Assembly: GCA_017444065.1 (NCBI GenBank)
Contig: JAFSXJ010000140.1
Span: 1-37,070 of the forward strand
Origin: Paludibacteraceae bacterium
GTDB lineage: Bacteria > Bacteroidota > Bacteroidia > Bacteroidales > Paludibacteraceae
DNA length: 37,070 bases
Direction of reading: 5' to 3'
Shown here: in pieces, positions 1-37,070 of the stretch
Numbering within the stretch: the stretch's first letter is position 1
How the letters are laid out: each line of letters opens with the position of its first letter
Notes under the pieces: model-generated
Seen by the model: the letters and a program-made list of their open reading frames with translations, nothing else
What the model was told of the DNA's origin: nothing
Databases searched by the model: none
Translations under genes and position numbers: made by a program

Positions 1-742
1 TCTGATCCATACGCCAGTTGTCGGGCACCTCAAGGGCAAAACGCTCGTAGAACGGATGATGCGTATAACTGGTCAGACTCACGTAGTTCTCCTCCTTCAG
101 GCCTAACGACTCAGCAAAGCTCTTCGGCGTATATTTCTTGCCGCGATAAGTGAACTCCTCCGGACACTTGCCCAGATACGTGTCATATATCGCCTGCAAT
201 CCCTCGCGCCATACGGGCGTAAGTTTGCGCAACTTGCCATTGATAAGTGCCTTAAGATAGCCGCCTGCTACGGCATCCAGCTCAGTGTGTACGGGCAGTG
301 TGTCGCTTTTCGACGCGCCGTAACGGATGCCAGGCATCGCGTCCTGCGGCACCAAGCCATAGTGGGTCATGCAGTACAGCACATCGTATGCGCTGCCGCC
401 GGGAGCGAAACTGCTGCCCTGACCGTACTGACGCACATAGTATGTTGCGCGGTCAATCATCGTCTTGCTCACCACGAACATCTCGCTCAGGTCATATTCG
501 CCCTTGCCCGTGCGCAGCAGTTCGCTCTCAAGGAAGCCGATGGTCGAGAACGCCCAGCACGTACTGGAGCGGTTCTGGTCTTTGACTGGTGTGATACCCA
601 CGCTGTCGATCGTGGTGAACTGGAATCCTTCGATACTGTCTTTCGCGGCTTTTGCCACGCTGTCCGCCGCTGCAATCTCTGCTGACTGCGCCGTCATACT
701 GACGAATAGCAGACACGTTACGATTAGTCTTAATGATTTCAT
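1..742 (-). CDS. Secreted bleomycin hydrolase/aminopeptidase C-like cysteine peptidase (5' part)
   Basis: This is a papain-like (C1B) peptidase, of which the first 247 residues lie in the window; the reading frame runs off the left edge and stays open throughout. Residues 1-21 form a signal peptide (MKSLRLIVTC start), so the enzyme should act in the periplasm or outside the cell rather than in the cytosol like classical PepC. The oxyanion glutamine and nucleophile are visible in KDQNRSSTCWAFS (Q56, C62). The following YDLSEMFVV, SAYDVLYCMTHYGLVP and SLTSYTHHPFYE segments are typical of the family. The His and Asn of the catalytic triad would lie beyond the edge. The start is ATG at 742, and a promoter at 794-825 reads into it. 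It probably hydrolyses peptides taken up as nutrients. Confidence 0.88.
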   Translation of the reverse strand, partial: MKSLRLIVTCLLFVSMTAQSAEIAAADSVAKAAKDSIEGFQFTTIDSVGITPVKDQNRSSTCWAFSTIGFLESELLRTGKGEYDLSEMFVVSKTMIDRATYYVRQYGQGSSFAPGGSAYDVLYCMTHYGLVPQDAMPGIRYGASKSDTLPVHTELDAVAGGYLKALINGKLRKLTPVWREGLQAIYDTYLGKCPEEFTYRGKKYTPKSFAESLGLKEENYVSLTSYTHHPFYERFALEVPDNWRMDQ

Positions 743-793
743 ATTATGGGCTTGTGTATCTCCGTTGGACGGAGTTGTTTTCGTTTTCCGCCA

Positions 794-825
794 CAAAGGT
801 ACAACTTTTTTCTCAATTTTCCAAA
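794..825 (-). promoter_or_regulatory. Bacteroidota-type promoter of the C1 peptidase gene
   Basis: Read on the minus strand, the -7 element TACCTTTG lies at 801-794 and a -33 TTTG at 825-822, separated by 20 bp. This matches the TTTG / TAnnTTTG pattern known for the Bacteroidota primary sigma factor. Transcription should start near 787, leaving a leader of about 45 nt before the ATG at 742. Confidence 0.7.
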
Positions 826-894
826 TATCTCCCTCAGAAAAATACAATTCACTGCCATAATTCCGCAAAATTTTCAAGATTCACCGTATAAACA

Positions 895-925
895 TTTCCA
901 TTCCTCAGATGTTTTTGTATCTTTG
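895..925 (+). promoter_or_regulatory. Orphan promoter with no gene behind it
   Basis: TTTC at 895-898 and TATCTTTG at 918-925, separated by 19 bp, match the Bacteroidota promoter pattern. The next gene starts at 1218 and has its own promoter at 1159-1189, so this one has no obvious coding target. It may drive a small RNA or be a relic. Confidence 0.5.
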
Positions 926-931
926 CTCTCT

Positions 932-1130
932 CAAATGGTATCTGCCGATGACCACGGAGCAATCCCTTTATTGATGCGGATTGCAAGCGACCTTTATTAG
1001 GCTATTAACACGTGATTAACATGTGATTAACACGCTATTCGATGTACGCTCTCCTAACTGCCACGTATAACTGTATGAAAATTAATCACAAATCCCACAG
1101 CGAAACCTGGCGGTTGAGTGCAAAAATTGC
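932..1130 (+). other. Possible small RNA region; gene-free stretch
   Basis: The stretch 743-1217 carries no convincing gene. Downstream of the promoter at 895-925 there is a perfect 7-bp stem, GCAATCC at 959-965 with GGATTGC at 978-984 and a 12-nt loop. Three 11-bp repeats at 1004-1036 follow. A 21-codon frame at 935-1000 begins almost at the predicted transcription start and resembles nothing known. A short non-coding transcript is possible, but no RNA family is recognised. Confidence 0.25.
1004..1036 (+). repeat. Three 11-bp tandem units
   Basis: The units are ATTAACACGTG, ATTAACATGTG and ATTAACACGCT, directly abutting. The first carries a CACGTG palindrome. The 11-bp period is shared with the larger arrays at 11012-11110 and 20567-20731, although the unit sequence differs. 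Confidence 0.75.
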
Positions 1131-1158
1131 AGTTTTATGAAAAAAAGTCACGCAATAC

Positions 1159-1189
1159 TTGCAAATGTGGGATTTTTTTTGTACCTTTG
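1159..1189 (+). promoter_or_regulatory. Promoter of the FtsB-like / ruvC group
   Basis: TTGC at 1159-1162 and TACCTTTG at 1182-1189, separated by 19 bp. The predicted start near 1196 leaves a leader of about 22 nt before the ATG at 1218. Confidence 0.65.
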
Positions 1190-1217
1190 TCTGCGATTTG
1201 GCAAAACAGGCTGACTG

Positions 1218-1532
1218 ATGAAACTTTCCGACATCCAAGCGTACATCGAGGAGCATCCGTGGCTGGGCAAATGGGTACTGAATAAGTATACCATCACTAC
1301 AGTCATCTTCGGCGTGTTCTTCTTGTTCGTAGGCGACCAGAGTCTGCTCAAGCAATTTCAGCGCGCGCGCCAGATGCACAGTCTGCAGCAGCAGATTGAC
1401 CAGAGTCGGGAGAACATCGCTACTTACCAGCGAGAACTCGACTACCTCGCCAACCCAGACAGCCTTGAGCGTTATGCACGTGAGCAATACCATATGCATG
1501 CACCGAATGAGGATGTTTACATAGTGAAATAA
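1218..1532 (+). CDS. FtsB/DivIC-like septum formation protein
   Basis: This 104-residue single-pass membrane protein has the build of the FtsB/DivIC family. It has a short cytosolic N-terminus, one transmembrane segment at about residues 25-41 (ITTVIFGVFFLFVGD), a periplasmic coiled coil rich in Gln and Arg at about 45-80, and the family's closing motif NPDSLERYAREQYHM. Relatives bridge FtsQ/DivIB and FtsL in the divisome and help activate septal peptidoglycan synthesis. The length is normal for the family. The gene is first behind the promoter at 1159-1189 and is followed after 15 nt by a small membrane protein gene. FtsB and DivIC cannot be told apart here. Confidence 0.85.
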   Translation: MKLSDIQAYIEEHPWLGKWVLNKYTITTVIFGVFFLFVGDQSLLKQFQRARQMHSLQQQIDQSRENIATYQRELDYLANPDSLERYAREQYHMHAPNEDVYIVK

Positions 1533-1547
1533 TCGCGGGAAGGATAG

Positions 1548-1706
1548 ATGAAAGCGGGAAAGATACTACTGATAATCGGACTGATTGTGGTCGGGGCAGG
1601 CGCTATACTCTCCACCCGGGACATCGAACCGTATGCCGATTATGCACTGGTCATTGGCGCAGTGCTTGTCGTGCTTTCCGGATCATTCAGAATGCGAAAT
1701 AAATGA
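1548..1706 (+). CDS. Small two-helix membrane protein
   Basis: This 52-codon frame begins MKAGKILLIIGLIVVGAG, starts at ATG 1548 and ends at TGA 1704-1706. Two hydrophobic segments (about residues 5-21 and 32-45) are separated by a charged turn, STRDIEPYAD, and the tail is basic (RMRNK). This is a hairpin inner-membrane protein of unknown function. It sits 15 nt behind the FtsB-like gene and on the same strand as ruvC. Support comes from the coding-like composition, the tight operon position and the clean membrane topology. The family is not recognised. Confidence 0.6.
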   Translation: MKAGKILLIIGLIVVGAGAILSTRDIEPYADYALVIGAVLVVLSGSFRMRNK

Positions 1707-1722
1707 TATTCCGCTGTGAAAT

Positions 1723-1757
1723 GTCAATTGTCAATTGTCCATTGTCAATTATCAATT
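1723..1757 (+). repeat. Five 7-bp tandem units in the operon gap before ruvC
   Basis: The units are GTCAATT, GTCAATT, GTCCATT, GTCAATT and ATCAATT. The array fills most of the 59-nt gap between the small membrane protein gene and ruvC. Such CAATTGTCAATTGTC spacers are common in Bacteroidota genomes. Confidence 0.85.
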
Positions 1758-1765
1758 AAATAGAC

Positions 1766-2389
1766 ATGCAGGATCAACTCGTCAACGAACATTGCATACT
1801 CGGCATTGACCCGGGAACGCTGTTCATGGGCTACGCCATCCTGCATACCGTAGGGCAAAAAGCGGAGATACGGGAGTTCAGCACCCTCGACGTTCACAAA
1901 CTTGACGACCAGTACGCACGCCTGCAGCAGGAGTTCTTCTTCATCCAACAACTCATCGACAAGCACCACCCTACCTGTCTGGCTATTGAGACGCAGTTCG
2001 TGGACAAGAACCCGCAGACGATGATAAAAATCGTGCATGCGCAAGGGGTTGCTATAGCTGCTGCGTTGTCAAAAGATGTGCCGATATACGAGTACTCGCC
2101 GATGAAAATCAAGATGGCTATCACCGGCAACGGGCACTCCACCAAGCAGCAGGTAGCCGACATGCTCCAGCGATTCCTGCACATACCGCCCGAGCAGATG
2201 CCGAAGACGCTTGACGCAACCGATGCACTGGGTATTGCCTACTGCCACTTCCTGCAACTCGGTCTGCCCGTCAGCACCGCCAAAGGCGCAAAGAACTGGA
2301 CAACCTTCGCCAAGCAGCACGGACTCGCCGACAGCGCAGCCACCACACCGAATCAGAAACTGATGGCGGCACTACGCGGCAAAAAATAG
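1766..2389 (+). CDS. ruvC: Holliday junction resolvase RuvC
   Basis: RuvC is a metal-dependent, RNase H-fold endonuclease that cuts Holliday junctions after RuvAB branch migration. All four acidic catalytic positions are visible: D15 in GIDPGT, E75 in LAIETQF, and D150 and D153 in LDATDALGIAYCH. The junction-binding segment (NPQTMIKIVHAQGVA) and the ITGNGHSTKQQV loop are also present. The protein has 207 residues, somewhat longer than the usual 160-190, because of a basic, low-complexity C-terminal tail that ends AALRGKK. The ATG at 1766 follows directly on a 7-bp repeat array with no Shine-Dalgarno sequence, which is normal for this phylum. Confidence 0.95.
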   Translation: MQDQLVNEHCILGIDPGTLFMGYAILHTVGQKAEIREFSTLDVHKLDDQYARLQQEFFFIQQLIDKHHPTCLAIETQFVDKNPQTMIKIVHAQGVAIAAALSKDVPIYEYSPMKIKMAITGNGHSTKQQVADMLQRFLHIPPEQMPKTLDATDALGIAYCHFLQLGLPVSTAKGAKNWTTFAKQHGLADSAATTPNQKLMAALRGKK

Positions 2390-2411
2390 GTTGAATTTCA
2401 GAGTGGTTGAC

Positions 2412-2471
2412 ACAATACTGAACAACTTTAAACAATACTGAACAATACTGAACTACACTGAACAATATTAA
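2412..2471 (+). repeat. Six 10-bp tandem units before the ferredoxin gene
   Basis: The units are ACAATACTGA, ACAACTTTAA, ACAATACTGA, ACAATACTGA, ACTACACTGA and ACAATATTAA, without gaps. They occupy most of the ruvC-ferredoxin spacer (2390-2491). The 10-bp period is close to one helical turn. Confidence 0.85.
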
Positions 2472-2491
2472 CAACTAAATATCAATTAATT

Positions 2492-2662
2492 ATGGCTTAC
2501 AAAATTTCTGATGACTGCATTGCATGCGGTACTTGTAAAGACGAATGCCCGATGGGTGCTATCTCCGAGGGTGAACACTACTCGATTGATCCTGAAATCT
2601 GCGTGGATTGCGGCACATGCGCTGACGTATGCCCCAGCGGCGCTATTGCTCCCGAAGCATAA
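2492..2662 (+). CDS. Ferredoxin with two 4Fe-4S clusters
   Basis: This 56-residue bacterial 2[4Fe-4S] ferredoxin begins MAYKISDDCIACGTC. Two CxxCxxCxxxCP motifs are complete, CIACGTCKDECP and CVDCGTCADVCP, separated by the usual acidic linker. It is a small soluble electron carrier, probably serving pyruvate:ferredoxin oxidoreductase, Rnf or hydrogenase-type enzymes encoded elsewhere. The ATG at 2492 gives the standard family N-terminus (MAYxIxDxC). A bidirectional hairpin terminator follows 25 nt after the stop codon. Confidence 0.93.
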   Translation: MAYKISDDCIACGTCKDECPMGAISEGEHYSIDPEICVDCGTCADVCPSGAIAPEA

Positions 2663-2687
2663 GCACGTTCGGCAATCTTTACAACAG

Positions 2688-2713
2688 CAACGCCTCCTTT
2701 TCGGGAGGCGTTG
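2688..2713. terminator. Bidirectional Rho-independent terminator
   Basis: CAACGCCTCC (2688-2697) pairs with GGAGGCGTTG (2704-2713) around a short TTTTCG loop, giving a 10-bp stem. It is extended outside by ACAAC/GTTGT. It lies between the convergent ferredoxin (+) and SlyD-like (-) genes, with T-rich flanks on one side and A-rich flanks on the other. Confidence 0.75.
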
Positions 2714-2782
2714 TTGTATGGGGACCCCGACGCAACCGAAGGTTGTGGTGGGCGAGCGGAGGCAATTGTGCGCTCTATGTCG

Positions 2783-3364
2783 TTAGCAACATCCGTTAGC
2801 ACAATCTGCCGAACGCGAGCCGCAGTCAGACTCGCAGGAGTTGCAGTCGCCTTTGCACCGACCGCATTGTCCGCGCTGGTGCAGCGCTTTGAGTTCGCCC
2901 GGCGTGACATCGCGCACATCAACAACCTTGCCCACGAAGTGCAGCGTCTCGCCTGACAGCGGATGGTTTAGGTCGATGGTTACCTTATCGTCGGTTATCT
3001 CTACGACCTGCGCGTTGATGACCTGCCCGTCAACGGTGTTCATCGGCACAATAGCACCTTCGTACACGCGCTCGGCGTCAAACTCGTCATCGCCATTGTA
3101 GAAGAGCTTCTTGTCCAGTGTCATGACGCCACTCTCGTCGTAATCACCGTATGCCTGCTCAGGCGTGATAACAAAGTCAAACGGGTCGTCAACATCCTTG
3201 CCGAGCATAGCGGCCTCAAACGCCGGTAGCATCATTCCTTCGCCATGGCAATAGATAAGCGGGCGCTCCATGGTCGCGGTCTCCATCACTTCCTCCTTGC
3301 CGTCTTCGCCTACCACAAACATCTCGTATATAAGGGTGGCAACTTTCTGGTTTTCAATCTTCAT
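2783..3364 (-). CDS. FKBP/SlyD-type peptidyl-prolyl isomerase with Cys-rich tail
   Basis: This 193-residue SlyD-like protein has the FKBP core with its inserted IF (chaperone) domain: VATLIYEMFVVGEDG, then LIYCHGEGMMLPAFEAAMLG, then the flap FDFVITPEQAYGDYDES. It also has the LNHPLSGETLHFVGKVVDVR block, which is diagnostic of the SlyD subfamily. The last 30 residues hold eight cysteines (QCGRCKGDCNSC...DCANGCC), a probable metal-binding tail comparable to the His/Cys tail of SlyD. It is likely a cytosolic folding helper and metallochaperone. It overlaps the end of gluQ by 11 nt and is the last gene of the efflux operon. Confidence 0.9.
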   Translation of the reverse strand: MKIENQKVATLIYEMFVVGEDGKEEVMETATMERPLIYCHGEGMMLPAFEAAMLGKDVDDPFDFVITPEQAYGDYDESGVMTLDKKLFYNGDDEFDAERVYEGAIVPMNTVDGQVINAQVVEITDDKVTIDLNHPLSGETLHFVGKVVDVRDVTPGELKALHQRGQCGRCKGDCNSCESDCGSRSADCANGCC

Positions 3365-4268
3365 ATTCGTATATTTTAATATCTTGCTTTGGAATATTGT
3401 CCCATGTGAACAGGGGCAAAAGTTGTTCGGGCGTCATCGGTTCAGGTGCCGCTACCAGCCCCAGCGCATGAGCCAGCTGTCCGATGATTTGCTCCGCCGT
3501 TCGGTTTGTTCGCATAGCACCGAGTGCCAGACTCCGGTCACGCTTGCACAGACGCTGCCCCTGATTGTTGACCAGCAACGGATGATGACAATACACCGGT
3601 GGCGCAAAACCTAACAGCCTGTACAGATAAATCTGCTGCGCTGCTGACAGAAGCAGGTCTCGCCCGCGCACGACCTCAGTCACGCCGCTCAACGCATCAT
3701 CAACAACCACCGCCAACTGGTAGGCAAACACTCCGTCGGAACGCCGGAGGATAAAGTCGCCACAATGCGTAGCCAGATTAACCGTCTGCTGTCCGTAAAC
3801 GCGGTCATCGTATATTATATCCTCATTCGGCACCATCAGCCGGACTGCTGCCGGACGACCTGTCACCTGCTTATTCCTGCATGTTCCGGGATAGACGATT
3901 CGTCCGTCAGACTCATGAGGCGCTTGCGCGGCGAGAATCTCGTTGCGCGTGCAGGTGCAAAGGTACGTATAATCCTGCAACTGCTGCAAGTATTGCCGGT
4001 AAATGTCTGTGCGTTGCGACTGATAGAGCACTTCTCCGTCCCACGTCAGCCCGAGCCACTCAAGGTCGCTCATCAGCCGGTCGGCGTACTCCTGCCGCGA
4101 GCGTTGCGGGTCAAGATCCTCAATCCTGAGTCTCCACATGCCTCCCTGCTGCTTGGCGGAGAGCCATGACAACAATGCCGCTGCCACGTTTCCCAGATGC
4201 ATCTCTCCCGTCGGTGACGGCGCGAACCGTCCGATCACGGCAGTAGAGATATCAGCGGGAGTTATCAT
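3354..4268 (-). CDS. gluQ: Glutamyl-Q tRNA(Asp) synthetase
   Basis: GluQ is a truncated glutamyl-tRNA synthetase paralogue that attaches glutamate to queuosine in the wobble position of tRNA(Asp). The 304 residues cover only the catalytic domain, with no anticodon-binding domain, as expected. The HIGH-type motif is in APSPTGEMHLGN, and the KMSKS equivalent is LCKRDRSLALG. A zinc site is suggested by YLCTCTRNE and YPGTCRN. Start ATG 4268 overlaps the stop of the upstream PII-like gene (ATGA), and the 3' end overlaps the slyD-like gene, so translation is probably coupled. Its place at the end of an efflux operon is odd, since the function is unrelated. Confidence 0.93.
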   Translation of the reverse strand: MITPADISTAVIGRFAPSPTGEMHLGNVAAALLSWLSAKQQGGMWRLRIEDLDPQRSRQEYADRLMSDLEWLGLTWDGEVLYQSQRTDIYRQYLQQLQDYTYLCTCTRNEILAAQAPHESDGRIVYPGTCRNKQVTGRPAAVRLMVPNEDIIYDDRVYGQQTVNLATHCGDFILRRSDGVFAYQLAVVVDDALSGVTEVVRGRDLLLSAAQQIYLYRLLGFAPPVYCHHPLLVNNQGQRLCKRDRSLALGAMRTNRTAEQIIGQLAHALGLVAAPEPMTPEQLLPLFTWDNIPKQDIKIYEYED

Positions 4269-4558
4269 ACTGTCTGCTCAATGTTCCAAACAAAGGCGCG
4301 GACGCCGACCTCCTCGTTACGCATATCAAGCTTGCGTATAGACTCAAGAAGTGCAGGCACTTTATCATCATCCACGACAGTAATCACGCAACTATTCATC
4401 TCCGGCCAGGCGTGGGTGCCACGGCGGGGTTCACCGCCATTGGTACCGCGCCCCTGCACCTGCTCAAAGAACGAGAAGCCACGGATGCCCAACACGTCTA
4501 ACATATACTCCACCCTGCCCGTATTGGCCTGGTTGAAAACTATCATCACACTTTTCAT
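4265..4558 (-). CDS. Small PII-like conserved protein
   Basis: This 97-residue soluble protein starts MKSVMIVFNQANTGRVEYM. The order of elements (MIVFNQ strand, RVEYMLDVLGIRGFSFFE, a Gly-rich loop QGRGTNGGEPRRGTHAWPE, then NSCVITVVDDDKVPALLESI) resembles the beta-alpha-beta fold of PII/CutA-like proteins with a T-loop-like glycine segment. That assignment is an inference from pattern, not a firm family call. It lies 13 nt behind the RND pump gene and overlaps gluQ by 4 nt. Similar small proteins beside RND pumps may sense or modulate the pump. A TTG six nucleotides upstream is a less likely start than ATG 4558. Confidence 0.7.
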   Translation of the reverse strand: MKSVMIVFNQANTGRVEYMLDVLGIRGFSFFEQVQGRGTNGGEPRRGTHAWPEMNSCVITVVDDDKVPALLESIRKLDMRNEEVGVRAFVWNIEQTV

Positions 4559-4571
4559 AAGCAATCAGTTA

Positions 4572-7500
4572 TCATTTATTAGCGTCGGCTTTCTTATCAT
4601 CTTTGACCTTGAGTTGCATGAAGATGAACTTCTTGCGGAGTTGTTCGGTCTTCTCTCTGTCACCATGGCGCGACATCACACCGTACAATACCGGCACGAT
4701 ATACAGCGTCAGGAACGTGCTGACCGTCAGACCGCCTATAACCACGATACCTAACGGCTGCCACATCTCGGCACCCTCGCCTTGTGAAACCGCCATCGGC
4801 ACCATACCAAGGATTGTGGTGAACGCCGTCATCAATACCGGACGAATACGGCTGCGGCCGGACATCTGGATTGCCTGATTGAGTTCGTAACCGCGCTCGC
4901 GCATCAGGTTGATGTAATCCACCAGCACGATACCGTTCTTCACCACGATACCCACCAGCAGCACAAGTCCCAAGGCTCCAATCATATCCAGTGAGCGATG
5001 CGTAATCCACAAGGCAATAATCACGCCGGACAGCGCGAACGGCACAGAGAACATAATAATTGCCGGCATTCGCAAACTCTCAAACTGAGAAGCCATGACA
5101 ATATACACAAGCAGGATAATCAGTGCTGCCAGCAGTATCATGTCGTGGAAAGTATCTTGCTGCGTCTCAAACGTACCACCGATATGTGTTGAGTAGCCTA
5201 CAGGCAGGTCAAGTTGCGGGACAACCTCAGCCTCAATCTGTTGCGCCAGCTCACCCAGCGACACCTCGTACGGGGTCACCTTCACCGTCACGATACGCTG
5301 ACGACTCTTGCGCTCGATGGTAGGCGGAGCCCAGTACTCGCCAATCTCCGCCACCTCACTAAGCTTGACCACCTTGCCGGCAGGCGTAGGAATAGACATA
5401 TTCAGCACATCGGAGATAGAGTTGCGGTCTTCCTCCTCAAGACGTACAACAATATCGTACTCCGAACCGTCGTCTTTCAGGTAACCGCTGGACATACCCG
5501 TCACGCGGTTGCGCAGATAGGTGGAGATTGTGGCTGAACTGAGTCCGAGACGCGATGCTTTCTCCTTATCTACAGTCACCTTGATATCCGGACGGTCATC
5601 CTCGCGGCTGATGTTCACATCACGTGCACCGGGCAGCTGCGAACTCAGGTAACGAGCCTGCTCGGCGAGTTGTGAGGTCTTGTCGAAGTCATAACCATAA
5701 ATCTCAAGGTCCACAGTATTATTGCTGCCACCGGGGCCGTTGGCTGCTACCTGGCACTGATACTCAATAATCTCAGGATACCTGGCCAGTTCCTGACGCA
5801 GAATCTCGGCAATCTCCCATATCGACTGCTCACGTTCCCACTTCTTCGGCAGACGGACGGTCATTGATATCTTGTTGTTCATTGTCGATGAGAACATTGC
5901 AGCGATGGTTGCGTCATCGTTCGAACCGGCAGATGTATTGATCAGCTGGATGCAAGGAACGAGTTCCACGAAGCGGGTCTCCAGTTTGCGGGCGGTCTTC
6001 AGGGTCTCCTCGATACGCGTACCACGCTGCAGTTTGACAGTCACGCTCAGACGGCCGTTATCCTGTTGCTGCATGAAGTCCGTACCTATCTTGCCTTGGA
6101 AGACTGGTATCAGAGAGGCACCGAACAATGCTAACAGAATTATCAGCGTCCAGGTCTTGTGCTTCAGGCACCAGCCCAGCGAACGGGCATACGCATCGTC
6201 CACTACATCCAGCAGACGAACAACTGTACGCTCATACAGCGACTTCTTGCCCGCCTCGTCGTCAACCAGGTTGCCGTTCTCATCCACATGCACCTTCTTG
6301 GCTTTCAGCAGTTTGGAGCAGAGCATAGGCGTCAACGAGATGGCCACAACAGTCGATGTACAGCACACAACCGTCACTATCCATCCCAATTCGTGGAACA
6401 TGATGCCCGCCATACCTGTAAGCATCGTCAGCGGCACAAACACGGCTACCAGCACAAGCGTGGTGGCGATAACGCTGACCCATACCTCGTTCGTAGCATA
6501 GATAGCCGCCTCTTGCGGGTCTTCACCTCGCTCCACATGGCGCGTGATGTTCTCCAGCACCACAATCGCATCGTCCACCACCATACCAATGGCAATGGTT
6601 AGCGAACAGAGGGAGATAATATTGATGGACGAATCGGCTACACCCAGATAAATAAATGCCACAATCAAGGCGATAGGTATAGTGATACCGATGATGATGG
6701 TCGCACGCCACTTGCCCAGGAAGAACAGTACGACCAGCACCACGAACAACAGCGCGTAAAGTACCGACTCCTCCAGCGAGTTGATACTGTTCTGGATATT
6801 GTCGGAAAAGTCGTATATCTTCTCAATCTTTACATCCGAGGGCAACTGCTTCTGTATCTTCGCCAGCTCTTTGCGCACATCATGACATACCTGCACGGTG
6901 TTTGCACCGGTCTGCTTGGCTATAATCAGACGCACAGACTCGCGGCCGTTAGTCTTCTCGTCGAGGCTGAGGTCTTTGATGGTATCCTTAACGGTTGCGA
7001 TGTCGCGGATGAACACCTGCTGCCCCTGCGGAGTCATCGTTACCATCAGGTTCTCAATCTCCGAGGACTCGATGTACTCGCTGCGCACCTGCATCTGGTA
7101 CTGCTCCTGCGGCATCTTGATGGTGCCTGAGGACATATTCAGGTTGTTAGCACTCACCACCTGACCTACCTGCTCCAGCGTTATGCCGTATGCATCAAGT
7201 TTCTGCTGGTCGATGTTCACATACACATAGCGGTCCGGTGCGCCGGAGAGCGATATGTTACCTATACCATCCACCTGATTGAGTTGAGGGATGACCTCGT
7301 CATTCAATATCTTGTCCAGACCGGCATAGGTCTCGTCGGCGGTAATCGAATACTGTGCCACAGGCATTGAACTCGTCGAAAGCTTGAATATCATCGGCGT
7401 GCCGCAGTTGTCTGGCAGGTTGTTCTTGGTCATATCCACGAACGAACGAACATCGTTCACCGCCTCGTCCATGTTACTGCCCCACTCCAGCTCCAGCACG

Positions 7501-7772
7501 ACCATCGACAGGTTGTCCTTACTCTGCGAGGTGATATGCTTCAGGTGATCGACGCTGGTCAGGGCGTTCTCCATGATCTTCGTCACGTTCGTCTCCATCT
7601 CACTCGCCGAAGCACCCGGATAAGTTGTCATCACCGTGATATACGGCGGATCCATCTCGGGGAACTGGTCGATAGGCAGCCTCAGGAACGAGAACACGCC
7701 TATCACGATCACCGCCACGAAGATTAATGCAGTGGTAACCGGTTTCTCTATCGCTGTTTTGTAAATTGCCAT
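4572..7772 (-). CDS. RND multidrug efflux pump, inner-membrane transporter (AcrB-like)
   Basis: This 1066-residue HAE-1-type RND permease is full length. Visible family marks are the N-terminal helix followed by LPIDQFPEMDPPYITV and YPGASASEME, the TM4 proton-relay pair in GMVVDDAIVVLENI (D400, D401), and two large periplasmic loops. The second repeat has the closing helices with GLVLLVGIVVKNGIVLVDYIN and IRPVLMTAFTTILGM. It exchanges protons for drugs, bile salts or similar amphiphiles across the inner membrane. Genes for its adaptor and outer-membrane channel are directly upstream, so the tripartite pump is complete. Translation begins at ATG 7772 (MAIYKTAIEKPVT), the usual N-terminus of the family. 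Confidence 0.95.
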   Translation of the reverse strand: MAIYKTAIEKPVTTALIFVAVIVIGVFSFLRLPIDQFPEMDPPYITVMTTYPGASASEMETNVTKIMENALTSVDHLKHITSQSKDNLSMVVLELEWGSNMDEAVNDVRSFVDMTKNNLPDNCGTPMIFKLSTSSMPVAQYSITADETYAGLDKILNDEVIPQLNQVDGIGNISLSGAPDRYVYVNIDQQKLDAYGITLEQVGQVVSANNLNMSSGTIKMPQEQYQMQVRSEYIESSEIENLMVTMTPQGQQVFIRDIATVKDTIKDLSLDEKTNGRESVRLIIAKQTGANTVQVCHDVRKELAKIQKQLPSDVKIEKIYDFSDNIQNSINSLEESVLYALLFVVLVVLFFLGKWRATIIIGITIPIALIVAFIYLGVADSSINIISLCSLTIAIGMVVDDAIVVLENITRHVERGEDPQEAAIYATNEVWVSVIATTLVLVAVFVPLTMLTGMAGIMFHELGWIVTVVCCTSTVVAISLTPMLCSKLLKAKKVHVDENGNLVDDEAGKKSLYERTVVRLLDVVDDAYARSLGWCLKHKTWTLIILLALFGASLIPVFQGKIGTDFMQQQDNGRLSVTVKLQRGTRIEETLKTARKLETRFVELVPCIQLINTSAGSNDDATIAAMFSSTMNNKISMTVRLPKKWEREQSIWEIAEILRQELARYPEIIEYQCQVAANGPGGSNNTVDLEIYGYDFDKTSQLAEQARYLSSQLPGARDVNISREDDRPDIKVTVDKEKASRLGLSSATISTYLRNRVTGMSSGYLKDDGSEYDIVVRLEEEDRNSISDVLNMSIPTPAGKVVKLSEVAEIGEYWAPPTIERKSRQRIVTVKVTPYEVSLGELAQQIEAEVVPQLDLPVGYSTHIGGTFETQQDTFHDMILLAALIILLVYIVMASQFESLRMPAIIMFSVPFALSGVIIALWITHRSLDMIGALGLVLLVGIVVKNGIVLVDYINLMRERGYELNQAIQMSGRSRIRPVLMTAFTTILGMVPMAVSQGEGAEMWQPLGIVVIGGLTVSTFLTLYIVPVLYGVMSRHGDREKTEQLRKKFIFMQLKVKDDKKADANK

Positions 7773-7801
7773 AAAACTCTTAACTTTCCACTTTTTAACT
7801 A

Positions 7802-7836
7802 CTCTATACTCTAAACCCTAAACTCTAAACTATTCA
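7802..7836 (-). repeat. 7-bp tandem units between adaptor and pump genes
   Basis: On the plus strand the units read CTCTATA, CTCTAAA, CCCTAAA and CTCTAAA, ending with a degenerate CTATTCA. The array fills the adaptor-pump gap and runs over the stop of the adaptor gene. The telomere-like look of CCCTAAA is incidental. Confidence 0.7.
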
Positions 7837-8852
7837 ACCACGTTGATTTTCACTCCGTCAACGAGTTTGTGTTGTCCCGTTGTCACCATCTCCACACCGG
7901 CAGTAATCTCTGGCGAGATGATCTCTATCTCCTGGTCAAAGCGTTGCCCGAGGGTCACTGCCACACGTTTGGCACGGCCGTTGTCGTTCAGGAACACGTA
8001 ACGGTCGTTCGCACCCACCAGTTTCTCCACGCTCTGATAAGGCGCCACAATGGCTTTCTCGCGACCCAGACCGATAGTCGTGGTCACGTACATCCCAGGA
8101 CGAAGCAGGTTCTTTTGGTTCGGGATAACAATTTTCACTTGGAACGTATGCGACGAGGCATCAATCGTCGGATAGACTACCTCAACGGTAGCCGGGAACA
8201 CTTGATCGGGGTATATCTCCGAAGTAAGCGACAGCTTCATTCCTTCCTTGAACTTCGGGAAGTACATCTCGGGGATGGCTACCAGCGCTTTGAGTTTGTC
8301 TATCTGAGTCAGCACCAGAATGGGCTGGCCTCCGTAGAGTTCGCCGTCCTCGTAAGTCTTGGCGGAGATGACGCCTGCAAAAGGAGCCTTGACATAGGTG
8401 TTCGTCTGTAGGAAGTCCAACTGCTCCTTGCTGGAGTTGTACTGCGTAAGTATCTGATCGTACTGTTGTTGTGTAGCTGAACCTGTCTTGAGCAGTTGCT
8501 CGACACGGTTCTTCTCTATCTCAAGATTGGCGAGACTGATTTTCGTCGTCTTGTACTGCGTCTGGTCCATGCGGACGAGGTCCTGCCCTTTGCGCACACG
8601 GTCACCTACCTCGCAATAGATGTGCTCTATCTTACCGGTAAGCGACGGAGCTACGTTCTGCGTCAGGTAACCCTGCAGATTGGTGGACACGGATATAACG
8701 CGCTCTATCTCACGCGGTTGAAGCACGGTGGTGCGCACTTGCTCCACGCGTTCCTCTTCAACAGAGGCTGCGGATTCGGCGGACGATTCGGTTTGTTTGG
8801 TGCAGCCGATAAGCATCATCGCTGCGAGAGAATATACGAATACTTTTTTCAT
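7830..8852 (-). CDS. RND efflux periplasmic adaptor lipoprotein (MFP/HlyD type)
   Basis: This 340-residue membrane-fusion protein joins the RND pump to the TolC channel. The N-terminus MKKVFVYSLAAMMLIGC is a lipoprotein signal with lipobox LIGC (Cys17). Then come the barrel-sandwich half (GYLTQNVAPSLTGKIEHIYCEVGDRVRKGQDLVRMD), a short coiled-coil hairpin (IEKNRVEQLLKTGSATQQQYDQ), the returning lipoyl half (YVKAPFAGVISAKTYEDGE) and the beta-barrel and membrane-proximal domains (PGMYVTTTIGLG). Length and order are normal. It starts 22 nt after the TolC-like gene and is separated from the pump gene by 57 nt carrying 7-bp repeats. Confidence 0.94.
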   Translation of the reverse strand: MKKVFVYSLAAMMLIGCTKQTESSAESAASVEEERVEQVRTTVLQPREIERVISVSTNLQGYLTQNVAPSLTGKIEHIYCEVGDRVRKGQDLVRMDQTQYKTTKISLANLEIEKNRVEQLLKTGSATQQQYDQILTQYNSSKEQLDFLQTNTYVKAPFAGVISAKTYEDGELYGGQPILVLTQIDKLKALVAIPEMYFPKFKEGMKLSLTSEIYPDQVFPATVEVVYPTIDASSHTFQVKIVIPNQKNLLRPGMYVTTTIGLGREKAIVAPYQSVEKLVGANDRYVFLNDNGRAKRVAVTLGQRFDQEIEIISPEITAGVEMVTTGQHKLVDGVKINVVE

Positions 8853-8874
8853 TGTTGTGAAATATTTTGCTTAT

Positions 8875-10218
8875 TTATTTGTTGTTCAAGAATTTCTCCA
8901 GTTCCACCTGAGCATTTACAAGCGATAGCACCGCCTGCACATAACTCGATTGTGCATTGATGAGGTCGTTCGAGGCATTCGTCAACTCCATGTTGCTGCT
9001 TGTCCCGTACTTATACTTGTTCGTAGCAGAAGCGAACACACGTTGCGAAACGTCGATATTGTCTTTCTCATTCATGTACGTCTCATACGCGTTCGTCAGG
9101 TTGAAGCACAACTGACGATACTGTATCTGCAGGTTGTCCGTCGTCTCCGACAGGGTGTTCTTCGCCTCCTCGTAGGCTATCTTCTTCTCTATCACTCCTG
9201 CCGCGCGCTTCCCGCTGGACCACAACGGCATACGCACACTCACCTGCACCACGTTCGGCGGCGTCATACGCATACCGCCTTCACCATAGTACTGCTGGTT
9301 GGTGTAGTTGTAGGCAAGACTGACCGTCGGACCATAAGCCCAACCTGCCATATGAACATTGCGCTTCGCCAGTTCGGTCTGCTTGGCAAGGAGCTGATAG
9401 GTCAGGTTGTTCTCTATTGTGAAGTTCTGACCCAATAGGTCCAGTATCCGATCCGGCGACATAACCTTATCCAGTTCTTCGGTCAGTACCAGTTCGGTCT
9501 CTACCGGCACATCCAGTAGCACCTTTAGGCTGTTTGTTGCCAGTTCGATGTTTCGCTTTTGAGAGTTGATACTATTCTTTAAGGTATTCACGCGCACGCG
9601 AATTTGGTCGGCAGTCGTTTGTTCGGCGGCACCGGCATTCACGGCGTTCTGCGTCATGGTCTCCAGGTCCTGGATATTTACCAGACTCGAATCCAGCAAG
9701 GCAGAAATACTTTGCAATGCCAACACGCTGACATAACTGCTCATCACACTGCCACGCAGTTCGCTCTCGGATTTCTCCAAGGAAATCTTCTGCATGTCAA
9801 TAGCGATGTTGTTCAGCAGTGCACCTACTATGCCCTGACCGTTAATGCCGACGGATGCCGTGAGCCCCAACGCGCCAACATTCGGCATGTTGATGTTCAC
9901 TTCTGTACCTCCCATAGCCAGCGTCGCACTATAACCCAAGTAATTGCTGTAACTGTAACTGCCATCCACTTGCGGCAGCATCGCGGCTATCGTTTGCCAG
10001 CGTTGGGCATAAGCCTCCTGCACGGCCAGTGAAGCGTTCTTCAGACTACGGTTGCGCTCTACGGCATAGTTCTGTGCATCCTGCAGCGAAAGTTCGAGCA
10101 CAGCCGGCACATCTTTGGGCGCTTCGCCGTCACGAGCCGCTGCCAACACATGATCTTCGGCTTGCACACTTGTCACAAGCAGCAAACCGAGCATTCCTAT
10201 TATCAACTGTTTCTTCAT
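8875..10218 (-). CDS. TolC-family outer-membrane efflux channel
   Basis: This 447-residue outer-membrane factor starts with a signal peptide (MKKQLIIGMLGLLLVTSVQA). It carries the two OEP repeats: LSLQDAQNYAVERNRSLKNA begins the first and NNLTYQLLAKQTELAKRN the second. Both are mostly long alpha-helices rich in Gln, Asn and Ala. The trimer forms the tunnel through periplasm and outer membrane that receives substrate from the adaptor-RND complex encoded next. No lipobox is seen, unlike many OprM relatives. The gene follows tetR after 12 nt, so the repressor and all pump parts are on one transcript. Confidence 0.93.
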   Translation of the reverse strand: MKKQLIIGMLGLLLVTSVQAEDHVLAAARDGEAPKDVPAVLELSLQDAQNYAVERNRSLKNASLAVQEAYAQRWQTIAAMLPQVDGSYSYSNYLGYSATLAMGGTEVNINMPNVGALGLTASVGINGQGIVGALLNNIAIDMQKISLEKSESELRGSVMSSYVSVLALQSISALLDSSLVNIQDLETMTQNAVNAGAAEQTTADQIRVRVNTLKNSINSQKRNIELATNSLKVLLDVPVETELVLTEELDKVMSPDRILDLLGQNFTIENNLTYQLLAKQTELAKRNVHMAGWAYGPTVSLAYNYTNQQYYGEGGMRMTPPNVVQVSVRMPLWSSGKRAAGVIEKKIAYEEAKNTLSETTDNLQIQYRQLCFNLTNAYETYMNEKDNIDVSQRVFASATNKYKYGTSSNMELTNASNDLINAQSSYVQAVLSLVNAQVELEKFLNNK

Positions 10219-10230
10219 ATAAAGTGTAAA

Positions 10231-10863
10231 TTATTTTTGTCTTTTCACATTTTGCATCAGTTCCTCGTAGCGCCGCGTACCCTCAGCTGAGAACAAACCG
10301 CGCAGCACTATATCCAGCGTGAAATCCGCCAGACGCGTGAACGGCACACTCTTGCCGTCGCCTTCCAGACCGGCATTCACAGCATTGTTGTGCAGACGTG
10401 CCAGCATCATCGCGGCGAGGTTGACATCTACATCCTTACGGAAGATACCCTCTTCTATACTCCGTTCCACAATACGCTTCATCAGCCGCTCGTTCAGAGC
10501 AAGAATGCGCGCGTTGTAGTTCTTCGCCAAAGCCGGATAATACTTGTTCAGGTCGTAGATGAACGGCGGCAACTGACGCACATCGGGCATCGCTGCCATC
10601 TTCTCCGCACCACGACGAATGCCGTCCCACATACTCTTGCAGGAGTCAAGGAACGACAGCATGCCGCTGCGAACCTCTTCGTAATGGTAGTCGAGAATTG
10701 CCTGAATGAGGTCGTCCTTTGTGCCGAAATACACATAGAACGTCTTTTTCGACATACCTAATTCATGACAAATATCATCGATACTGACAGAACGAATCCC
10801 GACTTCGCCCATCTTCTGCTGAGCGGAGGATATTATCTTCTCGCGAATTTCGTTTGTTTCCAT
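10231..10863 (-). CDS. TetR/AcrR-family regulator of the efflux operon
   Basis: This 210-residue TetR-type repressor has its helix-turn-helix at about residues 24-46: IRSVSIDDICHELGMSKKTFYVYF, ending in the typical YxYF and followed by KDDLIQAIL. The rest is a variable all-helical ligand-binding domain. It is first in the operon, 12 nt before the TolC-type gene, so it most likely represses its own transcript and is released when a pump substrate binds. A 42-bp palindrome at 10940-10981, upstream of the ATG, is the obvious operator candidate. The ligand cannot be predicted. Confidence 0.92.
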   Translation of the reverse strand: METNEIREKIISSAQQKMGEVGIRSVSIDDICHELGMSKKTFYVYFGTKDDLIQAILDYHYEEVRSGMLSFLDSCKSMWDGIRRGAEKMAAMPDVRQLPPFIYDLNKYYPALAKNYNARILALNERLMKRIVERSIEEGIFRKDVDVNLAAMMLARLHNNAVNAGLEGDGKSVPFTRLADFTLDIVLRGLFSAEGTRRYEELMQNVKRQK

Positions 10864-10917
10864 AAATCGTTTCGTTAAGGGCTGTCAACCTGCGGCACAC
10901 AGCCGTAGTTTTGTTTG

Positions 10918-10951
10918 CAAAACGTATGCCAAACAGAAATGCACTCGGAAA
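10918..10951 (-). promoter_or_regulatory. Weak promoter candidate of the efflux operon
   Basis: On the minus strand, TTTC at 10951-10948 and a TACGTTTTG element at 10926-10918 resemble the -33 and -7 boxes, with a 21-bp spacer and one extra base in the -7 element. The -33 box lies in the promoter-proximal arm of the palindrome, a position suited to repression. Confidence 0.4.
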
Positions 10952-10981
10952 CTTTTGCAATTATTGCAGTTTCCAAGTGCA
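10940..10981. promoter_or_regulatory. Large palindromic operator candidate upstream of tetR
   Basis: TGCACTCGGAAACT (10940-10953) and AGTTTCCAAGTGCA (10968-10981) form 14-bp inverted arms with 13 matches. They flank an inner palindrome TGCAATTATTGCA (10956-10968). The position, 77-118 bp upstream of the repressor ATG, and the overlap with the presumed -33 box fit a TetR binding site. The two nested palindromes could also serve two dimers. Confidence 0.6.
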
Positions 10982-11011
10982 TTTTGTATTCTCAACCTTG
11001 CAAACCCCGGT

Positions 11012-11110
11012 CCTTTGTCCGGTTTTTGTCCGGCGTTGTAAAGGGTATGTAGAGGTTTAGTCGGGGTCTAATCGGAGGCGAACCCGAGGCAAATCGGAGG
11101 CAACCTATAG
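11012..11110. repeat. Nine 11-bp phased degenerate units
   Basis: Cut every 11 bases, the stretch reads CCTTTGTCCGG, TTTTTGTCCGG, CGTTGTAAAGG, GTATGTAGAGG, TTTAGTCGGGG, TCTAATCGGAG, GCGAACCCGAG, GCAAATCGGAG, GCAACCTATAG. Every unit ends in GG or AG, while the sequence drifts from one sub-family to the next. It fills the space directly behind the stop of the Ig-like protein gene, up to 30 bp from the operator palindrome. Confidence 0.75.
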
Positions 11111-11111
11111 T

Positions 11112-13697
11112 CTATCGCTTCTCACCGGTCACCGTATACGTTTCACAGTTGCGGATAATCAGCAGCTGACCGTCACGGATAACTTTGCGAACCTCTGTGC
11201 CTGTTTCGGTGTTCTCTACAGTTGTAATCGTAGGAGCGACATACTTGCGGACATATGCATACACATACACTGCACCGGTTGTAGCGGCCTTGTACGGCTT
11301 GATGGCAGCATTACCCGCATGGTACTTGAAGTAGGCGTTGGTATTGCCGGTATTCTGAACATATACACCGTTGTCGCCGTCCGCTACGAACTGCCATACC
11401 TTGCAGTTTGTCGTGTTGGCATCAACTATGTCGTTGTCGCTTGAAGTGACAGCTATTGCCTTGCTTGCACCGACAGCCGTCAGAGTATAGCCGCCTGTTG
11501 TTGCACCCAATACAAAGCGGATAGCCTTGTCGGCAAACGCCTCTGTATCGGTCACGGTCACATCATCCAGCAGAACGGTCAGTTTCTTTCCGTCACGTGC
11601 TCCTGCTACGACAGGCACACTCTTCAGCGCGAGGATGATTGTGTCCTTGTCACCTACTTGTGACGGGTTGGTCACCTTGGCAAACATCGCAGGCTTGACA
11701 ACATGAATGGTCAGTTGTGCACTCTTGTCGCTGATGGCGGCGGTGATAACGGCATCACCTACGGCTACCGATGTTACCTTGCCGTTGGTATCAACGGTTG
11801 CCACCGACTCGTTGTTGGACGAATAGGTTGTAGTGTATTCGTCTGCAGCGGCAGCCGGAATGATGGTCGGGTTGAGCTGAAGCGTTGAACCCAAGTTCAG
11901 CGTGACGGCATCATCCGCAAAAGCTATGCTCTCCACGGTACGTTTGGTTACGTTCACCGTGCAGGTGCTCTTCACATCCGGATAGCCGTCGGCTGATACA
12001 GTGATAACGGCTTTACCTAACGCCTTGGCTGTAATCACGCCTTTGTTGCTGACGGTTGCCACATCGGTATTGTCGCTTGCGAACTTTGCACTCTTCTCTG
12101 TGCCGTCGGGTTTGACTGCCGCTGTAAGGGTCGTAGTCTCCCCCACATGCATCGTCAGTTCGGTGGCACCCAGTTCAACCGATGCAGGCACTGGCAGGGA
12201 CACATTTAACGTGCACTTCGCCTGAATGTTATCGTCCAGCACAGAAGTTGCAATCACGATATACTCGCCGGTAGCCGTTGCCTTGAAGACGCCTGCATCC
12301 GAGATAGTGCCGTAATACTGAGTCTTGCTGAACTTCCACGTCAGACCTTTGTTCGCAACATTAGCAGGATTGAATACAATCTCTGCGCTCAGGTCTTTCT
12401 CTACACCTTTGAGCACGGCATAACTGTTCTCCTTGAAGCTTATGCTGTTCAGTTCAATCAGGTTGATACCTATCGGGAACGAGCCTTCCATCGCATCCAT
12501 CTTGGCATCCTGTGTGAGGTATGACAGTTTGGCATCAACACTGCCGGCCTTTGTGCCGTTGCCTTTGTAGGAGATGGTGAGCTTGCCGGAGGTGCGGGTG
12601 TTATAGGCATCTTCCTTCACATCGAACAGTCCTGCATCTGTGCCTTCAACAGCCCAAATAATATCATCCGTCAGGTTCTCCGCCGTGTAACTGATCTCCA
12701 CTTCTTTCGTTGTCGCGCTGAGCGCCACGTCACCGAAGGCAATCGTTGCGGGACTGATAGCCAGGCTGCTCTGCACTTCTTGTGCCGCACCGGCTTTCTT
12801 GTACAGGGCAATCGCTGCACCGCTACCGGCACTCTTGTAGGGCTTGAAGCGGTCACTATTGAACTCAACCGGGAAAGTGCCCTCTTCGGGACGCGACACG
12901 TCTGCTACACCGTTGCTGATGCTTATACCCCAGTTGGCGAGTTTCGCATTCGCGACAGGCTCGCCATAACTGAAGGCGCCTTTGCCGGTGATGTCCAGCA
13001 GCAGGCGGTTGGAGGTTCCCGTAGCGGTGAACTGCCAGTTGCCGCTGTACTTGCTGAGCACAAATGTCTGAGCTGTCTCGGGCACATCGGCTTTGCCGGT
13101 TGTGGCATTCACCTTGACGTTGTCCTTTATCGATTCAAGATATGTGCCGTTCAGTGCTCCGCTGACAGCAGCCTCGCTTTCACAGACAAACACAATGGTA
13201 TCGCCCGCCTTCAGGTCTTCTGTCGCGTTGATGCGCTCAAACGGTACGGTCTTCGCCACAATGGCATCGCTGGTGACGGTGATGGTAATGTCGGCATACT
13301 GATTCACCTCCTCCCAACTCGCGTCGTAACTGTACAAGTGCAACTTGCCCGTGTACGTGCCGGCGGCTTTCACCGAGTAGGCAATGGTGAACTGACAACT
13401 GCTGACCATTTTGGCACCGTAGCCAAGATACACATAATCAGGATTACTTACGTAGAACCCGTTGGGATTGGTGGCGTCATCCAACAAGCCTTGCGTGATT
13501 TCAGCGTACATAGTAGCGCCTTCGGTTGACAGACCGCTCCACGTAACCGTTACTGTCTGACTGCCGGTCACAGGCAAGGATTGACCTTTGATACTTACAC
13601 TGCCGAAGTCCACCTTGGACGGACTGACGGTGATACTTGCGGCATAACTCATCATACACAATGTGATGACGGACGTCAGGAAGAATATTCTTTTCAT
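11112..13697 (-). CDS. Large secreted protein with Big_2 Ig-like repeats
   Basis: This 861-residue exported protein has a signal peptide at residues 1-19 (MKRIFFLTSVITLCMMSYA). N-terminal beta-sandwich stretches start with SPSKVDFGSVSI and, later, SPATIAFGDVAL. Three bacterial Ig-like (Big_2) domains follow, with hallmark phrases such as TMHVGETTTLTA, SDNTDVATVSNKGVITAK and SSNNESVATVDTNGKVTS. A roughly 140-residue module occurs twice, the copies ending RFKPYKSAGSGAAIALYKK and IKPYKAATTGAVYVYAY. The tail RKVIRDGQLLIIRNCETYTV resembles short C-terminal signals of Bacteroidales secreted proteins (type IX-like). It is probably a surface or extracellular binding protein; no catalytic motif is seen. 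It is the last gene of its group, 41 nt behind rnr. Confidence 0.82.
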   Translation of the reverse strand: MKRIFFLTSVITLCMMSYAASITVSPSKVDFGSVSIKGQSLPVTGSQTVTVTWSGLSTEGATMYAEITQGLLDDATNPNGFYVSNPDYVYLGYGAKMVSSCQFTIAYSVKAAGTYTGKLHLYSYDASWEEVNQYADITITVTSDAIVAKTVPFERINATEDLKAGDTIVFVCESEAAVSGALNGTYLESIKDNVKVNATTGKADVPETAQTFVLSKYSGNWQFTATGTSNRLLLDITGKGAFSYGEPVANAKLANWGISISNGVADVSRPEEGTFPVEFNSDRFKPYKSAGSGAAIALYKKAGAAQEVQSSLAISPATIAFGDVALSATTKEVEISYTAENLTDDIIWAVEGTDAGLFDVKEDAYNTRTSGKLTISYKGNGTKAGSVDAKLSYLTQDAKMDAMEGSFPIGINLIELNSISFKENSYAVLKGVEKDLSAEIVFNPANVANKGLTWKFSKTQYYGTISDAGVFKATATGEYIVIATSVLDDNIQAKCTLNVSLPVPASVELGATELTMHVGETTTLTAAVKPDGTEKSAKFASDNTDVATVSNKGVITAKALGKAVITVSADGYPDVKSTCTVNVTKRTVESIAFADDAVTLNLGSTLQLNPTIIPAAAADEYTTTYSSNNESVATVDTNGKVTSVAVGDAVITAAISDKSAQLTIHVVKPAMFAKVTNPSQVGDKDTIILALKSVPVVAGARDGKKLTVLLDDVTVTDTEAFADKAIRFVLGATTGGYTLTAVGASKAIAVTSSDNDIVDANTTNCKVWQFVADGDNGVYVQNTGNTNAYFKYHAGNAAIKPYKAATTGAVYVYAYVRKYVAPTITTVENTETGTEVRKVIRDGQLLIIRNCETYTVTGEKR

Positions 13698-13738
13698 GAC
13701 AAAATAATATATAAGATTTATTAATTACTTTCGTTTGG

Positions 13739-15490
13739 TTACACACGCCGGAAATCTATACGTCGCTGGAGAGCATCAGCGCGGATAACCTCCACACGGA
13801 TACGGTCGCCAAGGGTAAGTTTCTCACCTGTATTCTCGTTAATCAGGCAATACTCGTCTTCGCTGTACGACCAGTAATCCTCTCCGCCCATTTCGCGCAC
13901 GTGCAGCAAGCCTTCGCAATGGGAATCAATCAATTGTACGTATGCGCCATACTCCGTAACGCCGCTAACTATGCCATCGAATGCCTCACCCAGATGCTGT
14001 TCCATCCACTCTGCCTGCTTGTACTTGACAGATGCGCGCTCGGCTGCTACAGCCAGTTGCTCGCGGTCGGAGCAGTGCGTGCAAGCCTCCTCCAGGTCGC
14101 CCATCGTGGATTGCTGCTTGCCGCTGAGGATATACTTCGCCACCAGACGATGAACCATCATGTCGGGATAACGGCGGATAGGTGAGGTGAAATGGGTATA
14201 ATACGGGAACGCCAAACCGTAGTGACCGATGTTGTGCGTCGAATAGACGGCTTTGGGCATCGTGCGGATGGCAAGGGTGTGAATCAGTTCCTGCTCGGGT
14301 GTGCCGGTACTGTCAGACAGCAGACTCTTGATTGCCTTGGTGGCGGCACGTGTGCCGTTCTCGTTCTTCTGGTCTTTCTTAGGCAGACGCATCGAGTAGC
14401 CGAACTTATGCACGAACTTGCTGAGTGCCTCCACCTTATCCGGATCAGGCACATCGTGTACACGATAGACGACATCCTTGTTCGTACCGGAAAGCTGCAT
14501 GGCGATTGTACGGTTGGCGAGAAGCATGAACTCCTCAATCAGGTGGTGTGAGGGCGTAGATTCCTGCAATTGGAAGCCTGTCGGCCGGCCTTTGTCGTCC
14601 ACCAGCACCTTGACTTCCTCGCGCTCAAACTCGATTGCCCCGTGGCGGAAACGCTCCTTGCGAAGAATGGCGGCAAGTCGGTTGAGTTCCTTGATAGCCA
14701 GCACCACATCGCTGCCGATGATACCGCCGTGAACAGACACGTCCGGCGTCGGCTGGTCGTCGATGACGGCTTGCGCCTGTTCGTAATCCAGACGCACATC
14801 GGAGCGGATGATTGTCCGGCAAATCTTATGTTTGAGGACCTTGGCGTTTGTGTCCATACTGAAGATGACGGACATCGTCAGTTTGTCTTCATTCGGACGC
14901 AAAGAGCAAAGGTCGTTGCACAGGCGTTCGGGCAGCATCGGAATGGTGCGGTCCACCAGATAGACCGAAGTAGCGCGGTTGTACGCTTCTTCGTCAAGCA
15001 ACGTGCCCGTTTGCACATAATGGGTCACGTCGGCGATATGCACGCCTATCTCGTACTCGCCGTCACCCGTCTGGCGGAAGGACAGCGCGTCGTCAAAATC
15101 CTTGGCATCAAACGGGTCAATGGTGAACGTCAGTGCGTCACGCATGTCGCGGCGACGGTAAATCTCCTGCGTGCTGATATCGGAGTCGATCTCCCCGGCT
15201 TCGGCGATAGCGGCTTGCGGGTAGTCATACGGCAGTCCGAACTCGGCAAGGATGGCATGCATCTCGGCTTCGTTGTCTCCGGCACGGCCGAGCACTTCCA
15301 CAATCTTGCCCATAGGCGGGTTCTTCCGCGTGGCGGGATGGATGATTTCAACGATGACCTTGTCGCCGTCGGTTGCGCCACGGAGATAACGAGGTGCCAC
15401 AGCGATGTTCTCGCTACTCTGCTTGTTGTCAGTAAGAACCTCCGCGCCGTACCGCGTGAGGATAAGAGTGCCAACTAATCGTTCGTGCAT
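13739..15490 (-). CDS. rnr: RNase R-type exoribonuclease, short N-terminus
   Basis: This 583-residue RNB-family 3'-5' exoribonuclease has the catalytic cluster in TIDPFDAKDFDDAL (D125, D131, D133, D134). The central RNB motifs follow (GVHIADVTHYV, ATSVYLVDRTIPMLPERLCN, HFTSPIRRYPDMMVHR), and a C-terminal S1 domain begins GEAFDGIVSGVTEYGAYVQL. Only one cold-shock-like domain precedes the catalytic part (residues 1-68), so the protein is about 200 residues shorter than E. coli RNase R and lacks its N-terminal helix-turn-helix and second cold-shock domain. ATG 15490 lies 17 nt after the preceding gene; extending the frame upstream would run into that gene. It degrades structured RNA in the cytosol. 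Confidence 0.9.
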   Translation of the reverse strand: MHERLVGTLILTRYGAEVLTDNKQSSENIAVAPRYLRGATDGDKVIVEIIHPATRKNPPMGKIVEVLGRAGDNEAEMHAILAEFGLPYDYPQAAIAEAGEIDSDISTQEIYRRRDMRDALTFTIDPFDAKDFDDALSFRQTGDGEYEIGVHIADVTHYVQTGTLLDEEAYNRATSVYLVDRTIPMLPERLCNDLCSLRPNEDKLTMSVIFSMDTNAKVLKHKICRTIIRSDVRLDYEQAQAVIDDQPTPDVSVHGGIIGSDVVLAIKELNRLAAILRKERFRHGAIEFEREEVKVLVDDKGRPTGFQLQESTPSHHLIEEFMLLANRTIAMQLSGTNKDVVYRVHDVPDPDKVEALSKFVHKFGYSMRLPKKDQKNENGTRAATKAIKSLLSDSTGTPEQELIHTLAIRTMPKAVYSTHNIGHYGLAFPYYTHFTSPIRRYPDMMVHRLVAKYILSGKQQSTMGDLEEACTHCSDREQLAVAAERASVKYKQAEWMEQHLGEAFDGIVSGVTEYGAYVQLIDSHCEGLLHVREMGGEDYWSYSEDEYCLINENTGEKLTLGDRIRVEVIRADALQRRIDFRRV

Positions 15491-15507
15491 AATGTTATGG
15501 TATAGTA

Positions 15508-15987
15508 TTACTCTTCATCTACAGGCGGCTGTTCGTCAGCGGGCAGGTACTTTTTCAGTGCACGCTCAACGCCAACCTTCCACGAGTTGATAGACTCGCT
15601 GTCCATCTGCAACCCTGAAATCATCTTGATTACCTGGTCGATAGGCATGCCGTAGCGCAGCACGCCGGAGATGAGTTTGGCATAGTTCCAGAACTCCTTG
15701 TCGAACTTGTAACTCAGTCCTTCCATCGTGGTCTTGAAACCGCGTGTGTTGACGAACTGGAAATCGTAGCGCTTGGTGCCGTCTTCCTGCACGACCTTGA
15801 TAATCTTGCCTTTGTTGACGGACTTGGGGATAAGCAGTCCTTCGTCGTCATCAGCCAGACCGGTGAAGATTTCGTACGGGCGTCCGTCGAGCAATCCGAT
15901 GAACGCTATCCATTTGTCTTTGTTGTTTTGGAATCGCACCACGTCACATTCCAGTTCGGCAGGACGTTTTTGAACAGATGTATTCAT
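15508..15987 (-). CDS. Stand-alone C-terminal domain of class II ribonucleotide reductase (NrdJ-like)
   Basis: This 159-residue protein starts MNTSVQKRPAELECDVVRF. From about residue 12 on it matches, by my reading, the C-terminal region of adenosylcobalamin-dependent ribonucleotide reductases: KWIAFIGLLDGRPYEIFTG, LPKSV-like IPKSVNKGKIIKV, FWNYAKLISGVLRYGMPID and SINSWKVGVERALKKYLP. The catalytic barrel is absent, and so is any redox CxxC tail. It could be a split subunit, an inhibitor or regulator, or a domain with its own role. The frame is open 37 codons further upstream, but that part overlaps the thioesterase gene; ATG 15987 gives 1-nt spacing and a sensible N-terminus. Confidence 0.75.
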   Translation of the reverse strand: MNTSVQKRPAELECDVVRFQNNKDKWIAFIGLLDGRPYEIFTGLADDDEGLLIPKSVNKGKIIKVVQEDGTKRYDFQFVNTRGFKTTMEGLSYKFDKEFWNYAKLISGVLRYGMPIDQVIKMISGLQMDSESINSWKVGVERALKKYLPADEQPPVDEE

Positions 15988-15988
15988 A

Positions 15989-16819
15989 TTATTGTACAGG
16001 TTGTAGTGTTGCGGAACAAGAGGTGAGTCCTTCGGCATTGAGCAGTTGGTAGCGGATGACCGATTCTTCGTCCTGCCAGGCAATGGTGGTCTGTTCACCC
16101 AGATAGACCTCGCGCGAATAATGGATATCCAGCCGCCAAAGCTGTTGCACGCCGGATGCTGATTGCAGCATGGCCGGGTCTTGCGGCTGCCCCAGCTGCC
16201 AGCTCGTAAGGGCTAAGGGCTGATAGGTATCGAGCATCGCCTGCAGGTACTTGCAGGAGTTGCAGTGGCGGTTGTAGTCGAGATCGGAGTAACGGATAGT
16301 GTACGGCACACTCGGTGCATCGGGCAAGGATACCATTCGCGGTGCGCGGGACATGGGCAGCACCTCGCCATCGACGCAGTCCTTGAAGATGGGGTCGTCA
16401 AACACGTTCGCTATCTCGCGTTTCTCCATATCCAGCACCGCCCATACGCTCTTCACCCCGCCTATCAGCAGCCGGCCGTCTCTGCTTTGCTCGTTGAGCG
16501 CAGCGGGCTTTTTGCTTTGAGCGGAGCTGTCAACCAGATATATCCTGTAGTCACGTGTGGACAGCATGTGTGCGTTCTGCTCAATCCACGTCTCGAAGAC
16601 GACATGCTGCTGCGGCATAGGCATGTAGGACATTTGTACCGACATGTGCGTGAGTATCCACGTCAGGTCACGCGGATGAAGCACGGCAATACCGAAACCT
16701 AATTCGTCCGCCACGCGTCCCGCCACCTCAAGCAGGTACTCCTCAAGCGCCACCCAACGCAGGTGCTTGGTGTCGTCCACATCCTGGTAGCGGATTGTAT
16801 ATTCGTAGGTATATTTCAT
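15989..16819 (-). CDS. Acyl-ACP thioesterase (FatA/FatB-like)
   Basis: This 276-residue double hot-dog thioesterase (PF01643 type) releases fatty acids from acyl carrier protein in the cytosol. The first hot-dog starts YTIRYQDVDDTKHLRWVALEEYLLEVAG, with AVLHPRDLTWILTHMSVQM and the WIEQNAHMLSTRDYRIY strand. The second starts YTIRYSDLDYNRHCNSCKYLQ, which carries the Asn/His pair expected for catalysis. The frame is open for 25 more codons upstream, but the promoter at 16841-16872 lies inside that extension, so ATG 16819 is the true start. It leads an operon with the NrdJ-like domain and rnr. Confidence 0.88.
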   Translation of the reverse strand: MKYTYEYTIRYQDVDDTKHLRWVALEEYLLEVAGRVADELGFGIAVLHPRDLTWILTHMSVQMSYMPMPQQHVVFETWIEQNAHMLSTRDYRIYLVDSSAQSKKPAALNEQSRDGRLLIGGVKSVWAVLDMEKREIANVFDDPIFKDCVDGEVLPMSRAPRMVSLPDAPSVPYTIRYSDLDYNRHCNSCKYLQAMLDTYQPLALTSWQLGQPQDPAMLQSASGVQQLWRLDIHYSREVYLGEQTTIAWQDEESVIRYQLLNAEGLTSCSATLQPVQ

Positions 16820-16840
16820 CGAACAAATCAATTTAGCCCA

Positions 16841-16872
16841 CAAAGGTACAAAAAATATTTGACGTTTGCAAA
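16841..16872 (-). promoter_or_regulatory. Promoter of the thioesterase group
   Basis: On the minus strand, TTTG at 16872-16869 and TACCTTTG at 16848-16841, spacer 20 bp. Predicted start near 16835, giving a leader of about 16 nt. This decides the start codon of the downstream gene. Confidence 0.75.
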
Positions 16873-16919
16873 TTTTTCTCAAACAAAGTTGCAAATATCT
16901 TCATTTTCCGACATGGACG

Positions 16920-16964
16920 AGAAAAACTCAGGCGCAACGGGATGTGCTGTTCCGTTGCGCCTGA
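16920..16964 (-). terminator. Terminator downstream of the first MNT/HepT locus
   Basis: A perfect 13-bp inverted repeat, TCAGGCGCAACGG (16928-16940) with CCGTTGCGCCTGA (16952-16964), encloses an 11-nt loop. Read on the minus strand it is followed by GTTTTTC, as in a Rho-independent terminator. It would stop transcription coming from the MNT/HepT locus and shield the thioesterase promoter. Confidence 0.65.
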
Positions 16965-17207
16965 TGAATGGACGCCCATGCGTCAGAGGGTATTACAAGG
17001 ACACCTTCTTGTTGATGTTCTGCTATTTGACTACCGGGGTTGCGGTGTTTGCATTTCTGCGCTGCGCGCACTGTAATGCGAGAGGATAATACTTTGTCCC
17101 TTCGAACATCTGAAGCATTCTGTCTTCTTCAGGCTGTCCGGCCTGTTCGTCTCTTTTCGGTGCACCGCTGTGCCGGCTACTTTCGTCCACCACCCAACTA
17201 TGCACCA

Positions 17208-17381
17208 CCTCGCCTTGCAGGCTGCTTCGCCTATAATCTCCAACAACTTAACATAGCCATAATACAAAACAGGGTCATGCTCCCCGAAATCCATCGGGTG
17301 CTTCTCCTACGACTTCTGCAGACGGTCAATGCTTTCAAGAATGTGTAGCAGTCGCTCTTTGCCTCTTATGCTTTCTCTCAT
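17208..17381 (-). pseudogene. Decayed HepT-type HEPN toxin gene
   Basis: Starting at ATG 17381, which overlaps the MNT gene by 47 nt as usual in these pairs, the frame reads MRESIRGKERLLHILESIDR and then meets a TAG at 17309-17307 (codon 25). The same frame continues after the stop with the recognisable LYYGYVKLLEIIGEAA segment. Likeness to HepT ends near 17208. The C-terminal half with the R-x4-H-x-Y ribonuclease motif, present in the copy at 35253-35602, is missing; the frame runs on to 17031 in unrelated sequence. The toxin therefore carries an internal stop and has lost its active site. Nothing recognisable is seen between 16965 and 17207. Confidence 0.75.
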
Positions 17382-17673
17382 AAATAAGTATTTTGTCTCT
17401 ATTTGCACTCTCCACAGCAAAAGGCATCAAGGTGCCTTCGCGCACCAAGTCAATCTCTTTGCCAAGCAATTCGGTCAAATCAGAATACATTCCTCCATGA
17501 TCAAGTAGAGAGAACCGAACTTTTGGTGTAGTAGTAAACAGCAAATCGACATCGCTGTCCGGGCGCTCGTCGCCACGGGCACAGGAGCCGAACAAGTATG
17601 CTCGTTCGACCGGCTGGGTAGCAAGATACGCCTGTATCTTCGGAATCATGGTCTGTACTTCAGGACTGGGCAT
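17335..17673 (-). CDS. MNT-family nucleotidyltransferase antitoxin (MntA-like)
   Basis: This 112-residue minimal nucleotidyltransferase is the antitoxin type of HepT/MntA systems, which neutralises HepT by adding AMP near its active site. The GSx10DxD signature is complete in GSCARGDERPDSDVD (G29, S30, D41, D43). The first 45 residues agree with the copy at 35586-35894 at 43 positions; the C-terminal half is different (TTTPKVRFSLLDHGGMYSD). The last 10 or so residues are basic and overlap the HepT start. Its own toxin gene is broken, so it either has another target or is a relic. Promoter at 17727-17758. Confidence 0.85.
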   Translation of the reverse strand: MPSPEVQTMIPKIQAYLATQPVERAYLFGSCARGDERPDSDVDLLFTTTPKVRFSLLDHGGMYSDLTELLGKEIDLVREGTLMPFAVESANRDKILIYERKHKRQRATATHS

Positions 17674-17726
17674 AAAAACATTTACGATTTATTCATTTAA
17701 TATTTACCATTTTTCTTTATCGACTG

Positions 17727-17758
17727 CAAAGATACGAAAAATAATCGACATTTACAAG
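17727..17758 (-). promoter_or_regulatory. Promoter of the first MNT gene
   Basis: On the minus strand, CTTG at 17758-17755 and TATCTTTG at 17734-17727, spacer 20 bp. Transcription should begin near 17720, about 47 nt before the ATG at 17673. It is divergent to the promoter at 17774-17805. Confidence 0.6.
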
Positions 17759-17773
17759 TTTTTGGGGAAATAA

Positions 17774-17805
17774 TTTGCATTAATGCAAAAAATGTTGTAC
17801 TTTTG
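17774..17805 (+). promoter_or_regulatory. Promoter of the DUF1460 amidase gene
   Basis: TTTG at 17774-17777 and TACTTTTG at 17798-17805, spacer 20 bp. A palindrome TTTGCATTAATGCAAA (17774-17789) overlaps the -33 box and could bind a regulator. The ATG follows at 17826. Confidence 0.65.
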
Positions 17806-17825
17806 CAGGGAAATTATCCATAAGT

Positions 17826-18812
17826 ATGCAACGGAAACAACTTTTTCACAGGATTATTCTTTGCGTCGCAATATTCTTGTCCGGCGCAATGGCTGCAAAA
17901 GCAACAACAGCAACAGCCACAGGCGTAACGGCAACGTCCAATGAAGATGTGAATGTCTCGACTGCAGACACGACGAATCAGACGGCGCACAATATTGCAA
18001 TCTACGAGCGTGTGGCGGCAGCGTTGCAGCCGCAAGCAGCAGAACTGACAATGGCGGAACTGGTTGTGCAGGTTGCGCTTCAGATGCTCGGCACACCATA
18101 TTTATGGGCATCATTAGAGAGCGAGCCGGAACAATTGCAGGTGTTTCTGGACAAGACGGACTGCATCCTGTTTGTCGAACTGTCAACATGCATGGCGCTG
18201 ACGCTGAAGGGCAAACGAATTGTGCAAGCCGGTGACGGCGAACACTATGCGAACAGACCTACGCCATCAGTGGAAGATGCCCGGCCGTCGTACAATCTGC
18301 TGTGCGAGAACATACGGAACATGCGGTACAGATTGGGTGTTGTGGATGGTTACGCTTCGCGGATTCACTATACGTCCGAGTGGCTGCTGCAGAACGCCAC
18401 GAACGGGATTCTTCGCGAATATACGAACGAGTTGGGTAAGGAGTTTGAACAGACGTTCAGTTACATGTCCGCACATCCGCAGAAATATTACCAACTCAGC
18501 CACAATGTGTGCGAGTTAGGCAAGATACGGATGATAGAGGGGCGACTGAACAAGCAGAAGCCATACTACTTCATCCCGCAAAAAGAACTGCGCAAAAAGA
18601 AAGTGATGGCGCAAATCAAGAGCGGCGACATTATCACATTCATCTCGCCGCGCGAAGGTCTGGACCTTGCGCACGTGGCAATCGCCTACGAACATGACGG
18701 AGCGATGCACTTCATCCATGCGTCATACGGGGCGAAGAAAGTAATCATCGAACCGAAGACACTTGCCGAATATGCCACGAACGGCATACGAATATCGCGG
18801 CTGAGAGATTAG
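17826..18812 (+). CDS. Secreted DUF1460 family amidase (NlpC/P60-like)
   Basis: This 328-residue exported protein of the DUF1460 family (PF07313) includes N-acetylmuramoyl-L-alanine amidase-like cysteine hydrolases with an NlpC/P60-type fold. A signal peptide covers about residues 1-26 (MQRKQLFHRIILCVAIFLSGAMA), followed by a Thr/Ala-rich linker to about residue 50. Family features are QMLGTPYLWASLE, the probable nucleophile in TDCILFVE, a long middle region (YTSEWLLQNA, YYQLSHN), and the His-containing GLDLAHVAIAYEHDG with FIHASYGAKKV. It probably trims peptidoglycan fragments in the periplasm. The gene stands alone and meets the channel gene tail to tail, their stops overlapping by 4 nt. 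Confidence 0.87.
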   Translation: MQRKQLFHRIILCVAIFLSGAMAAKATTATATGVTATSNEDVNVSTADTTNQTAHNIAIYERVAAALQPQAAELTMAELVVQVALQMLGTPYLWASLESEPEQLQVFLDKTDCILFVELSTCMALTLKGKRIVQAGDGEHYANRPTPSVEDARPSYNLLCENIRNMRYRLGVVDGYASRIHYTSEWLLQNATNGILREYTNELGKEFEQTFSYMSAHPQKYYQLSHNVCELGKIRMIEGRLNKQKPYYFIPQKELRKKKVMAQIKSGDIITFISPREGLDLAHVAIAYEHDGAMHFIHASYGAKKVIIEPKTLAEYATNGIRISRLRD

Positions 18813-19591
18813 TTCATTTTTTTCTCCAATTCGTTCAGCTTGCGCTCCATGCGGTCAAGCTGCTCCTTGAGGTCGTCGTTGTTATCCTCGACCATGGCAT
18901 CGACAAACACGGAGTTGATGAACGACATTCCCAACAAACCGAATGCGACAAGCAAAGCGCAGAAGTACACTCGCGACAACTTGCCGACGAACGGCGATGT
19001 TGCCGCCACGATGGCGTCGGGAATCTCGTACCAGCCTTCCACTGTGAACACACGGAAGACCGAATAGATAGCGTCCAGCGGCGTGCCGAAATACTGCGGA
19101 GCAATCTCGCGGTACAGTCCGCAGTTAATCATACCGAATATCACCAGCAACAATCCGAAAGCAGTCATCACAACGCCTGTGGCTTTCAGTCCTCGGCGCA
19201 GACCGGCGGCAATCTGTGTAATCTTCGGGAAGAAATGCAGTACGCGGAACAGACGCAGCAAACGCGTGAGTCGCAAGGTCAGCAGCACAGAGAAATCAAA
19301 CGCCGCGACATCCAGAAACGGCGTTACCAGCGAAGGCAGCGACAGGATAACCAGCACACCGTCGAACCTGTTCCAGCCGTCACGCCAGTAGCCTTTAATG
19401 CCGAAACTCTGATGCTTAATCACCATCTCCGTCACGAAAAACAGCGTGCAGAACATATCCACGTATGCAAAAGCCTGATAATCAATACCCGTTTCCTGCA
19501 GGTAGATGGCAATACTGTTCAACAGGATGACCGCGAGAACAACGTGGTCGTTGATGAAGAACCGTTTGATGGGATTCGTGTGTGCTGCCAT
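18809..19591 (-). CDS. Voltage-gated sodium channel-like ion transporter (NaChBac type)
   Basis: This 260-residue single-repeat, six-helix cation channel forms homotetramers in the inner membrane. S1 to S3 include VVLAVILLNSIAIYLQETG and FFVTEMVIK. S4 is a clear voltage sensor with Arg every third or fourth residue, LTLRLTRLLRLFRVLHFFPK. The pore loop has FTVEGWYEIPD, matching the T-x-E-S-W selectivity filter of bacterial sodium channels with Gly for Ser. A C-terminal coiled coil (LKEQLDRMERKLNELEKKMN) fits the tetramerisation helix of NaChBac. It follows the GNAT fusion gene by 26 nt and probably shares its promoter. Confidence 0.9.
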   Translation of the reverse strand: MAAHTNPIKRFFINDHVVLAVILLNSIAIYLQETGIDYQAFAYVDMFCTLFFVTEMVIKHQSFGIKGYWRDGWNRFDGVLVILSLPSLVTPFLDVAAFDFSVLLTLRLTRLLRLFRVLHFFPKITQIAAGLRRGLKATGVVMTAFGLLLVIFGMINCGLYREIAPQYFGTPLDAIYSVFRVFTVEGWYEIPDAIVAATSPFVGKLSRVYFCALLVAFGLLGMSFINSVFVDAMVEDNNDDLKEQLDRMERKLNELEKKMN

Positions 19592-19617
19592 AGCGGTTGG
19601 TTGTTTAGCGGTTAGTA

Positions 19618-20496
19618 TCAGTATTTGCGTGTAGCGCGTGTGAGGCGGCGCTCCATGAGGATGTGCGGGATGTCGGCTTCAATGAAGACGGAACCGACCG
19701 TGTGGAAGCGGAAGTGCTTGTAGAACGGTACGGCTTGCTGCTGGGCATGCAGGCGCAGTATATCCGCGCCCTGCCGGCGTGCCTCGGCAATGAGGTGCGT
19801 CATGAGCAGACGCCCGAAGCCCAAGCCGCGTTCGGTGGTGAGCATGCGTCCGACACGTATGACACGCGGCGGTGTTTCGTTGTGGATAGCCTGTTCGTAG
19901 GTCCTCTCGTCACTATAATCGTTGAACAGGCGCGCGTATGCAACGACCTTTCCCTGTTGGCGAAGGGAGATGTGCGTTGCGGTGTAGTCAATATCGTCCT
20001 CGTCGAGGTATCGGATGCCCTGTTCAAGGACAAAGACGACGAACCGCGCCTTGAGAATCTCGTAGATGTCGGCTTGTGAGAGTTTGGCAAAGGGCTTGAT
20101 TTCCAGTGTTATGCCTTTGGGAATCGGCGTACGGGCAGTAGGTTTGAGCAATCTGGGCGGCTTCTGCAGCAAGAGTTGCTCTTTGACCTTGCGATAGGCG
20201 TACTGTCGCGGTGTGACACATTTGAGCGAACTGCCGACAGGCAGCGAGCGGTTGTACTGGTCCATTTCCTGCGCAATGAGTTTGTACTGCTCGGGGTCCG
20301 CCAGCATCGGATTGATGACGGTGTTGATCTGGCTGTGGAGTGCGCGGGCATCTTTCTGCGCCTTGGTGGCAGGTCCCTTATAGGGATTCATGTGGTAGGT
20401 ATGTTCCTTTCCATTGCGAACGCGATGCACATCGTCGCTTTTTTTGTTCTCTTTGCCGGAGACAATCGAGCCGTCAACTCTTCTTACTTTTGCCAT
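19618..20496 (-). CDS. GNAT acetyltransferase (ElaA-like) fused to a Bacteroidales N-terminal domain
   Basis: Of the 292 residues, the C-terminal part (about 128-292) is an ElaA-like GNAT: ILKARFVVFVLEQGIRYLDEDDIDY, AYARLFNDY, then the acetyl-CoA loop VGRMLTTERGLGFGRLLMTHLI and HAQQQAVPFYKHFRF. The N-terminal 115 residues are a separate basic unit with YHMNPYKGPATKAQKDARALH, a phrase I associate with short Bacteroidota proteins of unknown function that carry a KxNGKxHTYH-type start. The substrate is unknown. The leader is long (about 240 nt) and consists largely of an 11-bp array (20567-20731) behind the promoter at 20743-20774. The ion-channel gene follows 26 nt later. Confidence 0.8.
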   Translation of the reverse strand: MAKVRRVDGSIVSGKENKKSDDVHRVRNGKEHTYHMNPYKGPATKAQKDARALHSQINTVINPMLADPEQYKLIAQEMDQYNRSLPVGSSLKCVTPRQYAYRKVKEQLLLQKPPRLLKPTARTPIPKGITLEIKPFAKLSQADIYEILKARFVVFVLEQGIRYLDEDDIDYTATHISLRQQGKVVAYARLFNDYSDERTYEQAIHNETPPRVIRVGRMLTTERGLGFGRLLMTHLIAEARRQGADILRLHAQQQAVPFYKHFRFHTVGSVFIEADIPHILMERRLTRATRKY

Positions 20497-20566
20497 GATT
20501 TTATGCCTTAGAGTATATATACTACGTATATATAGTATTTGTTCACTTTACGTTTTTTGAGGGCTT

Positions 20567-20731
20567 TATCCTACGGTTATCATATGGGTATGCTACGGTT
20601 ATCCTATGGTAAGACCTGCCCTTTGCCCCTACTTTTGCCGTACTTTAGCCGCTATCGGAATGCAATCAGGTTGTAGTCGGGTTGTGGCCGGGGTGTAGTC
20701 GGATTGCAGTCGGGGTGTAGCCGTGGGTGCA
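20567..20731. repeat. Fifteen 11-bp phased degenerate units in a 5' leader
   Basis: Cutting every 11 bases from 20567 gives TATCCTACGGT, TATCATATGGG, TATGCTACGGT, TATCCTATGGT, AAGACCTGCCC, TTTGCCCCTAC, TTTTGCCGTAC, TTTAGCCGCTA, TCGGAATGCAA, TCAGGTTGTAG, TCGGGTTGTGG, CCGGGGTGTAG, TCGGATTGCAG, TCGGGGTGTAG, CCGTGGGTGCA. The phase never breaks over 165 bp, while the unit changes through at least three sub-families. The array starts at the predicted transcription start of the GNAT gene and lies in its untranslated leader. A TATA-rich palindrome, AGTATATATACT (20512-20523), follows near the ATG. Confidence 0.85.
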
Positions 20732-20742
20732 CAAACGACATG

Positions 20743-20774
20743 CAAAGGTACAAAAAAATTTGCATTCATGCAAA
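20743..20774 (-). promoter_or_regulatory. Promoter of the GNAT / ion channel pair
   Basis: On the minus strand, TTTG at 20774-20771 and TACCTTTG at 20750-20743, spacer 20 bp. The inverted TTTGCATGAATGCAAA (20759-20774) overlaps the -33 element. Confidence 0.7.
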
Positions 20775-20831
20775 TATTTTCATGTAAATTTCTATATTGC
20801 TCTACAAAATACGATATTTTTCACCCAAAAA

Positions 20832-20863
20832 TTTGCAAATGTCAATTATTTTTTGTAACTTTG
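20832..20863 (+). promoter_or_regulatory. Promoter of the LRR protein gene
   Basis: TTTG at 20832-20835 and TAACTTTG at 20856-20863, spacer 20 bp. It is divergent to the GNAT promoter. The leader to the ATG at 21316 would be about 445 nt and is full of direct repeats. Confidence 0.7.
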
Positions 20864-20883
20864 CAGGCGTATTGTGAAATAAG

Positions 20884-21080
20884 GTCAACAATTACCCAAA
20901 TTGTCCCAAAAATATATAAATATAAGTCAACAATTACCCAAATTGTCCAAAAAGATAATTACTCACCATTAGCCGAAATACAGTATAAAGCCACCAAGAT
21001 AGTATAACAGCCTAATCAAGATAGTATAACAACCCACCAACTTATGTAACATTTTATCGACTTATGAAACATTTTTACAA
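20884..21080 (+). repeat. Three pairs of direct repeats in the LRR gene leader
   Basis: A 23-bp sequence starting GTCAACAATTACCC occurs at 20884-20906 and exactly again at 20926-20948. AAGATAGTATAACA occurs at 20996-21009 and 21018-21031. A 20-bp tandem unit starting CTTATG(T/A)AACATTTT occurs at 21041-21060 and 21061-21080. Spacings of start points are 42, 22 and 20 bp. These pairs fill most of the first half of the 819-nt gene-free stretch 20497-21315. Confidence 0.8.
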
Positions 21081-21219
21081 ACACACGCTTGGCGAGGCGT
21101 GTCATTTCGGACAGGCGGACGGCCTGACGATATATGTGGAGCACTCGACCACTACCTGATAATCTCAAGTTACGATTACGCATTCAAGAGCCTGGCTCAC
21201 TACGCCCTCCACAAGAGGT
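21064..21219 (+). pseudogene. Possible small gene remnant with a frameshift
   Basis: From ATG 21064 a frame reads MKHFYKHTLGEACHFGQADG and ends in TGA after 31 codons. A neighbouring frame then continues in coding-like fashion as DHYLIISSYDYAFKSLAHYA up to the 7-bp repeats at 21215. Together they look like one short gene broken by a frameshift, or a leader peptide followed by chance sequence. No family is recognised. Confidence 0.25.
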
Positions 21220-21291
21220 CAGAGGTCAGCAGTCAGCAATCAGAAGTCAAGGGGCAGAAGTCAGAGGGCAGAAGTCAGAGGGCAGAAGATA
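21215..21291 (+). repeat. Eleven 7-bp tandem units before the LRR gene
   Basis: The units are GAGGTCA, GAGGTCA, GCAGTCA, GCAATCA, GAAGTCA, AGGGGCA, GAAGTCA, GAGGGCA, GAAGTCA, GAGGGCA and GAAGATA. The array ends 24 nt before the ATG at 21316. Confidence 0.88.
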
Positions 21292-21315
21292 TGCAAACTA
21301 CAAATGCACGAAGAT

Positions 21316-24300
21316 ATGAAACCATTTTATTCACGAAATCTGGCAGCAGTGATACTTGCTGCGACGTTAGGAGTTATTGCTTCTCAACCTGTACAGGCAC
21401 TTCAACTGTGGCCGGTACAGATGGATGATGTAACGCTGATCAACTTCAGCAACATGGTAGTTGCGGACTTCCGCAATGGTCAGAACGACAACTATGTCGC
21501 AGCGCGCAACAAGACTTACATCATCAACGACAGCCTGAACAGCCTGAACTTCTTCGGTCAGTACGGCTATCTGTCCTATATCCTGAACAGCACCGACGAG
21601 ACGCCGGGTGTGGATTTTTACTTAGGTGACACGTCAAGCGTGAATGCAGCGACGCGTCTGAAGACCGCCATTGTGAACGGCGACGACACGTACTACCTGC
21701 ACTTTGCCATCAAATCGACGGACAACGCCGCTCATGCCATCTATACGTTCAACGATGTGAACACCACCATCCAATTCAGTCCTTACTACTCGGGCTGGAC
21801 AACCCAGGAGACCGGCGGCAGAGCATACTATGTGAGCGACTTTGAGCGCGACGACGAGTGGCACGAATATTTTGTACCGATGTCGGACTTCGCGAGCATA
21901 TTGTCCAGCAGTCAGGGTTCCAGCACAACCGGCGGCACTCAGATGAGTTCGGGCGATATGATTGTCAGCTTTATCACACCTCAAGGCGAGAAAGGCAACC
22001 TGCTGAATCTGGATGCCGTATTCTTCTGCGACGAGGAGTTGCGGAAGGTGCTCCAGTCCAGCGACACGACCGGTACCGTTCAGGAGCAAGAGCCCGTGAC
22101 GGGAATGTGCGGTGACAGCGTTTACTGGACGTATTATCCTTATCCCGGGCAAGGAATGCTAATGTTGTCAGGCCAAGGCACGATGTGGGACGGCGAGATA
22201 ACCAAGCAGTATATCGAATATGCGGACAGCATCGTGACGCTAATCGTTGACGATGGCATTCGGGAAATAGGCGACAACGCATTCTCGAGTTATCCTGCAT
22301 TGCAGACGGTATCGCTGGCGGGTAGCGTCCAGACCATCCGTAACGATGCCTTCAGCGGTTGCACATCGTTGCAGTTCGTAGGTATGCAGGAGGGTTTGAC
22401 AACTATCGCTGAATGGGCTTTCAACGGTTGCACATCGCTGAATTCTTTGGAACTGCCGAGCACGTTGACCAGTATAGGAGACGAGGCGTTCAAGAACTGC
22501 AGCGGCTTTCATATTATTATGAGCGAAGCCATCAACCCGCCGAGTCTGGGCGATAGTGTGTTTGCAGGTGTTGACAAATCCATTCCGCTGTATGTACCAG
22601 AGACCTCGATGGGCGTATATAACACAACAGCGGGCTGGAGCGACTTCAAGAACATTCAGGCGATAGGTGACTCAACAAACGTTGAATTTCCGAACGGCAT
22701 GTGCGGCGATAGTGTAACTTGGATGTTTGAAGAAGGGGAAGGCTATCTGATAATCCAAGGCAGCGGTGCGATGTGGAACTTCAGCGATGCCTCTGCCGGA
22801 TATTCGGATTACAGCCGGAGCACAGCCGCCATCATCATTGACGAGGGCGTAACGAGCGTGGGCGACTTTGCTTTCGAGCGTTTCACTCAGGCAGCGATGA
22901 TTTCTTTAGGTCCGGACGTTCAGTCCATCGGTCAGAAGGCGTTTGCCGCCTGCACGAGTATAACCGGCATCTACTGCCAGCCGAGCACTCCTCCGACGTG
23001 GGGTGATGCCAATGTATTCAGCGGTCTGGATGTTGCGCAGCCGATAATTTATGTATATCTGGATTCGTACCCGTTGTACAAGCAGGCTGAAGGCTGGAAG
23101 GACTTCACGAACTACAAAGGTATAGTGGGCGACTCGATAGTTGACCTCACGACGCCTGTTACGGAAGAGGAATATACCGGCATGTGCGGCGACAGTGTGA
23201 CGTGGACGCTAAAAGGCAGGACGATGACCATCAGCGGTTCGGGCACAATGTGGGACTACTCGGCAGAAGCACCCGCCATTTATTCGGAGTACATGCAACA
23301 GATTGACACCGTGATGGTAGAAAGCGGCGTGACGACGCTGGGTGCAAACGCGTTCAACGGGTTCCCAACGCTGAAACTGGTTGTTCTGCCCTACGGCATG
23401 AAGACGATTGGCGACAATGCATTCACGGACTGCACATCGCTGACGTTTGTTCAGATGCCGCAAGACCTGACGACGATAGGTGCTAGTGCGTTCCAAGGCT
23501 GCGAGAACCTGTTCGTTCAGCGCTTGCCGGAGACTTTGTACAGCATCGGTGAGAATGCGTTCGAAGCTTGCCGGAGTATAACGAATCTGGTTATTCCTAA
23601 CAAAGTAAACATAATAGGCAACGAGGCGTTCCTGCAGTGTACTGGTCTGCAATCGGTTGTTCTGCCCGAACAGTTAGGCTCTATCGCGCCAAATATGTTC
23701 TCGTTCTGCATGAGTCTGGAATCCGTGCAACTGCCGCAAGAACTTGGCACCATCGGCGACAATGCATTCTATGCATGCCAATCGCTGAGGAGCATCACTT
23801 TGCCTGAAACGCTGGATGACATTGAAGGCGGCGCGTTCGCAATGTGCTATGGCCTGAACTTCATCCAATGTGAAGCGGTTTTGCCGCCGACATTGTGGGA
23901 CAATGCAGATAATCCAGTGTTCAACGAGGTTTCGGATTCGATACCGGTTTATGTTCCTGCGGAGGCCGTTGAGGCTTATCTGCACTCTGACTGGAACTAC
24001 TTCAAGAACATCCAGGCTATCCCGAGTGACACAGTTGTACCGATTGAGGTGACCATTTTCGGTATAACAATTACTCCAGACGACAGCACGAGCACGGAGC
24101 CAATTGACCTGCTCGGCGACTCGACGCTGGTTTATGACCCAGAGGAAAACACCTTGACGTTCAACGGCTTAGAATGGGAAGTTGGCGAGGAAGAGACCAC
24201 TGTTATCAACTATACCGGTAGCGACCCGCTGACCATCGTGCTGAACGATACATCCACGATTATGGCCGATACAATTATTGCTTCGGCAGCAGACATCATC

Positions 24301-24795
24301 ATCACCGGCGAGGGTAAGCTGGTGGCTGAAGGCACGGTGCCTATCGTAGGTGTTAAGTCCGCATCGATTACGTTCGACTCGGTAACGATGCATGTGCGTT
24401 CCGTACCGACACCACAGGCTTTGCGTCGTCGAATCAAGAGCGGCAAGCGTCTGGACGAGACGGGCGGTCCGGCATTGTCGGGCTTCGGCAGCGCGGACTT
24501 CAACAAGACGAATGTATCGCCGTCGGATGCCTCGTACGGTCCGGTAACGACGACTGACGACAACGGCGAGGAGACGACGATTGACGCCCTGTACACGACA
24601 AACGAGGACGGCGAGCAGGAGGTAGTGACGGAGTTTGACCTGACGGCTCAAGCCGATGACACGGGTGTGGATGCAGTGCGTGTACGCCATGACTTCGACC
24701 CGTCGCAGCCGATGTACAACGTGCTTGGTCTGCCGGTGGATGCGACCTACAAAGGCATCGTCGTACAAGGCGGGCAGACTTACCTTTTGAGGTAG
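21316..24795 (+). CDS. Large secreted BspA-like leucine-rich repeat protein
   Basis: This 1159-residue exported protein has a signal peptide MKPFYSRNLAAVILAATLGV up to about residue 28. ATG 21316 is preferred over an ATG four codons upstream, which would put acidic residues first. Residues 30-255 form a beta-rich module (FYLGDTSSVNAATRLKTA, WHEYFVPMSDF). Three large repeats follow, each opening MCGDSV (residues 264, 462, 623), then a GSGTMWD strand, BspA-type LRRs (IGDNAFSGCTSLQ pattern) and a closing PPTLWD/YVP..A segment. A beta-rich region and the tail MYNVLGLPVDATYKGIVVQG, a type IX-like signal, end the protein. It is likely a cell-surface adhesin or ligand binder. The nuclease gene follows at once. 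Confidence 0.88.
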   Translation: MKPFYSRNLAAVILAATLGVIASQPVQALQLWPVQMDDVTLINFSNMVVADFRNGQNDNYVAARNKTYIINDSLNSLNFFGQYGYLSYILNSTDETPGVDFYLGDTSSVNAATRLKTAIVNGDDTYYLHFAIKSTDNAAHAIYTFNDVNTTIQFSPYYSGWTTQETGGRAYYVSDFERDDEWHEYFVPMSDFASILSSSQGSSTTGGTQMSSGDMIVSFITPQGEKGNLLNLDAVFFCDEELRKVLQSSDTTGTVQEQEPVTGMCGDSVYWTYYPYPGQGMLMLSGQGTMWDGEITKQYIEYADSIVTLIVDDGIREIGDNAFSSYPALQTVSLAGSVQTIRNDAFSGCTSLQFVGMQEGLTTIAEWAFNGCTSLNSLELPSTLTSIGDEAFKNCSGFHIIMSEAINPPSLGDSVFAGVDKSIPLYVPETSMGVYNTTAGWSDFKNIQAIGDSTNVEFPNGMCGDSVTWMFEEGEGYLIIQGSGAMWNFSDASAGYSDYSRSTAAIIIDEGVTSVGDFAFERFTQAAMISLGPDVQSIGQKAFAACTSITGIYCQPSTPPTWGDANVFSGLDVAQPIIYVYLDSYPLYKQAEGWKDFTNYKGIVGDSIVDLTTPVTEEEYTGMCGDSVTWTLKGRTMTISGSGTMWDYSAEAPAIYSEYMQQIDTVMVESGVTTLGANAFNGFPTLKLVVLPYGMKTIGDNAFTDCTSLTFVQMPQDLTTIGASAFQGCENLFVQRLPETLYSIGENAFEACRSITNLVIPNKVNIIGNEAFLQCTGLQSVVLPEQLGSIAPNMFSFCMSLESVQLPQELGTIGDNAFYACQSLRSITLPETLDDIEGGAFAMCYGLNFIQCEAVLPPTLWDNADNPVFNEVSDSIPVYVPAEAVEAYLHSDWNYFKNIQAIPSDTVVPIEVTIFGITITPDDSTSTEPIDLLGDSTLVYDPEENTLTFNGLEWEVGEEETTVINYTGSDPLTIVLNDTSTIMADTIIASAADIIITGEGKLVAEGTVPIVGVKSASITFDSVTMHVRSVPTPQALRRRIKSGKRLDETGGPALSGFGSADFNKTNVSPSDASYGPVTTTDDNGEETTIDALYTTNEDGEQEVVTEFDLTAQADDTGVDAVRVRHDFDPSQPMYNVLGLPVDATYKGIVVQGGQTYLLR

Positions 24796-24797
24796 TG

Positions 24798-24820
24798 TAG
24801 TGTTTAGAGTTTAGTGTTTA

Positions 24821-24825
<5 letters not shown>
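24798..24825 (+). repeat. Four 7-bp tandem units between LRR and nuclease genes
   Basis: The units are TAGTGTT, TAGAGTT, TAGTGTT and TAGTGAT, starting 2 nt after the LRR gene's stop and running into the possible GTG start of the nuclease gene. Confidence 0.8.
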
Positions 24826-29020
<4,195 letters not shown>

Positions 29021-29076
29021 ATAGACCGGCTGCGCCTGAAAGAGCAAAGACCGCTACGCTAAAAGAGAAAAGACTA

Positions 29077-29970
29077 ATGAAAGAAACAAAAATATCAGGA
29101 TTAGGCACGGCGTTGGTTACGCCGTTCACCGCACAGGGCAAGGTGGATTTGGATGCCCTGAAGCGTCTGCTGGACCGTCAGTTGGCGGCGAAGGTGGATT
29201 TTCTGGTGGTGCTGGGCACGACCGGCGAACCGGTGACCATGACGCCGAGGGAACAGCAACTGGTGCGCAAGACCATCGTGGAGCACATCGGTGGACGTAT
29301 TCCGCTCGTATTAGGTGTAGGCGGCAACTGCACGCAAGAGGTGGTGGAGCGACTGGGACTGCTGCGTGAGGAGCTGACGCGCGATTATCAAGCTATCCTC
29401 AGCGTCTGCCCGTACTACAACAAGCCGCAGCAGGAAGGGCTGTACCGTCACTTCGCCGCGATAGCCGAGGCATCGCCCGTGCCGGTGATTCTGTACAACG
29501 TGCCCGGTCGGACGGGCGTGAACCTGCTGCCGGAAACGGTGCTGCGTCTGGCGGCAGATTATCATCACAAGATTACAGGAGTGAAAGAGGCGTCGGGGAA
29601 CATGGAGCAGATACAAGCTATCATCCGCGGCGTGAGGGGCAGCGAGTTTGTGGTGCTCTCGGGTGATGACGGACTGACCGCACCGCTGATGCTTGACGGG
29701 GCACACGGACTGATCTCCGTGCTGTCGAACGCCCTGCCGGAAGAGACCATGCGGCTGGTTCACCAACCATCGCTCGCACAGCAACAAGCACTGGACGGAC
29801 TGATACGTGCCCTGTTTGCCGAGGGCAATCCTACAGGTATCAAGGCACTGCTGTCCCTGCAAGGCGTGACGAGCGATCATGTGCGTCTGCCATTGGTGGC
29901 AGCCAGTGAGGCGTTGAAAGACGATTTACGAAAATTATTGGACGAGTATGAAAATAGCACTATTCGGTAA
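29077..29970 (+). CDS. dapA: 4-hydroxy-tetrahydrodipicolinate synthase
   Basis: DapA condenses pyruvate with aspartate semialdehyde, the first step of the diaminopimelate/lysine branch, needed for lysine and peptidoglycan. This 297-residue TIM-barrel protein has the Schiff-base lysine K170 in TGVKEASGN, the catalytic tyrosine Y140 in ILYNVPGRTG, the threonines T48/T49 in LGTTGEPVT, and VCPYYNKPQQEGLYRHF. The length is standard. It lies 56 nt behind the DUF6913 gene and overlaps nadK by 23 nt, so the two are translationally linked. Confidence 0.96.
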   Translation: MKETKISGLGTALVTPFTAQGKVDLDALKRLLDRQLAAKVDFLVVLGTTGEPVTMTPREQQLVRKTIVEHIGGRIPLVLGVGGNCTQEVVERLGLLREELTRDYQAILSVCPYYNKPQQEGLYRHFAAIAEASPVPVILYNVPGRTGVNLLPETVLRLAADYHHKITGVKEASGNMEQIQAIIRGVRGSEFVVLSGDDGLTAPLMLDGAHGLISVLSNALPEETMRLVHQPSLAQQQALDGLIRALFAEGNPTGIKALLSLQGVTSDHVRLPLVAASEALKDDLRKLLDEYENSTIR

Positions 29971-30817
29971 CGCGATGAAGCGTATGACGCTTAGCGAAGT
30001 ATCCCATGTGCTGGAGTTTATGGGACTTCGCCAAGTGGAAGTGTATCTGTCGCAAGAACTTCGTCAGGAGATGAACCTGCGCGATTATCCTCCTTTCCCG
30101 GCAGATGAGAAGGTCTGGAAAGATTTTACGGACGCCGGCAATATGATTGACTTCGCTTTGTCTATCGGTGGCGACGGGACGTTTCTGACCACAGCGTCAA
30201 TCATCGGGGACAAGAACATACCTATCGTGGGCATCAACTGCGGGCATTTAGGTTTCTTGGCCGAGGTACAAACCAATCAGGTTGATTTGATTATGGACCA
30301 GCTGATACAAGGCCGTTACACAATTGAGCAACGTTCGCTGCTGACCGTTGATGGTGAGGGCGGACACCTGTCATCGCCCAACGCCCTGAACGAGATTGCC
30401 ATCATGAAGTCCGGTTTGTCATCAATGATAGAGATAGAGACGAGCGTCAACGGCGAGCATCTGCACACTTACGAGGCGGACGGTCTGGTTATATCCACGC
30501 CGACAGGCTCGACGGCATATAACCTGAGCGTAGGCGGTCCGTTGATGGAGCCGCATGTGAAGGCTATCATCCTCGCGCCTATCGCAACGCACCGTCTGTC
30601 TGTCCGGCCGCTCGTCATCCCTGACGACTGGACGATTGACCTGAAAGTGCGCAGCCGTAACGGCAACTACCTGATTTCGGTTGACGGGCGAAGCCAGTCG
30701 CTGCTCAATGAAGTAGAACTGCATGTGCAGAAAGCACCTTATACCACCAAAGTTGTGCAGTTAGAGGAACACTCGTTCATTCAAGCACTTAAAGACAAAC
30801 TCCAATGGGGCAAATAA
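29948..30817 (+). CDS. nadK: NAD kinase
   Basis: NadK phosphorylates NAD to NADP in the cytosol. This 289-residue protein has the GGDG motif at residues 74-77 in LSIGGDGTFLTTA, the NxxxLGFL motif in GINCGHLGFLAEV, and the NE/D and glycine-rich segments ALNEIAI and STPTGSTAYNLSVGGPL. It begins inside the end of dapA (23-nt overlap). An 83-nt gap without obvious signals separates it from fmt. Confidence 0.95.
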   Translation: MKIALFGNAMKRMTLSEVSHVLEFMGLRQVEVYLSQELRQEMNLRDYPPFPADEKVWKDFTDAGNMIDFALSIGGDGTFLTTASIIGDKNIPIVGINCGHLGFLAEVQTNQVDLIMDQLIQGRYTIEQRSLLTVDGEGGHLSSPNALNEIAIMKSGLSSMIEIETSVNGEHLHTYEADGLVISTPTGSTAYNLSVGGPLMEPHVKAIILAPIATHRLSVRPLVIPDDWTIDLKVRSRNGNYLISVDGRSQSLLNEVELHVQKAPYTTKVVQLEEHSFIQALKDKLQWGK

Positions 30818-30900
30818 CGCGTGCGGCATCTGCCTGAGAAAATTCCAAAACATTGAGAATTGGTTAATCTTCAAATCAGAACTTTTCAAATCATAAATTG

Positions 30901-31797
30901 ATGAAAATAGTATACATGGGTACGCCGGAGTTTGCCGTGGCACCGCTGAAGGCACTAGTGGAGGGCGGATACAACATAGTGGCAGTCGTTACGATGCCGG
31001 ACAAACCCGCAGGACGTGGGCATCATGTACAATACTCGGCGGTGAAAGAATATGCACTGTCGGTAGGTCTGCCGGTACTGCAGCCGGAGAAGCTCAAGGA
31101 CGAAGCATTTGTCAAGGAGCTACGCAACTACAACGCCGACCTGCAGATTGTCGTGGCGTTCCGCATGCTGCCGGAGGTGGTGTGGGCGATGCCGCGTCTG
31201 GGCACGTTCAACCTGCACGCATCGCTCCTGCCTCAGTACAGAGGTGCCGCGCCGATCAACTGGGCAGTGATCAACGGCGACAAAGTGACAGGCGTCACCA
31301 CGTTCATGCTCAAGCATGAGATAGATACAGGAAATGTGATTTTGCAGGAGCGCATACCTATCGGTGCGGACGAGAATGTCGGCTCGGTGCACGACCGGCT
31401 GATGGAACTTGGTACAGGTCTGGTGCTGCGCACTGTGGACTTGATTGCCGAAGCCGATGCCAACGGCACACCGCTGCCCACTACGCCGCAGGACGAGATA
31501 GCCGCCGAAGCCCTGCGTCCCGCACCAAAGATATTCAAGGAGACCTGCCGGATAGACTGTTCAAAGACCGTTCAAGAGGTGCATAACTTCGTCCGGGGCC
31601 TCTCACCCTACCCTGCCGCGTGGTGCGACTTGACTATCGGCGGCACGACCTATGAGAACGTCAAGGTGTTTGCCACCGAGAAAGGTCACGGACTGATTAA
31701 CCTGCAATGCGCTGACGGCGAGATCAGTCTGACCGAGCTACAGCTGCCCGGCAAGAAACGTATGCAAGCCAAAGCTCTGCTCAATGGCTTAAGGTAG
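30901..31797 (+). CDS. fmt: Methionyl-tRNA formyltransferase
   Basis: Fmt transfers a formyl group from 10-formyl-tetrahydrofolate to initiator Met-tRNA. The 298 residues start MKIVYMGTPEFAVAPLKALV. The catalytic region NLHASLLPQYRGAAPINW contains N104, H106 and the SLLP motif, followed by DTGNVILQ. The C-terminal tRNA-binding domain starts near CRIDCSKTVQEVHNFVRGL. ATG 30901 is chosen over a TTG one codon earlier. The gene lies between nadK and the HD protein gene on the same strand. Confidence 0.96.
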   Translation: MKIVYMGTPEFAVAPLKALVEGGYNIVAVVTMPDKPAGRGHHVQYSAVKEYALSVGLPVLQPEKLKDEAFVKELRNYNADLQIVVAFRMLPEVVWAMPRLGTFNLHASLLPQYRGAAPINWAVINGDKVTGVTTFMLKHEIDTGNVILQERIPIGADENVGSVHDRLMELGTGLVLRTVDLIAEADANGTPLPTTPQDEIAAEALRPAPKIFKETCRIDCSKTVQEVHNFVRGLSPYPAAWCDLTIGGTTYENVKVFATEKGHGLINLQCADGEISLTELQLPGKKRMQAKALLNGLR

Positions 31798-31830
31798 ATA
31801 ATCAAAATATTAGATTAATTCGGTTAATTC

Positions 31831-32406
31831 GTGAACGACTATTTATCACTCATTGACAAATACTATGCTGAGCAACCGGAGCTGAAAGCACTGCTGCTAC
31901 ACCATTCGCGGCAAGTGGCGGACAAGGCGTTGGCTATTTGCGCTGCGCACCCTGAGTGGCAGGTTGACAAGCAGTTTGTGGAGGAGGCAGCGATGCTGCA
32001 CGACATAGGTATCATCTTCTGCGACGCGCCCGGCATCCTCTGCCACGGCACGGAGCCGTACATCCGGCACGGGCTGATTGGCGCTGAGTTGCTGCGCAAA
32101 GAGGGGTTTCCGAAGCATGCGCGTGTAGCGGAACGGCACACCGGCAGCGGTCTGAGTGCAAAAGAGATAGAAGAACAGCAGTTGCCCTTGCCCATGCAGG
32201 ACTATCTGCCCGAAAGTTTGGAAGAGCGAATCATCTGCTATGCCGACAAGTTCTTCTCCAAATCTCATCCCGAGCGCGAAGAAAACTCCGGCAACATACG
32301 CCGCAAGATGGAGAAGTTCGGCACGGAGTCGCTGCAACGCTGGCTGCAACTGGAGTATGAAATGACAGCCAAACACAATCAAGCAAACTCAATAATCATT
32401 CACTAA
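31831..32406 (+). CDS. HD-domain phosphohydrolase
   Basis: This 191-residue HD-superfamily metal hydrolase of unknown substrate starts at GTG 31831. The motif order H (HHSRQVADKALAIC), HD (AAMLHDIG, H57-D58), then HGLIGAELL and ERIICYADKF with a downstream Asp is typical of small bacterial HD proteins acting on nucleotides or other phosphate esters. The GTG start gives MNDYLSLIDKYYAEQ, a natural beginning, and no ATG lies near. The esterase gene begins 2 nt after the stop, so the two are in one operon. Confidence 0.85.
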   Translation: MNDYLSLIDKYYAEQPELKALLLHHSRQVADKALAICAAHPEWQVDKQFVEEAAMLHDIGIIFCDAPGILCHGTEPYIRHGLIGAELLRKEGFPKHARVAERHTGSGLSAKEIEEQQLPLPMQDYLPESLEERIICYADKFFSKSHPEREENSGNIRRKMEKFGTESLQRWLQLEYEMTAKHNQANSIIIH

Positions 32407-32407
32407 T

Positions 32408-33259
32408 ATGAAACACATCATATATACCTACATGCTGACAATGGCACTCTTGCTAATGTGCCGGGGACAGAGTTACGCCTCGCGCATAGATACCATTGCT
32501 TTTCGCGGTGACTCATCGCATGTGATGCAGCGCATATGCGTATATACGCCCGACGGCTACAAGCCCGACTTGAGCCTGACTTATCCGCTTGTCTATCTGC
32601 TGCACGGCATTCACGGCAATCACTACTCGTGGTTGCGCGACGGGAATATCCGCTACACACTGGACAGCCTGATCGGGAACGGCGTTATACGCCCGATGGT
32701 TGTGGCCATGCCGTACTGCCAACGTTTTGACACGAGCAACGTAGATGAGCCTAAGTCGCTGGTTCACTGCCTGTTCCACTACGGGTCTATCCTCCGCGGA
32801 GAGTTCGAGGATACCTTCTTCGAGATTGACGACTACGTGCAGGCGCACTACCGCGTGGACAGCACTCGCATGCAGCGTGCAATAGCAGGTCTGAGCTGCG
32901 GTGCAAGACAGGCAGCGGTGATAGCCCAAAGCGGAACATTCAATGTTGTGGGCTTGTTCTGCCCCGTGATACACAAGCGCCAGCGTCCGGACAGCGAGAT
33001 TGAACCGGCACACTACTGGATAGGCGTGACGGAAGGTGACGTATTCCTGTACAAGGGACGCCGATTCAGACTGGCTTGTGAGAAACGAGGAATACCCGTG
33101 ACACTGTATCAGGACAAAGGTTCGCACAACTGGAAAGCCTGGAGAAAGATGTTGGATATCTTCCTAAAGACCTATTTCCCCGCTGCAAATACGCCCGAAG
33201 ACACACCTGTAACCGATAGTGAGGAACAGAATGAGCAGCAACCGGCTCCGGCATTTTAG
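32408..33259 (+). CDS. Secreted alpha/beta-hydrolase (esterase D / feruloyl esterase family)
   Basis: This 283-residue exported esterase has the PF00756 fold. A signal peptide spans about residues 1-24 (MKHIIYTYMLTMALLLMCRG). The oxyanion-side segment YPLVYLLHGIHGNHYSW is followed by VVAMPYC. The nucleophile is the Ser of GLSCGARQA (G-x-S-x-G), a likely acid lies near GVTEGDVFLYKG, and the His is in DKGSHNWKAWRKML. The last 35 residues are an acidic, Pro/Glu-rich tail. It may cleave ester-linked groups on dietary or host glycans in the periplasm. It closes the plus-strand operon. Confidence 0.87.
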   Translation: MKHIIYTYMLTMALLLMCRGQSYASRIDTIAFRGDSSHVMQRICVYTPDGYKPDLSLTYPLVYLLHGIHGNHYSWLRDGNIRYTLDSLIGNGVIRPMVVAMPYCQRFDTSNVDEPKSLVHCLFHYGSILRGEFEDTFFEIDDYVQAHYRVDSTRMQRAIAGLSCGARQAAVIAQSGTFNVVGLFCPVIHKRQRPDSEIEPAHYWIGVTEGDVFLYKGRRFRLACEKRGIPVTLYQDKGSHNWKAWRKMLDIFLKTYFPAANTPEDTPVTDSEEQNEQQPAPAF

Positions 33260-33441
33260 GCAGTCAGAAGTTGAGTAAACCCTAGGATTACCCCGACTTC
33301 GGCCGCTTGGGAGACCGTGTTTGATTGCATTGACAAGATTCTATCAGGGCATGTCTCGATTCATTGCGATGCGATGCAACAATGGCTATTTTTCAGTCGC
33401 AACGTCAACATGTTTTTATAGCCAAAATGTTTTATTACAAC

Positions 33442-33467
33442 AATAGGCGCCTCATGGAGCGCCTATT
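33442..33467. terminator. Bidirectional terminator between esterase and lipoprotein genes
   Basis: AATAGGCGC (33442-33450) pairs with GCGCCTATT (33459-33467) over an 8-nt loop. The stem can be lengthened by AACA/TGTT with a 3-nt bulge. T-rich sequence follows on the plus strand. Nothing else is seen in 33260-33514. Confidence 0.6.
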
Positions 33468-33514
33468 ATTGTTCGTTGTTGTAGTTAGCAATTGTTGCTT
33501 GCTGTTGTTGTCTT

Positions 33515-34357
33515 CTAATCGGCTGTATAGTTTTCCTCAATCATTGTCAGAAAACGACCAATCCAATATTCGACATCCGTAAACTGAAGGCGATGCTCAA
33601 GCATGCGCTGATCTGGTACATCTTTGTTCATGGTCGGGTGATTGTCAAATCTGGACATTGATAGCGTTCCGCTGTAATCGGAAGTACCCTCCAACTGGAT
33701 ATAAATATCGTGATGATCATACTCCTTGCTTGCAGACAGATTACTAATTTGCTGATTTAAGTCTGTTTTTGTGATTGTGAAATTTTTCTTCAGATTATCC
33801 AACTGGCTTCGTGTTATTTGTCCCTTGGAATAAGCATCATCATAGAATGCCGAGCGCGATATCTTATATTCCTCAAAGAGCCTGCCCTCCTCAAAAACAA
33901 AATTACTATTATCGGTGGCAATCCACACCACATGCAAATCGTAGTTGGTTACGTTCGTCTCTGAATATGAAAGCCACTGCTGAAATGTGTCGAAAGCATC
34001 GCTGGCTGTGGGTATGTAGTGCTCTCCCCAAACTGTTGCAATCCTGTCAGTCTCTTCCATACTGCAATCAATTAGAATCCAAGAGCCACGGAATGCCTTT
34101 TCCTTCGCATTTTCATTTTCAGATAAGAGTTCCTTAGGATATAGAAACGTAACTTTTTCCATATCATCAACTTCAGTAGAATAATAACCTCTGTCCCTAA
34201 GTATTTGCTTTGCGTCAGCCGGCTTGGTAAGTAAAATAGCGCGCGCTGTTGCAGGCAACGAAGTGTTTTCCGACGAACCGGGTATGTTAGTCTCGCATGC
34301 GACGAGAGCAGTAGCGATTATTGATACGAATGCTACAAATAAAGATTGCTTATTCAT
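33515..34357 (-). CDS. Predicted lipoprotein of unknown function
   Basis: This 280-residue exported protein starts MNKQSLFVAFVSIIATALVAC, a lipoprotein signal with Cys21 as the likely lipidation site. The mature part is polar and of mixed secondary structure (FRGSWILIDCSMEETDRI, NYDLHVVWIATDNSNFVF, YDHHDIYIQLEGTSDY). No known family is recognised. The open frame extends 19 codons upstream, but those overlap the end of the preceding lipoprotein gene; ATG 34357 gives the signal peptide directly. It is AT-richer than the housekeeping genes around it, and follows the other lipoprotein gene by 7 nt, so they are likely co-transcribed partners. Confidence 0.75.
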   Translation of the reverse strand: MNKQSLFVAFVSIIATALVACETNIPGSSENTSLPATARAILLTKPADAKQILRDRGYYSTEVDDMEKVTFLYPKELLSENENAKEKAFRGSWILIDCSMEETDRIATVWGEHYIPTASDAFDTFQQWLSYSETNVTNYDLHVVWIATDNSNFVFEEGRLFEEYKISRSAFYDDAYSKGQITRSQLDNLKKNFTITKTDLNQQISNLSASKEYDHHDIYIQLEGTSDYSGTLSMSRFDNHPTMNKDVPDQRMLEHRLQFTDVEYWIGRFLTMIEENYTAD

Positions 34358-34364
34358 AATTTTT

Positions 34365-34874
34365 TTATTTTGAAAGTTTTGTATATTTCTGTTTAACAAG
34401 TTTGCCATCTTCACGTCGTATAACGCAGGTCTCGTTATCTACATGTGACTCAATGACACCTTTCACGAAGTTACCGCCAGCCTCTTGCCAGATAACAGCA
34501 TCCCCGACAGCAAATCCGCGATGTGAGCGCTCGACAAAACCATTCTCATCTTCTTTCCCGTAAATGTCGCCTGAAACGGCGAAGAAGTTATTCTTTCCTT
34601 GTGTTATCAGCCATATTTTCACGTTTGTCATAAATTCCCCACCGGGATACTGGCGAATCGTGTTGTTGATTGCTTCGTCAATTGTTACCGCACGAGATTT
34701 TTTCAACTCTTGTTTGGATTCGCCTGCGTAAGTGGCGATACGTGAATACTTAACACTGCCTAACTCTGTGTTGCGTGTTGACAGGACATTGACATGCCCG
34801 ATTTCTTTTACGCTGACACAAGATGACAGCAAAGCTGCCATTGCTAACATTGTTGCAAAAAGTGATTTTTTCAT
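34365..34874 (-). CDS. Small predicted lipoprotein
   Basis: This 169-residue protein has a lipoprotein signal MKKSLFATMLAMAALLSSC (Cys19). The mature part begins VSVKEIGHVNVLSTRN and contains AINNTIRQYPGGEFMTNVKIW, a pattern seen in small Bacteroidales lipoproteins related to the DUF6567-like/LPP20-like group. I cannot name it with confidence. The C-terminal 60 residues (GFAVGDAVIWQEAGGNFVKG, ESHVDNETCVIRREDGK) resemble an SH3-like or Tudor-like barrel. It is first of a two-gene unit; no clear promoter is visible immediately upstream. Confidence 0.72.
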   Translation of the reverse strand: MKKSLFATMLAMAALLSSCVSVKEIGHVNVLSTRNTELGSVKYSRIATYAGESKQELKKSRAVTIDEAINNTIRQYPGGEFMTNVKIWLITQGKNNFFAVSGDIYGKEDENGFVERSHRGFAVGDAVIWQEAGGNFVKGVIESHVDNETCVIRREDGKLVKQKYTKLSK

Positions 34875-34962
34875 TGCTTATGATTTTGATTGTTGCCTAC
34901 TCTTTATCGGATTTTCGGCTTGCTCCGCTTGATATCTTGTTTGGTATATATTATACACGAAA

Positions 34963-35121
34963 AACGTGAGGCTTGTTAGCTTCAATCTGGGATTTCGAGG
35001 AATTCTGGACTACCTTAATGGACCAAATATCTACCGAACAAGGCTCACGTCGTAACGTGAGCATAAAAGCCTTGTTCTTGGTCCACTAATAGGTTCGAAA
35101 GTGTCCAGTTTTCGAAATCCC
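34963..35121. repeat. Large multi-stem imperfect inverted repeat
   Basis: Nested complementary blocks are GGGATTTCGA (34989-34998) with TCGAAATCCC (35112-35121), CTGGAC with GTCCAG, TGGACCAA with TTGGTCCA, GAACAAGGC with GCCTTGTTC, and a central GCTCACGT/ACGTGAGC hairpin with a CGTA loop. In front, ACGTGAGGCTTGTT (34964-34977) could pair instead with AACAAGGCTCACGT (35037-35050), at 13 of 14 positions. Small hairpins (ACCC/GGGT near 35131, GGCGC/GCGCC at 35173-35188) follow. This fills the gene-free stretch 34875-35252. It may be a MITE, a structured RNA or a recombination site. Confidence 0.7.
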
Positions 35122-35252
35122 AAGTTCTCACCCTTTCGGGTTCGATTTCAACTTAGCTGAATGCTTTTATGTGGCGCTCGCTTGCGCCTGTTTATGTCAC
35201 ACTATTTAACGTCTTGGCTTTCGACGGCCGCAATTATCCTCGCGGCGGAGAA

Positions 35253-35602
35253 TTATTCTGACAACTCTTTGATATATGTTTCAATCTGCGGCTTGAGAAC
35301 CGGCAAATCGTTTGTTATAACTCGAATTAATTGGGAAAAATTGATTGCATAGTACCCGTGAACCAGTACGTGACGCATGCCTTCAATCCGATTCCAAGGT
35401 GTGGCGGAATGAGCCTCGCGAAACTCTTTCGATAGTTTGTAGGTCGCTTCACCCATAATCTCCAACTGCTTGACAAAACCATAATAAACAATATGGTCCT
35501 GCTGAATTTGTTCCGGCGTATATTTCAGCCATCCCTCTTCGGCATAGGAAATCGCCTAAGGATATGCTCCAAACGCTCCTTATCTCTAATAGGCTCTCTC
35601 AT
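35253..35602 (-). pseudogene. Frameshifted HepT-type HEPN toxin gene
   Basis: From ATG 35602 (17-nt overlap with the MNT gene) the frame reads MREPIRDKERLEHIL, then slips: one base is missing near 35554-35560. Restoring it gives AISYAEEGWLKYTPEQIQQD and then the complete rest of a HepT protein. The HEPN ribonuclease motif R-x4-H-x-Y is intact in MRHVLVHGYYAINF, near 35375-35350. As given, translation stops early at MPKRDG and no active toxin can be made. A sequencing error is the main alternative, because only one base is involved. Confidence 0.8.
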
Positions 35603-35894
35603 AAATCTTTATTTTGTCACGATTAGCTGATGGTTGTGCAAAAGGCATGAGATAATCCTCTTCAATCAAATCCACCGGACGTTGAAGCGAATGACTAAGG
35701 TCGCTAATCATTCCGCCGATATCCATGAGCGATAAATTGTTATTTACTGTATAGCTGACCAGCAAATCCACATCGCTGTCGGGACGCTCATCGCCACGAG
35801 CACACGAGCCGAACAAGTACGCTCGCTCGACAGGCTGTGCGGCAAGATACGCCTGTATCTTAGGAATCATGGCTTGTACTTCAGGACTTGGCAT
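35586..35894 (-). CDS. MNT-family nucleotidyltransferase antitoxin (second copy)
   Basis: This 102-residue MntA-like minimal nucleotidyltransferase has GSCARGDERPDSDVD holding the full GSx10DxD signature (G29, S30, D41, D43). Its first 45 residues differ from the copy at 17335-17673 only at positions 8 and 19. From LLVSYTVNNNLSLMDIGGM on, the sequence is a different subtype, ending YLMPFAQPSANRDKIKIYER. It overlaps the HepT reading frame downstream. It is expected to AMPylate its HepT partner, which is frameshifted here. Promoter at 35941-35972. Confidence 0.87.
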   Translation of the reverse strand: MPSPEVQAMIPKIQAYLAAQPVERAYLFGSCARGDERPDSDVDLLVSYTVNNNLSLMDIGGMISDLSHSLQRPVDLIEEDYLMPFAQPSANRDKIKIYERAY

Positions 35895-35940
35895 AAAATC
35901 ATTTACGATTTAATCATTTACCATTTTTTATTTCTGCATG

Positions 35941-35972
35941 CAAAGTTACAAAAAAAAATTGACTTTTGCAAA
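35941..35972 (-). promoter_or_regulatory. Promoter of the second MNT/HepT locus
   Basis: On the minus strand, TTTG at 35972-35969 and TAACTTTG at 35948-35941, spacer 20 bp. The predicted start near 35935 leaves about 40 nt before the ATG at 35894. Confidence 0.7.
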
Positions 35973-36082
35973 TCTTTCACACAGAAAATTGCAAATATAT
36001 GCAGTTTTTATTTTTTGGCACGGCTTTTGTTTATGATTAGATGGAGCGAAAAAATATCCGCCTCAAATCATTCGGAAAATAC

Positions 36083-36289
36083 TATAGGGTACTTCTAAGA
36101 ATTGCACGTAATTAGTTAGTACCCAAAATAAAACAAAACTATAACTTTTATGCCGCCTTCGGTTTTTTATTGGCATCTTGAAGACCTTAATTCGGTTGCA
36201 ATGCCCGCATTGCTCCCTCATTCAAGCCTCCAATCTGCTCAATAAAAATTCCAAAGTCAACATAAAGCAATTTTTAGAAATACCCTATA
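36083..36289. mobile_element. MITE-like element with 23-bp terminal inverted repeats
   Basis: The left end, starting TATAGGGTACTTCTAAG (36083-36105), and the reverse complement of the right end (36267-36289), starting TATAGGGTATTTCTAAA, agree at 21 of 23 positions. The 207-bp length and lack of a transposase gene fit a MITE. If the outer TATA is a target duplication, the element proper starts at GGGTA. Read on the minus strand, a short coding-like stretch ends KKPKAA and stop, perhaps a transposase remnant. It lies between the second MNT promoter and moxR, in the gene-free stretch 35895-36304. Confidence 0.75.
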
Positions 36290-36304
36290 AATTACAACAT
36301 AACA

Positions 36305-37070
36305 ATGACTAACACTGTTGACATTCGCGAGCTGCAGGAGCGCATTGAGCGCGAGAGCTCGTTTGTAGATGCCTTGACGATGGGCATGAACCAAGTTATC
36401 GTCGGTCAGAAACATTTGGTAGAAAGTCTGCTTATCGGTCTGCTGTCCGACGGCCACATCCTGCTGGAAGGCGTTCCCGGTCTGGCGAAGACCCTTGCCA
36501 TCCGCACCCTGTCTGACCTCATCAAAGCCAAGTTCAGCCGTATTCAGTTCACTCCCGACCTGCTGCCTGCCGACGTCATCGGTACGCAGATTTATTCGCA
36601 GAAGTCCGAGGAGTTCTCCGTAAAGCGCGGACCGATCTTCGCCAACTTCGTGCTGGCGGACGAGATCAACCGTGCTCCGGCGAAGGTGCAGTCCGCATTG
36701 CTCGAAGCCATGCAGGAGCGCCAGATAACGATTGGCGACAAGACCTTCAAGCTTGACGAGCCGTTCCTTGTGCTCGCCACGCAGAACCCTATCGAGCAGG
36801 AAGGCACCTATCCGCTGCCCGAGGCGCAGACTGACCGATTCATGCTCAAGGTCGTTATCGGCTATCCGCAGCCTGACGAGGAGCGTCAGATCATCCGCCA
36901 GAACATTACCGGCGAGCGGAAGACCGTCACGCCTATCCTCTCCACCGAGGATATAAAGAAAGCCCGCGAGGTCGTTCGTCAGGTCTATCTGGACGAGAAG
37001 ATCGAGCGTTACATCGTGGATATCGTGTTTGCTACCCGTGAGCCGGAGAAGTACGGACTAGAGAACCTCA
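36305..37070 (+). CDS. MoxR-family AAA+ ATPase (5' part)
   Basis: The first 255 residues of a MoxR-type AAA+ ATPase lie in the window; the right edge cuts the gene. Walker A is GVPGLAKT (residues 56-63) and Walker B is in FANFVLADEINRAP. Sensor 1 is in FLVLATQNPIEQEGTYPLPEAQTDRF, the family's signature. MoxR ATPases act as chaperones in the cytosol and usually precede genes for DUF58 and von Willebrand A-domain proteins, as in the Bacteroides aerotolerance (bat) cluster. Those would be expected just beyond this window. ATG 36305 starts MTNTVDIRELQERIE. Confidence 0.94.
   Translation, partial: MTNTVDIRELQERIERESSFVDALTMGMNQVIVGQKHLVESLLIGLLSDGHILLEGVPGLAKTLAIRTLSDLIKAKFSRIQFTPDLLPADVIGTQIYSQKSEEFSVKRGPIFANFVLADEINRAPAKVQSALLEAMQERQITIGDKTFKLDEPFLVLATQNPIEQEGTYPLPEAQTDRFMLKVVIGYPQPDEERQIIRQNITGERKTVTPILSTEDIKKAREVVRQVYLDEKIERYIVDIVFATREPEKYGLENL

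Follow-up and report, generated by a model that had tools for sequence, protein, structure and literature searches.

The 11-bp array at positions 20567–20731 of the window (the whole stretch of 37,070 nucleotides analyzed here, from a Paludibacteraceae bacterium) is best explained as one part of a dispersed, cis-acting DNA element of ∼150 to 200 bp. Judging from sequence comparisons, the array is probably part of a helix-phased site that is recognized at the DNA level by a putative factor beside promoters. The architecture of the element, the quantised spacing of its parts, the orientation bias of the flanking genes, the phasing to promoter-like matches, and the coherence of the core within each genome were all established at the sequence level. 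The results suggest a previously undescribed intergenic element of gut bacteria from one group, many of which come from ruminants; the titles and abstract openings of the open-licence papers listed, a weak negative, contained no description of it.

One 11-bp register spans three sub-arrays

The self-identity of 20567–20731 at lag 11 was 0.584, as compared to a mean of 0.266 (SD 0.038, z 8.5) for shuffled sequences. None of 5000 shuffles matched this value at any lag from 5 to 25, and the lags from 2 to 21 other than 11 all gave 0.325 or less. The original prediction, made from the sequence of the window, described an 11-bp period held over 165 bp while the unit drifts, and so called for an autocorrelation peak at lag 11 in comparison to shuffled sequence. 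The period and the peak are borne out by these values, and the smooth drift is not: the identity of adjacent units fell to 2, 3, 4, and 4 of 11 positions at the joints between units 4 and 5, 5 and 6, 8 and 9, and 14 and 15, respectively, so the array consists of three sub-arrays (A, B, and C) in one common register. When shuffled separately, the sub-arrays were matched in 11 (A), 741 (B), and 0 (C) of 5000 shuffles, with 0 of 5000 for B and C together; sub-array B taken alone is within chance and A, C, and B plus C are beyond it.

Sub-array A (20567–20610) is the core of the element and is made up of the four units TATCCTACGGT, TATCATATGGG, TATGCTACGGT, and TATCCTATGGT, the third beginning with TATG. 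Sub-array B (about 20611–20654) has units of the CCCTACTTTNG type (CCCTAC-type) and aligns without gaps with most of the other copies in the source genome. Sub-array C (about 20655–20731), with units of the TCGGGGTGTAG type, seems to have arisen by local expansion of the element's last unit, as judged by eye from three other copies (L003, L004, and L008).

The array is part of a larger conserved layout

Alignments of 53 and 29 copies revealed a common layout of an AT palindrome with arms of 9 to 12 bp, a spacer, four 11-bp units, and a trailing 11-bp array. In the window, the palindrome TATATATAC-TAC-GTATATATA occupies 20514–20534, 17 bp from the start codon of a GNAT gene, and a spacer of 32 bp (20535–20566), belonging to one of three length classes, separates it from the array. 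The original prediction had noted neither the palindrome nor the four-unit core, and neither the dispersed family nor the phasing to promoters. The run of canonical units was four in 101 of 121 non-redundant elements and two in 17, the third unit falling under the threshold in the latter; runs of one, three, and five units were seen in one element each. In canonical cores the third unit mostly starts with TATG, and position 4 of that unit was G in 46 of 73. With a palindrome finder that demands perfect arms and ignores unit sequence, strong lag-11 repetition adjoined 147 of 304 palindrome sides as a clearly separate mode.

Beyond the four-unit core, the CG dinucleotides of 145 elements had their main peaks at offsets 7, 18, 29, 40, and 51, with lesser peaks near 1, 12 to 13, 24, and 34 to 35, and the first 44 bp of the trailing array had a lag-11 identity of 0.48 versus 0.22 to 0.27 at other lags. 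The trailing array keeps in step with the core even though genomes differ in their unit sequence, in agreement with the earlier proposal that the phase is kept while the unit changes. At two loci of one genome (L029 and L181 of G027), the palindrome is accompanied by arrays of a wholly different unit, AGTGCGTGATT, at the array position.

Palindrome and core are separated by steps of about one helical turn

A scan of palindrome-to-core spacings from 0 to 150 bp, in which repetition was not demanded, placed all 151 non-redundant elements in three classes of 22 to 24 bp (4 elements), 31 to 35 bp (138), and 43 to 46 bp (9) with none elsewhere, the fetching of loci favouring the middle class (the pattern allowed 21 to 51 bp, and the covariance model R1, built from 29 aligned copies, was based on that class) and the minor classes coming from few lineages (four copies in the 43 to 46 bp class are from the source genome and two in the 22 to 24 bp class are from one genome). 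An earlier count of 121 non-redundant elements was confined to a search range of 18 to 47 bp. The classes differ by approximately one helical turn, and the extra 11 bp of the long class in the source genome was, by eye, unlike a copied neighboring unit. A second set of 60 fetched regions yielded 25 new elements, several of which came from genomes also represented in set 1, and the spacing was 32 to 35 bp in all 25.

Promoter-like matches appear to lie in phase with the element

Promoters were scored as matches to TTTG N20 TANNTTTG, which we take to be the Bacteroidetes-type consensus, and the term refers below to such matches, not to mapped start sites. A promoter-like match was located within 220 bp on the palindrome side in 65 of 121 set-1 elements. 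Using one value per left-gene cluster, the distance from the palindrome to the −33 motif was 19 to 22 bp (21 clusters), 30 to 33 bp (8), or 42 to 47 bp (4), with zero values at 23 to 29 and 34 to 41 bp; after 47 bp, the next value was 65 bp. The best period for the 67 left-side distances was 11.4 bp, which was reached by 0 of 2000 jittered sets, and periods of 11.4 and 11.1 bp were obtained for the distances of at least 28 bp (n = 46, p = 0.0035) and at least 60 bp (n = 34, p = 0.018), respectively. Rightward promoters on the right side, which had played no part in forming the phase idea, gave a period of 11.1 bp (n = 48 gene clusters, p = 0.0020); those at distances of at least 120 bp gave p = 0.06 (n = 26). 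The leftward promoters past the array also had a period of 11.4 bp (n = 20, p = 0.011) and are not independent because they largely represent orthologous GNAT loci. As a control, the distance from −33 to the start codon was analyzed (n = 46, p = 0.125). The linker between the palindrome and the far promoters is not itself an 11-bp array, with an identity of 0.32 at lag 11 and 0.33 and 0.315 at the neighboring lags.

The phase was predicted before set 2 was fetched, and the prediction was borne out by that set as a whole, with a mean cosine of 0.64 (n = 18, u = 3.83), or 0.57 for the distances of at least 28 bp (n = 14, u = 3.00). The result was weaker when set 2 was limited to genes absent from set 1 (n = 11, u = 2.26) and was not significant for such new genes when their distances were at least 28 bp (n = 8, u = 1.30).

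The palindrome-side gene was assigned in 97 of 110 cases, with 13 unassigned, and 80 of the 97 pointed away from the element, a count that includes orthologues, with the 80 genes forming 66 clusters; in set 2, it read away in 17 of 24 (1 of 25 unassigned). Flanking genes at the other sites differ between most copies and have a mixed housekeeping look, as judged by eye from their N-termini, so that no clear regulon emerges in support of a regulatory site. With a step of 11 bp equal to about one turn of DNA in the cell, the spacing classes, the common register, and the promoter periods would fit the earlier suggestion that the array presents one DNA face to a protein.

The element is dispersed within one genus, and its core changes in concert

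BLAST located ten more similar places in the source genome, where R1 matched 12 times in all, and up to 21 R1 matches were found in other genomes. Within the genus, 60 of 121 genomes (source included) were R1 positive, 42 with a best E value of 3.6e-9 or better and 18 with weaker values. BLAST also detected similar DNA in 23 of 61 genomes, in some cases through the palindrome alone; all 23 are of the same genus, and the 24 genomes from 24 other families gave no match. In wider R1 searches, whose size calls for stricter filters so that weak matches are lost, 6 of 150 genomes in a family sample were positive (five of the same genus and one of another) and 0 of 197 other genomes in an order sample (1 of 198 counting the source genome). 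A pattern scan of named genomes returned 85 stretches; the 80 listed belonged to MAGs of Paludibacteraceae or other Bacteroidales, many from ruminants, except one (L065), which was a chance match to the pattern without a palindrome. Intergenic lag-11 six-mer matches numbered 137 versus 13.0 expected in the source genome and 217 versus 19.0 in the genus, ratios that are biased upward because the source-genome stretches and part of the genus stretches were picked on hit-bearing contigs, and 28 versus 30.6 in other families. Arrays comparable to that of the window were thus found elsewhere in the source genome and in its relatives in the genus.

Such dispersal could also result from the copying of a mobile MITE- or REP-like repeat that ends up in intergenic DNA near promoters, its arrays having no regulatory role, and we consider this main rival unlikely. 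The copy numbers and the different genes flanking most copies are in line with it, and the element sequences bear on it in both directions. For the 12 genomes with at least three elements, the core identity was 0.94 within and 0.81 between genomes, the spacer identity was 0.57 within and 0.40 between genomes, and the left flanks were 0.38 identical within genomes. In one genome (G065) the core was 96% identical, the spacers 46%, and the left flanks 38%, and in another (JAILDU) the values for core and spacers were 0.94 and 0.35; the spacers of these two are about as unlike as those between genomes. A concerted change of the core amid unrelated surroundings would be as expected from a co-evolving trans-acting factor, with gene conversion limited to the core as a further alternative. 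In three genomes the spacers were alike too (0.82 in G128, 0.72 in G000, and 0.68 in ONHW), which looks like recent copying, and by eye three loci of genome G034 (L249, L250, and L266) have ∼200 bp or more in common, extending to the flanks in L250 and L266. Copying is indicated by these long shared stretches and by the spacer likeness. In four element regions no strong terminal inverted partner was found, and one weak 13-nt, 85% pair brackets L260. Against a mobile repeat, no Y1 transposase match was present in G000, G001, G004, and G006, which have 12, 7, 13, and 17 R1 matches, respectively. Moreover, helical phase to promoters, and a place at the GNAT start that is retained in 22 of 24 loci, are not what one would expect of a neutral insert.

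A RAYT/REP origin was not supported, since Y1 matches occurred in 42 of 121 genomes and in none of the four named above. An origin from a phage or plasmid was not backed either: the viral contigs contained no exact match to the pattern of the element, and the window copy had no BLAST match in plasmids or phages.

DNA structure and slippage as alternatives

A supercoiling-sensitive structure that operates with no dedicated sequence-specific protein, based on cruciform extrusion or melting of the palindrome and on DNA bending by the phased units, appears more unlikely still. It would agree with the presence of 40 distinct palindromes across sets 1 and 2 and with a perfect-arm palindrome in 56 of 60 regions that were fetched by a model without that demand. 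Its period also fits, as a passage of one report (PMC4132750) links the ∼11-bp periodicity and phased AT-tracts of bacterial genomes to negatively supercoiled DNA, and the period of the element is likewise about 11 bp. That periodicity is a genome-wide dinucleotide bias, whereas the feature described here is a discrete, conserved, and dispersed element, and its core is conserved base by base and is coherent within genomes, which is probably more than bending alone would need.

An ordinary slippage minisatellite, in which new units copy their neighbors and then diverge so that the period is kept while the sequence drifts, is improbable as an account of the whole. The similarity of units in the window array does drop with their separation, from 6.4 to between 2.0 and 2.9 of 11 positions, and the genus has other arrays, of 11-bp and of 7-bp units, that lack a palindrome. 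On the other side, the core mostly has four units, lies at set distances from the palindrome, and keeps a register common to lineages with different units. Free variation in copy number or position was not observed for the core; the trailing arrays do vary in length, as seen by eye. Slippage probably explains sub-array C and is already disfavoured for the core.

Four 11-bp arrays (L147:16512–16566, L163:10455–10487, L166:15674–15706, and L166:8660–8736) have no palindrome nearby, so the lineage also possesses 11-bp arrays outside the element; their units recur in the source genome (TTTGTCGGGGT and CCTACTTTAGT types) and resemble sub-arrays C and B. Heptamer arrays are located at 21214–21288, 1722–1757, and 7801–7831 of the window, and the genus sample contained 185 intergenic lag-7 six-mer matches versus 15 expected. 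Slippage may supply the raw material, with the element as the conserved part.

The GNAT locus of the window

The gene at 19618–20496 (minus strand) encodes a 292-aa protein with an ElaA-like GNAT domain in its C-terminal half, preceded by an N-terminal part (residues ∼1–115) for which no family hit was obtained. This part (20152–20496) belongs to a small-protein family that often has several members in a genome, occurs in 26 of 35 genus genomes searched, and is not covered by any Pfam or NCBIfam match. A leftward promoter of the form TTTG N20 TANNTTTG is predicted at 20743–20774 on the minus strand (−7 at 20743–20750 and −33 at 20771–20774), to the right of the array, and therefore the element would lie in the 5′ leader of the GNAT gene, where the original prediction had placed it. 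A second such promoter is predicted on the divergent side at 20832–20863 (plus strand). A gene for a BspA-type leucine-rich repeat protein (1163 aa, 21304–24795) is divergent from the GNAT gene. Seven related neighbor proteins, two of them at the same element, form a cluster that includes far-side genes at other GNAT loci.

The GNAT gene was found in 25 genomes (three copies being cut off by the contig or the match), with the start region visible in 24. The element is upstream of the start codon in 22 of these 24 orthologous loci, that of the window included, and its unit sequences are quite different among them. The palindrome is 15 to 17 nt from the ATG in 21 of the 22 (again including the window); in the remaining locus it is 20 nt away, with the stem found only in part. 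Of the 18 set-1 rows for this locus, 15 had a leftward promoter scored past the array. R1 matched in each of the 25 genomes that carry the GNAT gene, a co-occurrence that may reflect shared descent as well as function, and in 35 of 96 without it (17 of the 35 strong), and the N-terminal family was present in 13 of 16 element-positive versus 13 of 19 element-negative genomes. The GNAT protein is thus not required for the element, and it was rejected as a required binder.

The fixed position 15 to 20 nt upstream of the ATG, together with the promoters beyond the array, could point to an RNA leader element of the GNAT mRNA, a reading to which we give very little weight because no folding excess was found for the predicted leader (z +0.37) or for the minus (+2.08) and plus (−1.03) strands of the array, because an Rfam scan of the window matched nothing at the element, and because the palindrome-side promoter-like matches in 65 of the set-1 elements would leave the array outside the leader of the gene concerned. 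The repeated RNA structure suggested by the original prediction is not supported by these folding values. Covariation on one alignment (A2) gave no information, as 10 of its 11 pairs are invariant. The sole Rfam match in the window was a DUF805b cis-regulatory RNA (RF02914) at 34894–34928 on the minus strand.

Relation to known systems

The parC site of R1-type plasmids, which is bound by ParR, contains direct 11-bp iterons, and phased resolvase sites have a core-to-accessory-site spacing in whole turns. The element described here resembles these sites in its direct 11-bp repeats and whole-turn spacing and differs in residing on chromosomal contigs, in many copies, with a link to promoters. 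The operators of CarH, the MerR/B12 photoreceptor repressors of Thermus, Bacillus megaterium, and myxobacteria, consist of direct repeats of 11 bp, three or four in tandem, to which a tetramer or two dimers bind on a single face of the DNA (PMC9304148). The four-unit tandem run of 101 of 121 elements is similar. The CarH motif TnnACA, however, was present in at least three units of one register in 0 of 146 cores, so that by its motif the element is not a CarH operator, and it differs further in its palindrome, its trailing array, and its roughly 12 dispersed sites. No binding protein was found; MerR_1 domains were detected in 118 of 121 genomes, with and without the element alike, and are thus not informative. 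BrickBuilt, a MITE of Porphyromonas gingivalis, is described in PMC4596501 as having 23-nt units, small inverted-repeat ends, and varying copy number; like the present element it is intergenic, multi-copy, and tandem-repeat-bearing and is from the order Bacteroidales, whereas the units of the present element are 11 bp long, its palindrome is one-sided, its core mostly has four units, and its spacing is phased.

Proposed function

We return to the preferred reading of a DNA-level binding element beside promoters. The dimer-type palindrome, the four core units, and the trailing array would all share one face of the helix at its intracellular winding of ∼11 bp per turn under negative supercoiling. 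A sequence-specific oligomeric protein, or two such proteins, may read the palindrome and the core, and the resulting complex would act on promoters at whole-turn distances, in most cases from an upstream position and with a regulatory or architectural role. The copy at the GNAT gene, which lies between the predicted promoter and the start codon, could be an autoregulatory or roadblock site. It is in this sense that we infer the binding protein, the sign of its effect on transcription, and a possible connection with the GNAT protein. A bolder proposal, which we advance tentatively and with real doubt, is that the element belongs to a lineage-specific DNA-architectural system whose putative oligomeric protein reads the palindrome plus the stacked one-turn repeats, co-evolves with the genome-specific units, and acts on promoters up to ∼200 bp away only where these are in helical register with the element in the supercoiled chromosome.

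If the preferred reading is correct, a regulatory or architectural system would accompany a variety of genes in a single bacterial lineage, its recognition sequences changing together within a fixed geometry. The phase that numerous unrelated pairs of element and promoter have kept would then allow the helical repeat of cellular DNA (about 11.1 to 11.4 bp) to be read from natural sequence.
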